A stretch of DNA of 64,000 bases from assembly GCA_947165675.1 (NCBI GenBank), contig CAMVBJ010000003.1, positions 62,001 to 126,000 of the forward strand, read 5' to 3'. Under the pieces are notes generated by a model. That model was not told the origin of the DNA. It saw nothing but the letters and a program-made list of their open reading frames with translations, and ran no database searches. Shown here in pieces: positions 1-64,000 of the stretch (the stretch's first letter is position 1; each line of letters opens with the position of its first letter). The stretch comes from an uncultured Prevotellaceae bacterium. GTDB lineage: Bacteria > Bacteroidota > Bacteroidia > Bacteroidales > Muribaculaceae. The position numbers and the translations under genes are program-made.

Positions 1-1
1 T

Positions 2-1036
2 GACGTTTATCTTTTCAATCCCGAGCATGACCTGGCGCTGGCTCATGGGGCGCACAACTACACGGCGCCACCGTTTGCCCGCCAGTTGCGGCATGACCTG
101 CGGCTGCTGCCCGCGTGGCTGGCACCTGCGGGCTCCTATATCGCTATACCTGACGACTGCCCGATTAACGAGGACCGGCGCTGGCTGCAAGGTCTGGGCC
201 TGGATGTAGAGCCCATTGCCATGAGCCGTATTGCCGATCTGGGCCCGTGTCGCCTCCATCCGTGGGGCTGGGATGCCACCGTGCGTCACCAGTTGCTGTC
301 TCACGGGGTGTTAGGCAAATACCTGCCCACCGATGAAGAGTTGAACTGGATGCGTCGCCTGTCCCATCGTCGCATGACCATTGCCATTCATCAGGCTATG
401 GGAGCAGCCTTTTCGCCTTGTCCAGTGGAATTGGATCGCTATGATGCTGTGGTGGATTTCATGCAAGCCCATCCTGGCTGTTACCTCAAGATGCCGTGGT
501 CGGGCAGCGGTAAGGGCATCTACCGCGTTCTTGACCCTGAGGGCGATCGCCATGTTCATCACTGGATAGAGGGCGCATTGCGGCGGCAAGGGTCTCTGCT
601 GTGTGAGGTGGGGCTGGACCGTGTGCAGGACTTCGCCATCGAGCTGCTGTGCCGCGACGGCGTTACTATGCTGATGGGTTACTCGGTGTTTGACAACGAC
701 TTCCATAGCCAGTTCGGAACGGGTAGGGTAGCCCCGAGAGAAGAACTGCACGAGATGTTGCAGTGCTTGTATCCCGATCTTGACCCGGTGATAGGTCAAG
801 TCATTATGGCGATGAATGAGCACATAGCCCCGCACTACAATGGACCGTTGGGTATCGACATGATGCTCTATTGGAATCAAAACGTCAGCATCGCCATCAA
901 CCCCTGTGTAGAGATCAACCTGCGCATGACCATGGGCATGGTGACCGCCGCGATGGGCGACAGGCATGGCCTGAGGGGGAATTTCAAGATTGCCAGCGAT
1001 GCATCATCAGGTCATTATCAAGCCCTGTTGCAATAG
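2..1036 (+). CDS. ATP-grasp-like conserved protein of unknown function (5' end cut by window edge)
   Basis: The frame is open from base 2, so the first few codons lie outside the window. The visible N-terminus contains NPEHDLALAHG, which I recall as the conserved start of an uncharacterised Bacteroidales family, so only a few residues are probably missing. Further in, MPWSGSGKGIY resembles the phosphate-binding loop of ATP-grasp ligases, followed by acidic and Asn-rich stretches (CVEINLRMTMGM near the end) of the sort that bind metal-ATP in that fold. No signal peptide is visible in the part seen. It ends 6 nt before the convergent M15 peptidase gene. The ATP-grasp assignment is an inference from motif shape, and the substrate is unknown. 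Confidence 0.7.
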   Translation, partial: DVYLFNPEHDLALAHGAHNYTAPPFARQLRHDLRLLPAWLAPAGSYIAIPDDCPINEDRRWLQGLGLDVEPIAMSRIADLGPCRLHPWGWDATVRHQLLSHGVLGKYLPTDEELNWMRRLSHRRMTIAIHQAMGAAFSPCPVELDRYDAVVDFMQAHPGCYLKMPWSGSGKGIYRVLDPEGDRHVHHWIEGALRRQGSLLCEVGLDRVQDFAIELLCRDGVTMLMGYSVFDNDFHSQFGTGRVAPREELHEMLQCLYPDLDPVIGQVIMAMNEHIAPHYNGPLGIDMMLYWNQNVSIAINPCVEINLRMTMGMVTAAMGDRHGLRGNFKIASDASSGHYQALLQ

Positions 1037-1042
1037 CATCTT

Positions 1043-2011
1043 TTATTTCTTATCTAAATAAAAGGCGTAGTACTCGTCAAAGGTGATGTCCTCGTCGTGG
1101 ATGCGGCGGGCGACCTCGGGCCCTACGTAGCGCAGGTGCCAAGGCTCATAGGTGAAACCAAAGATGAGGGACTGCCTCTTGGGGTAGCGCAGGATGAAAC
1201 CATACTCGTGGCAGTGGGCGTGCATCCACGCGCATTCCTCTGATTTGTCAAAGGGCCACCTCATGGGATGCTCCCGCGATGTGACGTCGATGGCGAGGCC
1301 CGTTTGGTGCTCACTGTAGCCAGCATGGGCGGCATAACCCTTGGCGCTGCGCTTGTGCATGGATATCTGTTGCTGATAGGAGCGATGGGCCGAGTTGACC
1401 ATCAACTGAGCACTGGTCTGCTCTTTGCATGCCTGTTGCATCGCCATGAAGGCATCTACCACGACCGGTAGTGCCCTCTGCTCCTCATAGCAATAAGTCT
1501 TATTGAACGTCGCCAGACTGTCAGGCTGATAGTTCTCATCCAGATAATGGCGGCCGTTGACCAGCATCAGTTGGCCCTTGCTGGTGTCGCATGGTACCGA
1601 AGATGTCTCTCGGTCCTGGTCGGCTCCGATGTTGACCAGGGCGATGATGTTGCTGAGCGGTGCACTCGTTGTGTCCTGCTTGTGATAGGCGAGGTAGCGG
1701 TCAAAATTGTCCGCAATGAAGTAGCGGGCATGGATGAGCGGAATCGCAATCGTGTCATGCTCTTGACGAGCAATGAGCGAGTCCACTTGACTATCGCTCA
1801 ATGTCTTTACGAGCAGTTGAGCTTGCTCGATGGGGTAGCCCAGCCGATGGATCTTGCACTCATCGCTGTGATAATAGATAATACCCTGGTAACTCTTGAC
1901 CAGTACCAGAATGACAAATACTGCGGCAATCGTCACGGGGCGGATCACCCACAGGTTGTCGCGGTCGAAGCATTTATTTAAAAAATCTTTGGCGTCCTTC
2001 AAATCGATCAT
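1043..2011 (-). CDS. M15B family D-alanyl-D-alanine carboxypeptidase (VanY-like)
   Basis: Probable zinc peptidase that trims the D-Ala-D-Ala end of peptidoglycan stem peptides. The 322-residue protein has an N-terminal membrane anchor (about residues 24-40, WVIRPVTIAAVFVILVLV) and a C-terminal catalytic domain. The M15B signature is intact: an AHRS segment, then SEHQTGLAIDV (zinc His and Asp) near residues 220-235, and EPWHLRY (third zinc His) near residue 288. Its ATG lies 6 nt after the stop of msrA, so the two are probably co-transcribed. The region between anchor and catalytic domain is long and not assigned. Family assignment is firm; the exact role in wall remodelling is inferred. Confidence 0.85.
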   Translation of the reverse strand: MIDLKDAKDFLNKCFDRDNLWVIRPVTIAAVFVILVLVKSYQGIIYYHSDECKIHRLGYPIEQAQLLVKTLSDSQVDSLIARQEHDTIAIPLIHARYFIADNFDRYLAYHKQDTTSAPLSNIIALVNIGADQDRETSSVPCDTSKGQLMLVNGRHYLDENYQPDSLATFNKTYCYEEQRALPVVVDAFMAMQQACKEQTSAQLMVNSAHRSYQQQISMHKRSAKGYAAHAGYSEHQTGLAIDVTSREHPMRWPFDKSEECAWMHAHCHEYGFILRYPKRQSLIFGFTYEPWHLRYVGPEVARRIHDEDITFDEYYAFYLDKK

Positions 2012-2017
2012 GAGGGG

Positions 2018-2521
2018 TTATCGGTTGGCACGTTTGGCCATCTCAAACAGTTCCAGTGGCAGGTGGCAGTAACCATCAGGATTCTTGTCGAGGTAGTCCT
2101 GGTGGTATTCCTCGGCGGTGTAGAAATTCTTTAACGGCAGCAATTCGACGGCAAGTCTCAAGCGCACTTGAGCCTGCACACGGTTATAGACGGCTTGTAA
2201 AGTCGGCACGTCGGCCTCGTCGGTATAGTAGATGCCAGTGCGGTACTGAGTTCCCTTGTCGTGACCTTGCTGGTTGACGCTGGTTGGGTCGATGGCCTTA
2301 AAGTACATTTCGGTCAGAAATTCCAGTGAGATGACTTCTGGGTCATAGACGATGTGCACAGTCTCGGCAAAGCCCGTCTTGTCGGTACACACATCCTGAT
2401 AGGTCGGATTCTCGGTATGCCCGTTGGCATAGCCCACCTCGGTCTCTACGACTCCATTCACCAATTTAAAGTAATGCTCTGTTCCCCAGAAGCATCCTCC
2501 AGCAAAATAAATCTCCTTCAT
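2018..2521 (-). CDS. msrA: peptide-methionine (S)-S-oxide reductase MsrA
   Basis: Reduces the S epimer of methionine sulfoxide in proteins, repairing oxidative damage. The 167-residue length fits a stand-alone MsrA without a fused MsrB domain. The catalytic motif GGCFWG is at residues 8-13 with the nucleophilic Cys10. Downstream EVGYANGH and YHQDYLDKNPDGYC are typical of the family, the latter carrying a candidate resolving Cys. A TACCTTTG -7 element lies 24 nt upstream of the ATG. It is the first gene of a two-gene unit with the VanY-like peptidase. Confidence 0.95.
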   Translation of the reverse strand: MKEIYFAGGCFWGTEHYFKLVNGVVETEVGYANGHTENPTYQDVCTDKTGFAETVHIVYDPEVISLEFLTEMYFKAIDPTSVNQQGHDKGTQYRTGIYYTDEADVPTLQAVYNRVQAQVRLRLAVELLPLKNFYTAEEYHQDYLDKNPDGYCHLPLELFEMAKRANR

Positions 2522-2544
2522 AACTTCTTGTGTAAATTCTGTTG

Positions 2545-2552
2545 CAAAGGTA
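2545..2552 (-). promoter_or_regulatory. Bacteroidetes -7 element for msrA
   Basis: Reads TACCTTTG on the minus strand, matching the TAnnTTTG consensus. No convincing -33 TTTG is seen at the usual spacing, so only the -7 half is supported. Confidence 0.45.
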
Positions 2553-2651
2553 ACAAATCTCCCGATAATTTCTCGAAAAAGGGATACACTTTTTAGAGCC
2601 TCCGGTTGATGGTCGGGGCCTGTATCTTCGAGATCAACGGCTTGAAAACAG

Positions 2652-2683
2652 TTGAGCCCACTTCAAGAAAAAAGTGGACTCAA
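2652..2683 (-). terminator. hairpin after the fatty acid transporter gene
   Basis: An interrupted inverted repeat (TTGAGCCCACTT and AAGTGGACTCAA) sits about 60 nt past the stop of the atoE-like gene, followed on the minus strand by a short T-rich stretch. The rest of 2553-2741 shows no gene. Confidence 0.45.
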
Positions 2684-2741
2684 TGACATGGTTCCCGTAG
2701 TAGCTGCAAATAATGTGTAGCAATAAAGGCAACACTCTCTA

Positions 2742-4091
2742 CTACATGGCCCAAACCAGTAGGCCGGCGCATATAATGACACCGGTGATGAGTAGATCGA
2801 TGAGGCAGTAGCCCATGATGTCTTTCGCATCAAGGCGAGCTATAGCCAAGGCAGGGAGCGCCCAGAAGGGTTGTATGAGATTGGTCCACGCGTCGCCCCA
2901 TGAAATGGCCATGCCCGTCAAGCCGGGATCTACACCGAGGTTGGCGCCAGCGGTGAACATAATCGGTGCTTGCACAGCCCAATGACCGCCACCACTTGGC
3001 ACAAACATGTTGAGCACTGCGGCACAAAGGAAGGTGAGCAGCGGATAGGTGACGGGATTGCTGATGCGGATGCATGCTTCGGCCATAACACCACCAAGGC
3101 TGATGCCGCTGGCACCGATGCCAGTAATGATGCCCATGATGCCAGCATAGAATGGAAATTGCAATATGATGCCAGCAGCGCCAGTGGTCGCTTTCCCGAA
3201 TGCACGCACATAATCGACTGGCGTGGAGTGCAGCAAGAGTCCCAGCGCAAGGAATATCATGATGACTCCGCCAAGGTCTACACCCGCACCACGCACGGCG
3301 AGATGAATCACGAGATAGGTCAAGAGCATCAACGCCACGAGCCACGAGAGTAATTTGCTTTGTTCGAGCCGTTGAGCCGGGGTCTTGTCAGAGGACGAAA
3401 CGTTTGTCGCAGTATTATTATCATCGTCTCTCAAGAGTGCAGGATCGATGGTGAGGACGCCTTGCTTGGGGTGCATCAAGGTGTTAGCGACAGTGATACC
3501 GATGATCACAAGCAGCACAGTTACCAGGTTGTGCCAGTTAAGGATGGTCTGTGCCAATGGAACGGGGGAGGTCAGTGCCCCATCGGTAGCCATTGCGAGT
3601 GCCTCGCCAGGTGTGGCCATTGTCAGAGGGATGGAGCCAGAGATGCCAGCATGCCACACAACGAAGCCACTGTATGCCGATGCAATAAGAAGGCGGTAAT
3701 CGACATCAGAACGCTGGCGTGCTATAGCCTTAGCGAACACGACACCCACGATAAGGCCAAAACCCCAGTTGAGCCAGCAGGATAATGCCGACACTATGGT
3801 CACAAGAGCTATTGCAGCGGGGGCACTCTGGGGTACTCGTGCCATTGCATCGATGGCTCGTTTGACAACTGGTGCTGCTGCCAAGGTTGACCCACACACA
3901 AGGACCAGAGCCATCTGCATGGCAAACGCTAAAAGATTCCATACACCGCCGCCCCAGTGCTCAACCACTTCGAGTGGAGTCTGGTGACATAATGGCATCG
4001 CTACCAACGCGGCCACAAAGGTGAGCAGAATAGCGAATATAAACGGTTCAGGCAACCAACGTTGCACTAATCGCACGCAGAATTTAATCAT
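2742..4091 (-). CDS. atoE: short-chain fatty acid transporter (AtoE family)
   Basis: Membrane permease of the AtoE family, expected to move acetate, acetoacetate, butyrate or similar acids across the inner membrane. The 449-residue protein is hydrophobic throughout with about 10-12 predicted membrane segments. The opening WLPEPFIFAILLT, the internal LSCWLNWGFGL and the late FVPSGGGHWAVQAP are family hallmarks. A loop of charged and Asp/Asn-rich sequence near residues 215-245 is probably cytoplasmic. It is not obviously in an operon; the upstream 700 bp hold only a pseudogene, a repeat and a tRNA. The exact substrate cannot be read from sequence. Confidence 0.9.
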   Translation of the reverse strand: MIKFCVRLVQRWLPEPFIFAILLTFVAALVAMPLCHQTPLEVVEHWGGGVWNLLAFAMQMALVLVCGSTLAAAPVVKRAIDAMARVPQSAPAAIALVTIVSALSCWLNWGFGLIVGVVFAKAIARQRSDVDYRLLIASAYSGFVVWHAGISGSIPLTMATPGEALAMATDGALTSPVPLAQTILNWHNLVTVLLVIIGITVANTLMHPKQGVLTIDPALLRDDDNNTATNVSSSDKTPAQRLEQSKLLSWLVALMLLTYLVIHLAVRGAGVDLGGVIMIFLALGLLLHSTPVDYVRAFGKATTGAAGIILQFPFYAGIMGIITGIGASGISLGGVMAEACIRISNPVTYPLLTFLCAAVLNMFVPSGGGHWAVQAPIMFTAGANLGVDPGLTGMAISWGDAWTNLIQPFWALPALAIARLDAKDIMGYCLIDLLITGVIICAGLLVWAM

Positions 4092-4232
4092 TTGTCTTCT
4101 TTATAGTTGAGTTTAGCAAGTAGTTAAGTTGATCATTAAATCTTTAGATTTATGCCGCAAAAGTAACACTTATTTTCCAAATCTCATCCAGCTTAACTAC
4201 GGATTTCCCCCTAAAAATGTGTCAAAGTCGTG

Positions 4233-4436
4233 TTAGCCCCAGTTGAGTGACAATTCAGCGAATCCACACAATACTATAGCCTCACGCCACGGCGCAGACA
4301 AGTCAATCAAGTCCCAGTTATTGGCACGTTCGGCATAATGCAGGTACATCCTCACGATGTCGTTAGCCTGCACAGCCTCACCTCGTGCCAGCGCGACCTA
4401 AGCAGTTCGGGCACCTCGCTCAGTGGTAGCTCATTC
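4233..4436 (-). pseudogene. degraded remnant of an AlkD-like DNA alkylation repair gene
   Basis: Two minus-strand fragments in different frames resemble the HEAT-repeat DNA glycosylase AlkD. The first reads LPLSEVPELLRSRWHEVRLC, ending near 4366. The second reads NDIVRMYLHYAERANNWDLI followed by DLSAPW, ending in a TAA at 4233-4235. In AlkD proteins the HEVR segment and the NNWDLVD segment lie in this order but with more residues between them, so a short deletion with frameshift is inferred. Both ends of the normal protein are also missing. No intact reading frame covers the region. Confidence 0.6.
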
Positions 4437-4543
4437 ACTGTTTAGACGCAAAAATACATCGAAACCCTTGCACAATACCTTAGAGAGCAAAATTATTAAT
4501 TAAAAAAAATGTTGTCGTGCTTGAATTTTATATAATTTTTGGC

Positions 4544-4690
4544 AATGATATAGAAGTTGGCCCATCAGTGGTATTAACCGCCCTTCGGGCGGAAAATTAA
4601 ACATAAAATTTAATTTTCTTTTAATTTCCCGTGCTTTAGCACGGTTTAATGCATAGACGTTTCAACGCAGGGTCAACTGCTATATCGTTC
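4544..4690. repeat. palindromic intergenic element with terminal inverted repeats (copy 1)
   Basis: The ends are an imperfect inverted repeat: AATGATATAGAAGTTG at 4544-4559 and CAACTGCTATATCGTT at 4674-4689. Inside are three more inverted repeats: CCGCCC/GGGCGG (4578-4592), GAAAATTAAA/TTTAATTTTC (4592-4618) and CCGTGC/GCACGG (4629-4644). The ends recur at 41001-41171 and the inner hairpins recur at 16268-16435. This looks like a MITE or REP-type element; no transposase is encoded. Confidence 0.7.
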
Positions 4691-4728
4691 CTTTTTTAAA
4701 TGACAATTACCTATATATTAGGCGAAAT

Positions 4729-4772
4729 AAAGCGCCAAAATCAAGTATTATCCACTTGATATTTAGCGCTTT
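4729..4772 (-). terminator. terminator hairpin downstream of tRNA-Gly
   Basis: A two-part stem (AAAGCGC/GCGCTTT at 4729-4735 and 4766-4772, with ATCAAGT/ACTTGAT inside) begins 10 nt past the tRNA 3' end, and the minus strand continues with TATTTC. It is probably the tRNA terminator. Confidence 0.6.
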
Positions 4773-4782
4773 TACTTTATTG

Positions 4783-4855
4783 AGCGGTAGACGGGACTCG
4801 GACCCGCGACCCTCGGCTTGGGAAGCCGATGCTCTACCAACTGAGCTACTACCGC
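4783..4855 (-). tRNA. tRNA-Gly (anticodon CCC)
   Basis: The cloverleaf folds on the minus strand: acceptor stem GCGGTAG with CTACCGC, D arm GCTC-AGTTGGTA-GAGC, anticodon stem TCGGC/GCCGA with loop TTCCCAA, variable loop, and T arm GCGGG-TCCGAGT-CCCGT (one wobble). The anticodon is CCC, reading GGG glycine codons. CCA is not encoded. A small lipoprotein gene lies 32 nt upstream in the same direction and might be co-transcribed. Confidence 0.95.
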
Positions 4856-4887
4856 ATTGGCAGTTTTTTTCAGTGCCTATGCTCTAA

Positions 4888-5226
4888 CTATGCGTCGGCG
4901 TGGTTGATAACTTGGGTGACGCTGTCCCCACTCTCGGTGGCATAGTATCTCACAGTCAGCGTATCGTTAATCTCCCATGTGGCTCGTCTGTCAGCATCAA
5001 GATCAGGATATGAGAACTCGATAGTGTCCTCACCCACCTTGAGGTAAACACTGTTCATGGCTCCGTCAATGGCCACACCAGTCACCTCGGTGAGTGAATC
5101 AGCCGTCTCGGTTACGACTTCAACCGAGTCGGTCGTGTCCTCTTGATTGTCAGTCTGCACATTATCAGTACAAGACCACGCTGACACGACAAATAAGGTG
5201 CCGATTGCTATAACTAATTTTTTCAT
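4888..5226 (-). CDS. small lipoprotein of unknown function
   Basis: A 112-residue protein with a lipoprotein signal: MKKLVIAIGTLFVVSAWSC, with a plausible lipidated Cys at residue 19. The mature part starts with an acidic, Thr-rich linker (about residues 20-50) and then a small domain with DGAMNSVYLKVGEDTIEF and ATWEINDTLTVRYY, which looks beta-rich. No family is recognised. It is probably exported and lipid-anchored to the outer membrane. It stands directly upstream of tRNA-Gly. Confidence 0.7.
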   Translation of the reverse strand: MKKLVIAIGTLFVVSAWSCTDNVQTDNQEDTTDSVEVVTETADSLTEVTGVAIDGAMNSVYLKVGEDTIEFSYPDLDADRRATWEINDTLTVRYYATESGDSVTQVINHADA

Positions 5227-5352
5227 ATCAACAATACAACTATATATTGTGCTTGTTATTACGGCAGCAAATTTACTACAATTTTATAGAATAGGACAAA
5301 AATCTTTCTGCTTTTTTGAGCCCTCACAACTTGACGCAAGATATAAGCTCGA

Positions 5353-5916
5353 TTAGAACTTGTAATTATCTGAATCAAGGTTGTCGAGCTCCTCAAAGTC
5401 AGAGATCTCGTCATCGTTGTACTCCTGATCACCGTAGAACTCGCTCTCGTCTATCGCCTCAATATTGCTGGCATCGGGAATCTTGGGAATAGTAATGAAG
5501 TCGGCAATGTCAACACTCTCGGCAGGCGGGTTGCCTATCTTGCTCTCACACAAGGGGTCATGAAGTGACTTACCAGGGACGATTTCCTTGAGCTTGACTT
5601 TGAAGAAGCGTTCAGTCATGTAGTCGAAGACAAATTTCATCCTCTGACCCTCGTCTTCGAGCAACTCGTCGAGTTGAGTGTCATCCATGATCCAGATGTC
5701 CTCATCGCTGTCGCTGCCCATGTCCATACAGGTTACCTCCTTCTCCTTGTTCCACTCGTCATCACAGAGGTAGAATGAATCCATCTGTTCCTTGCTGTAT
5801 CCCGTGGAATCAAGGATGATGTTGCGCAACTGCATGAAAGTTGCCGTTGAATCAATGGCAATCTGTAACTTGAAGTTATCGACCTCGTCCGAGATAATGA
5901 CAAATTTGTAAATCAT
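5353..5916 (-). CDS. pRiA4b ORF-3-like (IS1096 passenger TnpR-like) protein
   Basis: The 187-residue protein begins MIYKFVIISDEVDNFKLQI, followed by TATFMQLRNIILDSTGY, an FYLCDDEW segment and MKFVFDY, the pattern of the PRiA4_ORF3 domain (also named IS1096 passenger TnpR-like). The C-terminal third is very acidic (Asp/Glu-rich, residues about 140-185). No catalytic motif is evident and the family has no agreed function. There is no transposase or inverted repeat nearby, so this is probably a resident chromosomal gene of a Bacteroidales family and not a transposon passenger. Confidence 0.75.
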   Translation of the reverse strand: MIYKFVIISDEVDNFKLQIAIDSTATFMQLRNIILDSTGYSKEQMDSFYLCDDEWNKEKEVTCMDMGSDSDEDIWIMDDTQLDELLEDEGQRMKFVFDYMTERFFKVKLKEIVPGKSLHDPLCESKIGNPPAESVDIADFITIPKIPDASNIEAIDESEFYGDQEYNDDEISDFEELDNLDSDNYKF

Positions 5917-6047
5917 ATCAGTAATATCTTTGAGTTTTGATGTTGCGAAATTACTAATACATTTTTATCAAACAAGTGATTTTTGATTTTTTTTTCGAGA
6001 ATCCCTATAAAAAGGGCTCCTTTTGTCATATGTGGGCATAATAAAAC

Positions 6048-6076
6048 GTGAAGCCGTGCTCGATGCACAGCTTCAC
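6048..6076 (-). terminator. terminator of spt
   Basis: Perfect stem GTGAAGC/GCTTCAC with an inner GTGC/GCAC pair, 33 nt past the spt stop, followed on the minus strand by GTTTTATTA. Confidence 0.65.
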
Positions 6077-6109
6077 ATATATCATATAGTAAGTACAATA
6101 CTCTCGTGA

Positions 6110-7330
6110 TCAGGGTACCAAACCGTAGGAACGGAACACCTTCTGAATCTTCTCGAGGGCAAAAGCCACCTGTTCGTGGGTGTGGGTTGCCATGAGGCTG
6201 AAGCGGATGAGAGTGTCGTTGGGTGCTACAGCGGGTGAAACAACAGGATTTACAAAAATGCCCTCGTTCAAGAGGTCGCGTGTGATGGCGAACGTCTTGT
6301 TGTTGTCACGGATAAACAAGGGGATAATGGGGGTCTCGGTGTGACCGATCTCGCAACCCATCTCGCGAAATCCCTGCAGAGCTTCGTGGGTAAGTGCCCA
6401 GAGGTGCTCTTGTCGCTCGGGCTCGGAAATGAGGATGTCGATTGCCTTCATCGCAGCTGCTGTCGATGCCGGTGTAATGCTGGCTGTGAAGATGTAGCTG
6501 CGGGAATGGTGGCGCAGGTAGTTAGTGATAATCTTGTCCGTGGCAATGAAACCGCCCAGCGAAGCAAATGACTTGGAGAAAGTGCCCATGATGAGGTCAA
6601 CCTCGTCACGCAGGCCGAAGTGATCACACACGCCACGACCGCCCTCGCCAAACACTCCGATGCCGTGAGCTTCATCAACCATGATGCTGGCATTGTATTT
6701 ATGCGCGAGATCAACAATGTCAGGGAGCTTGCAGACGTCTCCCTCCATCGAGAAGACTCCATCGGTTACAATGAGTTTAACGCGATCGGGCTCACACTTC
6801 TTGAGCTGGGCTTCGAGCGAAGCCATGTCATTATGCTTGTACTTCAGGGAATTGGAGAACGAGAGACGACGTCCCTCGATAATCGAGGCGTGGTCCTGCT
6901 CGTCCCAGAGAATATAGTCCTCGCGGCCCGTGAGTGTCGAGATGACACCCAGATTCACACCAAAACCGGTGCTATAAATCATCGCATCCTCCTTGCCCTC
7001 GTAGTCAGCGAGCTTGCGCTCCAACTCCTTGTGCAAGTCGAGGGTACCGTTCAAGAAAGGGGAACCGGCACATCCGGTACCATATTTTTCGGTGGCCTCG
7101 ATAGCGGCGCGCTTGATGCGCTCATCGTTTACCAAGCCTGAGTAGCAGTTTGAACCGAACATGAGCACTTTCTTGCCATTCATGATGACCTCGGTGTCCT
7201 GTTCGCTTGAGATGGCGCGAAAATAGGGATAGATACCGGCAGCCTTTGCTTTCTGCGGCTCGTCATATCGCGCTAACTTGCTCTGTAATAGATTCATATA
7301 ATTTTGTATAAATTCTTGTTTTGCCAGCAT
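6110..7330 (-). CDS. spt: serine palmitoyltransferase-type alpha-oxoamine synthase
   Basis: PLP enzyme of the alpha-oxoamine synthase family (406 residues). In Bacteroidales the version with this N-terminus joins L-serine and palmitoyl-CoA, the first step of sphingolipid synthesis. Visible features are GSNCYSGL (residues 59-66), a glycine-rich CAGSPFLNG, the PLP-stacking His147 in DEQDHASI, Asp219 in VDEAHG, and the Schiff-base Lys253 in TFSKSFASLGG. Glycine C-acetyltransferase (Kbl) and BioF are close relatives. I prefer Spt because of the match to Bacteroides Spt sequences I recall, such as the start of the domain with ARYDEPQKAKAAGIYPYFR. It is a single gene with its own promoter and terminator. 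Confidence 0.82.
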   Translation of the reverse strand: MLAKQEFIQNYMNLLQSKLARYDEPQKAKAAGIYPYFRAISSEQDTEVIMNGKKVLMFGSNCYSGLVNDERIKRAAIEATEKYGTGCAGSPFLNGTLDLHKELERKLADYEGKEDAMIYSTGFGVNLGVISTLTGREDYILWDEQDHASIIEGRRLSFSNSLKYKHNDMASLEAQLKKCEPDRVKLIVTDGVFSMEGDVCKLPDIVDLAHKYNASIMVDEAHGIGVFGEGGRGVCDHFGLRDEVDLIMGTFSKSFASLGGFIATDKIITNYLRHHSRSYIFTASITPASTAAAMKAIDILISEPERQEHLWALTHEALQGFREMGCEIGHTETPIIPLFIRDNNKTFAITRDLLNEGIFVNPVVSPAVAPNDTLIRFSLMATHTHEQVAFALEKIQKVFRSYGLVP

Positions 7331-7369
7331 TGGCGATTGTCAATGATGACATTACTCTATATTTGGCTG

Positions 7370-7398
7370 CAAATATATAAAAATAATCTTTAAGCAAA
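7370..7398 (-). promoter_or_regulatory. promoter of spt
   Basis: On the minus strand TTTG (7395-7398), 17 nt, then TATATTTG (7370-7377): a full match to the Bacteroidetes sigma-ABfr consensus, giving a leader of about 33 nt. Confidence 0.8.
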
Positions 7399-7505
7399 TG
7401 TTAAAAAAACAACAAAAAGCGACAATATGGACAATTGTGCTTTCTATAAGATGTTATTGTACAGGTATTCACGTCTTTTAATAATTTTTAAAAAACCTAA
7501 AAACA

Positions 7506-7688
7506 TTAATTGCGGTCCATGTCATCCATATCAAGCTCGGCATTCTGCATGAGGTCATAATCAGAGAACTCAATGCCATCAAAGTCGCCATCCTCAAACA
7601 TGTAATTCTGGCGTAAACAACTTGTTGACAACAAGGTGAATACCAGTACAACGGTAATCATTATTAAACGCGTTACAATCTTTCTCAT
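7506..7688 (-). CDS. very small acidic lipoprotein
   Basis: A 60-residue lipoprotein: MRKIVTRLIMITVVLVFTLL, then STSC, with the lipid-attachment Cys at residue 24. The mature part is only 37 residues and very acidic (ending DMDDMDRN). I chose the ATG at 7688 because the frame could extend to 7727 but a -7 element lies at 7716-7723, inside that extension. The function is unknown. It is divergent from ligA. Confidence 0.65.
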   Translation of the reverse strand: MRKIVTRLIMITVVLVFTLLSTSCLRQNYMFEDGDFDGIEFSDYDLMQNAELDMDDMDRN

Positions 7689-7715
7689 ATATACCTTCAG
7701 GTTATTTTTACCGTG

Positions 7716-7723
7716 CAAATATA
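7716..7723 (-). promoter_or_regulatory. -7 element for the small lipoprotein
   Basis: TATATTTG on the minus strand, 27 nt upstream of the ATG at 7688. No clear -33 element. Confidence 0.45.
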
Positions 7724-7804
7724 GCAAAAAATAAGATGTCAGCAGGCTTTCTCGAAAAAAAACAGTAATTTAGCGCACCAAAAAAGGAAATAATCATTGA
7801 ACCG

Positions 7805-9808
7805 ATGGATTTATTTGAACAACGAATCAAGGAACTGCGGGAGATAATCAACCGCCACAACCATAATTATTACGTCCTGAACGAGCCCACGGTGAGCGAT
7901 CAGGAATTTGACGCTTTATTGCGAGAGCTCCAGGACCTGGAACGGGATTATCCTCAATACCAGGATCCGTTATCCCCAACCCAACGTGTGGGCAGCGACA
8001 TCAGCAAGGGGTTTACCCAAGTGCGCCACGAGCGTCCGATGATGTCGCTCTCCAACAGTTACAATATAGACGAAGTGCAAGACTTCTTGCGCCGCGCCCA
8101 GGACGGTCTGGGTGGGGAAGCGAGCGAGATTGTTGGTGAGATGAAGTATGACGGTACATCAATCTCGATCAGCTATGAACATGGTCGACTGGTGCGTGCC
8201 GTGACTCGTGGTGATGGCGTTCAAGGCGATGATGTAACCGCCAATGTCATCACAATCAAGTCCTTGCCTCTGGAAATCACTGGGGTGGATGACTTGCCTG
8301 AGAAATTTGAGGTCCGAGGTGAAATCCTGTTGCCATGGAAAAACTTTGAAAAATTGAACGAAGAGCGCCAGTTCAACGAGGAGCCGTTGTTTGCCAATCC
8401 CCGTAATGCTGCTGCCGGCACCTTGAAACTGCAAAATAGCGCCGAGGTATCGCGCCGTGGGTTGGATGCTATCTTCTATTTCCTGTTAGGCGATCATCTG
8501 CCGTTTGAGACTCACTACGATAGTATCATGGCTCTCAAGCGCTGGGGATTCAAGACAGGCGAAATGTCGATATTACCCAGTATCGATGCCGTGAAAGATT
8601 TCATCGGCTACTGGGACCTGGAGAGGAAAAAACTTCCAGTTGCCACCGACGGTCTTGTGTTCAAGATCAACTCCCTGCGTCAGCAACTCAATTTGGGCTC
8701 GACTGCTAAATCACCTCGCTGGGCCATTGCCTACAAGTTTGCCCCTGAACGCGAATGCACACGTCTGCGGTTCGTGTCGTTTGAGGTGGGCCGAACAGGT
8801 GTCATCACCCCCGTCGCTAACCTTGACCCGGTACTGTTGAGTGGTACCATTGTCAAACGAGCGTCGTTGCATAATGCCGACATCATTGAGCAACTTGATA
8901 TTCACGATGGTGATATGCTATATGTTGAGAAAGGTGGTGAAATCATTCCCAAGATTGTTGGGGTTGATGAGAAACAGCGCCAGCCAGGCAGTTTGCCCAT
9001 CAAGTTTGTGACTCATTGCCCATCATGTGGCACACCACTGAAGCGTGTCGAGGGTGAAGCTGCATGGGTGTGCTCCAACAAGTGGGGCTGCGGGCCACAG
9101 ATATGTGGCCGCATTGAGCACTTTGTAGGGCGACACGCGATGGATATTGATGGCATCGGTGAAGAAGTTGTCATTATTCTCAATAAGAGCGGACTGGTCA
9201 ATGATGTGGCCGATCTGTATGACCTAACCCAGGAAAAACTCGTTGCCCTTGATCGGTTCCAGGAACGTAGTGCCCAGCGCATCTTGCGTGGCATAGAAGC
9301 CAGCCGTGAGGTGCCATACGCCAGGGTTATCTATGCCTTGTCGATCCCCTTTGTGGGCGAGACGACAGGCAAGGTGCTTGCACGTCACACCCGTGATATT
9401 GACACCTTGATGAAGCTGCCGGCCGAGGAATTGGCCGCCATTCCCGAGATTGGACCCAAAATCGCTCAGTCAATTGTCGATTTCTTTGCCGAAGAGCGCA
9501 ACCGTATCATTGTTGAACGGCTGCGTGCCGCTGGCTTGCAGATGTCGCTCACCGAGGAAGAAACAGCGGGGCAGACCGATAAATTGATGGGTAAAAAGGT
9601 CGTCATCAGCGGTGTGTTTGCCAAGCACTCACGCGAGGAGTACAAGGCAATGATTGAACTGAACGGCGGCAAAAACGTGAGCAGCATCTCGGGTGCGACC
9701 AGTTTTATTCTCGCCGGCTCGAACATGGGCCCTGCAAAACTGGAGAAAGCCCGCAAATTAGGCATCCAGATTCTTAATGAGGATGAGTTTTTAGAAATGA
9801 TACAATAA
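7805..9808 (+). CDS. ligA: NAD-dependent DNA ligase LigA
   Basis: Seals nicks in duplex DNA using NAD, essential for joining Okazaki fragments. The 667 residues match the usual length. Domains in order: Ia (residues 1-65), adenylation domain with the AMP-accepting Lys114 in MKYDG, OB fold, a four-Cys zinc finger (CPSCGTPL and VCSNKWGC, about residues 405-435), helix-hairpin-helix repeats (about 445-580) and a C-terminal BRCT domain (about 590-665, [16 protein letters not shown]). It is followed after 8 nt by a secreted protein gene that probably shares its transcript. Confidence 0.98.
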
Positions 9809-9816
9809 AACAAGGA

Positions 9817-10440
9817 ATGAAAAGATTGATGAGCATCATATTGGTGGCTGCTTGCTGCACTGCTGTCGGATGGTGCCAGGATGTGGAGGACTGGGTGACA
9901 AGAACACTTGCTCAATATCCAAGGGCGCGTCTGCTGGACATCTACAAATCCTGTTTTCAGGATTACATGGGCGCTGAGCATTTGGTCAATGACCTGGCAG
10001 CAGCCAGAGCCTATCTTGAACAAGAATATACTACTACCGCTGTAGAAGACCTGCTGCCGTGGTACTATGAGCCCTGTGGCATCAACGGCAACTATGTGCG
10101 CGTCAGCCTGCGTGCTGTCTTTGATGGTAAAATCAAGAGAGAAGAACTGCTTGATGCCTTTGTGTGCAGTGCCAGTGACCCCGAGCGTCCATCAGTTGAG
10201 GCTTGGGCCGACCGGTGGCATGAGATCGTTGCCATCATCGACAAGATGGACCTCAACCTGCCACACCAGCAGGAGGACAGGGACTTTATTGAGCAGGTAC
10301 TCGACCAGGGTAAGTATGCTATTAGTCACTCGTCTGATTACCGTGAGGCCTATTCGCCGCACTATCGCATTATCAGGCGGGACATTTTTGACCGTAGGTT
10401 CAAGTCCTTGTTAGATGCTTCCTGCGGTTGCTGCCCGTGA
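9817..10440 (+). CDS. secreted conserved hypothetical protein
   Basis: A 207-residue protein with a signal peptide (MKRLMSIILVAACCTAVGWC, cleavage near residue 20). The mature protein contains YPRARLLDIYKSCFQDYMGA and WYYEPCGINGNYVRVSL, which I recall as a conserved uncharacterised Bacteroidales family, and ends in a Cys-rich SCGCCP. It begins 8 nt after ligA, so co-transcription is likely although a link to DNA ligation is not implied. It probably acts in the periplasm; no catalytic motif is recognised. Confidence 0.7.
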   Translation: MKRLMSIILVAACCTAVGWCQDVEDWVTRTLAQYPRARLLDIYKSCFQDYMGAEHLVNDLAAARAYLEQEYTTTAVEDLLPWYYEPCGINGNYVRVSLRAVFDGKIKREELLDAFVCSASDPERPSVEAWADRWHEIVAIIDKMDLNLPHQQEDRDFIEQVLDQGKYAISHSSDYREAYSPHYRIIRRDIFDRRFKSLLDASCGCCP

Positions 10441-10445
10441 AAACT

Positions 10446-10481
10446 GCACCCCGCCAAGTTGCTGGTCAACTGGAGGGGTGC
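10446..10481. terminator. hairpin between convergent genes
   Basis: Inverted repeat GCACCCC (10446-10452) and GGGGTGC (10475-10481) with a weaker inner stem. It lies between the stops of two convergent genes but lacks a strong T-run, so its role as a terminator is tentative. Confidence 0.4.
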
Positions 10482-10522
10482 CTTGCAATCGTTTATAGAA
10501 TTCATCTTGATTGTCGTTAAAT

Positions 10523-11134
10523 CTACCGGTGATCGGCATCACGGTATGGCCGAATCTCACCATGCATCGTGATGGGCCTACCGCCATAGATGTGAGCCAC
10601 AGCATGCTTGCTGTTGTGGAATAAGGTGATATCAATGTCGGCATTGATCTGTCCACTGACCATCCTGAACGTCATGAACACATCTCCATTGTCCTTGTAC
10701 TCGATTTTCTTGTTACGGACAGTTCCCTTGCCGGTCCAACCGCCCAAGCCATTGATACCAGGATTACCCATGTTTAAGGCATACTGGACGATGCCATCCT
10801 CGTCTTGCACCAGTATGAAGTTGGAATTGGGGCTGATGTCGTAGTGTCGGTATCCAGTGTTGCCAATCTGGATGTTCTCGGCCAAGAAGACAAAGTAGCC
10901 ACGGCGCATCGAGTTGGAAGCCTTGGCAAAGGCGACATCGTCGTTCAGCTCACGCAAGCGTTTCTCGCGTTCCTTGATCTGCTGCTTGGTTTCCTTGACA
11001 GGCTCGGCGGGAGTGATGATCTCCAGTTTCACGTTATCGTTGGTCTCTATATCAACCTCGTTGGTGTTAGATTGTGCTGTAGCACACAATCCCATCGTCA
11101 TCGATATGGCTAATGTTAATATTATCTTTTTCAT
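10523..11134 (-). CDS. DUF4251 family exported protein
   Basis: A protein of 203 residues from the ATG at 11134 (MKKIILTLAISMTMGLCATAQ signal peptide). A short basic coiled region (KETKQQIKEREKRLRELNDD) precedes the DUF4251 domain, recognised by the order FVFLAENIQI, then SNFILVQDEDGIVQYALN, GPxGLGG-like GNPGINGLGG, and a C-terminal beta segment. The family is common in Bacteroidetes, beta-rich, and has no known function. The frame extends upstream to 11182, but the 11134 start places the signal peptide correctly. Confidence 0.8.
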   Translation of the reverse strand: MKKIILTLAISMTMGLCATAQSNTNEVDIETNDNVKLEIITPAEPVKETKQQIKEREKRLRELNDDVAFAKASNSMRRGYFVFLAENIQIGNTGYRHYDISPNSNFILVQDEDGIVQYALNMGNPGINGLGGWTGKGTVRNKKIEYKDNGDVFMTFRMVSGQINADIDITLFHNSKHAVAHIYGGRPITMHGEIRPYRDADHR

Positions 11135-11195
11135 GTCAAGAGGGTTTAAATCATTAATATTTCTGTCTATTAGACCGATCAAGTGAAAAAATGTT

Positions 11196-11203
11196 TAATT
11201 TTG
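11196..11203 (+). promoter_or_regulatory. -7 element for the CPBP gene
   Basis: TAATTTTG on the plus strand, 25 nt upstream of the ATG at 11228. It argues against the longer frame that opens at 11183. Confidence 0.5.
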
Positions 11204-11227
11204 CAAAACAAAAAAACAGAAATTAAT

Positions 11228-12103
11228 ATGGAAAGAAGAACAAATATGAAATTGAGTACGCGCATGATTGTGCTATTATGCTTCATGGGCGCAGGGTTGA
11301 TTGTGGCATCAGTTACAGCCATTGTCCTCCCGCATCTGGGGCAAGGAATGTTGACAATGCTCACCCTGCAAGACATTCTGGCCTTTATCATTCCTGCCAT
11401 TGCCGCCATGGCTGTTTTCTATCGACGTCCGTGGCACACCATGTGCCTTGACAGAGCACCAAGTGCACTGTCATTGCTGGTTGTGGTCATTTTCTTTTTT
11501 ATCTCTATCCCAGCGATGAACTGGCTTGTACACGCCAATGAGTCGATGTCGTTACCGTCTTGGTTGAGCGGCGTTGAACAATGGATGCGCTTAGCTGAGG
11601 ATCAAGCCGCTGATAAAACCGAGCAGCTGCTTGATATTCACACGATTGGGGAATTGCTGCTCGTGGTTCTCGTTGTGGGATTTATGGCAGGATTGAGCGA
11701 GGAAATCTTGTTTCGCGGAGCAATGTTACGCACGATGCAGGACAGTCGTCTGGGCACTCATGCCACTGTGTGGATTGTTGCCATCATCTTCAGTGCTATT
11801 CATTTGCAATTCTACGGCTTCATTCCTCGTGTGGTGTTAGGCCTCTGGTTAGGCTATCTGGTGGTGTGGACCCATAGCCTGTGGGTTCCCATCATCGCTC
11901 ACACTCTGAACAACAGCACGGTTGTCGTTTTTAGTTACCTGTCCAATAAGGGGATTGTCCCCGAGCACTATGGTGATAACATCGGACTCCCGGCCGACGG
12001 ATCCCTGCCCTGGCTCGCGATGCTCAGCTTTGTCGCTTGCATTGCTCTCGCCGTGTGGGCTCATCGACACTTCACCCACTGCGATGCAACTCGTGACGAT
12101 TAG
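11228..12103 (+). CDS. CPBP family intramembrane metalloprotease
   Basis: Membrane protein of the CAAX protease/bacteriocin-processing (Abi) family. About eight hydrophobic segments are visible. Motif 1 is EEILFRG near residues 158-164 (catalytic Glu pair and Arg), motif 2 is FSAIHLQFYG (metal-binding His), and motif 3 is IIAHTLNNS near the C-terminus. The start at 11228 (MERRTNMKLSTR) is preferred because the -7 element lies at 11196-11203; the Met at 11246 is also possible. The substrate is unknown; bacterial members process peptides or act in bacteriocin immunity. Confidence 0.85.
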   Translation: MERRTNMKLSTRMIVLLCFMGAGLIVASVTAIVLPHLGQGMLTMLTLQDILAFIIPAIAAMAVFYRRPWHTMCLDRAPSALSLLVVVIFFFISIPAMNWLVHANESMSLPSWLSGVEQWMRLAEDQAADKTEQLLDIHTIGELLLVVLVVGFMAGLSEEILFRGAMLRTMQDSRLGTHATVWIVAIIFSAIHLQFYGFIPRVVLGLWLGYLVVWTHSLWVPIIAHTLNNSTVVVFSYLSNKGIVPEHYGDNIGLPADGSLPWLAMLSFVACIALAVWAHRHFTHCDATRDD

Positions 12104-12236
12104 GTGATTCAAGTTTATAGTAAAATGGTTTTGCCACATTAAGAACCTGAAAGAACCTGATTTGTCTATATTCAATTCTATGATTGTATTCCGTTTGTTT
12201 TAATGAACGGATGAATTATTTTTGTGTGGAAATTGC

Positions 12237-12265
12237 TTGTTTGTCGGGAAAATACGTTACCTTTG
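12237..12265 (+). promoter_or_regulatory. promoter of the sppA-lpxK-pnp-thiL operon
   Basis: TTG (12237-12239), 18 nt, then TACCTTTG (12258-12265), leaving a 5' leader of about 95 nt before sppA. Bases 12104-12236 show no gene. Confidence 0.6.
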
Positions 12266-12366
12266 TAAGTTAGTGTAATCCGCGCGGGCAAAACTGCTGC
12301 GCACTGATTGTGGCAAAAGTTTGATATTAAATAAGTTAGAATCAAAGGACCAAAAACTATACAGTT

Positions 12367-14169
12367 ATGATGAAGAAATTTATCCTTATCGTGTGTGGCT
12401 CATTTGTGGGCGCATTCTTAGCTTTCATGTTCTTCATGATCGCTGCTATGATGATGAGTTTTGCTATCATGGGCTCCATGGGCAGCATGGCTGGCGGCAA
12501 GAAGTCGGTGAGTGTTTCCAAGCATTCCATTCTCAAGTTTGACTTGGGCACGACCATCAGTGAGCGTGGCGGTAATGATGCACTCGACATGATGTCGTTG
12601 CTTCAAGGTGATGGTATGCCCAGTTCGTTGGGTCTGAACACCATTGTGTCGGCTATCGAGAATGCGGCCAGCAACGACAAGGTGGACGGCATCTACATCG
12701 AGTGTAACGGCGTGATCGCCGCACCCGCTACGTTGAAGACCATTCGCCGAGCCTTGAAGGAGTTCAAGAAGAGCGGCAAGTGGATTGCAGCCTACGGCCA
12801 TGAGGGTATCAATCAGGCAGATTACTACCTGGCCAGCACCGCCGACAGCATCTTCATCAATCCTGTGGGCGCTGTGGATCTGCACGGTATGGCCTCGGTA
12901 ACCCCTTACTTGAAAAAATTGCTCGATAAGGTGGGTGTCGAGATGCAAGTTGTGCGCGTTGGCACTTTCAAGAGTGCCGTCGAGCCATACATGCTTGAGG
13001 ACATGAGTGACGCCAATCGTCTGCAACAAGAGCAATATTTAGGCACCATCTGGAAAGAAATGCTCGACAGCATCGCTGCCGACCGCAAGGTGCAATATAA
13101 TGCTTTGAACTCGTTGTGCGACAGCGTCATCTTGACCATGGCACCCAATGATCTCATCAAGAACAAGCTGGTGGATAAGCTGGTTTATAAGAATGAAATG
13201 GAAAACATCCTCAGAGCCCGCACCCAGGTGGACAAGAAGGATGACTTGAATTTTGTCTCTCCCGATGACCTGGCATCCTCGCTCGAGGACATCGCCACTG
13301 GTGACCACATCGCAGTGGTGTACGCCGTGGGTGAAATTGACGGTTCGGGCAGTATCGGCAGTACCGAGGAGGGCATCAACAGCGAGAAGTTGAGCAAGAC
13401 CATCCACGAACTCATGGATGACGACAAAGTTAAGGGTATGGTGCTCAGGGTGAATTCGCCGGGCGGTAGCGCATTTGGCAGCGAACAGATCTGGAAGGCT
13501 GTCATGGACTTCAAGGCTGCGGGCAAACCTGTGGCCGTGTCGATGGGTGACTATGCTGCATCAGGCGGTTACTATATCTCGTGTTGTGCCGACCGCATTT
13601 TTGCCGAACGCACGACCATTACTGGCTCAATTGGTATCTTCGGTGTCATCCCGTGCCCTCATGACTTGATTGAGAATAAGTTGGGTGTGCACATGGCTTC
13701 GGTCAAGACCAACGAGAACGCCGACATGGGCGCCATGGGTTTCAAGTTAACAGATACTCAGCGCGCAGCTTTGCAGAATATGGTCAACCAGGGATACGAG
13801 TTGTTCACCAAGCGCTGTGCTGACGGCCGCCACGTTTCCCAAGACTCCATCAAGACGATTGCCGAAGGTCGCGTGTGGGACGCCATCACTGCCAAGAAAA
13901 TCGGTCTGGTGGACGACTTTGGCGGTATTCGTGAGGCCGTGGCATGGGTAGCCAACAAAGCCAAGATGGGCAAGGATTACAAGACTCAGAATTATCCTGC
14001 CCTCGAGGATCCCTTCATGTCGATGCTCGACAAGTACATGGTGAGCCGCTACGAGTCCCGCTTGCAAGGCGAGATGGGTCTGCTCTACGACTGGCACAAG
14101 CAGTTGCAACGCATCATGGGCCGTGACCACATCCTGTGCCTGATGCCCGAAGTGGAGATCAAGTACTAA
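12367..14169 (+). CDS. sppA: signal peptide peptidase SppA, long (67K) type
   Basis: Membrane-anchored serine protease (S49 family) that degrades cleaved signal peptides in the envelope. The 600 residues match the long form with two tandem S49 domains. An N-terminal membrane segment (residues about 4-32) is followed by the N-terminal domain (about 45-300, with ADYYLASTAD) and the C-terminal domain. The latter has VNSPGGSAFGSEQ and the catalytic Ser399 in DYAASGGYYI. The first Met pair (12367 or 12370) gives equivalent starts. It heads an apparent operon with lpxK 54 nt downstream. Confidence 0.95.
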   Translation: MMKKFILIVCGSFVGAFLAFMFFMIAAMMMSFAIMGSMGSMAGGKKSVSVSKHSILKFDLGTTISERGGNDALDMMSLLQGDGMPSSLGLNTIVSAIENAASNDKVDGIYIECNGVIAAPATLKTIRRALKEFKKSGKWIAAYGHEGINQADYYLASTADSIFINPVGAVDLHGMASVTPYLKKLLDKVGVEMQVVRVGTFKSAVEPYMLEDMSDANRLQQEQYLGTIWKEMLDSIAADRKVQYNALNSLCDSVILTMAPNDLIKNKLVDKLVYKNEMENILRARTQVDKKDDLNFVSPDDLASSLEDIATGDHIAVVYAVGEIDGSGSIGSTEEGINSEKLSKTIHELMDDDKVKGMVLRVNSPGGSAFGSEQIWKAVMDFKAAGKPVAVSMGDYAASGGYYISCCADRIFAERTTITGSIGIFGVIPCPHDLIENKLGVHMASVKTNENADMGAMGFKLTDTQRAALQNMVNQGYELFTKRCADGRHVSQDSIKTIAEGRVWDAITAKKIGLVDDFGGIREAVAWVANKAKMGKDYKTQNYPALEDPFMSMLDKYMVSRYESRLQGEMGLLYDWHKQLQRIMGRDHILCLMPEVEIKY

Positions 14170-14223
14170 CCCGTTAATATTGAAAGGTCAAAGGTCTAAT
14201 ATCTATAATCATTAAATCAATAA

Positions 14224-15339
14224 ATGGACCTGTCCAAATTACTCAATAAGGATCAACGCAAGTCCATCATGGATGCCCTGCTGACACCATTCTCATGGGG
14301 ATATGGTGCCGGTGTGTGGTTGCGCAACACGGCGTTCAACATGGGGTTGCTGCCACAGGAAGAGTTTGACGTGCCGGTAGTGTCGGTGGGCAACATCACC
14401 GTGGGCGGTACGGGCAAGACTCCACATGTGGAATATATCATCGAGAAACTTTACAGTCGCTACCATATTGCGGTGCTCAGCCGTGGCTACAAGCGCAAGA
14501 CCCGTGGGTTTATCTTGGCCAGCAACAACATGACGCCCCGCGACATCGGTGACGAGCCTTACCAGATTTACCGCAAGTATGGTGGTCTGATCACCCTGGC
14601 TGTGTGTGAGAAGCGCCGCAAGGGCATTCGCGAATTGCTGCGTATCGACCCTAACATTAACCTTATCCTGCTGGATGACGGTTTCCAGCATCGTTATGTG
14701 AAACCTAAGGTGAATGTAGTGCTGGTTGACTTCAATCGCCCCCCTTACGACGACAAGTTGATGCCGCTGGGCACGCTGCGTGAGCCAGCTGAGCGCTTGC
14801 TGCGTTGTGAGATGGTTGTCGTCACTAAGTGTCCTACCGATCTCACGGCCATGGACATCAGGATGATGAAGAAAAACCTGGACCTGTTCCCATCCCAGCA
14901 GCTTTACTTCAGTAATATCCGCTATGCCGACCCGATTCCTGTTTTCCCGGTGCAATCACCACAGCTCACATCCCTGCAATGGCTACGTGAGGATGATGCC
15001 ATCTTGTGCTTGACAGGCATCGCCACCCCCAAGCCATTAGTGCGCTACCTGCGCCAGTACTCGACGCGCATCAAGGTGATGCACTTCGACGATCACCACT
15101 TTTTCACGCGCCGTGACTTCGCCGACATCTTCAAGGTGTACAACACCGAGCTTGAAGGCAAGCGCAAATTCATCATCACGACCGAGAAGGACGCTGTGCG
15201 CATCCTCAACAACCCCTACTATCCACCCACGATGCGCAACTGCATCTTCTATATCCCCATGAAGGTGGGCTTCTTGGAGATGGAAGGGCCCAACTTTATC
15301 GAGAATCTGGTCGAAAAGATTGAAGAACAGGAAGAGTGA
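14224..15339 (+). CDS. lpxK: tetraacyldisaccharide 4'-kinase LpxK
   Basis: Phosphorylates the 4' position of the lipid A disaccharide at the inner membrane face. The protein has 371 residues with a Walker A loop GGTGKT at 61-66 in VGNITVGGTGKTPHV, and DDGFQHRYVK and DDHHFFTRRD later, all family hallmarks. The N-terminal ~40 residues form the amphipathic membrane-associated segment. It lies between sppA and pnp on one transcript and shows that the organism makes lipid A. Confidence 0.95.
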   Translation: MDLSKLLNKDQRKSIMDALLTPFSWGYGAGVWLRNTAFNMGLLPQEEFDVPVVSVGNITVGGTGKTPHVEYIIEKLYSRYHIAVLSRGYKRKTRGFILASNNMTPRDIGDEPYQIYRKYGGLITLAVCEKRRKGIRELLRIDPNINLILLDDGFQHRYVKPKVNVVLVDFNRPPYDDKLMPLGTLREPAERLLRCEMVVVTKCPTDLTAMDIRMMKKNLDLFPSQQLYFSNIRYADPIPVFPVQSPQLTSLQWLREDDAILCLTGIATPKPLVRYLRQYSTRIKVMHFDDHHFFTRRDFADIFKVYNTELEGKRKFIITTEKDAVRILNNPYYPPTMRNCIFYIPMKVGFLEMEGPNFIENLVEKIEEQEE

Positions 15340-15405
15340 TCTGACCGAGAATAAAATAATAACACGTCAACAAACATTAAAAAGAAAATAAGAAAGGACT
15401 GCTAT

Positions 15406-16248
15406 ATGGCACAAGAAATCAACTGGCTGGACAAGATACAAGAAACCAGCGAATTTATCAAGAAACGTGTGAACAATAAGTTACCCAAGACTGCCATCAT
15501 CCTGGGTACGGGCCTGGGTGCAGTGGTTGATCACATCAATATCGAGGTAGAGATCCCTTATGGCGAGGTTCCCAACTTTCCCGTCTCGACTGTCGAGGGC
15601 CACAAGGGGCGCTTGATCTTTGGTACCTTAGGCAAAAAATACATCATGGCCATGCAGGGCCGTTTCCATTATTATGAAGGATACTCCATGCAGGAGGTGA
15701 CATTCCCCGTGAGGGTGATGAAAGCCATCGGCATCAAGACGCTGTTTGTCTCTAATGCCTCCGGTGGCATGAACCCTGAATTCAAGGTGGGCGACTTGAT
15801 GGTCATTACCGACCACATCAATGTTTTTCCCGAGCATCCGCTGCATGGCAAGAATATTAACGAGCTTGGTCCTCGTTTCCCAGCTATGGTTGATGCCTAT
15901 AGCCCTCGTCTTGTCCAGATGGCACGTGATATCGCCAAGGAGAAAGGCATCCGCCTGATGGAAGGCGTCTATGTCGGCACCCAGGGCCCGACATTTGAGA
16001 CCCCGGCCGAGTACCGCTACTTCTGGCGCATCGGTGGTGATGCCGTCGGCATGAGCACGGTTCCCGAGGTGATTGTGGCTCGTCATGGCGACATTGAGGT
16101 CTTCGGCATCTCAATCATCACCGACCTGGGTGTCGAGGGAGCTGTCGAGAAGGCTTCCCACGAGGAGGTACAGAAAGCAGCTGCTGCAGCCCAGCCCATC
16201 ATGGCGATGCTGGTACAAGAAATGATTGATCGCTTTGAGGAGCTGTAA
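15406..16248 (+). CDS. punA: purine nucleoside phosphorylase (trimeric, PNP/MTAP class)
   Basis: Phosphorolysis of inosine and guanosine (and deoxy forms) to base and ribose-1-phosphate. The 280 residues match the trimeric class. Motifs are ILGTGLGAV (phosphate loop), VEGHKGRLIFG, VSNASGGMNP, and GTQGPTFETPAEYR, followed by GMSTVPEVIVARH, the base-binding segment. It lies 66 nt after lpxK and upstream of thiL in the same direction; the 168-bp repeat element begins 19 nt after its stop. Confidence 0.95.
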   Translation: MAQEINWLDKIQETSEFIKKRVNNKLPKTAIILGTGLGAVVDHINIEVEIPYGEVPNFPVSTVEGHKGRLIFGTLGKKYIMAMQGRFHYYEGYSMQEVTFPVRVMKAIGIKTLFVSNASGGMNPEFKVGDLMVITDHINVFPEHPLHGKNINELGPRFPAMVDAYSPRLVQMARDIAKEKGIRLMEGVYVGTQGPTFETPAEYRYFWRIGGDAVGMSTVPEVIVARHGDIEVFGISIITDLGVEGAVEKASHEEVQKAAAAAQPIMAMLVQEMIDRFEEL

Positions 16249-16267
16249 TTAAATGAGGAACTGAGGC

Positions 16268-16435
16268 TGTGTCATCATTCAATTCTGCAATAATAACCGC
16301 CCTACGGGCGGGAAATTTATCAAATTTTTAAATTATAATTAATAATTGATTGATATTAATGATAATTTTAAATATAATTTGAATAATTTCCCGTGCGATA
16401 GCACGGTTATATTACCGAGTCACAATGATGACACA
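16268..16435. repeat. palindromic element with perfect 12-bp terminal inverted repeats
   Basis: Ends are TGTGTCATCATT (16268-16279) and AATGATGACACA (16424-16435), a perfect 12-bp inverted repeat. Inside, CCGCCC/GGGCGG (16298-16311) and CCGTGC/GCACGG (16391-16406) flank an AT-rich core, the same arrangement as in the element at 4544-4690 but with different outer ends. It is inserted between punA and thiL. The thiL frame is open for 120 nt through the right half of the element, which could mislead start-site prediction. Confidence 0.7.
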
Positions 16436-16465
16436 CCCTCCCACATGAACACTGACGACCAAATC

Positions 16466-17515
16466 ATGAAAGAGACTGAGATTTCAACACTGGGCGAGTT
16501 TGGGCTGATTGAGCACCTCACCCGCTCTTTTCCTGTGCGCAACGAGTCCACCCGCCGTGGCGTGGGCGACGACTGCGCTGTCATCAACTACGGTAAGGAC
16601 CGCGAGACGCTGGTTACGACCGACTTGCTGCTCGAGGGCATCCACTTCGACCTGACCTATGTGCCGCTGATGCACCTGGGTTATAAGGCTATCGTGGTGA
16701 ACCTGAGCGACGTGTATGCCATGAATGGTACTCCACGCCAGGTCACCGTCTCGTTAGGCATCAGCAAGCGCTTCACGCTGGAGCATATTGAGCAGCTGTA
16801 TGAGGGCATGCGCATCGCATGTGAGCACTATGGCGTGGATCTGGTGGGCGGTGACACGAGCGCGTCGGTCACGGGGCTGATCATCAGTGTGACTTGCTTG
16901 GGCGAGGCTGCCAAGGACGACATCGTTTATCGCACGGGGGCGCGGGACACCGACTTGATCTGCGTAAGTGGCAACTTGGGTGCGGCTTATATGGGGTTGC
17001 AACTGCTGGAGCGCGAGCGTCAAGTGAGCGCCCAGATCAAGGACAAGGACTTCGAGCCCGATTTCTCAGGCAAGGAATACATCATCGAGCGTCAACTCAA
17101 GCCCGAAGCACGCCGCGACGTGATTGCCGAGATGCGTGAGCTGGGCATCCACCCCACGGCGATGATGGATGTGAGCGACGGTCTGTCAAGCGAACTGTTA
17201 CACATCTGTAAAGATTCGGGTGTGGGCTGCCGCGTGTACGAGGACCGCATCCCCATTGACTACCAGACGGCATTGATGGCCGAGGAATTGAACATGAACC
17301 TTGTCACAGCTGCCATGAACGGTGGTGAAGATTATGAGCTGCTGTTTACTGTTCCTCTGGCCGATCATGACAAGGTGGCGCGCATGAAGACGGCCCGCCT
17401 CATCGGGCGTATCACCAAGCCCGAGATGGGAGCTTATATGGTGACCCGCGATGACCAGGAAATGGAAATCCGTGCCCAGGGCTGGAATGCCTTCACTGCC
17501 GCCGACGATAAGTAA
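16466..17515 (+). CDS. thiL: thiamine-monophosphate kinase ThiL
   Basis: Phosphorylates thiamine monophosphate to the active diphosphate. From the ATG at 16466 the protein has 349 residues and begins MKETEISTLGEFGLIEHLTR, the normal family N-terminus. The frame extends back to 16346 but that part lies inside the repeat element; an ATG at 16445 is a second option. Motifs are GVGDDCAVI, TTDLLLEGIHFD, VNLSDVYAMNGTP, VGGDTSAS and MDVSDGLSSEL, all metal and ATP-binding segments of the family. It is the last gene of the sppA operon and is followed by a terminator. Confidence 0.93.
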   Translation: MKETEISTLGEFGLIEHLTRSFPVRNESTRRGVGDDCAVINYGKDRETLVTTDLLLEGIHFDLTYVPLMHLGYKAIVVNLSDVYAMNGTPRQVTVSLGISKRFTLEHIEQLYEGMRIACEHYGVDLVGGDTSASVTGLIISVTCLGEAAKDDIVYRTGARDTDLICVSGNLGAAYMGLQLLERERQVSAQIKDKDFEPDFSGKEYIIERQLKPEARRDVIAEMRELGIHPTAMMDVSDGLSSELLHICKDSGVGCRVYEDRIPIDYQTALMAEELNMNLVTAAMNGGEDYELLFTVPLADHDKVARMKTARLIGRITKPEMGAYMVTRDDQEMEIRAQGWNAFTAADDK

Positions 17516-17536
17516 CCTTGTTATAATATAAGTCAA

Positions 17537-17611
17537 CTGAACATTCTGAATTCTCTGAGCTACTCCGCATGGTGAGTCATCAGAGGCTTTCAGAATGTTC
17601 AGCTTGTTTTT
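17537..17611 (+). terminator. terminator after thiL
   Basis: A perfect 14-bp stem, CTGAACATTCTGAA (17537-17550) with TTCAGAATGTTCAG (17589-17602), followed by CTTGTTTTTT. Confidence 0.75.
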
Positions 17612-17780
17612 TCTCCTGGGTGCTTCGTTTCATGAGCAGTTCTGTTAATGGGGCTTTCAGTTAGTAGTTTTTCTATGGGTTTTTATGTTATTTCGATGTT
17701 TTTTTGTGGTTTTCTGCTAATTTGTGTTAAAAACAGGTATTTTTTTATCAAAAAATTAGGTAGTAAAAAACAATTGGCTT

Positions 17781-17788
17781 TATATTTG
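17781..17788 (+). promoter_or_regulatory. -7 element for a short transcription unit
   Basis: TATATTTG on the plus strand in an AT-rich stretch. A clear -33 TTTG at the usual spacing is not seen. The expected start near 17795 would be about 5 nt before the ATG of the small reading frame. Confidence 0.5.
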
Positions 17789-17799
17789 CATCGGTTTTC

Positions 17800-17904
17800 A
17801 TGGTATTAGTTTTTAAGATTGAGAAAACAGATTTGTCGAGAGACAGTACAGCTTTCTACAAGTTTAAGGTTTATGTTAATGGTATTAGAAGGTTAATTAG
17901 TTAA
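17800..17904 (+). CDS. possible 34-residue small protein (or small RNA)
   Basis: An ATG at 17800 opens a 34-codon frame ending in TAA at 17902-17904. It starts MVLVFKIEKTDLSRD and ends YKFKVYVNGIRRLIS; the protein is basic with alternating hydrophobic residues. A -7 element precedes it by 12 nt and a strong terminator follows 2 nt after the stop, so this looks like a self-contained transcript of about 150 nt. No known family is recognised. It could equally be a small RNA with a chance frame, or the stub of a longer lost gene. Bases 17612-17780 hold nothing else. Confidence 0.4.
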   Translation: MVLVFKIEKTDLSRDSTAFYKFKVYVNGIRRLIS

Positions 17905-17906
17905 AA

Positions 17907-17942
17907 CAAGTCCTTGACGTCGAGTCAAGGACTTGCTTTTTT
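17907..17942 (+). terminator. strong (probably bidirectional) terminator
   Basis: A perfect 12-bp stem CAAGTCCTTGAC/GTCAAGGACTTG (17907-17918 and 17924-17935) with loop GTCGA, then C and six T on the plus strand. On the minus strand the stem is followed by TTTTAAC, so it could also end transcription of the convergent FGE gene. Confidence 0.85.
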
Positions 17943-17962
17943 GGGGTGTCCGGCAATCATCG

Positions 17963-18055
17963 TCACATCGCCAGTCGCAGGCCGATGTTGAAGTAGGCGC
18001 TCTCGGGTGTTGCATTGTTGCGCAGTGACACACGGCTACTGCGTCCATAGCGATT
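17963..18055 (-). pseudogene. detached C-terminal 30 codons of the FGE domain
   Basis: Directly after the TGA the same frame reads NRYGRSSRVSLRNN, then ATPESAYFNIGLRLAM and a TGA at 17963-17965. The SRVSLRNN and FNIGLRLAM segments are the canonical end of FGE-sulfatase domains (usually GGSW, then RVSxR, then GxRLA). The full gene would be 17963-21364. Confidence 0.85.
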
Positions 18056-21000
18056 TCAGCTACCGCCACGGTTCACGCGATAATGGCATCCCTCGTCATC
18101 ACCAGGTCCAGTCGGGTTGATTTGAGCCTCGGCAGGATAGGCGTCAAACCAGTCGCTGCACCACTCATACACATTACCGCTCATGTCATACAGGCCCAAC
18201 TCGTTGGGAGCCTTTTGGGCGACAGGCTGAGTGCCGTAGCCCTCGGTATTGGGCTGCTGCGAGGGAATATTGCTAATGACCCATGCCACTTCGTCCAAGT
18301 TATTGCTGCCTGCATACATATAGTCGTGACTCAGGTTGCCACCTCGGGCGGCAAATTCCCATTCTGCCTCGGTGGGAAGGCGGAACGATTTTCCTGTCAT
18401 CTGGTTCAGCTTCGCGATAAAGGTCTGGCAATCGTTCCATGACACCGTCTCCACGGGGCGGCTCAGATTTCCCGTCAAACCGCTGGGATTAGAGTACATC
18501 ACAGCTTGCCACAGTGCCTGAGTAACCTCGGTCTCTCCGATGCTGTAACTCGACAGGGTCACCTCATGAACGGGGTACTCGTCATCGTAGGCTTGATCTC
18601 CTTGCCCATCAGTTGCGCCCATTAGGAATGTGCCACCCTTCACTTTCATCATCTTGAACGATAGCCCATTGACCGTAATAATCTCGCTGTCCTTGCCAGG
18701 TAAGGTAGCACCGCCTAATAATGCGTCAATCAAGGCTGTGACATCCGATATGGTCACATTGCCATCATTATTGCAATCGGAATTCTCCACACTATATGCA
18801 ATATCGCTACTCAACAGCGCATCAATCAAAACCGTAACATCACTGATATTGACAAAACCATCACAATTTACATCACCCCGCTCAGTATAGACCTCAACAA
18901 GACAGGAGTCCGAGAAAGCATATCCATCAGCTGAGTTAACGCAAATTGTTGTTGTGCCCTCGGTAATGCCAACAACTTGAATCTTGTCGCCCGCCAGACG
19001 TGCCGCTGCCACAGCGGGATCGCTCGATGTCACCACAAGGTCTGCTGCCACGGGAGTAACCGTAGGTGTGAGCGTAATGATATGGTTAGGCATGATCGAA
19101 ACATTGTGCTGGTCAAGTGTAATATATATTAGTTTTTTTATCACATTAATATGGCAGACAGCTTGAATTTCACCACATGAGGCAAAAATTTCACAATCCC
19201 CAATGCCACGTGCGGTCACAACGCCAGAATTATCTACTGTAGCAACTTCATTATTTGAAGAACGCCATATAATAGTCTTATCCGTGACATTTTCGGGTTG
19301 AACAATAGCTGTCATTGTTAATTGGTTCCCAATCTCAATTTCTGCGTTTTCATGGCTTAAGATAATTGCAATTGGCAATACATTTGTAACAATAATATGG
19401 CACATGGCTTTTTTCCCACAACAAGAAGCGATTATATCACATTCTCCACACATCAATGCTGTAATGGTGCCATTGTATACAGTGGCAACACTTCCATCTG
19501 TTGATGACCACCTAATTCTTTTGTCTGGGTCCTCATCTGGTAGTACTTTAGCGATAAGGTTCAAGTGCTCTCCAACTTCCATTTTTGCGCTATCCAGACT
19601 TAATGTCAAACCGTTAGTGAGTACACTTGAAACGAAAAGATGACAAACAACTTGCTTTTCTTGGCAAATTGCAATAATATCACATTCACCTTTATTTAGC
19701 GCAGTAATCACTCCATTTTCTACTGTTGCAACATGATTATCACTGGATATCCAACTAATTGAATTAGGAATAGCATTTGCAGGAGCTATAACACAATTTA
19801 GAACTGTTTGACTACCAATCAGCACTTCAATACTATCCTTGTTCAATGACAAATCCGTGACTTCAATGGCATCACCGATAATGTTATTAAAATTACACCA
19901 GTAAGGAGCTGTAAAATATGCCGCTAAAGATGCTGCAGGCACATGTAATTCACCGTCATAACCAGCAAATGAGAAGGCGTTACATATTGGCGGAGTTGTA
20001 GCATATGAATAAATAACCTTTGGATTTAGTTTTACAGATGGATATGCGTCATCATAAAACATATTTTCGATGCTTGTAACCCCACTACCAACATATAACT
20101 CTTTCACGCTATTAGGAAATATGCCACGCCAATTGCCATCGCCTGTAAGATAAACTGTTTCCGCACTGCAGTTATTAAAATGCGCATAACAATTTGCTGA
20201 TACTGGGTAATTCAGTTTCTTTATTTTAGATCCTTGAAAAGCAGTATAATCAATATGTGTAATGGTATTTGGCAACTTTAAACTTTCTAAATCACAATCA
20301 GCGAATGCTTGATATGTAATACCTGTAACGGTGTAATCATTAACTGAATTTGGAATAAGTATATTACCTGAATAATCAACACCACGCTCCCAATCATTGA
20401 AACCACATGGATCTTTGTGAAAACCTCCTGATATAGATGCTGATTGATTATGAACTGTGTAGTATACCCCAGATTCATAAAAACTATCATCAACATAATT
20501 GTCGTACATGAGATATGGGGCATTGAGGTAACCATAGTCACATGATATTAATTCACTTGGTAATTTGCCTTCAGCGATTGCAAAACACGATATAGAATAA
20601 AATGTACTGTTACAAGTACCTTTACTATATACGTTAACTTCATTTCCTCCATACCAGTTATCCTCATGATCATCTAACCCCCACATTACAGTGCGGTAAT
20701 AATAAATATCACATTCTTCATTTGGTGTAAGAGACACATGCACAGCGGTTTGTCGATCAAATGATTTCGTGTAATCAACGGAATAAGAGGGGGCAGCTGT
20801 TATTTCACTATCTAAACAAAAAATCCAACTAAAGAACCCTAAATTTTCATTCTCAGCTTTATAGTTCTGATATGCATCAGTTAAGACAAAAAGCGCTAAA
20901 TATGGATAATTATATGACGGCTCTATTTCTGCTGGGAAAAATATCAAGAACGGGAATCGATGTTCATGTTCATCAAAAGCACCTTCCATTGTAGGTGGCG

Positions 21001-21364
21001 TCATTGGCAAACATGTTATTCTTAATGATTCTTTATTATTCTTAAACGCCGCTTTTCCGATAGTTGTTACAGTTTCAGGTATGGTGATTTTATTAACATG
21101 AAGAAGGTTATTATTAAATGCCCCCCAAAATGCGCTATCACCGATAGCTGTGACAGAGTATAACAATGAATTGTATGTGACTGCGCTTGGAATGACTATA
21201 GAGTCGCTATAAGATGATATGTCAATTGCTTTATAGGTTACTTCGACAGTGTTTGCCGAGGTAATGTTGTAATAGATGCCGTCGACCTCGAAGTCGTAGG
21301 CACCTACGGTTGCTGGCAAGAGAAGGACCAGCAGAAGGAGAATTGATTTGAAGAGATGTTTCAT
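18056..21364 (-). CDS. secreted BspA-LRR / Ig-like / dockerin / FGE-sulfatase protein, truncated by an in-frame TGA
   Basis: The 1102-residue product has a signal peptide (residues 1-22, LLLLVLLLPATVGA). Residues about 25-490 carry BspA-type leucine-rich repeat pieces (VTAIGDSAFWG, ITIPETVTTIGKAAF). About four Big_2 Ig-like domains follow (500-825, recurring WSSTDGSVATV-type motifs), then a paired dockerin-like module (828-885, GDVNCDGFVNISDVT and CNNDGNVTISDVT) and an FGE-sulfatase/SUMF1-type domain (about 895 on; VKGGTFLMGATDG, FRLPTEAEWEFAARGG, LGLYDMSGNVYEWCSDW). The frame stops at TGA (18056-18058) just after RVNRGGS, where this family has Trp, and continues in frame for another 31 codons with the expected C-terminus. 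The stop is thus a probable TGG-to-TGA nonsense change. Cell-surface or secreted location is inferred; many relatives of this FGE type are not true sulfatase activators. Confidence 0.88.
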   Translation of the reverse strand: MKHLFKSILLLLVLLLPATVGAYDFEVDGIYYNITSANTVEVTYKAIDISSYSDSIVIPSAVTYNSLLYSVTAIGDSAFWGAFNNNLLHVNKITIPETVTTIGKAAFKNNKESLRITCLPMTPPTMEGAFDEHEHRFPFLIFFPAEIEPSYNYPYLALFVLTDAYQNYKAENENLGFFSWIFCLDSEITAAPSYSVDYTKSFDRQTAVHVSLTPNEECDIYYYRTVMWGLDDHEDNWYGGNEVNVYSKGTCNSTFYSISCFAIAEGKLPSELISCDYGYLNAPYLMYDNYVDDSFYESGVYYTVHNQSASISGGFHKDPCGFNDWERGVDYSGNILIPNSVNDYTVTGITYQAFADCDLESLKLPNTITHIDYTAFQGSKIKKLNYPVSANCYAHFNNCSAETVYLTGDGNWRGIFPNSVKELYVGSGVTSIENMFYDDAYPSVKLNPKVIYSYATTPPICNAFSFAGYDGELHVPAASLAAYFTAPYWCNFNNIIGDAIEVTDLSLNKDSIEVLIGSQTVLNCVIAPANAIPNSISWISSDNHVATVENGVITALNKGECDIIAICQEKQVVCHLFVSSVLTNGLTLSLDSAKMEVGEHLNLIAKVLPDEDPDKRIRWSSTDGSVATVYNGTITALMCGECDIIASCCGKKAMCHIIVTNVLPIAIILSHENAEIEIGNQLTMTAIVQPENVTDKTIIWRSSNNEVATVDNSGVVTARGIGDCEIFASCGEIQAVCHINVIKKLIYITLDQHNVSIMPNHIITLTPTVTPVAADLVVTSSDPAVAAARLAGDKIQVVGITEGTTTICVNSADGYAFSDSCLVEVYTERGDVNCDGFVNISDVTVLIDALLSSDIAYSVENSDCNNDGNVTISDVTALIDALLGGATLPGKDSEIITVNGLSFKMMKVKGGTFLMGATDGQGDQAYDDEYPVHEVTLSSYSIGETEVTQALWQAVMYSNPSGLTGNLSRPVETVSWNDCQTFIAKLNQMTGKSFRLPTEAEWEFAARGGNLSHDYMYAGSNNLDEVAWVISNIPSQQPNTEGYGTQPVAQKAPNELGLYDMSGNVYEWCSDWFDAYPAEAQINPTGPGDDEGCHYRVNRGGS

Positions 21365-21414
21365 AGTTGTTTAAGTTTTAGTTAGTATTGTTTTTTGTTG
21401 GTTGGTATGAATGT

Positions 21415-21635
21415 AAAAAAGGAGCGTGGGCCGCTTTTTATGCCACGCTTTGTCAATTGACGGTCGTGAGAAAACCTTGAACACCAAAGGGGATAAAGAA
21501 AGACAGTCCACGCCGTAACGTGGAAGCCGTCGTGCCTTTCTCTTGTGTTCGATCTGAAAATTTCTCACGTTTTCAATTGACAAGAATGAGCATAACGCTT
21601 CTTAATTGCAAAATGTCACAGATTGCATGGCAATC
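21415..21635 (-). ncRNA. rod-like structured RNA with own promoter and terminator
   Basis: On the minus strand a chain of nested perfect stems forms one long rod at 21451-21582. P1 is TGTCAATTGA/TCAATTGACA, P2 CGTGAGAAA/TTTCTCACG, P3 GAACAC/GTGTTC, P4 GAAAG/CTTTC and P5 TCCACG/CGTGGA with loop TTACGG, separated by asymmetric internal loops. A terminator stem GCGTGG/CCACGC (21424-21448) followed by CCTTTTTT ends it. An upstream segment (CAATTAAGAA) could pair with TTCTTG..AATTG and compete with P1. It lies 50 nt before the FGE gene. The overall shape recalls 6S RNA or the Bacteroidales-1 motif; an attenuating 5' leader of the FGE gene is the alternative. I cannot decide between them from sequence. 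Confidence 0.7.
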
Positions 21636-21641
21636 CACTGG

Positions 21642-21672
21642 CAAAGTTAGTGATACTTTTTCAATATTCCAA
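21642..21672 (-). promoter_or_regulatory. promoter of the structured RNA
   Basis: TTG (21670-21672), 20 nt, TAACTTTG (21642-21649) on the minus strand, a full match to the Bacteroidetes consensus. Start expected near 21635. Confidence 0.7.
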
Positions 21673-21737
21673 GTGATATTGCTGGAAATTTGTATCTTAT
21701 TTCACGTGCTATTAGATTGCTATAGCACATACACAAA

Positions 21738-21769
21738 AACCACTACAGGCTTTGTGGCCTATAGTGGTT
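21738..21769 (-). terminator. terminator of the OmpA-like gene
   Basis: Stem AACCACTA/TAGTGGTT with inner AGGC/GCCT and loop of 6, followed on the minus strand by TTTTTGTG; 53 nt past the stop. Confidence 0.8.
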
Positions 21770-21821
21770 CATTGGGGTTTATCTAATAATATTTCTCGCG
21801 CAGAGCGTGAAGTGGTTCGGA

Positions 21822-22682
21822 TTAATCCTCGGGAGCCTCGTCGATGAGTTCGAGGAACTGGTCGAGCTTGGGCGTGATGATGATCTGGGTGCGGCGGTTG
21901 CGCTGCTTGCCCACGGCGGTGTCGTTGCTCGTCAAGGGATTGTACTCACCACGACCACCGGCGGTCAAGCGCTTGGGATTCACGCCATACTTGTTCTGCA
22001 GGGCTTGAACCACCGAGCTGGCGCGCAGGCAGGAGAGATCCCAGTTGTTGCGGATGTTCTCACGGCTGATGGGCACATTGTCGGTATTGCCCTCGATGAG
22101 CACGTCATAGTCCTCATAGTCGTTGATGATCTTGGCAATCTTGGACAGGGTCTCGGCGGCGCGGTCATTGATTTCATAGGAGCCGCTCTTGTAGAGCATA
22201 TTGTCGGCCAGCGAGATGTAAACTACACCCTTCAACACCTGGACATCAACGTCCTTCAATTCCTCACGAGACAGCGAGCGGGTCAACTTGTTGGTCAACG
22301 CCATGTTGAGCGAGTCGCTCTTGGTCTTCAAGTCGGTCAAGTGACGGATGTACTGGTTGCTCTCGTTGATCTGGTCCACCAGCTTCTCGATCGAGACATT
22401 GCTCTGAGAGGAGTTCACCAGGCTCTTGTCGAGCGACTGTTGCAGTGACTTGTAGTCAGCCTTGGCTTGGGCCAGTTGCTCTTCAAGCGAAGCCACGCGT
22501 GCATTGGCGGCGGCCAACTGCTCCTTGGACTGCTGGTAGTTGATGATCATTTCCTTGCCACTCTCCATCAACTTGAGGTTCTGTTGGCGGCAATCTTCCA
22601 AGTCCTTCTTACTGGCACAACTGCTCACGAGCATCAGACCTGCCAGTGCGGTCATTATTAACAAATTCTTTCTCATATTCAT
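21822..22682 (-). CDS. OmpA-family peptidoglycan-associated lipoprotein
   Basis: A 286-residue envelope protein. The N-terminus is a lipoprotein signal (LAGLMLVSSCASKK, lipid Cys near residue 23). Residues about 30-130 form a long coiled coil (QSKEQLAAANARVASLEEQL). The C-terminal OmpA-like domain (about 155-275) has the peptidoglycan-binding pattern VLIEGNTDNVP and NWDLSCLRASSVVQALQ with GRGEYNP and NRRTQIII. It probably tethers the outer membrane to the cell wall. A second Met two codons later (22676) would also serve. It is a single gene with its own terminator. Confidence 0.9.
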   Translation of the reverse strand: MNMRKNLLIMTALAGLMLVSSCASKKDLEDCRQQNLKLMESGKEMIINYQQSKEQLAAANARVASLEEQLAQAKADYKSLQQSLDKSLVNSSQSNVSIEKLVDQINESNQYIRHLTDLKTKSDSLNMALTNKLTRSLSREELKDVDVQVLKGVVYISLADNMLYKSGSYEINDRAAETLSKIAKIINDYEDYDVLIEGNTDNVPISRENIRNNWDLSCLRASSVVQALQNKYGVNPKRLTAGGRGEYNPLTSNDTAVGKQRNRRTQIIITPKLDQFLELIDEAPED

Positions 22683-22924
22683 TTCAATTTAATTGAAGTT
22701 TTAATATCTACTTAAATCGTGATACTATCATTAGACGTAGAAAAGGCGCGTTTGTTGCATTGGTTTTATAAGATTTAACTAAAACGCCATACTGTTATTG
22801 AATTTTCACAATCCACAAGGGCTGATTTGACCGATGGGTGATGGGGGACAGGAGCAAATATGAAAATTTAGCACTATTTTACCGAGAAACATGGTTGTAA
22901 TTATGAAATGAAATGAAAAAACAC

Positions 22925-22932
22925 TAATTTTG
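22925..22932 (+). promoter_or_regulatory. -7 element for the dCMP deaminase-protease unit
   Basis: TAATTTTG on the plus strand, 19 nt before the ATG at 22952. The -33 half is not clear. The rest of 22683-22924 shows no gene. Confidence 0.45.
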
Positions 22933-22951
22933 CAGATTCAAATAAAAAGTA

Positions 22952-23467
22952 ATGGACGCTCGCGAGAAAAAACAGATGCTGCTCGACTCACGATACCTGC
23001 GCATGACGCAGATCTGGGCCGAAAATTCCTATTGCCGCCGCCGCCAAGTGGGGGCGCTGCTGGTCAAGGACAAAATGATCATCAGCGACGGCTACAACGG
23101 CACGCCGGCGGGGTTTGAGAATGTGTGTGAGGAAGACGACCACACCAAGCCCTATGTCCTGCATGCCGAGGCTAACGCCATCACCAAGGTGGCCCGCAGC
23201 AACAACAGCAGCGACGGGGCCACGTTGTATATCACCACGTCGCCCTGCATGGAGTGCAGCAAGCTTATCATTCAGGCAGGTATTGCCCGAGTGGTGTTTG
23301 GTGAGTATTACCGCATGCATGACGGAGTGGACCTGCTGTGCCGCGCTGGCATCGAGGTGATTCACCTGTGGGAGCGTGACGGTGAGTACCAGCCTATCGC
23401 ACTCACCAGCGACAACAGTGAGTCACACTATCAAGAAGTGGAAAAATTCCTGAGATCACAACGTTAA
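22952..23467 (+). CDS. deoxycytidylate (dCMP) deaminase
   Basis: Zinc enzyme converting dCMP to dUMP for thymidylate synthesis. The 171-residue protein carries the cytidine/deoxycytidylate deaminase zinc site: His71 and catalytic Glu73 in HAEANA, Cys99 and Cys102 in PCMEC. GYNGTPAGFENVCEEDDHTK is the substrate and allosteric-site region of the dCMP deaminase/ComEB branch. The S41 protease gene begins 28 nt downstream in the same direction, an order I recall from other Bacteroidales. Confidence 0.93.
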   Translation: MDAREKKQMLLDSRYLRMTQIWAENSYCRRRQVGALLVKDKMIISDGYNGTPAGFENVCEEDDHTKPYVLHAEANAITKVARSNNSSDGATLYITTSPCMECSKLIIQAGIARVVFGEYYRMHDGVDLLCRAGIEVIHLWERDGEYQPIALTSDNSESHYQEVEKFLRSQR

Positions 23468-23495
23468 CTATATCCACCGTTCCCATTAGTCACAA

Positions 23496-25193
23496 ATGAA
23501 GCAACAGTCCACACGTCAACCTATCTGGTTACCCCTCGCCATTGCTGTGGCGGTGGTGGTGGGTCTGTTTATCGGTAACCGTATTTCTCCCAACAGCTAT
23601 GCCGTTGACAGCGACCGCAAGGTGAACGCCATCTTGACTCTCATCAGCCAGGACTATGTTGACTCGACCAATCTCAATGACCTGGTGGAGATGAGCATCC
23701 CAGAGATATTGAGGAATCTGGATCCGCACACGAGTTACATCAGCGCCGAGGAGCTCCGCTCCGCGACCGAGAACATGAATGGTCAGACCAGCGACATCGG
23801 CATCCAGTTTGAGATGATGAACGATACCGTCGGCATCGTCGAGGTCATCCCAGGAGGCCCCAGCGCTCGTGTGGGGCTAATGGCTGGTGACCGCATCGTG
23901 TCGATTAACGACTCAACCATCGTGGGTGACAAGTACTCCAAGGGGACGATTGCAAAGCGCCTGCGGGGTCCCAAGGGCAGCAAGGTGAAGTTGGGCATCA
24001 AGCGCCATAACAGCGCCAAGACCTTCTCCTTCACCGTCACGCGTGGCAGCATTCCTGTCAACACGGTTGATGCCCACTACATGCTCGACAAGAACACCGG
24101 CTACGTCAAGGTGAACCAATTTGGCCGTAACACCTATCGCGAATTCATGCAGGCCATGCTCAAGCTCAAGGGCGAGGGAGCCAAGCGCTACATGATTGAC
24201 CTGCGTGGCAACGGTGGCGGTTTCATGGAGATGGCAGTGCGCATGGTCAACGAATTCATGCCTGCTGACGAGCTGATTATCTATACCCACGGGCGCTACA
24301 AGCGTGACGACCGCGAGTGGTGGAGTGACGGCAAGGGTCAGTTCCAGGATGCTGAAGTGGCTGTGCTCATCGATGAGTTCAGTGCCAGTGCCAGCGAAAT
24401 TTTTGCTGGGGCGCTGCAAGACAATGACCGTGGCTTGATCGTCGGCTGCCGATCTTATGGCAAGGCACTGGTGCAGAAGGAGTTCATCTTGCCTGACAGC
24501 AGCGCTATCCGCCTGACGACAGCTCGCTATTACACGCCCAGCGGACGCTGTATCCAGAAAGGGTTCAAGCGTGGAGCCAACAAGGAATATGATAACGAGT
24601 TGCTGGAACGCTTCATGCGCGGCGAGATGGACAACAGTGACAGCATCAAGGTGGACAAGAGTCAGATGTTCACCACTGCCAACGGGCGTACCGTCTATGG
24701 TGGCGGAGGCATTGTGCCTGACATCTTTGTGTCCCGCGACACCAGCGGAGTGACTGGTTACCTGATTGAGGTGGAGAACGCTGGACTGCTGCAGCGGTTC
24801 ACATTTGACTACTGTAACAATAACCGCAGCTCATTGAGCAAGATGAGTGACTACAAGCAGTTCTTGCGCATGGCACCCAGTGATGACAACTTGATCGACA
24901 TGTTTGCGGACTATGCCGAGGCCAACGGTGTCGCTCCGCGGTGGTACTACATCAATGTGTCACGCGACAGGATTGTCACCAAGCTCAAGGCTCTGATTGC
25001 ACGTGACATATTTGGCAGCCAGGCCTATTATCCGATACTCAACCGCAACGATAAGACTGTGCAGCAGGCTCTCAAGGCATTGAACAAGCACAAGGCTGTG
25101 TTCCCCATTACCGAGAGCTTGGATCTCAAGTCTATCTCGCAACACCGTCGTGGGCTGTTGAGCGAAATCAAGAAGCGCTGGCAATGGCTATAA
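23496..25193 (+). CDS. S41 family C-terminal processing peptidase (first of tandem pair)
   Basis: Periplasmic serine protease of the Prc/CtpA type (565 residues) with an N-terminal membrane anchor (residues about 9-29), a PDZ domain (about 95-170, EVIPGGPSARVGLMAGDRI) and an S41 catalytic domain. The nucleophile Ser lies in FSASASEIF (about residues 295-303) and the general-base Lys in SYGKALVQKEF (Lys323). The C-terminus has about 26 residues (ending KKRWQWL) that the downstream copy lacks. It shares a near-identical first 20 codons with the next gene. It likely degrades or matures envelope proteins. Confidence 0.92.
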   Translation: MKQQSTRQPIWLPLAIAVAVVVGLFIGNRISPNSYAVDSDRKVNAILTLISQDYVDSTNLNDLVEMSIPEILRNLDPHTSYISAEELRSATENMNGQTSDIGIQFEMMNDTVGIVEVIPGGPSARVGLMAGDRIVSINDSTIVGDKYSKGTIAKRLRGPKGSKVKLGIKRHNSAKTFSFTVTRGSIPVNTVDAHYMLDKNTGYVKVNQFGRNTYREFMQAMLKLKGEGAKRYMIDLRGNGGGFMEMAVRMVNEFMPADELIIYTHGRYKRDDREWWSDGKGQFQDAEVAVLIDEFSASASEIFAGALQDNDRGLIVGCRSYGKALVQKEFILPDSSAIRLTTARYYTPSGRCIQKGFKRGANKEYDNELLERFMRGEMDNSDSIKVDKSQMFTTANGRTVYGGGGIVPDIFVSRDTSGVTGYLIEVENAGLLQRFTFDYCNNNRSSLSKMSDYKQFLRMAPSDDNLIDMFADYAEANGVAPRWYYINVSRDRIVTKLKALIARDIFGSQAYYPILNRNDKTVQQALKALNKHKAVFPITESLDLKSISQHRRGLLSEIKKRWQWL

Positions 25194-25245
25194 ATCATAT
25201 TTCATTTAATACAATAACAAGACAATATTCACCGTCAACACCGAC

Positions 25246-26865
25246 ATGAAACAACAGTCCACACGTCAACCCATCTGGTTACCCCTCGCCCTTGCCTTGG
25301 CGGTGGTGGTGGGCGTCTTCTTGGGCAGCCGTTTCTCGAGCAACAACAAAGTGGCAGAGAACGACCGCAAGCTCAATGCTATCCTTAACCTGATAGCTCA
25401 GGACTATGTGGACACTACCAACCTCAAGGATCTCATCGAGATGAGCATCCCTGAGATACTGAGCAACCTCGACCCGCACACCAGCTACTTCAGCGCTGAG
25501 GAGTTAAAAGCTGCCACCGATGACCTGAACGGTTCATTCAGTGGTATCGGCATCTCGTTTGTGATGATGGATGATACCATTGGGGTGGTCGAGGTCATTC
25601 CTGGAGGTCCCAGCGAGAAAGTTGGCCTGCTGGCAGGAGACCGCATCGTGATGATTGACGACTCCACTGCCACGGGCGAGACAATGACCAATGGCGCCGT
25701 GATGAAACGCCTGCGCGGTCCCAAGGGTAGCAAGGTCAAGTTGGGTATCAAGCGGCAGAACAGCAAGAAACTGCTCTCCTTCACCATTATCCGCGGTGAC
25801 ATCCCCGTCAACAGTGTTGATGCCTATTACATGATCGATGACATCACGGGATATGTCAAGGTCAACCAGTTCGGTCGGCACACCTATGACGAATTCATCA
25901 CCGCCATGGCAAGCCTGCAAGATGATGGAGCCGAGCGTTACATCCTTGACTTGCGTGGCAACGGCGGTGGCTTCATGGAGATGGCGGTGCTCATGGTCAA
26001 TGAGTTCCTGCCGGCCAATCAGCCCATCGTGTTCACTCGTGGTCGCTACGAACGGGATGACAGCGAGGTGTGGAGCGATGGCAACGGCTCGTTCCAGGAT
26101 GCTGAGGTTGCTGTACTCATCGATGAATTCAGTGCAAGTGCCAGTGAGATCATGGCTGGTGCCTTGCAAGACAATGACCGAGGTCTGATTGTGGGCTGTC
26201 GCTCGTTTGGCAAGGGACTGGTGCAGAAGGAGTTTGACCTGCCTGACAGTAGTGCCATCCGCCTGACCACTGCACGCTACTATACGCCCAGCGGACGCTG
26301 CATCCAGAAGGACTACAAGCAGGGCATGTTCAACTACGAGAAAGAATTGATTGACCGCTACATCAACGGCGAACTCTACAGTCGCGACAGCATGAAGATT
26401 GACAAGGATCAAGTGTTCACCACCGCATTTGGCCGCACTGTGTATGGCGGTGGCGGTATTGTGCCCGACATCTTTGTGGCGCGTGACACCAGCGGTGTGA
26501 CAAGCTACTATATCGAAGTGGCTAATGCCGGCCTGTTACAACGCTATGCATTCAATTACTGCGATCAGCACCGCACCGCCCTCAGCAAGTTAGACGATTA
26601 TCATCAGTTCCTTGCCACGGCACCCAGCGACGAGGAGATGCTGACCGATTTTGCCGATTATGCACAGCGCAATGGCATCACCCCACGATGGTACTACATC
26701 AACCAGTCGCGTGACGTGATTGTCACCAACCTCAAGGCGCTCATCGCCCGGAACACCTATGGCAACATGGCATTCTATCCCATCATTAACCACACCGACA
26801 AGACGGTGCAGGCCGCACTCAATGCATTGAACCAGCACAAAGCGGCTTTCCCCATTACCGAGTAG
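25246..26865 (+). CDS. S41 family C-terminal processing peptidase (second of tandem pair)
   Basis: A paralogue of the gene immediately upstream (539 residues, 52 nt apart). Same layout: membrane anchor, PDZ domain (EVIPGGPSEKVGLLAGDRI), S41 domain with FSASASEIM and SFGKGLVQKEF, so the Ser-Lys dyad is intact. It differs in the substrate-facing region (for example SFSGIGISFVMMDDTIG where copy one has TSDIGIQFEMMNDTVG) and ends at FPITE without the extra tail. The pair arose by tandem duplication, and both copies appear functional. It ends the operon, with a terminator 25 nt beyond. Confidence 0.92.
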   Translation: MKQQSTRQPIWLPLALALAVVVGVFLGSRFSSNNKVAENDRKLNAILNLIAQDYVDTTNLKDLIEMSIPEILSNLDPHTSYFSAEELKAATDDLNGSFSGIGISFVMMDDTIGVVEVIPGGPSEKVGLLAGDRIVMIDDSTATGETMTNGAVMKRLRGPKGSKVKLGIKRQNSKKLLSFTIIRGDIPVNSVDAYYMIDDITGYVKVNQFGRHTYDEFITAMASLQDDGAERYILDLRGNGGGFMEMAVLMVNEFLPANQPIVFTRGRYERDDSEVWSDGNGSFQDAEVAVLIDEFSASASEIMAGALQDNDRGLIVGCRSFGKGLVQKEFDLPDSSAIRLTTARYYTPSGRCIQKDYKQGMFNYEKELIDRYINGELYSRDSMKIDKDQVFTTAFGRTVYGGGGIVPDIFVARDTSGVTSYYIEVANAGLLQRYAFNYCDQHRTALSKLDDYHQFLATAPSDEEMLTDFADYAQRNGITPRWYYINQSRDVIVTNLKALIARNTYGNMAFYPIINHTDKTVQAALNALNQHKAAFPITE

Positions 26866-26890
26866 CTTTTTTCATGGCAATTTAATAGAC

Positions 26891-26929
26891 GATCAGGACG
26901 AGGCAGAGGTAATCTGTCCCGTCCTGATC
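26891..26929 (+). terminator. terminator of the S41 protease operon
   Basis: Perfect 10-bp stem GATCAGGACG/CGTCCTGATC followed by ATTTCTTC. A second short stem, TACAACC/GGTTGTA (26944-26963), faces the convergent gene. Confidence 0.65.
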
Positions 26930-26976
26930 ATTTCTTCAAGAACTACAACCGTCGAGGGTTGTAATTCAATTAGCTT

Positions 26977-27363
26977 CTACTTCTTCTTGCGAATGGTGAC
27001 TGCACCGTTGCGGAAGTTATACTTGTCACCTCGCGGAGTGAGAAAATCGATGCGCTTGCGCAGGCGCTTGCCCATCTTGTCCTTAACCACCCACTCGCCA
27101 TTGATGGCAGGGTTGGACTCACTCTCCACAATAATCACGTCGCCCAGCCTGAATCCATGTTGGTTAAACATGTCATGCGAGAGAGCGACCCATCGAATCT
27201 GATAGTTTTTCAACTTATCATAATTGATTCGGTCTCCGCTTGCTGTTACCCAACCAGCACCGCCCTGTCCAGGGTGATATTTGGTGGCGTGCAATTTAAA
27301 ATCCTGCCCAGTGGCAGACACAGCAATCACAACAGCAAGCGCTAAAAAAAATCGTCTTAGCAT
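26977..27363 (-). CDS. small exported double-psi beta-barrel (3D/RlpA-like) protein
   Basis: A 128-residue protein with a signal peptide (MLRRFFLALAVVIAVSATG). The mature part is one compact domain: LHATKYHPGQGGAGWVTASG at the start, VALSHDMFNQHGFRLGDVII in the middle, and WVVKDKMGKRLRKRIDFLTP near the end. This pattern (A-T-x-Y, then a hydrophobic D-V loop, then V-x-D-x-M) resembles 3D-domain and RlpA-like double-psi barrels that bind or cleave peptidoglycan glycans. The fold assignment is inferred; it could be a wall-binding or lytic enzyme. The tail is highly basic (TIRKKK). Confidence 0.6.
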   Translation of the reverse strand: MLRRFFLALAVVIAVSATGQDFKLHATKYHPGQGGAGWVTASGDRINYDKLKNYQIRWVALSHDMFNQHGFRLGDVIIVESESNPAINGEWVVKDKMGKRLRKRIDFLTPRGDKYNFRNGAVTIRKKK

Positions 27364-27440
27364 AAGTTGTTAGTAATTGGTTTGCAATGCAAAGGTAAGC
27401 AAAACAATTGAACTGACCAAATTTTAAGACGATAAAGTGC

Positions 27441-28226
27441 TCAGAAGGAATAGTCAAGTATTTGATTATTAAAGTGTATCGACTTGTTGAGGAATAGACG
27501 GTCCATGGCGCCAGATTCCACTAATTGGGCAGTGCTGCCGGTGAGCACTTGACGGTCGGTGGTGATGAGCCAGAGTTCATCGGCGAGCAATAGGGATTGT
27601 GAAATATCGTGACTGGAGAGGAGGACGGCCTTGCCACGGTCATGGGCGAGAGTTTGCAGCAGGCGCATGGTCTCGATGCGGCTGGCAACGTCAAGGAAAG
27701 CCGTGGGCTCGTCGAGGATGATGATAGGGGTCTGCTGAGCCAGTGCCCGCGCAATCATGGCCTTCTGGCGCTCACCATCACTGAGCGATGCGACATAATC
27801 GCTTGCCTTGTCAATGATACCGGCATCGGTCATGGCTTGGCGAACGATCTTGTGATCCTCGTCGTCGAGGCGCCCCAGAAAACCTGTGTGAGGTTGACGA
27901 CCCAATCCCACCAGTTCCTCAACAGTGAGGGCGCCGGCTTGAATACGCTCGGTCGAGACAAGGCCGATGAGGCGGGAACGTTCCTTTTGACTCATCTCCA
28001 ACAGGTTCTTGCCGTCAGCCTGGATGTAACCGCTCAACGGGCGCTCATCGCAGGTGAGGGCACGTAGCAGGGTGGATTTTCCAGCACCGTTACGCCCTAA
28101 CAGCGCGACCAGTTTGCCCTTCTCGAGTGTAAGGTTCAAGTCACTGAGGAGTGTCACTTCTTTTTTACCGTTGCGGTAGCCGACAGCGAGGTCATGAGTT
28201 GTGTATATTGCGTTGTTATCTTTCAT
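27441..28226 (-). CDS. ABC importer ATPase (FecE/BtuD type)
   Basis: Cytoplasmic ATPase powering the importer encoded by the next two upstream genes. The protein has 261 residues with Walker A GRNGAGKST at 44-52, signature LSDGERQK, Walker B IIILDEPTAFLD and the H-loop SSHD. The domain order is that of FecE, BtuD and HmuV proteins. It is the last gene of a three-gene unit (binding protein, permease, ATPase) with a 31-nt gap to the permease. Substrate is a siderophore, haem or cobalamin; sequence alone does not decide. Confidence 0.92.
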   Translation of the reverse strand: MKDNNAIYTTHDLAVGYRNGKKEVTLLSDLNLTLEKGKLVALLGRNGAGKSTLLRALTCDERPLSGYIQADGKNLLEMSQKERSRLIGLVSTERIQAGALTVEELVGLGRQPHTGFLGRLDDEDHKIVRQAMTDAGIIDKASDYVASLSDGERQKAMIARALAQQTPIIILDEPTAFLDVASRIETMRLLQTLAHDRGKAVLLSSHDISQSLLLADELWLITTDRQVLTGSTAQLVESGAMDRLFLNKSIHFNNQILDYSF

Positions 28227-28257
28227 TAGTTGTCAGTTGTCAGTTTTCAGTTGTAGC

Positions 28258-29292
28258 CTAATTAAAATATTGAATGCGGCGTCTGTTGATGATAATGTAC
28301 AGAATAATGGGCACACCGATGATGGGGGTGATGGCATTGATGGGAATGATACCATGAGGATTGCTCACACTGGCCAGTGCGCACAGCAAGGCAATGTCGG
28401 CTCCCGCAAGGATGGTGGCCGGTACCAGACGGGCATGGTTGCTCGTGCCGAGTGACATGCGGGCAATGTGTGGCACGACGAGCCCGATGAAGCCGATGGG
28501 GCCACAGAAGGCAGTTACCACGGCTGTCAGGATACCCGTGATCAATAAGAGGATATTACGGGTCATTGACACATTGATTCCCAAGTTGCGGGCATAACGG
28601 GTGCCTAATAAAAGTGCATTCAACGGCTTGACCATGAGGGCTGAGCCTATTAGTGCCAAGATGATGATGCCGGCATAGATTGGCATCTGAGCCACACTCA
28701 CGCCCGAAAAATTGCCGAAGCCCCAAGAAACGTAGTTGTGCACTCCCTCCTCGGTAGCCACCGAGTTGAGCAGCTGCACCACGCTGGAAGTGAGATAGCT
28801 GACGAGGATACCGATGATAAGCAACATGGTGTTGCTGCGCACGATGGCCGAGAACGCGATGAGCACCGCCAGCACCACGCCTGCTCCCATTAGGGCACCC
28901 ACGAGGATGGCCATGTAACTACCCACGTTCTCGCCCAGCAGACCGCCTAACGAACCACCAAGGGCCAGAATGACGATGGCGACACCCAGACCTGCGCCCG
29001 ATGACACACCGAGGATAGATGGCCCGGCAAGAGGGTTGTTGAAGGTCGTTTGCAGCAACAGACCTGAAATAGATAGTGCCGCCCCGGCCAGTGCTGCCGT
29101 GGCAATCATGGGGATGCGTGATTGCAGGATGATGATGTCCCATGCCTTGTTGCCGCTACCCTTACCTGTGAAGATGTCAACGATTCTATCCACAGGGATG
29201 TCAACCGAGCCAAACACGAGGCAAGCCACTGCCAGTAGCACGAGAGCGACCGTCAATACCATGAGCGTAACGGCAAAGCGGCGATATGTCAT
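28258..29292 (-). CDS. FecCD-family ABC permease
   Basis: Inner-membrane permease of the FecCD/BtuC family. From the ATG at 29292 (MTYRRFAVTLMVLTVALVLL) it has 344 residues and about ten membrane segments. NNPLAGPSILGVSSGAGLG and GFIGLVVPHIARM are the family signatures, the second holding the ATPase-coupling helix. The frame extends 51 codons upstream, but that part overlaps the binding-protein gene and is hydrophilic and unlike the family, so the later start is chosen, 7 nt after the upstream stop. Confidence 0.92.
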   Translation of the reverse strand: MTYRRFAVTLMVLTVALVLLAVACLVFGSVDIPVDRIVDIFTGKGSGNKAWDIIILQSRIPMIATAALAGAALSISGLLLQTTFNNPLAGPSILGVSSGAGLGVAIVILALGGSLGGLLGENVGSYMAILVGALMGAGVVLAVLIAFSAIVRSNTMLLIIGILVSYLTSSVVQLLNSVATEEGVHNYVSWGFGNFSGVSVAQMPIYAGIIILALIGSALMVKPLNALLLGTRYARNLGINVSMTRNILLLITGILTAVVTAFCGPIGFIGLVVPHIARMSLGTSNHARLVPATILAGADIALLCALASVSNPHGIIPINAITPIIGVPIILYIIINRRRIQYFN

Positions 29293-29299
29293 CGGGGTG

Positions 29300-30430
29300 T
29301 CAGTCAATGTGATGATACATTTGGTTCTTGAAATCGGGTAATAACTCGGGATGCATGATGGCGGCAAACTCACACAACAAGACCTCGGGATGGAACGGGA
29401 TGCGGTCAAAGAAGCGAGTCTTATCCGTATCGCAGACATAGACACGCTTGTTCTTGAACGCCGCCATTTCTTTATTCAGATCGTATGCTCCCTGCAAGTC
29501 CTTGAGTGAATTGATGTTGGTCCACTTAATGAACCAGTAGTCGGCATCTTGGGCGACACTGAGCACCTGGTTGAAGTCTAATGCCAGGGATCCCGTGTTC
29601 TCGTCATCGGCCCAGAGATATTTGCCACCGGCATCGGTGAGGATACGTGCCATGTAACTCTGTCCACCAGGAACGTTCCACACGCCACTGATGACCATCT
29701 CGGTAACGACCGTGGGATGGGTCTCGGCGTTCGCGGCTTTCTGTTTCATTTCGTTATAGGCGGTCACGACGGCTTGGTAGAGGCTATCGGCCTCGGCGCG
29801 CTTGCCTACCAGTTCGCCATAGAACTTCACCCACTCGGCACGGCCCAGTGGGTCATATTCCAGATAATCAGCACACTCAATCAACGGGATATCCAGCTTG
29901 GCTATCTGGCCATAGCTGGCATCCTGATAGGGTGAGAGCAGAATGGCGTCGGGCTGCATGTCGATGACCCGTTCGACAGTGGGATTCATCGAATTGCCAC
30001 AGTCGGCAATAGTACCCGCCCGCAATCCTGCGGTAATAATAGAGTCATTGAAGTATTGACTATCCACAACGCCTCGAACCGCACTGATAGCGCCCAGCTC
30101 ATTCATTAAACTGGTGTGAACCGATGAATAGACAAGGGCGTTCTTGATGGGAGTGCGAACAACAGTGCCATCGGGCAGGTTATCGGGCAACAATGAGTCG
30201 CGAGGCACCAGCACATAGCGGTGAAGCACCCCTCCCTTCCAGGGATCGCCCACAGTGACAACAGTGTAGCCAGGAGCACGTTGTATCGACAGCAGGCGTG
30301 CAGTGGTAATGACCGAGTCCTGGGTATCGAGCGCCATGCCTGCACTATTACCGCTCCTGAAGCATGACGTCATCATGATCAATGACGTCACGAGAAAACA
30401 AATACTGTATTTCAATCGATTGATGTTCAT
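29300..30430 (-). CDS. ABC importer substrate-binding lipoprotein (FecB/BtuF type)
   Basis: A 376-residue periplasmic binding protein with a lipoprotein signal (SLIMMTSC, Cys near residue 23). Two lobes are visible: the N-terminal one with VVTVGDPWKGG and the C-terminal one with MVISGVWNVPGGQSYMARIL, joined by a long helix, as in class III binding proteins for siderophores, haem and cobalamin. Conserved segments include NPTVERVIDMQPDAILLSPY and DYLEYDPLGRAEWVKFYG. It begins the three-gene importer unit. No TonB receptor gene is in view to name the ligand. Confidence 0.88.
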   Translation of the reverse strand: MNINRLKYSICFLVTSLIMMTSCFRSGNSAGMALDTQDSVITTARLLSIQRAPGYTVVTVGDPWKGGVLHRYVLVPRDSLLPDNLPDGTVVRTPIKNALVYSSVHTSLMNELGAISAVRGVVDSQYFNDSIITAGLRAGTIADCGNSMNPTVERVIDMQPDAILLSPYQDASYGQIAKLDIPLIECADYLEYDPLGRAEWVKFYGELVGKRAEADSLYQAVVTAYNEMKQKAANAETHPTVVTEMVISGVWNVPGGQSYMARILTDAGGKYLWADDENTGSLALDFNQVLSVAQDADYWFIKWTNINSLKDLQGAYDLNKEMAAFKNKRVYVCDTDKTRFFDRIPFHPEVLLCEFAAIMHPELLPDFKNQMYHHID

Positions 30431-30445
30431 AATACTCTCTCTTTC

Positions 30446-31075
30446 TTATTCATCGTCATCCACAAGGTCAAGTATATCGGGGCGCATGACATCCTGGGAT
30501 GCGCGATCAATGTACTTGTAGAAATAATCCTGAATAATTTCCTTATTCTTGTAATCCTTGAAACTCTCGTAACGCATCAGCAGGTCGTGATAATCACCGA
30601 GCAGTTCTGTTAATGACTTATGATCAACCTTGACAATACGGTGATTCAGAAAATCGATATAGTAAAAATTGGTTTTGTAGTTGCTCTTTGTGCCTTGATT
30701 GGCAGCAATAAAAGCCACTTTTTCATTAAAGAACACGGGAACATAACCTGTCAACCTGGTAACATCTCCATTGAATCTGTCGGCAAGAAATTTAGGGTTG
30801 ACAAACCAGACGCTGTCGCCCACTGTTGCCGCAAGGAACTCACGATTGACCAGATAATCAACTTTCTCGTCCTCAAAATAGAAATCAATAGCACAAGAAT
30901 TGGGGGAAACTTCGGTATCTGAGACATACATTGATACGGGCTCAGAGTTAAGCATCTGGGCCCATGTCTGGTAGAAATAGACCGTGTCCTGCGTTTCCTC
31001 GGCAGCCATCATGTGAGTCGAAGCCAGCATGATCACGGCAACGATAACACAACGCAGATGTTTAGTCCTTTCCAT
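30446..31075 (-). CDS. secreted protein of unknown function (second of tandem paralogues)
   Basis: A 209-residue protein from the ATG at 31075 with a signal peptide ending ASTHMMA. It parallels the upstream gene along its whole length: DTVYFYQTWAQMLNSEP versus DTVFFYKTWGQMLNKTP, then FLAATVGDSVWFV versus YLAATLGDSIWLI, and DYHDLLMRYESFKDYKNKEI versus DYHDLQMRYEGMKDYKKPEI. The overall identity is moderate, so the duplication is old. The last third is helix-rich and ends in an acidic tail. No known family or catalytic motif is recognised. It precedes the ABC importer by 15 nt in the same direction. Confidence 0.7.
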   Translation of the reverse strand: MERTKHLRCVIVAVIMLASTHMMAAEETQDTVYFYQTWAQMLNSEPVSMYVSDTEVSPNSCAIDFYFEDEKVDYLVNREFLAATVGDSVWFVNPKFLADRFNGDVTRLTGYVPVFFNEKVAFIAANQGTKSNYKTNFYYIDFLNHRIVKVDHKSLTELLGDYHDLLMRYESFKDYKNKEIIQDYFYKYIDRASQDVMRPDILDLVDDDE

Positions 31076-31101
31076 GGTGTTATGGTATTTAAAAAATGAT
31101 A

Positions 31102-31773
31102 TCATTCCACATAATCAAGGATGTAAGGATGCATGATGTCATCTGTTGCCCGCTCGATGTATTTCGAGAAATAGTCATCCATGATTTCGGGTTTCTTGTA
31201 ATCCTTCATGCCCTCGTATCGCATCTGCAAGTCATGATAATCTTCAAGCAGGTTGCACAGCACTTGGGGAGTGAGTTTCTTCACCATGAGGTTCTTGAAA
31301 TCGATGTAATAGATATCGGGGATATAATTGGTTGATTCCCCGTCAAATTCTTTTTCCCCAAACAGAATATCGATGATGGATACATTCCAGGAATTGAGAT
31401 TCAAGAAATTGAAGTATGCCAACTTGTCATTGAACTTCAATGGCATGAATCCGTAGAGTTTTTTCACATCTCCTTTAAAATGATGCTTGACGTAACCGCT
31501 GCTGATGAGCCAGATGCTGTCACCTAATGTGGCGGCAAGATAATCTTCACTCATCGATTTGTTAAGATCCTCGTCTATAGTCTTGATATAAATTTCATAG
31601 GGTGTATAGACCTCAATCCAGGGGTCGATGATGACGGCCTCGGGAGTCTTATTGAGCATTTGACCCCATGTCTTGTAAAAGAAGACGGTGTCCCTGGGCT
31701 CGGTCTGGGCCCATAGTTGCATCGTAACCATCAATAGAGCTGCAACCATGATGTGTCGGAGATACTGTTTCAT
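31102..31773 (-). CDS. secreted protein of unknown function (first of tandem paralogues)
   Basis: A 223-residue protein with a signal peptide (MVAALLMVTMQLWAQ). It is a paralogue of the gene 26 nt downstream. It contains HHFKGDVKKLYGFMPLKFND, in a position that suggests a small beta domain, and ends in a helical region with YFSKYIERATDDIMHP. It lies 14 nt after the maf gene, so DUF2520-maf-this gene-paralogue-ABC importer may be one long transcript. Function unknown; periplasmic or surface location inferred. Confidence 0.7.
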   Translation of the reverse strand: MKQYLRHIMVAALLMVTMQLWAQTEPRDTVFFYKTWGQMLNKTPEAVIIDPWIEVYTPYEIYIKTIDEDLNKSMSEDYLAATLGDSIWLISSGYVKHHFKGDVKKLYGFMPLKFNDKLAYFNFLNLNSWNVSIIDILFGEKEFDGESTNYIPDIYYIDFKNLMVKKLTPQVLCNLLEDYHDLQMRYEGMKDYKKPEIMDDYFSKYIERATDDIMHPYILDYVE

Positions 31774-31787
31774 CTTGATGCTGATGT

Positions 31788-32363
31788 TTAGAATGTTTTT
31801 AGCAACTGATAGAGTTTGCGGGTGGGTAACCCCATTACATTATAAAAATCACCATTGATACCCGAGATGCCGATATTGCCAATCCACTCCTGTATGCCAT
31901 AAGCTCCCGCCTTGTCCAGCGGTCGGTAGTGCTCAATGTAGTAATTGATCTCGTCATCGGTGAGCTCGGCAAAATGGACGATACTTGTGTCGGCAAATGA
32001 CTCCACGCGATCCATGGTCGAGACGCACACGCCACTGATGACACGATGGGCGCGTCCTGAGAGTGAACGCAGCATGTGGCGGGCATCGGCTTCACCTGTG
32101 GGTTTGCCTAAAACTGTCTCGTCAAGTACGACTACTGTATCGGCAGTAATGAGTAATTCGTTGGGCAATAAGGGATGACCCTCGGCCTTGATGCGGGCAA
32201 GATAAACGGGAATATCCTCGACAGGCAGACTGGCAGGGTAACTCTCATCTATACCCTTGATGGCCTCGACACGGAATTTCACGCCCATGTCGTTGAGCAA
32301 TTCGCGTCGGCGCGGAGAGTTGCTGCCTAACACTACATCATATTTTACTAAATTATTGAGCAT
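31788..32363 (-). CDS. maf: Maf-like nucleotide pyrophosphatase
   Basis: House-cleaning pyrophosphatase that hydrolyses non-canonical or excess nucleoside triphosphates such as dTTP or UTP. From the ATG at 32363 the protein has 191 residues. The Maf signature is LGSNSPRRRELLNDMGVKF at the N-terminus, followed by LITADTVVVLDETVLGKP, where the Asp is catalytic, and KAGAYGIQEW. A TTG at 32372 could be a start but the ATG is more likely. It overlaps the end of the DUF2520 gene by 11 nt, suggesting translational coupling. Confidence 0.93.
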   Translation of the reverse strand: MLNNLVKYDVVLGSNSPRRRELLNDMGVKFRVEAIKGIDESYPASLPVEDIPVYLARIKAEGHPLLPNELLITADTVVVLDETVLGKPTGEADARHMLRSLSGRAHRVISGVCVSTMDRVESFADTSIVHFAELTDDEINYYIEHYRPLDKAGAYGIQEWIGNIGISGINGDFYNVMGLPTRKLYQLLKTF

Positions 32364-33132
32364 GATCGTCAAGTGGATAATGGTTCATGATAGACTGGGA
32401 AATCAAGCGGTATAGTTCGCGCTTGTCTCCATGGAGTGTCGCCAAGTGGCTGTCGATAACCCTGTTATCATGACGAATGGCAGGTCCGGTTTGGGATTGG
32501 GCTGGTGACAATCGGTCAAGCTTATCGACCGTGGTACGGATGAGAGGCAGCAGGGCTTCGAAGGGTAACTCCGCTTCGTCAAGCACCTCATTGGCAAGCG
32601 TCCACATGTGATTGGCAAAGTTGCACGAGAACACCGAGGCGATATGCAACTGGCGACGCTTGTTGCTGTCGGCCTCGACAACGTGGCGAGACATCAGGTG
32701 CCCCAAGGCCATGAGATCGGCAAGAGTGGCGTCATCACTGGCTTCGGCAAAGAAATGAACCTCATCCAGCGGCACGATCATCTCACGCGAGAATGATTGC
32801 ATGGGCCACAACACGCCGTAACGTGAGCGATGATTAGCAAACAGGTCAATCGGCTTGCTGCCTGACGTGTGTAGCCACAAGGCACCATTATCGGGTGTCG
32901 TGGCAATGACATCGGCGATGGCATCATCACGTACGGCGATAATATATGCATCGGCATCGGGGATAAGTGCTTTCAGCTCATCTGTCGCGTTGGGGCAACC
33001 GATGTCGTGGGCTAACGCTTGGGCATGATTCAGCGTGCGACTATAGATTTGAGCCACCTGACAATGTGCCACCAAGCCATGCGCTAAGCTGGTCGCAACA
33101 TTACCCGAACCGATAATTACAACTCGTTTCAT
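32353..33132 (-). CDS. Rossmann-fold DUF2520 protein
   Basis: A 259-residue two-domain protein. The N-terminal NAD(P)-binding Rossmann domain has IIGSGNVATSLAHGL (residues 5-19) and IIAVRDDAIADV; the C-terminal DUF2520 domain (about 130-250) is helical with ANHMWTLANEVLDEAELPFE and LSPAQSQTGPAIRHD. The layout resembles ketopantoate or F420-linked reductases, but the substrate is unknown. It overlaps maf. In other Bacteroidales I recall a KdsC-type phosphatase gene between these two; here it is absent. Confidence 0.88.
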   Translation of the reverse strand: MKRVVIIGSGNVATSLAHGLVAHCQVAQIYSRTLNHAQALAHDIGCPNATDELKALIPDADAYIIAVRDDAIADVIATTPDNGALWLHTSGSKPIDLFANHRSRYGVLWPMQSFSREMIVPLDEVHFFAEASDDATLADLMALGHLMSRHVVEADSNKRRQLHIASVFSCNFANHMWTLANEVLDEAELPFEALLPLIRTTVDKLDRLSPAQSQTGPAIRHDNRVIDSHLATLHGDKRELYRLISQSIMNHYPLDDHAQ

Positions 33133-33342
33133 TTCTCATGCAAAATTACATTTAAGACTCGACATAGACAAGAAAGTTTAAGTATTTTGGCATAAACCCC
33201 ATGTCCAATAGCACCACTTCATGTGGTCATGAACCAAGGATACCCAGCCTGAATGATCATAATTGACAATCTGCACACACGATAAAAGATGATTTTATAG
33301 TTTGTTGTGATTTGGGTGCCAGAATTTGGCACTGTGTCGCTG

Positions 33343-33350
33343 TACCTTTG
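33343..33350 (+). promoter_or_regulatory. -7 element for the small protein at 33383
   Basis: TACCTTTG on the plus strand, 33 nt before the ATG. TTTG at 33325-33328 is too close for a standard -33 element. Confidence 0.5.
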
Positions 33351-33370
33351 CAGCAAATTAGAAAATATAA

Positions 33371-33375
33371 GGAGG
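33371..33375 (+). promoter_or_regulatory. unusually strong Shine-Dalgarno sequence
   Basis: GGAGG, 7 nt before the ATG at 33383 and only 1 nt before the ATG at 33377. It decides the later start. Such a motif is rare in this window, where most genes lack one. Confidence 0.65.
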
Positions 33376-33382
33376 AATGAAT

Positions 33383-33691
33383 ATGAACAAGAACATCACC
33401 AACATCGTGAATCTGGGCGACCGCGTCTGTGCTACGCTGGCGTGCAATGGTCGCTGTCTTGCCAGTGTGAATGGATCTGACTTTGCAAGTCTTGAGGCCG
33501 TGAAACGAGCCTTGTTGGAAATAGCTGGCCACTATATGGGCATGGCAGTACTCACCGTACGCAATTGCACCCAGGGATGGCGTGATGTGACTGCTCTTGC
33601 CACGATGAATCGCCCTGCTGTTGAATCCCAGCCCGTTCATGCTGCACCACCCCGAGTGGGCGCCCAATATCTCATCCCATGGGCTTCTTGA
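33383..33691 (+). CDS. small protein of unknown function (102 aa)
   Basis: From the start chosen by the GGAGG site, a 102-residue soluble protein beginning MNKNITNIVNLGDRVCATLA. It carries three Cys in VCATLACNGRC, a helical middle (LEAVKRALLEIAGHYMGMA), a NCTQGWRDVT segment, and a short Pro/Ala-rich tail ending QYLIPWAS. No signal peptide, membrane segment or known family is seen. It has its own promoter element and a strong ribosome-binding site, so it may be highly expressed. The ADP-ribosylglycohydrolase gene follows 77 nt later but has its own -7 element. Confidence 0.7.
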   Translation: MNKNITNIVNLGDRVCATLACNGRCLASVNGSDFASLEAVKRALLEIAGHYMGMAVLTVRNCTQGWRDVTALATMNRPAVESQPVHAAPPRVGAQYLIPWAS

Positions 33692-33736
33692 TAAATTATT
33701 GTGCCCTGATATGTTTCATCATTTGCGAATAAGTTG

Positions 33737-33744
33737 TAAATTTG
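33737..33744 (+). promoter_or_regulatory. -7 element for the ADP-ribosylglycohydrolase gene
   Basis: TAAATTTG on the plus strand, 24 nt before the ATG at 33769; no -33 TTTG at standard spacing. Confidence 0.4.
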
Positions 33745-33768
33745 TAATCTCAAAAATATGATAGTACT

Positions 33769-34572
33769 ATGAAAGGAATTATAGGAGCCATAGCCGGTGA
33801 TGTTATCGGTTCGGCCTACGAGTTTAACCCTACGCGTGACTACGATTTCAAGTTGTTCACATCCGAGAGCACGTTTACTGACGACACGGTGCTCACAATG
33901 GCCAATGCCCAGTGGTTGCTTGATGATGAGCAGCACACCCACGAGCGATTAGTTGCTATCATGCAGGATCTGTGTAGCCGTTACGAGGATCGTGGCTATG
34001 GTGGTCGGTTTGCTCGATGGATAGGCGACAGTAAACCACAGCCTTATAACTCCTATGGCAACGGATCGGCAATGCGTGTGAGTCCCGTGGGTTATTATTC
34101 ACAGTCGATAGAGGAGGCATTGACCTTAGCCAAGATTTCGGCCGAGGTGACCCACAACCATCCCGAGGGCATCAAGGGTGCACAGGCCACGGCAGCAGCC
34201 ATTTTCATGGCGCGTAATGGCCGGACCAAACAGGAAATCCGTGAGTTCGTTGAGCAGGAAATCGGTTATGACCTGAGTCGTTCATTAGAAGAAATCAGAC
34301 CGACCTACACCTTCAACGAACTTTGTCAAACGACTGTCCCCGAGGCTCTCACCTGTTATCTCGAGGGCAAGGACTATGAAGATGTCATCCGTCTGGCGGT
34401 TTCGCTTGCTGCCGATGCTGACACTCTTGCTGCCATCGCTGGACCTATCGCGTCGGCTGTATGGGATGTCCCCAACGAGATATCTCAACCTGCCATCGCG
34501 TTGTTGAGCGAAGAGTTCTGCACAACCCTGTTACGTTTTAATGAGCTTGTGGCTCAGCGAGAGATGATCTAA
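33769..34572 (+). CDS. ADP-ribosylglycohydrolase family protein
   Basis: A dimetal enzyme of the DraG/ARH family (267 residues), expected to remove ADP-ribose from a protein, nucleic acid or small molecule. The metal site pieces are visible: IAGDVIGSAYEF at the start, FTDDTVL (residues 36-42), and DADTLAAIAGP near the C-terminus. HNHPEGIKGAQATAAAIF corresponds to the conserved H-P-G segment. No ADP-ribosyltransferase is encoded in the window, so its partner is unknown. A SpoU methyltransferase gene follows after 19 nt. Confidence 0.92.
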   Translation: MKGIIGAIAGDVIGSAYEFNPTRDYDFKLFTSESTFTDDTVLTMANAQWLLDDEQHTHERLVAIMQDLCSRYEDRGYGGRFARWIGDSKPQPYNSYGNGSAMRVSPVGYYSQSIEEALTLAKISAEVTHNHPEGIKGAQATAAAIFMARNGRTKQEIREFVEQEIGYDLSRSLEEIRPTYTFNELCQTTVPEALTCYLEGKDYEDVIRLAVSLAADADTLAAIAGPIASAVWDVPNEISQPAIALLSEEFCTTLLRFNELVAQREMI

Positions 34573-34591
34573 TAACACTTCAAAAACTGAA

Positions 34592-35347
34592 ATGCCAATG
34601 ATGGACATGAATAATGGCATCCTCAAGGTCGTTAAGAGCTTGGCTGCCAAGAAATATCGAGATGATGAAGGCTTGTTTGTTGCCGAGGGCACCAAGTGCG
34701 TGCGTGACACGTGGCAGCACTTTAACTGTCGCTGGCTCATTGCCAAGCGCTCCTGGTATGACCAGTGTGGAACAGCCGAGCACTATGACAAGATAGTGTT
34801 TGCCAATGGTCAACAGATGGCGCGTATCTCACAGTTTGACAACCCCAGCGATGTTATCGCTGTCTATGAGAAACCTGCTGACACCATCGACAGTGACCGT
34901 GTCTCAGCCAGCTTGAATGTCGTGCTTGACAATATCCAGGATCCGGGTAACTTGGGAACCATTATCCGCCTTGCTGACTGGTTTGGTGTGCGCGACATTT
35001 TTGCCAGCCCCACGACTGTTGATGTGTATAACCACAAGGTGGTGCAGGCAACAATGGGCGCGATTGCCCGCGTCAAGGTTCATTATGGAGATCTGGAAGC
35101 ACTCTTTGAGGAATATCCCGATTTGCCCATCTATGGTACATTCCTCGATGGTAAGGACATCTACAAGAGTGAGTTGGGTAAGAAGGGCTTTGTAGTGTTC
35201 GGCAATGAGGGACAGGGCATCAGTGCCAAGGTCGCGAAGCATGTGGATAGCCGTTTGCTCATCCCCAAGGCCAAGACCGCCGGTAGCGAGTCGCTTAATG
35301 TGGGCGTGGCAGTGGCCATCACCATCAGTGAATTTTTCCGTCGATAA
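34592..35347 (+). CDS. SpoU/TrmH-family RNA 2'-O-methyltransferase
   Basis: SPOUT-class methyltransferase acting on tRNA or rRNA ribose (251 residues). The N-terminal substrate-binding domain includes KKYRDDEGLFVAEGTKCV. The C-terminal knotted domain has the three motifs: motif 1 NIQDPGNLGTIIRLADWFG, motif 2 VFGNEGQGIS and motif 3 ESLNVGVAVAITISEF. Which nucleotide it modifies cannot be read off. The Met at 34592 is used; Mets at 34598 and 34601 are possible. It follows the ADP-ribosylglycohydrolase closely and is 51 nt before radA. Confidence 0.92.
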   Translation: MPMMDMNNGILKVVKSLAAKKYRDDEGLFVAEGTKCVRDTWQHFNCRWLIAKRSWYDQCGTAEHYDKIVFANGQQMARISQFDNPSDVIAVYEKPADTIDSDRVSASLNVVLDNIQDPGNLGTIIRLADWFGVRDIFASPTTVDVYNHKVVQATMGAIARVKVHYGDLEALFEEYPDLPIYGTFLDGKDIYKSELGKKGFVVFGNEGQGISAKVAKHVDSRLLIPKAKTAGSESLNVGVAVAITISEFFRR

Positions 35348-35398
35348 CCCATCCCATCCCGTTTAACCAACAACTATAGTTCATCCAGTCAATCCAGT

Positions 35399-36778
35399 AT
35401 GGCCAAACAGCAAGTCAAGACAACCTTCTTCTGCAAGAACTGCGGTAACGAGTCACCCAAGTGGCTTGGTAAATGCCCCGCCTGTGGCGAGTGGAATACC
35501 TATATCGAGGAGCCCAAAGAAGCCAAGTCGGTGCGTTATGCCAGGGCAGGGGAGGGTAGTCACAATGTTCTTGAACCTGTCAAGATATCCGAAATCCATG
35601 CCGAGGATCAACCCCGCATCAATCTGCCCAGCAATGAACTTAATCGTGTGCTGGGAGGTGGTTTGGTGCCGGGTAGTATAGTGTTGCTTGGCGGTGAACC
35701 AGGCATCGGCAAGTCCACATTGGTTTTGCAGAATGTGCTCCGCATCCGTTCGCGTCGTGTTCTCTACGTCTCGGGTGAGGAGAGTCCACAGCAGTTGCGC
35801 ATGCGTGCCGATCGCATCGCTGGTGGACACATGGATTGTGAGTGTTACTTGTTGTGTGAGACTTCATTGGACAATATCTTCAATAGCATCCGTTCCTTCC
35901 AGCCTGGACTGATTATTGTGGATTCAATACAGACGATAGCCAGCGAGCAACTCGAGAGCGCTCCTGGTAGCGTGACACAGGTGAGAGAATGTGCCGCGGC
36001 CTTCCAGCGTTATGCCAAGGAAACTTACACGCCTGTCATCCTCATTGGTCACATTAACAAGGAAGGCAGTATAGCTGGTCCCAAGGTGCTTGAGCACATC
36101 GTCGATGCTGTTATACAGTTTGAGGGTGACCGCAACTATCTGTACCGCATCCTGCGACCTATCAAGAACCGTTTCGGCAACACGAGTGAAATCGGTATCT
36201 ATGAGATGAAAGAAGATGGACTGCGCGAGGTGACCAATCCCAGCGAGCTGTTGTTGAGTGACCGTGATGCTGAACTGTCGGGTACCACCATCGGCGTGAC
36301 CATCGATGGTATGAGGCCTTTCCTCATCGAGGTGCAAGCCCTTGTCAGCACCGCTGCCTATGGCACTGCGCAGCGTTCGGTTACGGGCTTTGACCAGCGG
36401 CGAATGAATATGCTCCTGGCGGTGTTGGAAAAACGGCTTGGCTTCAAGTTGGCTCAGAAGGACGTTTTCTTGAACATCGTGGGTGGAATCAAGGTCAATG
36501 ACCCTGCCCTTGACCTTGCAGTGATCAGTGCTATCCTGTCGTCAAACGTGGATATGGCCATTAATAATAATGTGTGCTTTGCCGGCGAGGTGGGGCTCTC
36601 GGGCGAGATACGTCAAGTCACACGATGTGAGCAACGCGTCACCGAAGCCCAAAAACTTGGTTTCGAGACCATTATTATCCCCAAGAACAACCTCAAGGGC
36701 GTTAAGCGTGACGCATGGACCATCCGTGTCGTCGAGGTTGCCCGTGTCGAGGACGCCTTCCGTCATCTCTTCGGTTAG
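35399..36778 (+). CDS. radA: DNA repair/recombination protein RadA
   Basis: RecA-like ATPase that drives branch migration at recombination intermediates. The 459 residues match RadA. Order: a four-Cys zinc finger (Cys12, Cys15, Cys26, Cys29; FCKNCGNESPKWLGKCPACG), Walker A GEPGIGKST at 99-107, the RadA-specific KNRFG motif (about residue 258), and a C-terminal Lon-protease-like domain (about 280-455) without the catalytic Ser-Lys pair being evident. Its stop overlaps the stop of the convergent Feo-associated small gene by three bases. Confidence 0.96.
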   Translation: MAKQQVKTTFFCKNCGNESPKWLGKCPACGEWNTYIEEPKEAKSVRYARAGEGSHNVLEPVKISEIHAEDQPRINLPSNELNRVLGGGLVPGSIVLLGGEPGIGKSTLVLQNVLRIRSRRVLYVSGEESPQQLRMRADRIAGGHMDCECYLLCETSLDNIFNSIRSFQPGLIIVDSIQTIASEQLESAPGSVTQVRECAAAFQRYAKETYTPVILIGHINKEGSIAGPKVLEHIVDAVIQFEGDRNYLYRILRPIKNRFGNTSEIGIYEMKEDGLREVTNPSELLLSDRDAELSGTTIGVTIDGMRPFLIEVQALVSTAAYGTAQRSVTGFDQRRMNMLLAVLEKRLGFKLAQKDVFLNIVGGIKVNDPALDLAVISAILSSNVDMAINNNVCFAGEVGLSGEIRQVTRCEQRVTEAQKLGFETIIIPKNNLKGVKRDAWTIRVVEVARVEDAFRHLFG

Positions 36779-36945
36779 AACTCTTTACCAGGTCTGTTCT
36801 TGCACTGGCAGTCTTTTCCGCAGCCACAACCACAGTCGTTACCCTTGCCGCGTGTCATCTTGATGACGCGCTTGAGCACATATACCAGGGCCACGGCAAC
36901 GATGCCCAGCACTACAATCGTCTGTATGATAGCAGATGTAGTCAT
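36775..36945 (-). CDS. FeoB-associated Cys-rich small membrane protein
   Basis: A 56-residue protein on the minus strand starting at 36945 (MTTSAIIQTIVVLGIVAVAL). One membrane helix (about residues 6-24) is followed by a basic stretch and a Cys cluster CGCGCGKDCQCKN (five Cys). This matches the FeoB-associated Cys-rich family found next to feoB in many Firmicutes and Bacteroidetes; the Cys cluster may bind iron. It lies 17 nt after the feoB stop on the same strand. The stop overlaps the end of radA. Confidence 0.88.
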   Translation of the reverse strand: MTTSAIIQTIVVLGIVAVALVYVLKRVIKMTRGKGNDCGCGCGKDCQCKNRPGKEF

Positions 36946-36962
36946 ATTGATCAATGAAAAAC

Positions 36963-39341
36963 TTAAATCATTCTTGCCACCTGATAGAAGATGAACGACA
37001 CGAGCCAGGCAACCCCGGTGGTGTAGAAAATCTCAAAGATCATCCACTTGGTGCCCGCCTCGCGCTTGATGGCGGCTAATGCAGCTATACAAGGGAAGTA
37101 CAGCAGGATAAACAGCATGAATGAGTAGGCCACTATCGGGTCAAACACGTGCTCTCCGTTAGGCTTGGTTGCGGTTTGCAGTTTCTCCTTGAGCGATGCG
37201 CTCTCCTCGGTAGCATCGGACTCGCCAGTGTAGAGCACGCCCATGGTTGAAACGACAATTTCCTTGGCAGCGGCGCCAGTGAGAACACTCACACCCATCT
37301 GCCAGTTGAAGCCTAATGGGGCAACAGCGGGTTCGATGGCCTTGCCCATCTGTCCCATGTAGGAATTCTCAATCTGTTCTTGGGGCGTCTGTCCCTCATG
37401 ACGGGGGAAGTAGCCCAGCGCCCATACGATAATCGAAGCTGCAAGGATGATGGTCGCCATCTTCTGCAGGTATTGCTTGCCCTTGCTCCACATGTGGATG
37501 GTAGCATTGCGGGCGGTCGGCTTGCGGTAAGGGGGCAGCTCCATGACAAACTGCGTCTTGTCATGCTTCAAAAACGTCTTGCTCATGATGATGGCGGTGA
37601 TGGCAGCCACCAGGATGCCGATGAGGTAAATACTCATCAAGATCAGGCCCTGGTTGGCCGTGAAGAATGCTGCCACGAGCAGCAGGTAAGCCGGAAGGCG
37701 CGCCGAGCATGACATGAATGGCACGGTCAGGATGGTCACCAGACGGTCGCGTCGGTTCTCGAGCGTGCGGGTCGCCATGATGGCAGGCACACCGCAGCCG
37801 AAGCCGATCAAGTAGGGGATAAACGACTTGCCGTGCAGGCCCACACGGTGCATGATGCGGTCCACGATAAATGCGGCACGAGCCATGTAACCGCTATCCT
37901 CAAGCAGCGAGATGAAGAAGAACAAAATCAGGATCTGGGGTAGGAACACAAGCACGCCACCCACGCCACCGATGATGCCGTCAACAATCAAGTCGCGAAG
38001 GATGCCGTCGGGCAATGCTTTGCCAATCCACTCGCCAATCCATCCAATGCCACTCTCGATCCATCCTTGTGGATAGGCTCCAAGCGTAAAGGTGGCTTCA
38101 AACATCAGCCACATCAGCACCAGCAGAATGGGGAGCGCCAGCCAGCGGTTGGTCATCAGGCGGTCGAGTGAATAACCTGGCTTTGTCTCACCGGTGTTGC
38201 GGTCGGGATTGGGCTTCATCACCTCGGCGAGGGCACCGCGCACAAATCCGTACTTCAAGTCGGTGATGATGCTCACGATATCGTCGTTAAAGTCGCGCTC
38301 GATGCGACCTCTCATCTCCATGGCTGTCTTTTTCACTTGCTGGGCATTGTCCTGGCTGTCCAGCAGATCGATGGCGTGCTGGTCGTTCTCGATGATCTTG
38401 AGCACAGTGTAGCGGTCCAGCGTGGGGCACATGGCTCCTAATTCTTTCAGACAGTCCTCGATGAGTGTGCCGTAGTTCACGTTGTGGTGGCGTGTCTCCT
38501 GCTCGCTCTCGTCGATAGCTTCCATGGTGGCTTGCAGCACTTCTTTGACTCCTCGTCCATTATAGGCCGTGAGGGGTACCATGCGGGCACCAAGCAGACG
38601 GCTCAACATCTCGACGTCGAGCTTGTCGCCACTTTTCTCCAGCTCGTCCCACATGTTCAAGGCGATGACCATCGGGATGTTCATGTCCATGACCTGGGTT
38701 GTCAGGTACAGGTTGCGCTCCAGGTTGCCGGCATCCACGATGTTGAGGATGGCGTCGGGATGGTTGTCACGGATGTAGGTGCGCACATACATCTCCTCGG
38801 GAGAGTACTCGGTCAGCGAGTAGGTGCCGGGCAGGTCCACCAGTTGCACCCGTCGGCCGCCGATGCTGAACCAGCCTTCCTTGCTGTCAACGGTCACGCC
38901 GCCGTAGTTGCCCACTTTCTCCTTGGCTCCTGTCACCTGATTGAACAGCGAGGTCTTGCCGCAGTTGGGGTTGCCGATGAGCACCACGCGCAGCACGTCG
39001 TCGGCCAGCGGGTTGGCACCTGCTACCTCGGTCTCGACAATGCCGTTATAGGCGTCCTCCATGTCACAGATGTCGGCGTCCTTGTCTGTCACCTCGATCT
39101 GTGCAGCCTCGCTGTGGCGCAGCGAGATGTGTGCCCCCATGATCATGTATTCCACGGGGTCTTGCAGTGGCGCGTTCTTGAGCACGGTCACACGGGCACC
39201 CCGCACAAAGCCCATCTCGAGCAGTCGCTGGCGAAAGGCTCCGTCGCCCATCACCCTCACCACTTGCACGGTCTTGCCCACAGCCTCGTCGTCGAGCAGA
39301 CGTGCCGGTGGGGTCGTATGATTATTTTGATCTGTATTCAT
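36963..39341 (-). CDS. feoB: fused FeoA-FeoB ferrous iron transporter
   Basis: Ferrous iron uptake at the inner membrane. From the ATG at 39341 the protein has 792 residues. An N-terminal FeoA/SH3-like domain (about residues 15-86, RLLEMGFVRGARVTVLK) is fused to FeoB. The G domain begins with GNPNCGKTS (about 123-131) and continues with GGVTVDSKEG, VDLPGTYSL and ALNMWDE. The membrane core follows with the Gate motifs (YMARAAFIVDRIMH, GFGCGVPAI, MSCSARLPAY). The frame extends to 39401 but a promoter covers that part. Fusion of FeoA to FeoB is common in Bacteroidetes. The Cys-rich partner follows. Confidence 0.95.
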   Translation of the reverse strand: MNTDQNNHTTPPARLLDDEAVGKTVQVVRVMGDGAFRQRLLEMGFVRGARVTVLKNAPLQDPVEYMIMGAHISLRHSEAAQIEVTDKDADICDMEDAYNGIVETEVAGANPLADDVLRVVLIGNPNCGKTSLFNQVTGAKEKVGNYGGVTVDSKEGWFSIGGRRVQLVDLPGTYSLTEYSPEEMYVRTYIRDNHPDAILNIVDAGNLERNLYLTTQVMDMNIPMVIALNMWDELEKSGDKLDVEMLSRLLGARMVPLTAYNGRGVKEVLQATMEAIDESEQETRHHNVNYGTLIEDCLKELGAMCPTLDRYTVLKIIENDQHAIDLLDSQDNAQQVKKTAMEMRGRIERDFNDDIVSIITDLKYGFVRGALAEVMKPNPDRNTGETKPGYSLDRLMTNRWLALPILLVLMWLMFEATFTLGAYPQGWIESGIGWIGEWIGKALPDGILRDLIVDGIIGGVGGVLVFLPQILILFFFISLLEDSGYMARAAFIVDRIMHRVGLHGKSFIPYLIGFGCGVPAIMATRTLENRRDRLVTILTVPFMSCSARLPAYLLLVAAFFTANQGLILMSIYLIGILVAAITAIIMSKTFLKHDKTQFVMELPPYRKPTARNATIHMWSKGKQYLQKMATIILAASIIVWALGYFPRHEGQTPQEQIENSYMGQMGKAIEPAVAPLGFNWQMGVSVLTGAAAKEIVVSTMGVLYTGESDATEESASLKEKLQTATKPNGEHVFDPIVAYSFMLFILLYFPCIAALAAIKREAGTKWMIFEIFYTTGVAWLVSFIFYQVARMI

Positions 39342-39370
39342 ATCTCGTGTATGTATTATATTCCAATTTG

Positions 39371-39401
39371 CAAAATTACTCCCCTTTGACTGATGGCACA
39401 A
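39371..39401 (-). promoter_or_regulatory. promoter of feoAB
   Basis: TTG (39399-39401), 20 nt, TAATTTTG (39371-39378) on the minus strand; the leader is about 23 nt. Confidence 0.7.
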
Positions 39402-39432
39402 TCACATGATTTAGTGTTTTTCTTGTGATGTG

Positions 39433-39448
39433 TCCCCATTAATGGGGA
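39433..39448. promoter_or_regulatory. perfect 16-bp palindrome upstream of feoAB
   Basis: TCCCCATTAATGGGGA, about 32 bp upstream of the -33 element. It could be an operator for a dimeric regulator; no regulator gene is adjacent, so this is speculative. Confidence 0.35.
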
Positions 39449-39474
39449 TATGGTATTGCTGCTGTCAGTTGTGG

Positions 39475-39510
39475 GCGGATTGGCTTCGCCGCAATGGTTC
39501 GCATTCAATT
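39475..39510. repeat. partial copy of the intergenic repeat family
   Basis: The reverse complement contains AATGCGAACC and CGGCGAAGCCAAT, which recur in the same order at 41041-41070 within the longer element at 41001-41171. Only the inner part is present here. Confidence 0.5.
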
Positions 39511-39541
39511 AGTCAAATCAGGACCTGATGAAAAAACAAAA

Positions 39542-39571
39542 GTCCCGAGACTGTTGAGCGTCAATCGGGAC
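39542..39571 (-). terminator. possible terminator hairpin
   Basis: GTCCCGA/TCGGGAC stem with a 16-nt loop, followed on the minus strand by TTTTGTTTTTT. It is 526 nt beyond the trmN6-like stop with no gene between. Confidence 0.4.
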
Positions 39572-39800
39572 CTATATGTTCTGTGTCGAGTGATGCTTCG
39601 TCAGCAGTTTTTTGACACAAGGTTGAATTGTTTTATTATTAAGAAAAAGTCAGTTTTATTTCGTTTGAAGCGTCTATTACTTCATCAAAGTCGATATATT
39701 GACTATCGTAGTTCAATAAGGTTTAATCACCTCTCTGTATTTTAACACACGTTAACAATTATCGCCCTTTTTAGTGACTATTCAGCCAATCCTCCGTACA

Positions 39801-39888
39801 TCAAACAACTTGAACAACGATGAACAACTCAAACAACATATTTAAAAAAGAGTTGTCAAAGTTGTTTATTGTTGTTCAAGTTGTTTGA
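39801..39888. repeat. long AAC/GTT-rich inverted repeat
   Basis: TCAAACAACTTGAACAAC (39801-39818) is perfectly inverted at 39871-39888, with further imperfect pairing inside. The arms are built of AACAAC-like units and are followed by an A-run. The rest of 39572-40096 shows no gene. Confidence 0.7.
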
Positions 39889-40096
39889 AAAAAAAAGGGT
39901 AGTCTGATGGACCATCAACCTCGCGCTAAACTGTCAAGTCGCTAAGTTTTTTATACTCAGCATGATAATTCTTGAGTTTTCAGTTTTCAGCGAATCCGCT
40001 TTCTGACAACTGTAAAAAGAAATTGATGCTTCGTATGAAATAAGTATCGTTTTCATCTGTCCACAACTGTCCACTGAATAATATGCAGTTGCTGGT

Positions 40097-40807
40097 TTAC
40101 ATTTTCAAGTAGAAATCACGGGTGAGCGTGACATACTCGCGGGTAAATGAACCATCACTGTTGGCAATGGTAAGGGTGTCTTCTTGATATGGGATATTGT
40201 GTTTGGAAAGCTGCCACAGAGTGCGTTTGGGGGCAGCCCCTGTGGTGGAAATGACCTGTGTGCAATGTCCAATGGATAATGAGGCGAAGGTTGCCGCTTG
40301 AATGATGTCGCCCCGGGCATCGGTGGGCGAGATGAGTGCCAGCGTGCCGTCTGGGGTCAGCAGGCGGGTCGCGCCCTCGATGAGATCGCGATAGGTGAGG
40401 GAGCGGGTGTGGCGTGCGGTGGTGCGTGCCTCACCTGTGGGCAACACTCCGCTGGTGAAGTAGGGTGGGTTAGAGACAATCAAGTCATAGCGGTTTTCCG
40501 TTTCCATGCTGTTGAAATCACCTTCCATGGCAGTGAGCCGGTCGTTCCATGGCGAATTGGTGAAATTGAGGGTAGCTTCTTCGATAGCAGCACTATCAAT
40601 ATCGATAGCCTCGATGATGGCCTCGCTGTTGCGCTGGGCAATCATCAAGGCGATGACGCCGCAACCCGTGCCCACGTCAAGCACACGCCTTGCCCCCTGG
40701 ACGGGGCACCAGGCACCGAGCAGGACACCGTCGGTGCCCACCTTCATCGCCGTGCGGTCGTTGAGCACGGCAAATCGCTTGAATCTAAAAACTTTTTCAC
40801 GTCCCAT
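40097..40807 (-). CDS. tRNA1(Val) adenine-N6 methyltransferase (TrmN6-like)
   Basis: A SAM-dependent N6-adenine methyltransferase (236 residues from the ATG at 40807, MGREKVFRFKRFAVLND). SAM-binding motif I is VLDVGTGCGVIALMIAQ, the catalytic motif IV is SNPPYF, and the family-specific MKVGTDGVLLGAW precedes them. By family it modifies A37 of tRNA1(Val). The frame extends to 40840 but the 40807 start gives the usual N-terminus. It is a single gene on the minus strand. Confidence 0.88.
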   Translation of the reverse strand: MGREKVFRFKRFAVLNDRTAMKVGTDGVLLGAWCPVQGARRVLDVGTGCGVIALMIAQRNSEAIIEAIDIDSAAIEEATLNFTNSPWNDRLTAMEGDFNSMETENRYDLIVSNPPYFTSGVLPTGEARTTARHTRSLTYRDLIEGATRLLTPDGTLALISPTDARGDIIQAATFASLSIGHCTQVISTTGAAPKRTLWQLSKHNIPYQEDTLTIANSDGSFTREYVTLTRDFYLKM

Positions 40808-41000
40808 ATCCGCTGCAAAGATAGCACTTTTAGGAGTCACTCACATCATACTTGATTCCTTAAATCGTGAATCAGTTGTTCGCTTATGAAGGTGAGTGGA
40901 TGCCAAAACAACCTACAACTGGGTACATTTAGCATTTTTTCACTGAAAAAAGAGCCGTTCATATCATTTTACTTTATAACTTGCGACGCATTTTTTAAAG

Positions 41001-41171
41001 AGGCGATGATATAGATGTTGGCCCAACCCCTGCGGGGGGTAATGCGAACCTATAGCTCGGCGAAGCCAATTCAACTGAATGAATGCGAGATATTTAATTA
41101 TTTTCGCGTGATTGGCTCTATCAGCGGATTTCGCAATAAAAAACTTTTCAGTGGCAACAGCTATATCGTTT
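41001..41171. repeat. palindromic intergenic element with terminal inverted repeats (copy 2)
   Basis: The left end GATGATATAGATGTTGGCCC and right end CAACAGCTATATCGTTTCC match the ends of the element at 4544-4690 and are imperfect inverted repeats of each other. The interior differs and has its own nested pairs (TGCGAA/TTCGCA, AGCCAAT/ATTGGCT). Bases 40808-41000 contain nothing recognisable. Confidence 0.65.
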
Positions 41172-41267
41172 CCTTAAAAAGATTTAATATCCATCTTAAA
41201 CTTTTATAAAAGATTCTTGTCTAATCAGCAAAACGAGATCATTAATGAATTTTTAAAACGTAATATT

Positions 41268-42509
41268 ATGAAGTATCGATTTTTAGCATTGTTTGGCCTA
41301 TTGGCTTTAGGAGCTGGCCCGTTGATTCAAGCTCAAGACTACGATGACATTTATTATGATGCATCCAAGTCGAGCAAAGTGAAGGTTGTCAGTGTCGAGC
41401 AGCCTGTCAAGACCATTGCGGTCTATGGCGAGGTTCCCGAGAAGTATAAAGTTGCTGTACAGAGCAATTACCGTGTTGAGCGTGACGTGGACGAGTATAA
41501 TCGTCACGGCATCACTCAGCCTGAGTTTGAAGTGGATATCAATGGAGACACTATCTACTTCAATAACGACTCTATTTATTATGAAGAAGAGGCGTTTGCC
41601 AACACCCGTCGCATCGAGCGCTTCTACAATCCCGACATTGTCATCCTGAGCGATGATGACGATCTGGTGGAACTCTATTATGATGAGTCGCCTTCTATTA
41701 ATCTGATTATCGGTAGCGACTGGAGTTACTACTCCTATGGCTGGGGCTATGACTCGTTCTATCCCTGGTACACTGGCTTGTACCGCCCCTGGTATTCGAC
41801 TTGGTATGATCCTTGGTATTATCCCTATTATGGTTTTTACGGCTGGCGCTGGCATGGTCCCACGTTGTGGCACTGGTCCTATTATCACCCCTGGGGTTAC
41901 TGGGGTCCTCACGGATGGGATACTCACTGGGCATGGACAAGTTGGGATCGACCTATCCACGGTGGTCATCACCATGCTGGTTACAGCGGATGGCGTGACA
42001 GAGGTGGACGTGTATCACCTGCCGGCAACCGCAATGGCCGTGTGCCTGTCACCATGGCAGGAGGTGGACGCAATGGTATCTCCACAAAGGGCGCCAGCGG
42101 TAACCGTGGCGGATCGAATGTGGGCACTGGCCGGACGGGACGCAATGGCTATGCCGGCAATCGCAGAGGCGGCAACATGAGCGACAGGAGTTCTGGCGGT
42201 GTTGGTGGCAGTGGCGTGACCACACGCAGTAATGGCGTGACCACACGCGGCACAACATCCTCCTATGGTGGCAGCCGTTCATCAGGTTACAGTGGTGGCA
42301 GCCGTTCATCGGGCTATAGTGGTGGCCGTTCCTACAGTGGCGGCAGCAGTGGTAGCCGTTCCTACAGCAGTGGCAGCAGCTCGTCCTATGGTGGATCGCG
42401 CAGCAGCAGTGGCGGATCCTACAGCAGTGGCAGCAGCTCACGCAGTGGTGGCTCGTCAGGTGGTGGCAGCCATGGTGGATCATCGGGTGGTGGCGGTCGC
42501 CGTCGCTGA
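41268..42509 (+). CDS. exported protein with Trp/Tyr-rich and Gly/Ser-rich low-complexity regions
   Basis: A 413-residue protein from the ATG at 41268 (MKYRFLALFGLLALGAGPLI signal). Residues about 25-140 are ordinary and acidic, with NTRRIERFYNPDIVILSDDD. Residues about 155-240 are dominated by Trp, Tyr, His and Pro (FYPWYTGLYRPWYSTWYDPW and similar). From about 245 the chain is Gly, Ser, Arg and Asn-rich, with repeats such as GGSRSSGYS. The frame extends to 41217, but that part lacks a signal peptide. No family is recognised; surface location and an aromatic adhesive or scaffold role are guesses. The FadL-like gene follows after 67 nt. Confidence 0.75.
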   Translation: MKYRFLALFGLLALGAGPLIQAQDYDDIYYDASKSSKVKVVSVEQPVKTIAVYGEVPEKYKVAVQSNYRVERDVDEYNRHGITQPEFEVDINGDTIYFNNDSIYYEEEAFANTRRIERFYNPDIVILSDDDDLVELYYDESPSINLIIGSDWSYYSYGWGYDSFYPWYTGLYRPWYSTWYDPWYYPYYGFYGWRWHGPTLWHWSYYHPWGYWGPHGWDTHWAWTSWDRPIHGGHHHAGYSGWRDRGGRVSPAGNRNGRVPVTMAGGGRNGISTKGASGNRGGSNVGTGRTGRNGYAGNRRGGNMSDRSSGGVGGSGVTTRSNGVTTRGTTSSYGGSRSSGYSGGSRSSGYSGGRSYSGGSSGSRSYSSGSSSSYGGSRSSSGGSYSSGSSSRSGGSSGGGSHGGSSGGGGRRR

Positions 42510-42576
42510 TGACCAGAACCCAAGTGTGGAAAGATGTTATTGAGTGTTACAACTATAAACCAAATACTTTGAAAAA

Positions 42577-44271
42577 ATGAAGAAGAAAGTTTTTGCCCTC
42601 TTGTTGTGCGGACTTCCTCTGATGATAAACGCTCAGGACGCATTTGATGTCCTGCAGATGTCTCAAACCGAACTGCGGGGCACCTCACGCTTCCAGTCGA
42701 TGGCAGGGGCCTTCGGAGCCCTCGGAGGCGACATGTCGGTGCTCACCCAGAATCCTGGTGGTATCGGTGTCTATCGCAACTCTGATGTGGGCATTACGCT
42801 CAGTCTGGACTGCAACAGCACCAAAGCCGGTCTGGACAAGATGAACCAGACCAAGTTCAATGTCAATAATGTGGGTTATGTGGGCGCAATTAGGCTCGAT
42901 AGTGAGGCTGTTCCCAACCTCAACTTCGGATTCACATACAATCGCTTGCAGTCCTATAACCGTCACTATGTGGGAGCCGTGTCCAATATCCCGACGTCGA
43001 TGAGTAACTTTATCGCCAACGAGTTTGTCAACGTGTTGGGTATTGATTCCGAAGAGTTGCTCTTTGGCGAGGACTACAATCCTTACTTCGACGGCAATGC
43101 TCCCTGGTCTGCCATTACGACCTTTGACATGCCTACCAAGACCAAAGGCTATGTGGGTATTATCAACGACGTTGGTGACGGCTCGATGCAGGGCCTCTTT
43201 GGAGAACGAACCACGGGCGAAGCTTATTATGAGGTAGATGAGCGCGGACATGCCGATGAGTATAATATCGCCTTCGGTGGCAACTTTGCCAACAAGGTCT
43301 ATTGGGGTCTGGACTTCGGCATCCTGGATCTGGATTATACAAGTTATCAGACCTACCAAGAGGATCTGTTGAACCCTTGGGTCATGGTTGATGACAAGGA
43401 CTTGTTTCTCAGTGACATGACCGATGATCAAACCGCAGCCAATTGGGGACTGTATAACTACCTGCACACCAAGGGTACTGGTGTGAACTTCAAGTTAGGT
43501 CTCATCTGGCGTCCGACTCAGGCTTTGCGTATTGGTGCAGCATTCCACACGCCCACGTTCTATGACATGCGCGATACCTATTGCGTGTCTGCCGACCTCA
43601 GGGCCTACCAGTACAATAACTTGCTCTATAATGCCAGCAAGGAGAGTAACGACGGATATGACTATAGTGGTTCTTACACCATCAGCACTCCGTGGCGCTT
43701 CATGGGCAGTGTAGCCGGTGTGATTGGTACCAAGGGTATTGTCAGCCTCGACTATGAGTATGTGGCCAACCAGACCATGCGTGTCGGCGACGATCGTGGC
43801 AACAACTATCCTGACGTGACCAATAATGTCAAGAACTACTTCAAGCCTTCACACATCATCCGCTTGGGTGCTGAGTACCGCGTTAATCCCAACTGGAGCT
43901 TGCGTGCTGGTTACAGTTTCAAGTCTTCACAGGTCAAGAAAGGCCTGGATGACTACACCTTCAATGGCATTGACCCGCTCTTTGTTGATGGCGGTGAGAG
44001 CAATTATGAAGTGGTTACCGTGGGTACCAATCCCACTTTCCAGTACGACAACATTGTACATCACATCACTTGTGGCGTGGGTTACCATTACAAGTCGTTC
44101 TATACTGACCTGGCCTATGTGCACAAGATCCGTAACAGCGTTTACAATGCCTTCTCGGATGTGATGGTTAAAGATGCCCGTGGCAATATCGTTTACGAGA
44201 TGCCCAACGTCGCAGCCGACGTCAAGGATAATAACAATCGCATCTCGCTCACATTGGGCGTAAGGTTTTAA
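42577..44271 (+). CDS. OmpP1/FadL-family outer membrane protein
   Basis: A 564-residue outer membrane beta-barrel with a signal peptide (MKKKVFALLLCGLPLMINAQ). The N-terminal GTSRFQSMAGAFGALGGDMS and TQNPGGIGVYRNSD are the hallmark of the FadL/TodX group in Bacteroidetes. The alternating beta pattern continues to the C-terminal ISLTLGVRF, whose last residue is the aromatic Phe used for barrel assembly. It probably takes up hydrophobic molecules. It follows the Trp/Tyr-rich protein gene and ends before a strong terminator. Confidence 0.88.
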   Translation: MKKKVFALLLCGLPLMINAQDAFDVLQMSQTELRGTSRFQSMAGAFGALGGDMSVLTQNPGGIGVYRNSDVGITLSLDCNSTKAGLDKMNQTKFNVNNVGYVGAIRLDSEAVPNLNFGFTYNRLQSYNRHYVGAVSNIPTSMSNFIANEFVNVLGIDSEELLFGEDYNPYFDGNAPWSAITTFDMPTKTKGYVGIINDVGDGSMQGLFGERTTGEAYYEVDERGHADEYNIAFGGNFANKVYWGLDFGILDLDYTSYQTYQEDLLNPWVMVDDKDLFLSDMTDDQTAANWGLYNYLHTKGTGVNFKLGLIWRPTQALRIGAAFHTPTFYDMRDTYCVSADLRAYQYNNLLYNASKESNDGYDYSGSYTISTPWRFMGSVAGVIGTKGIVSLDYEYVANQTMRVGDDRGNNYPDVTNNVKNYFKPSHIIRLGAEYRVNPNWSLRAGYSFKSSQVKKGLDDYTFNGIDPLFVDGGESNYEVVTVGTNPTFQYDNIVHHITCGVGYHYKSFYTDLAYVHKIRNSVYNAFSDVMVKDARGNIVYEMPNVAADVKDNNNRISLTLGVRF

Positions 44272-44324
44272 TGAGAATGAGATTTTAATCCCAGAAAAAT
44301 TGCGTTTATAAAATTCATTTTGAT

Positions 44325-44368
44325 GTCTGGCGATGCGCAGTGACGGTGCGTCGCCAGACTTGATTTTT
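44325..44368 (+). terminator. strong terminator after the FadL-like gene
   Basis: A stem of about 14 pairs beginning GTCTGGCGA (44325-44333) and ending TCGCCAGAC (44351-44359), then TTGATTTTT. Confidence 0.85.
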
Positions 44369-44546
44369 CCCCTTGTTCATGCTGAATTAGATGTTGACCC
44401 GAGTCAGATTAGGCCTCGGATTTTCAAAAATCAGAGACCACTGAGAAACAGGAAAGAAGACATGTGTGATATTCAGCGAATGAGCGAATTAAGCTTTGCA
44501 AAATTCGGTGTCTTGCATGAACTCTTGAGTAATACTGGATTCTTGA

Positions 44547-44903
44547 CTATCTTGAGGGGTCAATATCGGGGAATACCTCGTCGAGAGTGTTCTGGAAACC
44601 CACCAGTTGCTCGCGGATGTTCTTGAGCTGCTCGATGGCATCAAAACGCTTGTCCACGCCTTCACGGTTATGGCGTATCTGGGCTTGGGCTGCATCCAGC
44701 TTCAAGCCTTTCTCTTTCACCAGATAATATACCTTGCTGATGATTTCTATATCATTGGGGGTATAGTAACGGATGTTTTTCTTGTTGCGCTTGGGCTTGA
44801 TGATGGTGAATTGCGTTTCCCAGTAGCGCAAGGTGGATTCAGGGATACCCAGTATCTCTGAAACATCACCGATTTTGTAGAATTTTTTATCCAGTTCACG
44901 CAT
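44547..44903 (-). CDS. MerR-family transcriptional regulator
   Basis: A 118-residue regulator from the ATG at 44903 (MRELDKKFYKIGDVSEILGI). The winged-helix DNA-binding domain is residues about 7-75, with the MerR signature FYKIGDVSEILGIPESTLRY and KNIRYYTPNDI. The short helical tail (FDAIEQLKNIREQL) would form the antiparallel dimer coiled coil. No effector domain or metal Cys is present. The frame extends upstream to a TTG, but that part overlaps the promoter. It is divergent from alaS. Confidence 0.9.
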   Translation of the reverse strand: MRELDKKFYKIGDVSEILGIPESTLRYWETQFTIIKPKRNKKNIRYYTPNDIEIISKVYYLVKEKGLKLDAAQAQIRHNREGVDKRFDAIEQLKNIREQLVGFQNTLDEVFPDIDPSR

Positions 44904-44957
44904 GGTCTTGCACAGATTGATAGAATTAATTAACTTTGCAAGTTGATTACGACCCTG

Positions 44958-44988
44958 CAAAGGTAAACAAAAAGTTTAGACTTTGCAA
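44958..44988 (-). promoter_or_regulatory. promoter of the merR-like gene
   Basis: TTG (44986-44988), 20 nt, TACCTTTG (44958-44965) on the minus strand, a full match to the Bacteroidetes consensus. Confidence 0.75.
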
Positions 44989-45028
44989 CAAAAAACGAAC
45001 ATTAATAGTAAATTAAGATAAAAAGATT

Positions 45029-47650
45029 ATGCTTACTGCAAAAGAAATCCGCGAGACCTTCAAGCGTTATTTCGAGGAGCATGGACACCACATCGTGCCG
45101 TCAGCTCCCATGGTGATTAAGGACGATCCAACCCTCATGTTTACCAATGCCGGAATGAATCAGTTCAAGGACATTATACTCGGCAACAAGGAAGCCCAGT
45201 GGCGCCGCGTGGCCGATTCCCAGAAGTGCCTGCGCGTGAGCGGTAAGCACAATGATTTGGAGGAAGTGGGCCACGATACCTACCACCACACCATGTTTGA
45301 GATGCTGGGCAACTGGTCATTTGGTGATTACTTCAAGCACGAGGCCATCGACTGGGCTTGGGACCTGCTCGTTAATGTATATAAGCTCGATCCAAAGAAC
45401 TTGTATGCTACGGTGTTTGAGGGTGACGACAGCATTGGCGTCAGCCGTGATGATGAGGCTGCCAAGTTCTGGGAAACTCATTTGCCTCAGGATCACATCA
45501 TCAATGGCAATGCCCATGACAACTTCTGGGAAATGGGCGATACCGGTCCCTGCGGTCCCTGCAGTGAGATTCACATCGACTTGCGCAGCGAGGATGAAAA
45601 AGCCGTTATACCTGGTGTGGAACTGGTCAATAAGGACCATCCCCTCGTGATTGAAATCTGGAACCTCGTGTTCATGCAGTATAACCGCAAGGTGGACGGT
45701 TCGCTGGAGCCACTGCCCAATAAGGTCATCGACACTGGTATGGGTCTGGAACGCCTCTGCATGGCGCTGCAAGGCAAGAAATCCAACTACGATACCGATG
45801 TCTTCCAGCCCCTCATCGGCAAGTTAGGCGAGATGTGCGGCAAGAAATATGGTGATAACAAGGATGTGGACATTGCCATGCGTGTTGTTGCCGACCACGT
45901 GCGCACCATCGCATTCTCGATTGCCGATGGCCAGTTGCCCAGCAATGCCAAGGCTGGTTACGTTATCCGCCGCATCCTGCGACGCGCCGTGCGTTACGGT
46001 TACACGTTCCTCGGTTTCAAGGAAGCCTTTATGTACCGTCTCATTGACACCCTCATCGAGAACATGGGTGAAGCTTATCCCGAGATCAAGGCTCAAGCCG
46101 ACCTCATCAAGCATGTGACTAAGGAAGAAGAAGATGCCTTCTTGCGCACCCTTGAGACTGGTATGAAGCTCATTGAGAAAGTCATTGACGACACCAAGAA
46201 GGCTGGCAAGACTGTAGTTGATGGCAAGGAAGCGTTTACACTCTACGACACCTTTGGCTTCCCGCTTGACTTGACTGAACTCATCCTGCGCGAGAACGGA
46301 ATGTCCGTCAATGAGGAGGAATTCAATGTTGAGATGCAGAAACAGAAACAGCGTGCACGCAATGCTGCCGCTGTCGAGGCGACCGACTGGGTGGAACTCA
46401 AGGACGGTGTGACAGAGTTTGTTGGATATGACCTCACCGAGTGTGACGTGAACATCCTGCGCTACCGTAAGGTGACCCAGAAGAATAAGTCATTCTATCA
46501 GATTGTGCTCGACCGCACTCCATTCTATGCCGAGATGGGTGGTCAGGTGGGTGACCGTGGCACCCTCACCTTAGGTGACGAGGTCATTGCGGTGACCGAT
46601 ACCAAGCGCGAGAACAACCTGCCAGTCCACATCACAACCAAGTTGCCCACGGATGTGAACGCTACGTTACATGCTGCAATCGACATTGATGCCCGCCACG
46701 CTACCGAGTGCAACCACACGGCAACCCACTTGTTGCATGCCGCATTGCGTCAAGTCTTGGGCACCCATGTAGAGCAGAAGGGTTCCTATGTCGATCCCAT
46801 CTCACTGCGTTTTGACTTCTCTCACTTCCGCAAAGTTACGCCCGAAGAAATCCGTCAAGTGGAGCACCTCGCCAACCAGATGATTCGCAACGCTATTCCG
46901 CGTGAGGAGCATCGTGAAATGCCCATCGACGAGGCTCGACAGATGGGTGCAATGGCACTCTTCGGCGAGAAGTACGGTGACCGAGTGCGCGTCATCAAGT
47001 ATGGCGACTCGGTGGAACTGTGTGGCGGTACCCACGTCTGCAACACTGGTAACATAGGCATGGTCCGTATCGTCAGTGAGAGCAGTATTGCTGCCGGCAT
47101 TCGTCGCATCGAAGCCGTCACAGGAGCTCGTGTCGAGGAAATGCTCGACACGGTTCAGGATACCTTGGGACACATCAAGGAGATGCTCAACAACGCGCCT
47201 GATGCTGTCGCCGCCTTACAGAAGTCTCTGGCCGAGAATGCTGACCTCAAGAAGCAAGTCGAGGACTTCATGAAACAGCGCATTGCCATACTCACCCAAC
47301 AGCTCATAGCCGAAGCTAAAACAGAGAATGACATCAATGTGATCACTCTCACTGGACAACGCTTGCCCGACGTCGTTAAGGGCGTCGCTCTTGCCATCAA
47401 GGCCGAGTGTCCGGTATCAACCGCATTCCTGGCGGCTACCGAGCATGAGGGAAAACCCATGTTGACCGTGATGATCAGCGAGGATATTGTCAAGAGTGGT
47501 AAGAATGCTGGCAATATCGTGCGTGGCGCCGCCAAGTGCATCCAGGGCGGCGGTGGCGGACAGCCCCATTTTGCCCAGGCAGGTGGCCGCAACCCCCAGG
47601 GCCTTGAGGATGCCATGTCTGCCATGCGTGAGGCATTGTTAAATCATTAA
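45029..47650 (+). CDS. alaS: alanyl-tRNA synthetase
   Basis: Charges tRNA-Ala. The 873 residues match the full-length enzyme. Class II catalytic core at the N-terminus ([29 protein letters not shown]), a tRNA recognition domain, an editing domain with the zinc-binding [13 protein letters not shown] and ELCGGTHV, and the C-terminal dimerisation domain with a GGGGG-like [20 protein letters not shown]. It is divergent from the merR-like gene and followed by a terminator. Confidence 0.98.
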
Positions 47651-47664
47651 TGCACTAATAATCT

Positions 47665-47694
47665 CTACCGCATCCCTGTTATGGGGTGCGGTAG
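47665..47694 (+). terminator. terminator after alaS
   Basis: A 12-pair stem CTACCGCATCCC/GGGGTGCGGTAG with one G-T pair and a 6-nt loop, 15 nt past the stop, followed by TCTTCTTG. Confidence 0.65.
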
Positions 47695-47712
47695 TCTTCT
47701 TGTAATATCTAT

Positions 47713-48687
47713 ATGGATTATATTCTCTTGTTTGTCGGCTTGGGCTTGTTACTGCTTGCCGCTAATTATCTGGTTGACTCGTCGGTGGCAATCGCTCAGC
47801 GAGCCAAGATTTCTAACTTTATTATTGGACTTACCATTGTGGGGATCGGCACCAGTGCACCCGAACTGTTTGTGTCGGTTTCATCAGCTCTGAAAAATAG
47901 TGGTGACATTGCAATGGGTAATGTTATTGGTTCCAATATTGCCAATATTCTGCTCATTCTGGGTGTTACTGCAATGATTTACCCGTTTGACATCGAGCGT
48001 TTGCAACGACATCGCGACATCCCGTTCCTGATTATCGCGACCCTGTTTGTCACCTTGATAGCTAATGACACCATTTTGCCGGGATTCATATCCAATTCAC
48101 TGAACCGTCTTGATGGCATCGTGTTACTCGTTTGCTTCATCGCTTATATGGGATGGGTGATCGTGCAGAAGGGCAAGGATCCCAAGAAGGCGCTTGAAGA
48201 TGCCGATGAGGAAGCCTCATCATCGCTGACCGGCAAGAATCCTTGGCTCTTGTGGGGCATTGCTGTCGTATCGCTGGTTGCACTCATCTATGGCGGCAAC
48301 TTGTTCCTTGACAGCGCCAAGAACCTGGCGCGTGCTTGGGGCATGAGTGAGGCTGTCATTGCCATTACTATTGTTGCCGTGGGAACCTCTTTGCCTGAGT
48401 TGGTGACTGCAGTCATCGCCGCGACCAAGAAGAATCCCCAATTGGCTCTGGGTAATGTCATCGGTAGCAATCTGTTCAACCTGATGTTTATATTGGGAAC
48501 CGCTTCGACAGTCAAGCCCCTCGCGTTGGTAGATATCAACATCTGGGATTATGCCGTGATGTTTGTTGCTGCTGTGATGCTCTATGTGGTTGTGCTCACT
48601 TTCAAGAAGGATAAGTTTGACCGCGTTGAAGGTGTCATCTTCTTTTCGGCCTATGTCGCTTATACCATCTATTTGCTTTTGCGTTAA
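47713..48687 (+). CDS. calcium/sodium antiporter (CaCA family, YrbG type)
   Basis: An inner-membrane cation exchanger of 324 residues with about ten hydrophobic segments in two inverted repeats. Each repeat carries the family alpha motifs: GIGTSAPELFVS with GNVIGSNIANI in the first, and AVGTSLPELVTA with GNVIGSNLFNL in the second. A hydrophilic loop (KGKDPKKALEDADEE) separates the halves. The ion pair is taken from the family. It stands 62 nt after alaS with a terminator between, and 49 nt before the plug-like gene. Confidence 0.93.
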   Translation: MDYILLFVGLGLLLLAANYLVDSSVAIAQRAKISNFIIGLTIVGIGTSAPELFVSVSSALKNSGDIAMGNVIGSNIANILLILGVTAMIYPFDIERLQRHRDIPFLIIATLFVTLIANDTILPGFISNSLNRLDGIVLLVCFIAYMGWVIVQKGKDPKKALEDADEEASSSLTGKNPWLLWGIAVVSLVALIYGGNLFLDSAKNLARAWGMSEAVIAITIVAVGTSLPELVTAVIAATKKNPQLALGNVIGSNLFNLMFILGTASTVKPLALVDINIWDYAVMFVAAVMLYVVVLTFKKDKFDRVEGVIFFSAYVAYTIYLLLR

Positions 48688-48736
48688 ACCTCATTGAGGA
48701 TTCTCAGTCTTATTGTAGAATAATGGACAACTCGCT

Positions 48737-50017
48737 ATGAATAAATGGAATAGAACATTAATTGCAACCGTGTGCATGTGTCTGACAGTTATCACAGCCA
48801 TGGCGCAGCGTGAAGTGGATACCCGTGTCCATATCTTTGATAATAATGTACGCTCACTCAAGGTCTGCTTGGCTAATAACATGTACATACCTCCCATCTT
48901 GATGATGGGCAGTGATACTCGCTTGATAGTTAACTTTGACTATCTGGACTATGATGTGCATTACTTGCGATATAGCGTGACCCACTGCAATGCAGACTGG
49001 CAACCCTCTCAACTGGTTGAGAGTGAGTATGTGTCAGGTTTCAACTATGCTGATATCGATGACTATGCGCCGAGCGAGGCAACCTATGTGCACTATTATA
49101 ATTACCAGTTTGTTTTGCCCAATGCCGACATGGAGTTTCTTGTCAGTGGCAACTACATGCTGTCGGTCTATGAGCAGGATGACCCCGACGATATTCTGTT
49201 CCAGACGAGGTTCTCGGTATGTGAGGGAACGGTGAGTGTGTTCCCAGACGTGACTTCTCGTACTGATGTCGAGTACAATAACCGCTTCCAGCAGGTATCG
49301 TTTGACGTGCGGTATAAACCCAACCAGATCAAGGATCCTTACAGCGAGTTCATCTGTGAGGTTATTCAGAATTCACGGCAAGACAATGCGGTGGTGGTGA
49401 GGCGCCCCATGATGGTAGGGGTGGATTATGTGACCTATGACCACAATCGTGACCTTATCTTTCCTGCTGGCAATGAGTTCCGTCGCTTTGAAACCGTCAG
49501 CGCCCATAACTTGAATATGGGTGTGCAGAACATTCGCTACTATGAACCCATGTACCACGCTACGCTCATGGTGGATGAACCACGCAACGAGATGCAGTAC
49601 CTTTATGATCAGACTCAGTTTGGTCGTTTCACGATTCGCAATGCCGAGGCCTATGGCGAGAACGCGTTACAAGCCGACTACATGATTACCCACTTCACAC
49701 TCAATACTTCAGGCAAACTCAATGGTGGTAATATTTGGCTTTATGGCGAGTTCAACGAGGGTTACCCTGCATCACAGTCTATCATGAGGTATGATGCCAG
49801 CACTGGTTGCTACACTGCCGACCTGCTCCTCAAGCAAGGTGCTTATAATTATATGTACCTATGGGTTCCCGATGGCACCACTGTTGGTCAGACCGCTCGC
49901 ATCGAGGGCGACCACTTCGAGACCGTCAACGAGTACCTGGTCAAGGTCTATGACCGTCCCATCGGCGAGCGATATGATCACTTCGTCGGTTATGGCGTTG
50001 CCCATTCAGGCAAGTAA
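48737..50017 (+). CDS. DUF5103 / type IX secretion system plug-like protein
   Basis: A 426-residue protein with a signal peptide (LIATVCMCLTVITAMAQ). It contains the DUF5103 pattern: a domain with YLRYSVTHCNADWQPSQL, YVSGFNYADIDDYAPSEAT, and a C-terminal part with GEFNEGYPASQSIMRYD. The family includes the periplasmic plug that seals the SprA translocon of type IX secretion systems in Flavobacteria. The presence of a full type IX system is not shown by this window, and several Bacteroidales carry the gene without other parts nearby. Confidence 0.85.
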   Translation: MNKWNRTLIATVCMCLTVITAMAQREVDTRVHIFDNNVRSLKVCLANNMYIPPILMMGSDTRLIVNFDYLDYDVHYLRYSVTHCNADWQPSQLVESEYVSGFNYADIDDYAPSEATYVHYYNYQFVLPNADMEFLVSGNYMLSVYEQDDPDDILFQTRFSVCEGTVSVFPDVTSRTDVEYNNRFQQVSFDVRYKPNQIKDPYSEFICEVIQNSRQDNAVVVRRPMMVGVDYVTYDHNRDLIFPAGNEFRRFETVSAHNLNMGVQNIRYYEPMYHATLMVDEPRNEMQYLYDQTQFGRFTIRNAEAYGENALQADYMITHFTLNTSGKLNGGNIWLYGEFNEGYPASQSIMRYDASTGCYTADLLLKQGAYNYMYLWVPDGTTVGQTARIEGDHFETVNEYLVKVYDRPIGERYDHFVGYGVAHSGK

Positions 50018-50050
50018 TCATAATAGACTATCTGGATAAATTTAGAGAAT

Positions 50051-51202
50051 CTAACTCATGCGGGTCTTGTAATCGAGGTAATCAAATTCCCGTAAGACTT
50101 CAATAGTGCCGTCCATGCGCTTGAACAGTATGGACGGGTGCTGGATGCCGTTAAACATGTTGGTCTTGACAGTAGTGTAATGGTTCATGTCTTCAAACGT
50201 GATTCTGTCACCTCGTTTTAATGGCTTTTCAAAGCTCCAGTCACCAACAAAGTCGCCGCTCAGACATGAATTGCCTCCCATGCGGTATGTCGGTTTGGAT
50301 GTGTCCACGTCCTCGAGTGCCTGGCTGATGCGGGGCTTATAAGGCATCTCCAAGCAGTCAGGCATGTGGCAGGCAAATGACACATCAACAATCGCTGTGC
50401 TGATGCCACTGTTAGTCACCACATCGACAACCGTGGCTTCGAGGTCTCCTGTCTGCCAGCACCAGGCGCTGCCAGGTTCGAGTATTAGTTGCAGGTTGGG
50501 GTAGGCGCCCTGGAAAGCGCCGAGCACTTGCTCCAGGTGACCAATATTGTATCCCTTGCGTGTCATCAAGTGTCCACCGCCCATGTTGAGCCACTTGAGG
50601 TGGGGCAGGAAGTTGCCAAACTGTTGTTTCAATGCCAGTAGCACCTTTTCCAAGTCAAAACTCGTGCTCTCACACAGGGCATGGAAGTGAAAGCCCTCAA
50701 TTCCCTCTGGCAATTCCTTGAGGTCGCTTGCCAGCACACCAAAGCGTGACCCGGGGCAACAAGGATTGTAAATGTCTGTCTCAATAACCGAACACATGGG
50801 ATTGACGCGTAATCCACAACTCACCTGTTCTCCAGGCCAGTCGGCATTATGCTGCTTCACCTTGTCGGCAAAACGCTGGTACTGCTCGATGGAATTAAAT
50901 GTAATGTGTGAGCTGCCAGCGATATAGGTATCGATAGTGTCATCGGTATAGGCGGGGCAATAGGTGTGAGTGCGGCACTTGAGCTCATCGTTGGCCAGCA
51001 ACATCTCGTTAACAGAGCTGGCTGTAGATTCGATGCCATGCTCCCTGAACACGTCAAAGGTTCGCCATAATGCGTTGGCCTTGAAGGCCATGATGATATC
51101 CACGCCAGTGCGTTGCGAAACTCCGGTTATCAGCTCGATGTTGTGACGCAGCTTCTCTTCATATACGATATAATAAGGTGTCTTGTACTGTTCCTTGATC
51201 AT
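50051..51202 (-). CDS. nspC: carboxynorspermidine decarboxylase NspC
   Basis: Last step of the carboxyspermidine route to spermidine (or norspermidine). The 383-residue protein is a fold III PLP decarboxylase. The PLP Lys41 is in IMAFKANALW, the barrel has GFHFHALCESTSFD and WLNMGGGHLMTRKGY, and the C-terminal barrel carries MGGNSCLSGDFVG with the catalytic Cys. Its ATG overlaps the uvrD/pcrA stop by four bases (ATGA), so the two are translationally coupled. Carboxynorspermidine dehydrogenase is not in view. Confidence 0.93.
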   Translation of the reverse strand: MIKEQYKTPYYIVYEEKLRHNIELITGVSQRTGVDIIMAFKANALWRTFDVFREHGIESTASSVNEMLLANDELKCRTHTYCPAYTDDTIDTYIAGSSHITFNSIEQYQRFADKVKQHNADWPGEQVSCGLRVNPMCSVIETDIYNPCCPGSRFGVLASDLKELPEGIEGFHFHALCESTSFDLEKVLLALKQQFGNFLPHLKWLNMGGGHLMTRKGYNIGHLEQVLGAFQGAYPNLQLILEPGSAWCWQTGDLEATVVDVVTNSGISTAIVDVSFACHMPDCLEMPYKPRISQALEDVDTSKPTYRMGGNSCLSGDFVGDWSFEKPLKRGDRITFEDMNHYTTVKTNMFNGIQHPSILFKRMDGTIEVLREFDYLDYKTRMS

Positions 51203-53586
51203 AAAATCTCAAATTTTGCAAATTTCAACAATAGTTTACGGGTTACACCGTCGGCAAACGTCACGTCAATCTTGGCGTCACTGCCACTGGTATCAATAGC
51301 ACAGACATTGCCTCGCCCGAACCGTTGATGCAGAATTTCACGCCCCAAGCTCAACTCGTCGGCCGTATGAATGGTAAAGTTGCCGATTGTGGCGGGGGGT
51401 GGGGCTGGATTGGATGTAGCGGGATGTGAGGATGGAGTGGATCGCAGGGGGCTGTGAGTTGTCTTGGCAGGCTTGGAGCTGCGTTCTCGCTGTGTGTTGC
51501 CGTTCCAGCGGTTGCGCATCTCGTCGATATCATCGTCGTCATCCCATCGGCTCCGCTTGCGGGTAGGCATCGGTGCAGAGTTGGTGCTGCCCATGAGTAG
51601 ATACTCGGGTGCAATGTCGCGCAGGAAGCGGCTCATAACACATGTCTTGGTCTGGCCGTTATGGTACCGGGAGGTGGCAAATGTGATGACACAATTCACT
51701 TCGGCACGGGTAATGGCGACATAGAGCAGTCGTCTTTCTTCCTCAATCTGGTAAATGGAGTCCATGCTCATCGCGCTGGGGAACAGGTCTTCCTCAACGC
51801 CCACGATAATGACGTTCTTGAACTCAAGTCCCTTGGCTGCATGCACGGTCATCAGGGTGACTTTCTCGCCGTCAGGATCATTCATGTCTTGATCGGTGAG
51901 TAGTGAGGTTTCAGCAAGAAAGTCGCCTATCTGACAACGCTCATCGCCACTTTCCTCCTTGCCCTGTTGGAAATCGCTCACGGCGTTGACGAGCTCATCA
52001 AGGTTCTCGATGCGGCTGATGTTTTCAGGGGTGTTATCGCCCATGAGCACGCTCTTGAGCTTTGTCCTGCGAATGGTTTCTTGGGCCATCGACAGGGCAT
52101 CGGTGCCACCTTGATTGAGCTCAATGAGTTCTGTCATCAAGCTGGTAAAGCCTGCAAGTTTGTTGAGAGTGCCACGGTTCACATTCAGGTCATATTTATC
52201 GGCATGGTTCATTACTTCCCACATGCTCACGCCGTTCTGGTTGGCGCAATGGTTGATCTTGCCCACGGTAGTGTCTCCGATTCCACGCGCGGGATTATTC
52301 ACCACGCGTCTCAGAGCCTCGTCATCATCGGGGTTAATAACGAGCCTGAAGTAGCAAATGGCATCCTTGACTTCCTTGCGCTGATAGAACGACAGCCCAC
52401 CATAGATGCGATAGGGGATGGCGCTGCGCATGTTGCCGTGCTTGTCGCGGCGACCGCCGTTGCTCAAGGCCTCCTCAAGCAAGCGCGATTGGGCATTGGT
52501 GCGGTATAGAATCGCGTAATCCTCGTAGCTGTCGCCTTGACGGGCTTTCAATGCAGCGATCTGGTTGGCGACAACATAGGCTTCCTCGTAGTCGCTGTAG
52601 CACTGGATGACCGGGATGCGGTCACCCACTTGGTTCTTGCTGAACAGGTGTTTGGCTATCTGTCCCTTGTTCTTCTCGATGAGGCTGTTTGCGGCATCGG
52701 TGATGGTCTGGGTTGAGCGGTAGTTGCGTTCCAGCTTGAAGGTCTTGATGTCGGGATAGAAACGTTGCAGGCGCAGGATGTTTTCGATGTTTGCGCCACG
52801 AAAGCTGTAAATGCTCTGGGCGTCATCTCCCACCACACACAGGCGGTTGTATTTCTTACTCAACTGATGTACTATCAAGTGCTGAGAGAAATTGGTGTCC
52901 TGATACTCATCCACGAGAATATAGCGGAAAAACTCTTGATAACGTTCCAGCACGTCCTCGTTGTCGCGCAGCAGGATGTTGGTGTAGAGCAGCAGGTCGT
53001 CAAAGTCCATTGCTCCAGCTATGCGGCATCGGTTCCAGTAGTGTTTATAGATGGTCACTGTCTCGGGACGTTGGGCATTGCGATCGGCATCGATCAGACC
53101 TTGGTTGCGGGCATAATCCTCAGGTGTGATGAGGGCATTCTTGGCATTGCTGATCTGGTTCTGTATCGTTGCTGGTTTATAAACCTTGTCATCAAGTCCC
53201 ATATCCTTGACGATGAGCTTGATCAGTGAGCGGGAATCGCTCTGGTCATAGATGGTGAAGTCTGGCTTGAAGCCGATGCGCTCGGCATTGCGGCGCAGCA
53301 ATCGTGAGAAGATTGAGTGAAACGTGCCCATCCATAACTGGGCCGCTACGTCTGGACCGGCAAGTGGCTCGATGCGTTCACGCATCTCGCGGGCGGCCTT
53401 GTTGGTGAACGTGAGCGCCATGATGCGCCACGGCTCGTACCCCTGGTTCAGCAGGTGCACGATTTTATAGGTGAGCACGCGTGTTTTGCCCGAGCCGGCT
53501 CCAGCAATCACCAGTTGTGGCCCGTCGCAGTACTCGACCGCGGCGCGTTGCTGGTCATTCAATTTCTCCAGGTAATTCTCGTTCAT
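51199..53586 (-). CDS. UvrD/PcrA-family DNA helicase
   Basis: A superfamily 1A 3'-5' helicase for repair and replication restart. It has 795 residues from the ATG at 53586 (MNENYLEKLNDQQRAAVEYC). Motif I is GAGSGKTR (29-36), motif II VDEYQDTN, motif III VVGDDAQSIYSFRGA, motif IV near NYRSTQTI, and later TVHAAKGLEFKNV and VAITRAE. The C-terminal ~150 residues are Pro, Ser and Arg-rich, then end in a conserved tail (LGREILHQRFGRGNV) typical of PcrA/UvrD. A GTG at 53592 is an unlikely start. It overlaps nspC. Confidence 0.95.
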   Translation of the reverse strand: MNENYLEKLNDQQRAAVEYCDGPQLVIAGAGSGKTRVLTYKIVHLLNQGYEPWRIMALTFTNKAAREMRERIEPLAGPDVAAQLWMGTFHSIFSRLLRRNAERIGFKPDFTIYDQSDSRSLIKLIVKDMGLDDKVYKPATIQNQISNAKNALITPEDYARNQGLIDADRNAQRPETVTIYKHYWNRCRIAGAMDFDDLLLYTNILLRDNEDVLERYQEFFRYILVDEYQDTNFSQHLIVHQLSKKYNRLCVVGDDAQSIYSFRGANIENILRLQRFYPDIKTFKLERNYRSTQTITDAANSLIEKNKGQIAKHLFSKNQVGDRIPVIQCYSDYEEAYVVANQIAALKARQGDSYEDYAILYRTNAQSRLLEEALSNGGRRDKHGNMRSAIPYRIYGGLSFYQRKEVKDAICYFRLVINPDDDEALRRVVNNPARGIGDTTVGKINHCANQNGVSMWEVMNHADKYDLNVNRGTLNKLAGFTSLMTELIELNQGGTDALSMAQETIRRTKLKSVLMGDNTPENISRIENLDELVNAVSDFQQGKEESGDERCQIGDFLAETSLLTDQDMNDPDGEKVTLMTVHAAKGLEFKNVIIVGVEEDLFPSAMSMDSIYQIEEERRLLYVAITRAEVNCVITFATSRYHNGQTKTCVMSRFLRDIAPEYLLMGSTNSAPMPTRKRSRWDDDDDIDEMRNRWNGNTQRERSSKPAKTTHSPLRSTPSSHPATSNPAPPPATIGNFTIHTADELSLGREILHQRFGRGNVCAIDTSGSDAKIDVTFADGVTRKLLLKFAKFEIL

Positions 53587-53654
53587 GGTCACAAAAATAC
53601 TACTTTTTCAATTATTGTCCAAGTAGATCAAGTTGTCGTCGTTAAAATGAATTG

Positions 53655-54107
53655 TTACAAGTCGTTGTAGTTGGGTATTTCCTCCAGGAAGCGGTAGGAG
53701 TTGTTATCGTAGTCAATCTGGCAGCAATAGTGCTCCAGACCGTTGCTCACGATCAGGTAGCGCGCCTTGAGTACCATGTTGTAGCGCACAATCTGGTCAA
53801 ACGTCTTCTGGGTGATCCGTATGCTCGGAGCCTTGTATTCCACGATGATCAGGGGATTGCCTGTGCGGTCGGCCACGACGGTGTCACATCGTCGTGCGAT
53901 GCCGTTTTGGGTCAACGACACCTCGTTGCCCATCAGGGCGGCGGGAAAGGCTTTGTCGGTAATAAGCATCTCGACAAAGTGCTGGCGCACCCATTCTTCG
54001 GGCGTCAACGCCACCCATCGGTCACGCAGCCGGTCCCAGATGGCCCATGAGCCATCCTCCCGCTTCTTTACCTTGTACTCATATTCCGGTAAATTCAATT
54101 CCACCAT
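53655..54107 (-). CDS. stand-alone HsdR N-terminal nuclease-like protein (HSDR_N_2)
   Basis: A 150-residue protein matching the N-terminal domain of type I restriction HsdR subunits, without helicase or specificity parts. The PD-(D/E)xK pieces are present: Asp75 in RRCDTVV and Glu90-x-Lys92 in IIVEYKAP. The helical start (LTPEEWVRQHFVEMLI) is also typical. I recall this gene near holA in many Bacteroidales; here an M64 peptidase gene separates them. With no methylase or helicase nearby it is unlikely to be a restriction enzyme, and its role is unknown. Confidence 0.82.
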   Translation of the reverse strand: MVELNLPEYEYKVKKREDGSWAIWDRLRDRWVALTPEEWVRQHFVEMLITDKAFPAALMGNEVSLTQNGIARRCDTVVADRTGNPLIIVEYKAPSIRITQKTFDQIVRYNMVLKARYLIVSNGLEHYCCQIDYDNNSYRFLEEIPNYNDL

Positions 54108-54325
54108 GACCGTCTTCTGTTATATAATAAGACAAAATTACTTTATTTTCCAGAAAGTATCGTAAGCATTATCTTTTTTTAACTGATATAATGAGTAAAA
54201 TCGGGATGGTTCTTTTCATGTGATTTTCCGTATATCCGTAATGGAGATTCTGACTCTGGGTCACAATGGCAAATTAATCTTGATATTTCTCGCTTGCGAT
54301 GGCTGGCAAAATGAGAAAAATGATG

Positions 54326-54333
54326 TATATTTG
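54326..54333 (+). promoter_or_regulatory. -7 element upstream of the M64 peptidase gene
   Basis: TATATTTG on the plus strand; the leader would be about 175 nt. No -33 at standard spacing. Confidence 0.4.
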
Positions 54334-54420
54334 TGCCTTTAATATATTTAGGTAGATGCTGGTCCTAATGGAGTTTTGCTAATGTGACGAATTGAATTTC
54401 ATGAAAGGATTTTAAACTAT

Positions 54421-54490
54421 TCGCTATATGAGGTTAATTCGCGCTATTAACATTAGCTCCGCAGGGTCAGGACTGGCTGCTATATGATTG
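54421..54490. repeat. degenerate copy of the intergenic repeat family
   Basis: The right part CGCAGGGTCA and CTGCTATAT match the right end of the element at 4544-4690 in order, and CGCTATATGAGGTTAA at the left is similar to its left end. It lies in the leader of the M64 gene. The rest of 54108-54514 holds no gene. Confidence 0.4.
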
Positions 54491-54514
54491 TACACTTAAT
54501 AATTAGCGATAGCT

Positions 54515-55927
54515 ATGAAACAGATGATTTTGATAATTGCCGCTTTACTTGTGTCGATGACGGTAGTGGCCCAGCAGTTTGACACTTACTTTGTGGATCG
54601 CACTTTGCGTCTTGACTATATCTTTGCCGGCAATAACCGTGACCAGCAGATCTATTTTGAGCAGGCTTATTCCACCCCTCGATGGGCGGGACGCAGGAGC
54701 CGCCTGGCAGATGTTCCGCTCAAGGGCAATGGCCAGATAACTGTCAAGGATCACGCCACGGGCAAGACTCTGTTTGTGCACACCTTCTCGACTCTCTTCC
54801 AGGAGTGGCAAGCTACCGAGGAAGCAACACGGGTCAATCGTGCCTTTGACGCCAGCTACAATGTGCCCATGCCCAAGCTGCCCGTTGACATTACTGTCTC
54901 GCTCACAGACTTTCACGGCAAAGTCGTCGGGTCGATGACTCATACCATCGATCCCACTGATATCTTGATCCGCCAGTTGGGCAACAACGGCATTCCTTAT
55001 CATTACATCTGGAAAGGTCAAACGCTTCCCACTGATGCAAAGTCAAGCGACCAGCCTGGTATGCGTGATTACACGCCGACCGAAGGACCGCTTGACGGTG
55101 ACCCCGATATTACTAACTGCATTGATCTTGCCATTGTCGCCGAGGGCTATACCCACGCCCAGATGGGCAAGTTCTATACCGATTGCCAGCGAGTTGTTGA
55201 TGCCCTGTTTGCCCACGAGCCGTTCACCTCACTCAAGAATCGCTTCAATGTCGTTGCGGTGGCAGCAGAGTCATTGACCAGCGGTCCCAGTGTGCCTCAT
55301 CTGGGACGATGGAGCGCCACACCCGTTGGAACCCACTACGATACCTTCTATAGTGATCGATACCTGATGACCCAGGACATCCATCGTCTGTATGATGCTC
55401 TGTCGGGTGTCCCCTTTGAGCACATTATTGTGCTGGTCAACAGTGATACCTATGGCGGTGGTGGCATCTATAACCAGTTGACGGTCACCACGAGCGACCA
55501 TCCTACATTTCATCAGGTGCTCGTTCACGAGTTCGGCCACGCTTATGCCGGCCTGGGCGACGAGTACTTCTATGACGACGGATATGAGACGATGTATCCC
55601 GATGACACTGAGCCATGGGAACCCAACCTCACCACGCTTGTTGATTTCCAGAGCAAGTGGGCCGATATGATGCCCAAAGGCACCCCGATACCCACTCCCG
55701 CAGACCCGAAGGTGCCTAACTATCGCAAGATCACTAATGACAAAGAACAACGATTGCTCGACGCATCAACTCAGCGAGTAGGCGTTTTTGAGGGCGGGGG
55801 ATATCAGTCCAAAGGGGTTTACCGCCCTGCTCAGGAGTGCCGCATGAAGGTGAACGAGGTGTCCCTGTTCTGTCCCGTTTGCTCCCGTGCCATCATGCGC
55901 ATCACTGACTTCTACACCTCTCACTAA
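54515..55927 (+). CDS. secreted M64-family metallopeptidase
   Basis: A 470-residue exported zinc peptidase of the IgA-peptidase (M64) family. Signal peptide MKQMILIIAALLVSMTVVAQ; an N-terminal M64-type beta domain (about residues 20-165, FFDTYFVDRTLRLDY-like opening); and a catalytic domain with VHEFGHAYAGLGDEY, where His338, Glu339 and His342 form the zinc site. LVNSDTYGGGGIY precedes it. Four Cys near the C-terminus (ECRMKVNEVSLFCPVCSRAI) may form disulfides. It sits between the HsdR-N gene and holA, 24 nt before holA. Substrate unknown. Confidence 0.9.
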   Translation: MKQMILIIAALLVSMTVVAQQFDTYFVDRTLRLDYIFAGNNRDQQIYFEQAYSTPRWAGRRSRLADVPLKGNGQITVKDHATGKTLFVHTFSTLFQEWQATEEATRVNRAFDASYNVPMPKLPVDITVSLTDFHGKVVGSMTHTIDPTDILIRQLGNNGIPYHYIWKGQTLPTDAKSSDQPGMRDYTPTEGPLDGDPDITNCIDLAIVAEGYTHAQMGKFYTDCQRVVDALFAHEPFTSLKNRFNVVAVAAESLTSGPSVPHLGRWSATPVGTHYDTFYSDRYLMTQDIHRLYDALSGVPFEHIIVLVNSDTYGGGGIYNQLTVTTSDHPTFHQVLVHEFGHAYAGLGDEYFYDDGYETMYPDDTEPWEPNLTTLVDFQSKWADMMPKGTPIPTPADPKVPNYRKITNDKEQRLLDASTQRVGVFEGGGYQSKGVYRPAQECRMKVNEVSLFCPVCSRAIMRITDFYTSH

Positions 55928-55951
55928 TTAAAAAACAGCTAACATATTATT

Positions 55952-56998
55952 ATGGCAGTAAAACGAGAAACGGTTACCTTCACTACCTTGAGCAAGGAAA
56001 TCAAGGGTGGCAAGTTCAGGAATATCTATGTCTTGCAAGGCGAGGAACCCTACTATATCGACCGCTTGCAGCAGCTCGTCATCGACACAGCGTTGACCGA
56101 GGATCAGCGCGACTTCAACCTGTCGCTCTTCTACGGCAACACCGCCAACGTGCGTGAGGTAATCAGCGCTTGCCAGCAATATCCGGCTTTTTCCCAATAC
56201 AAGGTGGTAGTCGTGCGAGAGGCACAACTCATCCCCAAACAGCCAGGTCACAAGAACGACATGGACCTGTTTTCCTCTTATGCCGAGAAACCCTTGCCAT
56301 CGACGATCCTGGTGATCTGTAACAAGGGCGAGACACTCAAGAGTAAACCCTTCCTGGATGCACTCAAGGCCAATAAGGTGGGGGTTGTCTTTGACTCCAA
56401 CAAGGTGCGCGAGGGGCGTGATCTCGAAGCTCTCATTGTCAATTATGCCAACTCACTGAACTGCAATATAGACAACAAGGCTACCAGTATGCTCGCCGAC
56501 CACATCGGCACTGATATAGCACGTCTTTTTAGCGAGCTTGACAAACTGGCGATGCTGACCCATGATAATAATATCACCCCATTGCTCATTGAGCAGAACA
56601 TCGGCATCAGTAAGGATTTCAATAATTTTGAACTTGAGGATGCGCTGGCCCGTCGTGACGCTGCCAAGGCATTCCGCATTGTGGACTACTTTGAGCGTAA
56701 CCCCAAGAACAACCCATCGGTCATCAGTATTGCGATGCTGTTCTCTTTCTTCTCCAGTGTCCTGCTTGCTGCGACCTCACGTGACAAGTCTCCCGAGGGT
56801 ATCATGGCCATTGTGGGAACCCGCAGCCAGTGGCGCGCTCGCAAGTTTCTCGACGCTACTCGCATGTACAACACTCGCTCTCTGATCAACATTATCGGCT
56901 TCTTGCGTGAATGTGATACCCGCAGCAAGGGCATCGGATCACGGCAGGACCAGTATGCGTTGCTCAAGGAGCTGATCTATAAGATACTACACGCCTGA
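55952..56998 (+). CDS. holA: DNA polymerase III subunit delta
   Basis: Clamp-loader subunit that opens the sliding clamp. The 348 residues match HolA: an N-terminal domain with VLQGEEPYYIDRLQQLV and DFNLSLFYG, a central AAA-like domain lacking an active Walker A, and a C-terminal helical collar domain (DNNITPLLIEQNIGISKDFN, FELEDALARRDAAKAF). In the same direction as the M64 peptidase gene and the GH53 gene (49 nt later). The pairing with the latter is probably accidental. Confidence 0.95.
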   Translation: MAVKRETVTFTTLSKEIKGGKFRNIYVLQGEEPYYIDRLQQLVIDTALTEDQRDFNLSLFYGNTANVREVISACQQYPAFSQYKVVVVREAQLIPKQPGHKNDMDLFSSYAEKPLPSTILVICNKGETLKSKPFLDALKANKVGVVFDSNKVREGRDLEALIVNYANSLNCNIDNKATSMLADHIGTDIARLFSELDKLAMLTHDNNITPLLIEQNIGISKDFNNFELEDALARRDAAKAFRIVDYFERNPKNNPSVISIAMLFSFFSSVLLAATSRDKSPEGIMAIVGTRSQWRARKFLDATRMYNTRSLINIIGFLRECDTRSKGIGSRQDQYALLKELIYKILHA

Positions 56999-57047
56999 CG
57001 ATAATACGATAATCATCTCTCAATCATTCCTAATAATTATTACGACG

Positions 57048-58730
57048 ATGAAAAAAATATTATTTGTGTTAATTAGCGCGTTACTGGCGATTGCTGCTGG
57101 TAATGCCATGTCGAAGTATGTCGGCGGTGACATCTCCTTGCTTACCAAGTATGAGGAGCACGGTGCCATCTATTATAATGAGAATGGTGCCCGCATCACC
57201 AATATGCTCAACTACTTGAAGTCAACCGGATTGAATGCTATGCGCGTCCGCTTGTTTGTTGATCCATCCAAGGCTGGTGCCGAGGATCAGGGCGAAGGCG
57301 TCTGCCAGGATCTTCCTTACGTATTGGCACTCAGCCAGCGTATCAAGGCTGCTGGCTTCAACTTGTTGCTTGATATCCACTATAGCGATACATGGACTGA
57401 CCCTGGTCAGCATTCCACACCTTCATCGTGGACTGTGACCAGTGCGCTTGGCGACAGCGTCTATAGTTACACCAAGCGCGTGCTCACTGCAATGATAGCT
57501 GCCAACGCACGTCCTGACTTCATTCAGGTGGGCAACGAGGTGACCTATGGCATGCTGTGGCCCACGGGCCATTGCTATCCCAGTGGCGCCAACCATGGCA
57601 GTGGCACTTTTGATAACTTTGTCAATTACCTTAAGCAAGGTATCAAAGCTTGCCGTGAAGTGTGTCCAGCTGCTCAGATTGTAGTACACACTGAAATGAG
57701 CCGTGCCAGTAATGTAACCTCGTTCTATGCGGCGCTCAATAACTATAATCCTGATTTTGATATTATTGGCTTGAGCTATTATCCTTATTGGCATGGAGCA
57801 TTAAACGTCCTTGATGACTTGCTGACCAATCTTGAGACCACTTACCCTAACAAGCTGATCCAGATAGTCGAGACAGGCTATCCTCACGCTTATTATCCAA
57901 GTGGAGCTTCCTATGACTTGCAGACCACGTGGCCTGCTACCGAAGCCGGACAGAAGGCCTTTGCTGCTGCACTTGTATCAGTTCTCAATGTCCACAGCAG
58001 GGTGAACGGTTTGTACTGGTGGTTTCCTGAAGCCAACGAGTATGGAATCAACTACACGAACAGTGTCACAACCGACTGGTATAACTGTGGCTGGTGGGAC
58101 AACCAGAATGGTCAGGTCATGGATGCCCTGTTTGAAATGCCCGCCTTCCTGGATGGCAGTGGCGATGACCCTATTGAGCCTGACGATAGCGTCAGTATGT
58201 ATATTGTGGGTGGTGAAGGGGCTTGGAGCCTAACAGAGCCCATGAGCATGATGACTAACCAGGGCCATGGAATCTATGTTGACACGATAACTGTCAATGC
58301 GCCTGTTTACTTTGTGTTTGCCGATGGTGGGCCAGACGCCTGGAATAATGACTGGACTGCCTTTAACGGTACTTATCGCTATGGACCCACTGCCACGACA
58401 ACCATCACAACAGACGTCACTTATAGCACCGCAAAGCGCAATAACGATTATTCCTATTACTTCACTGGTGACGGCAGCGATTATTTGTTCACATTTGATG
58501 CCGATAATCTCACGTTCTCCATCAGTGTCATCGAGCCTGAACCCACAATCATGCTCGGTGATGTGAATGATGACGGCAATGTGGCTATCAATGATGTGAC
58601 CACGCTGATTGATTATCTCTTAGGGGGCCAGTTGGAACATTTCAATGTCTTGAATGCCGACGTCAATCAGGATGGGCGAATCGCGATAAATGATGTCACA
58701 TCTCTCATTGACTTGCTTTTGACAAATTGA
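57048..58730 (+). CDS. secreted GH53 endo-beta-1,4-galactanase with C-terminal dockerin-like module
   Basis: Hydrolyses beta-1,4-galactan side chains of pectin. The 560-residue protein has a signal peptide (LFVLISALLAIAAGNA) and a GH53 TIM barrel (about residues 22-375). The acid/base Glu164 is in QVGNEVTYGMLW and the nucleophile Glu275 in IVETGYPHAYYP; LLLDIHYSDTWTDPG is also diagnostic. A SusE/F-like carbohydrate-binding segment (about 385-500) follows, then a paired dockerin-like module (about 502-560, GDVNDDGNVAINDVT and DVNQDGRIAINDVT). No SusC/D pair is adjacent, so this is not a typical polysaccharide utilisation locus. Confidence 0.93.
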   Translation: MKKILFVLISALLAIAAGNAMSKYVGGDISLLTKYEEHGAIYYNENGARITNMLNYLKSTGLNAMRVRLFVDPSKAGAEDQGEGVCQDLPYVLALSQRIKAAGFNLLLDIHYSDTWTDPGQHSTPSSWTVTSALGDSVYSYTKRVLTAMIAANARPDFIQVGNEVTYGMLWPTGHCYPSGANHGSGTFDNFVNYLKQGIKACREVCPAAQIVVHTEMSRASNVTSFYAALNNYNPDFDIIGLSYYPYWHGALNVLDDLLTNLETTYPNKLIQIVETGYPHAYYPSGASYDLQTTWPATEAGQKAFAAALVSVLNVHSRVNGLYWWFPEANEYGINYTNSVTTDWYNCGWWDNQNGQVMDALFEMPAFLDGSGDDPIEPDDSVSMYIVGGEGAWSLTEPMSMMTNQGHGIYVDTITVNAPVYFVFADGGPDAWNNDWTAFNGTYRYGPTATTTITTDVTYSTAKRNNDYSYYFTGDGSDYLFTFDADNLTFSISVIEPEPTIMLGDVNDDGNVAINDVTTLIDYLLGGQLEHFNVLNADVNQDGRIAINDVTSLIDLLLTN

Positions 58731-58732
58731 TG

Positions 58733-58770
58733 AAAAGTTCTCGGAATGATGTTGTTTGACAAGAACTTTT
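58733..58770 (+). terminator. hairpin after the GH53 gene
   Basis: Perfect 9-bp stem AAAAGTTCT/AGAACTTTT just after the stop; the T residues are in the stem itself. A weak but plausible terminator. Confidence 0.5.
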
Positions 58771-58846
58771 GGATTCAGTGTTTCAACTGACTTGTCATTC
58801 GTGAATTGTTTTACGTTAGCAGATATTAACCCAAGGTATATGACTT

Positions 58847-61147
58847 ATGAACAGATTATTAGTTGGAATAATAGCATTCCTGTCATTGGCTATAGGGTAT
58901 GCACAACTCAATGACGAACTTGCCCACGGTAATGTTTCGCAATTTCTGGAAGAGCAAGAAATCCTGAAAAACTCAAATAAGACGGCTGCTCTCACGTCGT
59001 CGACGATGATAGAACCACGCTTTGTCGCTCCTCACATGATAGACGGCACGATGATGGTTGAAGCTTTTATCGGGATGGATAACAGTGGTGTGATTAATGC
59101 CTTGCGAGCCATGGGCGTGAAGGTGCAGTGCGTCTTTGACGACTTTGTGACCGCACGCATCCCCGTGGATTTGCTGTCTCGCGTGTCTGAGCTGAAAGGA
59201 GTGAACGATGTGCATATCAGTGGCTTCATGGATCAATGTACCGACAGCACACTGCGGGCCACTCATGCAGGACAGGTGCTGTCTGGACCGTCAGCAGGTC
59301 TTCCTCAGGCCTACAATGGTAATGGTGTGATTATAGGCATTATAGATGATGGCTTTGATTATCAGCACGAGGCATTCAGGACCAATGATGACGAGAATCG
59401 CTCTCGCATCGTACGGGTATATGATCCAAAAAATAATACGGGTCATGATGTCATGATTGACAGTGTGAAATTAAATGGTTCTGTTTTCATGGGTGCGCAG
59501 ATAGATACCTTAACCATGGATACGTCGGGCTCTCATGGTACCCACACAGCAAGTATTGCTGCTGGCACACATGTAAATGGTTACGGAGGAATGGCTCCTG
59601 GGGCCGATATCGTCATGTGCTCGTCACGTTCGCTGAATTCGGGTCTCAATGAGGTAGAGGTTGCTGAGTGTATCAAGTATATCTATGCCTATGCCGACAG
59701 TGTTGGCAAGCCATGTGTGATCAGTATCAGCTTGAGCACCAATAGTGGAGCTCATGATGGCAAGGATTATTTGTCAAAGGCTATTGAGAGTATGACAGGC
59801 CCGGGGCGCATTCTTGTCATGTCGGCAGGTAATAATGCCACCAATCCCCTGTATCTACATGGTACCGCGTCTAAGGACAAACCCTTGAACTTCTTGATTG
59901 ACAATAATGTTACATTGACCGACAATAATTATTTTTATGCTCGTGATAATGTGAAGGCTTGGTGTCGTGATCAGTCTCGTCTCAGATTGAAGTTTCATAT
60001 CCTTGACAAGCGGACAAACCGCATCGTGTGGGAATCAGAGCCCGTAATCTTGTCTTCAAAATTTGATGATTCACAATTTAGTGAATTCTTTGAGCATGAT
60101 CCGGCTGTAGCCAGTACGGGTTATATGCAGGCTCAGGTGAAGCTGAATGTTAATTCGGTCAAGTTCAATGTGCTTGCAACAGTGTATAACTTGAAATCTA
60201 AATCCTACACGATAGCAAGTAATGGCCGTTATATCAGCGATTATCGGATTGGGGTCAGTGTCTTTCCCAGTACCAACGACACTTGTGAAGTGGATGTGTG
60301 GACCGAGACGAGTGATTGTCGCTTGGGTTCGATGACCTCACCAGTATATATCGACTCTATTGCTGAAGATAGCAGCATTGTCACTGTGCCTTATGCTGAT
60401 TTCTATGCTAAACCAGAGAAAAGTGCATCCATTAACTCCTATGCTGTAAGTGATTCAGTCATCTCGGCTGGCGCCTATGTTGCAAGAAATTCTTTTTACT
60501 CATTGAACAGGGATTCTGTCGTGCTTGAAAACGCAATAATCGGCAGCATCTATTTCGCTTCCAGTTATGAGCAAGCGGGTTGTGGTCCCACAGGTAAGGC
60601 TTTACCCACAGTGACCGCACCTGGCTATGACGTCGTTGCCGCCGGTAGCCGTTATTCCTATTTTAAGACCAATGTTATCCATCGTGACTTAGTCATGAGG
60701 TCTGATAATGGTAGCTTGTGGGGCGTGATGACAGGCACTTCGATGGCGTCGCCTACCGTAGCGGGCATCATTGCCCAGTGGTTGCAGATTCAGCCCGATT
60801 TGTCTGTGAGCCAGATCAAAGATTTGATTGCCCAGACGGCCATTAAGGATTCATATACGAGCATCTCACACCAGTTTGGGCCTAATGGCAAGATTGATGC
60901 CCTCGCTGGTGCCGTCCACTTGATTAACAACAATCCGAATTATGTATTGGGTGACGCTAATGGCGATGGAGAACTGACCATTAAAGACGTTACTTATCTG
61001 ATCGACTATCTACTTGGTGGTGAGCCATTGGTGTTCGTTAGTCCGGCTGGAGATGTCAGTCAGGATGGCTATATCACCATTAAGGATGTCACGGCTATGA
61101 TAGATTTGTTATTAAGTTCACCTGTCAGTGATGAATGTCTGTGGTGA
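58847..61147 (+). CDS. secreted subtilisin-like (S8) peptidase with dockerin-like module (first of tandem pair)
   Basis: A 766-residue secreted serine peptidase. Signal peptide (LLVGIIAFLSLAIGYAQ), an N-terminal pro-domain-like region (about 25-150), then the S8 domain with the triad Asp167 (IGIIDDGFD), His230 (SHGTHTASIAAG) and Ser632 (GTSMASPTVAGI). A long insertion (about residues 335-560), rich in beta sequence, lies between His and Ser. The C-terminus has two dockerin-like repeats (about 700-760, GDANGDGELTIKDVT and GDVSQDGYITIKDVT). The gene is paralogous to the next one, 56 nt downstream. Confidence 0.93.
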   Translation: MNRLLVGIIAFLSLAIGYAQLNDELAHGNVSQFLEEQEILKNSNKTAALTSSTMIEPRFVAPHMIDGTMMVEAFIGMDNSGVINALRAMGVKVQCVFDDFVTARIPVDLLSRVSELKGVNDVHISGFMDQCTDSTLRATHAGQVLSGPSAGLPQAYNGNGVIIGIIDDGFDYQHEAFRTNDDENRSRIVRVYDPKNNTGHDVMIDSVKLNGSVFMGAQIDTLTMDTSGSHGTHTASIAAGTHVNGYGGMAPGADIVMCSSRSLNSGLNEVEVAECIKYIYAYADSVGKPCVISISLSTNSGAHDGKDYLSKAIESMTGPGRILVMSAGNNATNPLYLHGTASKDKPLNFLIDNNVTLTDNNYFYARDNVKAWCRDQSRLRLKFHILDKRTNRIVWESEPVILSSKFDDSQFSEFFEHDPAVASTGYMQAQVKLNVNSVKFNVLATVYNLKSKSYTIASNGRYISDYRIGVSVFPSTNDTCEVDVWTETSDCRLGSMTSPVYIDSIAEDSSIVTVPYADFYAKPEKSASINSYAVSDSVISAGAYVARNSFYSLNRDSVVLENAIIGSIYFASSYEQAGCGPTGKALPTVTAPGYDVVAAGSRYSYFKTNVIHRDLVMRSDNGSLWGVMTGTSMASPTVAGIIAQWLQIQPDLSVSQIKDLIAQTAIKDSYTSISHQFGPNGKIDALAGAVHLINNNPNYVLGDANGDGELTIKDVTYLIDYLLGGEPLVFVSPAGDVSQDGYITIKDVTAMIDLLLSSPVSDECLW

Positions 61148-61203
61148 CATGAACCTGCAAAGTGTAGTATTAGAAACAGTTAAATGTATCTATGATTTAG
61201 CAA

Positions 61204-63438
61204 ATGAAAAAAATAGTTCTATTATTAATGTTGTTCTCTTTGTTCTGTGTTGGCGATACATTGGCGCAGAAGGTGGTGCCTGTCTCAGTCCGACAGTTCA
61301 TGGAGGAGCAGACTTGGAGTGGCAATTCAGATATAGCGAGGTATTCACGTTATGTGTCACCGCGCATGGTGGATGGCATCGAGATGGTTGATGCGTTTAT
61401 TGCCATTGATAATACCAGCATTCTCGATGCCCTGCAGCGTCAGGGTGTACTTGTCAATTGTGTCTTTGACGGCTTTGTCACGGCCCAAATACCCCTTGAA
61501 CGTCTTTATCAGATCTCGACAATGAAAGGTGTTAACGATGTGGAGGTCAGTACAAAAGTGCAACTTTGTACCGATTCCACAATGAGCGTGACCCACGCTG
61601 GTCAGCTTATCTATGGCACCCAGTATGATTTGCCCCGTAATTTTGATGGTACCGGGGTCATTGTAGGAATCATAGATAAGGGCTTTGATTTCCAGCATCG
61701 GGCTTTCAGGTCAAACGATAACGTGAACCGCACTCGCATCGTCAGGGTTTATAACACACAGGACAATACGGGACACCCGGTCTATTACAAAAAATCCAAG
61801 TTGCCAGGATCGGTGTTCATGGGAAATGAGATCTACTCGTTGACCACTGATGATAATGGTGGAACCCATGGTACTCATACCAGTAGTATCGCTGCTGGGT
61901 CACACGTCAATGGATATGGTGGTATGGCTCCTGGAGCTGATATTGTACTATGTGCGGTCTCCAGAACTGATGGGGGATTATCGGTCATTGAGTTGGCTAA
62001 TAGCGCTCGATACATCGCCGCCTATGCCGATAGTGTAGGCAAACCATGCGTGATCAGCTTGAGCATCAGTGTGCCAGGCGGCCAGCATGATGGAAATGAT
62101 TATTTCTCTAAGGCCATTGCCCAGATTACTGGTCCTGGACACATCTTTGTCATCGCTGCAGGCAACACCGCTGGCAATGACTCCTACGCCTACAAGCAGA
62201 TCACATTAGATGATCCCATGAATCTGCTGTTTTACTACAACATTTCCAATGATGTTGATTCAACCTATGAATATCGTCTTTTCCAGTCCTCAATCTGGAT
62301 GCGTAATTATTGGAAGCGGTTTAATTTCAAGTTCCACATCCTTGATAAGGTCACGAATACCATCGCATGGGAGTCTGACCTCTATGATGATGATGTTCAA
62401 CTCAATGCTTATGACCTGAGAACTTATTATAACTATAGTTCTTCGACCGATACCGTTGGCTATATCAGAGTAACCCGTAAAGTCTCTTCAGATGGTAAGA
62501 AGTCAGAACTCAGTGTCTCGATACGCAACCTTTCCAGCCAAGTCTATACCGTGTCCAATGGGGTGAAAATGAGCCGCTATGCGATAGGAATGACCCTCTA
62601 TCCCCAGGCTGAAGGCACCTTTGATGTGGATGCCTGGGCCAATAATTCTTATAGTGTCTTTGGCACCTATGACTCACCCGTGACTTCTATTGACGGGACG
62701 TCCACGCAGTCGGGGTACTATACTCATGGCAGTGATGTCTGCTCAATCGGGACCTATGCTGTTAATGACTCTATCATCTCGGCTGGCGCTTTTGTGGGTC
62801 GCAATAGCTATTATTCTTATTTTCAGAATAATGTTATTACCGACAAAACGGTGACCATAGGTGATATTACCTCGTTCTCGTCCTATCAAGCCGCTGGTTG
62901 TGGACCCACTGGCGTTGCCTTGCCTACGATCTGTGCTCCGGGTCATACGGTAGTAGCGGCAGCGAGTCGCTACTCCTATTTTGCCAATAATCACATTGCT
63001 ACTGTGATGAGGACTGATGATGGTAGCTATTGGGGGGTGATGACTGGCACCTCGATGGCGGCACCGACGGTTGCTGGCATAATCGCATTGTGGTTGCAGG
63101 TTAACCCCAAGTTGTGTGTACGTCAAGTTAAGAATATCCTGGCTCAGACGGCGATTCATGATGGCTTCACAACAGGCTCACATGCTGCTCGTTTTGGTCC
63201 AAACGGTAAAATCGATGCTTTGGCAGGTATGGAGCTTGTTATGAGTCAGGTGGGTTACTTGTTTGGAGATGTTAACGGTGATGGCAATGTCAATATCAGT
63301 GATGTAACAACTTTGATTGACTATCTGCTCTCTGGTAATTCAACTGTTATCAATACTGTCAATGCCGACATGGATGGTGACGGAATTGTCAATATTGCTG
63401 ATGTGACAGAGTTGATTGATGTATTATTAAGGGGCTAA
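61204..63438 (+). CDS. secreted subtilisin-like (S8) peptidase with dockerin-like module (second of tandem pair)
   Basis: A 744-residue paralogue of the gene upstream. Signal peptide (LLLMLFSLFCVGDTLAQ), pro-region with QFMEEQTWSGN (compare QFLEEQEIL in copy one), S8 triad Asp158 (VGIIDKGFD), His222 (THGTHTSSIAAG) and Ser617 (GTSMAAPTVAGI), the same insertion, and dockerin-like repeats (about 687-744, GDVNGDGNVNISDVT and DMDGDGIVNIADVT). All catalytic residues are intact in both copies. The extracellular location is inferred from signal peptides and modules. Confidence 0.93.
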   Translation: MKKIVLLLMLFSLFCVGDTLAQKVVPVSVRQFMEEQTWSGNSDIARYSRYVSPRMVDGIEMVDAFIAIDNTSILDALQRQGVLVNCVFDGFVTAQIPLERLYQISTMKGVNDVEVSTKVQLCTDSTMSVTHAGQLIYGTQYDLPRNFDGTGVIVGIIDKGFDFQHRAFRSNDNVNRTRIVRVYNTQDNTGHPVYYKKSKLPGSVFMGNEIYSLTTDDNGGTHGTHTSSIAAGSHVNGYGGMAPGADIVLCAVSRTDGGLSVIELANSARYIAAYADSVGKPCVISLSISVPGGQHDGNDYFSKAIAQITGPGHIFVIAAGNTAGNDSYAYKQITLDDPMNLLFYYNISNDVDSTYEYRLFQSSIWMRNYWKRFNFKFHILDKVTNTIAWESDLYDDDVQLNAYDLRTYYNYSSSTDTVGYIRVTRKVSSDGKKSELSVSIRNLSSQVYTVSNGVKMSRYAIGMTLYPQAEGTFDVDAWANNSYSVFGTYDSPVTSIDGTSTQSGYYTHGSDVCSIGTYAVNDSIISAGAFVGRNSYYSYFQNNVITDKTVTIGDITSFSSYQAAGCGPTGVALPTICAPGHTVVAAASRYSYFANNHIATVMRTDDGSYWGVMTGTSMAAPTVAGIIALWLQVNPKLCVRQVKNILAQTAIHDGFTTGSHAARFGPNGKIDALAGMELVMSQVGYLFGDVNGDGNVNISDVTTLIDYLLSGNSTVINTVNADMDGDGIVNIADVTELIDVLLRG

Positions 63439-63442
63439 TATG

Positions 63443-63486
63443 ATTAAAGGGCTAAAGAGTGCTTGTGCTCTCTCTTGCCCCTTAAT
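63443..63486. terminator. hairpin between convergent S8 and gpmI genes
   Basis: ATTAAAGGGC (63443-63452) pairs with GCCCCTTAAT (63477-63486) with one mismatch and an inner AGAG/CTCT pair. It lies between the stops of two convergent genes and could serve both. Confidence 0.55.
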
Positions 63487-63518
63487 CTATATTCTTGTTG
63501 AGCCGATTGGCGAGAAGA

Positions 63519-64000
63519 TTACTTAGTTACGTCAATGAGGCCGTGACCGGTCATCTCCTTGGGTTGAGGTAACCCCATGATTTGTAGAATCGAGGGCGCC
63601 ACGTCGGCCAGGCGGCCAGTGTTGATGATGAGTTCGGGATTCTCGTTGACATAGATGATGGGCACCGGGTTGAGTGAGTGGGCTGTGTTGGCAGTGCCGT
63701 CGCTGTTGATGGCATGGTCAGCATTGCCATGATCGGCAATGATGATAACCTCATAGCCCGTGGCACGAGCGGCTTCGACGGTGTCGTGTACACAGCGGTC
63801 AACAGCCTTGACGGCCTTAGTGATTGCGTCATACACGCCTGTGTGACCTACCATATCGCCATTGGCATAGTTCACCACAATAAAGTCATACTTGTCCTCA
63901 CGTATGGCAGCAACCAACTTGTCACGTACTTCATAAGCGCTCATCTCGGGCTTAAGATCATAAGTGGCCACATCGGGCGAGGGCACCAAGATGCGGTCCT
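63519..64000 (-). CDS. gpmI: 2,3-bisphosphoglycerate-independent phosphoglycerate mutase, C-terminal part (cut by window edge)
   Basis: Interconverts 3- and 2-phosphoglycerate in glycolysis. Only the C-terminal ~160 residues are in the window; the frame runs open to base 64000 and the rest lies beyond. Visible pieces are [32 protein letters not shown] and [11 protein letters not shown], the manganese-binding segments of the alkaline-phosphatase-like domain, and the C-terminal tail ending GHGLIDVTK. This is the part that identifies GpmI and not the cofactor-dependent enzyme. Confidence 0.95.

Follow-up and report, generated by a model that had tools for sequence, protein, structure and literature searches.

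The structured element at positions 21406-21602 (minus strand) of the 64-kb stretch of DNA analysed here (the window) probably belongs to a new family of cis-acting 5′ leader RNAs that spans the phylum. Judging from sequence comparisons, its role as a cis-acting leader is very likely; between a regulated switch and a passive booster of expression, we lean towards the switch. Comparison among the copies shows that the promoter box keeps a constant distance from the element, and it brings out three further features: a long rod, a domain-closing helix and a U-rich tract.

The window copy and its predicted fold

On the minus strand, the end hairpin of ompA is followed by a promoter, a small 5′ hairpin, the motif AGAAGCGTTATGC and the 134-nt rod. 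After the rod come the hairpin AAAGCGTGG...CCACGCT, a U tract, some 50 nt and the start codon of the BspA/FGE gene. The features are as follows.

21737-21770, minus strand: terminator-like end hairpin of the upstream OmpA-family gene, ompA (pattern scan)
21642-21672, minus strand: predicted promoter of the Bacteroidetes type, TTG (21670-21672), 20 nt, TAACTTTG (21642-21649), read from the sequence
21406-21602, minus strand: the element, as matched by the class-wide covariance model R2 (125.8 bits, E 3.5e-25)
21595-21602, minus strand: S1 (AGAAGCGT), 5′ strand of the closing helix P0, covarying with S3b
21590-21594, minus strand: 5′ strand of PK1, TATGC, with its partner GCATA at 21439-21443 (covariation z -4.4)
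21450-21583, minus strand: rod, 134 nt (fold z -4.4; covariation)
21573-21583/21450-21460, minus strand: rod helix P2a
21561-21569/21465-21474, minus strand: rod helix P2b
21545-21550/21479-21484, minus strand: rod helix P2c
within 21502-21528, minus strand: apical hairpin of the rod
21423-21451, minus strand: alternative hairpin P3 (AAAGCGTGG...CCACGCT), terminator-like (predicted fold; weak covariation, z -2.8)
21423-21434, minus strand: S3, composed of S3a, GCGGCCC (21428-21434), and S3b, ACGCT (21423-21427), which pairs with S1
21414-21451, minus strand: terminator-like hairpin AAAGCGTGG...CCACGCT followed by CCTTTTTTA (sequence, predicted fold)
21414-21422, minus strand: U-rich tract CCTTTTTTA (U richness after S3b is family-wide)
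18056-21364, minus strand: BspA/FGE gene, for an exported 1102-aa protein with LRR_5 (BspA type), Big_2, Dockerin_1 and FGE-sulfatase domains (ORF, Pfam)

A first-pass annotation, made from the letters of this region, had described a rod-like RNA between a promoter and a terminator, and that description holds. The rod lies on the minus strand, and its stems are nested (TTGTCAATTGA/TCAATTGACAA, CGTGAGAAA/TTTTCTCACG and GAACAC/GTGTTC, plus the apical hairpin). Folded as the plus strand, 21415-21672 gave -78.6 kcal/mol (z -4.44), and the RNA strand from 21640 down to 21414 gave -72.8 kcal/mol (z -4.41); in both cases, none of 200 shuffles was as good. With R2, the window contained no second match up to E 10.

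TTG and TAACTTTG, 20 nt apart, make up a promoter of the Bacteroidetes type. As the annotation had it, the FGE gene has no other visible promoter: from the stop of ompA to the ATG of the FGE gene, the minus strand carries a single TAnnTTTG box, ahead of the element. The terminator-like hairpin is likewise in place, with the FGE start codon about 50 nt past it; it was missing from the list of a pattern scan because its loop exceeds the length that the scan allows. The upstream competing strand corresponds to S1, which is able to pair with the 3′ arm of this hairpin, and the helix P0 that S1 forms with S3b covaries among relatives.

Family spread and covariation

Relatives turned up in 16 of 61 genomes searched at the DNA level: 15 of the 37 from the genus (including the own genome) and 1 of 24 others. 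The first alignment took in 24 of the 27 places found, leaving out one divergent copy, one near-identical copy and one 35-base match; the covariance model R1 was built from it, and R2 is a broader model. With R1, matches came from 81 of 101 genomes in the genus, from 235 of 297 in the family (28 of 30 genera), from 123 of 393 in the order (75 of 207 genera) and from 32 of 295 in a sample of the class, 28 of the 32 being outside the order. In a sample of the phylum, R2 matched 62 of 395 genomes, 17 of them outside the class. These large searches used strict filters, by which weak matches are lost, and beyond the family they gave no match in the majority of sampled genomes. The element is often multi-copy, the own genome having 11 diverged matches at E ≤ 1e-3.

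Among 29 contigs with a 20-base pattern, 26 hold the element at E ≤ 1e-5; none was found at that threshold in L028, L038 and L049, which include both contigs of one MAG labelled Nanoarchaeota. Two variants were also seen. A longer subtype, up to 256 nt and with an enlarged apical part, occurs in the own genome (L267-L272), mostly ahead of BspA-like proteins, and one contig carries tandem copies (L095:1501-1671 and L095:2316-2486), each preceding its own small exported protein.

The alignment of the 24 places gave a consensus fold of 40 pairs, 18 of which were maintained, in one sequence or more, by changes to both partners. Across the class, using 55 of 61 aligned sequences, 91.6% of cells pair, against 70.7% when shuffled and at most 45% when slid. 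Double-change cells numbered 303, whereas shuffling gave 84 and sliding no more than 72. These class-wide counts lean towards the rod, because R1, the model that retrieved the distant sequences, had the rod built in; the DNA-similarity set is free of this bias. Compensating changes, whose absence the annotation had named as grounds for refutation, are thus abundant. A conserved fold with compensatory changes is also what one looks for in a riboswitch; we have not filed the element as one, and the downstream genes suggest no ligand.

Permutation z-scores, which do not remove shared ancestry, were computed on 43 sequences (61 aligned elements with a start codon 40-60 nt away, after an 85% identity filter). 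The rod helices scored -21.2 (P2a), -8.0 (P2b), -19.7 (P2c) and -3.8 (P2d). The domain-closing helix, in which S1 and PK1 pair with GCAUA...ACGCUUCU, was also apparent (P0, z -4.5; PK1, z -4.4), and control pairings were near zero (S1:loop, -0.8; b:c, +1.1). Three alternatives were rejected on the same scale: P3 as the main conserved fold, since its covariation (z -2.8) is below that of P0; a pairing within the rod, a:b, as weak (z -1.9); and a pairing of the apex with S3 that did not covary (z -1.3) despite a strong predicted energy.

S3a bulges out of the closing helix. In most Bacteroidales copies, it pairs with the loop of a further hairpin, P4, which stands just ahead of the start codon (for instance, CAGUUCC with GGAACUG). 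Both P4 (z -13.7) and the S3a:P4 loop pairing (z -9.3) covaried strongly in the 43 sequences; like P0, they were absent from every model when first tested. The 61 elements had been kept from 71 with a start codon 40-60 nt away, ten being excluded by hand, eight of them for having no visible P4. Because this exclusion had favoured P4, the test was repeated with the ten restored, on 71 elements of which the 85% filter kept 47, giving z -13.0 for P4, -9.3 for S3a:loop, -4.0 for P0 and +0.7 for the S1:loop control. In these 47, S3a scored z -9.2 against the entire sequence leading to the start codon, with no anchor on the loop. Besides the pair cited above, loop pairs changed on both sides include CAGUGCC/GGUACUG and UUGGCUC/GAGCC. 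Counting against our reading, P4 is missing in several copies: by eye, there is none in L017, L061, L079, L082 or L085, nor in the window copy, downstream of which no such partner was seen and whose 3′ end is the U-rich tract.

The flanking signals are conserved as well. A -7 box occurs at a fixed place, a median of 50 nt ahead of the element, in 84 of 92 homologues (8.4 expected from shuffling), and in 43 of the 92 a TTG lies 16-25 nt upstream of the box (2.0 expected); three further sets had the box in 27 of 28, 33 of 45 and 23 of 32 copies, against expectations of 1.8, 3.5 and 3.2. In the 79 of 92 copies measured, the 12 nt after S3b contain 7.6 T, against 3.5 in the next 60 nt. With a view to possible attenuation, the window copy has a hairpin and a U tract, the U tract is family-wide and the competing strand S1 covaries; the hairpin is a putative terminator.

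The genes behind the element

For 198 elements (sets of 92, 74 and 32, related copies retained), the nearest downstream ORF was on the same strand in 183 cases and on the opposite strand in 8, with none in 7; upstream neighbours were oriented as at random, 102 on the same strand and 89 on the opposite one. The start codon followed at a median distance of 50 nt (quartiles 43-72, n = 180). The element is therefore on the same strand as its downstream gene and close to it, as a cis-acting leader would be, although the 8 with an opposite-strand ORF and the 7 with none count against that reading. In the own genome, a same-strand ORF follows 11 of the 11 elements looked at. Six of these 11 downstream proteins have, by eye, an N-terminal motif like DGIYYN.

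The annotation had left the choice between a free RNA and a leader of the FGE gene; strand, spacing, conservation and the own-genome elements speak for the leader, whereas its other option, a 6S or Bacteroidales-1 type of free RNA, is not borne out. We regard it as improbable that the element is a free-standing small RNA, 6S-like or otherwise trans-acting, that merely lies beside genes. Such an RNA would have its own promoter and a terminator-like end, as here, and outside the order the next same-strand ORF of several copies is about 200-680 nt away, which counts against a leader. Nevertheless, 183 of the 191 elements with a downstream ORF are oriented with it at the short spacing given above, attachment to a downstream gene is near constant, the copies within a genome are many and diverged, Rfam offers no match, and P4, although past the U tract, covaries with S3a. 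A subgroup outside the order (L232, L236, L257, L258 and L260-L263) has the start TGAAGC(A/T)TTCGCT or similar and its next same-strand ORF 215-678 nt away; it may consist of free RNAs or of leaders of unannotated small genes. Some copies outside the order lack an ORF close by and may act in another way.

It is highly improbable that the element is a mobile palindromic DNA element (MITE-like) or a recombination site, its fold being a by-product of the palindrome. The element is indeed multi-copy and nearly palindromic, as antisense matches attest, and some copies are on elements with relaxase or toprim genes. We set this explanation aside because orientation is strict, the spacing to promoter and start codon is fixed, and the loop pairing is conserved, with compensatory changes both in P4 and in its pairing.

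Proteins encoded downstream of the leader tended to look exported. By a crude rule, which asks for a hydrophobic N-terminus with positive charge, this applied to 109 of 155 of them and, upstream, to 35 of 158 proteins (p 4.6e-18). Otherwise, they were diverse and had no common pathway, which counts against a switch. LRR_5 was found in 10 of 90 downstream proteins, the rest being mostly single families, and in a second set of 76 the commonest family, HSDR_N, occurred twice. Examples in named records (from Bacteroides, Phocaeicola, Parabacteroides and Prevotella) include a MUN-1 beta-lactamase gene behind a MobV relaxase, a DarT-family gene behind a toprim gene, and a DUF6088/AbiEii pair 369 nt from the element. 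Among upstream proteins, 6 of 136 had Mob_Pre relaxase domains; this control set is 136 of 164 upstream proteins, partly thinned by hand. An enrichment of anti-phage genes downstream found no support: PADLOC families (families, not proteins, being counted) numbered 35 over 90 and 79 over 76 downstream proteins and 210 over the 136 upstream controls.

Two related families of unknown exported proteins recur behind the element across different genomes, one starting ...GIPIEGSM... (L089, L090, L091, L094, L096, L109) and the other ...GIPVDG... (L088, L106, L107, L112, L115, L125, L127). Near the element, the DUF805b RNA (RF02914) was matched above its gathering score at L126:2616-2648 and below it at L189:1940-1972.

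In the window itself, an in-frame stop after ...RVNRGGS interrupts the FGE-sulfatase domain (17963-18058, minus strand). Past this stop, the frame runs for about 30 more codons that resemble the usual end of the domain, and the Pfam match covers 4-221 of 255 positions; the stop may be a real truncation or an assembly error. On the plus strand, two adjacent S41-type peptidase genes (23496-25193 and 25246-26865; Pfam on the first) have nearly identical first residues and are apparently a tandem duplication.

Proposed mode of action and comparison with known RNAs

The strand S3 has several mutually exclusive partners, around which a mechanism may be drawn. S3b:S1 and PK1 would form one closing helix, and the bulged S3a would dock on P4 near the ribosome-binding region; alternatively, S3 would fold back as P3, which together with the U tract would be terminator-like. 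Which fold is adopted would determine how much transcription reads through the U tract, how accessible the message is to ribosomes, or both, and in this way the output of the downstream, mostly exported, protein. The trigger could be a ligand, a protein, or the state of the envelope or of growth, and either fold may be the ON state. For the BspA/FGE gene, we favour plain attenuation as the simplest reading, because no P4 is visible in the window copy, which has a U tract at its end.

The main rival to a switch is a constitutive leader, a passive booster whose fold would protect the 5′ end of the mRNA or present the ribosome-binding region for high expression, with no switching and no signal. 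We consider it unlikely, but it would account for the very diverse genes with no common pathway, for a hairpin adjoining the start codon and for portability on mobilisable elements; a passive role would need neither the conserved U tract after S3b nor an S3 strand with mutually exclusive partners. Taking the switch a step further, one might tentatively picture a portable leader that reads one shared cell state, perhaps of the envelope or of secretion, and gates, through the kissing fold at the start codon, many unrelated and mostly exported accessory genes, the cargo of mobile elements included; we put this forward as a doubtful but possible extension. If it were true, the genes would form an RNA-level regulon, which new genes join by acquiring the leader.

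If we are right, Rfam 15 is missing a regulatory RNA of major importance in Bacteroidota from the gut, the rumen and the environment. The family would also provide a common handle on seemingly unrelated genes, such as those for BspA-like surface proteins, unknown lipoproteins, restriction, toxin-antitoxin and beta-lactamase. Because its helices covary, compensatory mutants in laboratory Bacteroides would put the mechanism to a direct test.

Rfam 15 had no family matching the window element at the gathering score, nor did it match the element in relatives (16, 18 and 20 loci scanned). The 6S and Bacteroidales-1 identities that the annotation had suggested checking drew a blank: the RF00013, RF01685 and Bacteroidales-1 models gave no match to the window element up to E 10 (cmscan). 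A whole-genome search with RF01693 at E ≤ 0.01 found none, a control Bacteroides genome being positive; with RF01685 there was no match in the genome and none in its control either. The element shares with 6S (RF00013) and 6S-Flavo (RF01685) a long rod-like RNA with its own promoter, but it has 11 copies in the own genome, each before a gene, and an extra hairpin paired in trans with the element; this, with no match of either model in the window, led us to reject 6S RNA. Bacteroidales-1 (RF01693) resembles it in occurring in Bacteroidales and in length (model of 179 positions), but was rejected, as its model matches neither the window nor the own genome.

Among published RNAs, the FopS sRNAs of B. 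thetaiotaomicron, as presented in the part of PMC11697453 consulted, are likewise a multi-copy family in Bacteroides with canonical promoters. They differ in consisting of a single-stranded 5′ stretch and a terminator hairpin and in acting in trans on SusC mRNAs, against the leader reading of our element; the same part states that they are deposited in Rfam. Two candidate Bacteroidetes RNAs in the part of PMC8040213 consulted, HMP2_1881 (108 bp, reported expressed in 13/13) and HMP2_4205 (132 bp, palindromic), share the phylum with the element, and the second its palindromic nature, the comparison being by description only. It is possible that the element is already in a published candidate list, for example as one of these two. 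The part of PMC2864571 consulted lists two Bacteroidetes motifs of 2010, Bacteroides-2 and GUCCY-hairpin, without Rfam accession. The parts consulted of open-access main texts, including PMC11697453, PMC8040213, PMC5704250, PMC9723704, PMC7160235, PMC7366714 and PMC2864571, hold no recognisable description of the element, and six Bacteroidota names sought in PMC11109978 were not found there.

In layout, the element resembles intrinsic-terminator attenuators and riboswitch-like leaders, which also have a promoter, a structured leader, a hairpin with U tract, a competing strand and a downstream gene. Unlike them, the element has no known ligand, protein or leader peptide, precedes many unrelated genes, and is kissed by a hairpin close to the start codon. 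On the searches described, we class it as a new family within a known kind; what sets it apart is the breadth of its genes and its kissing fold.
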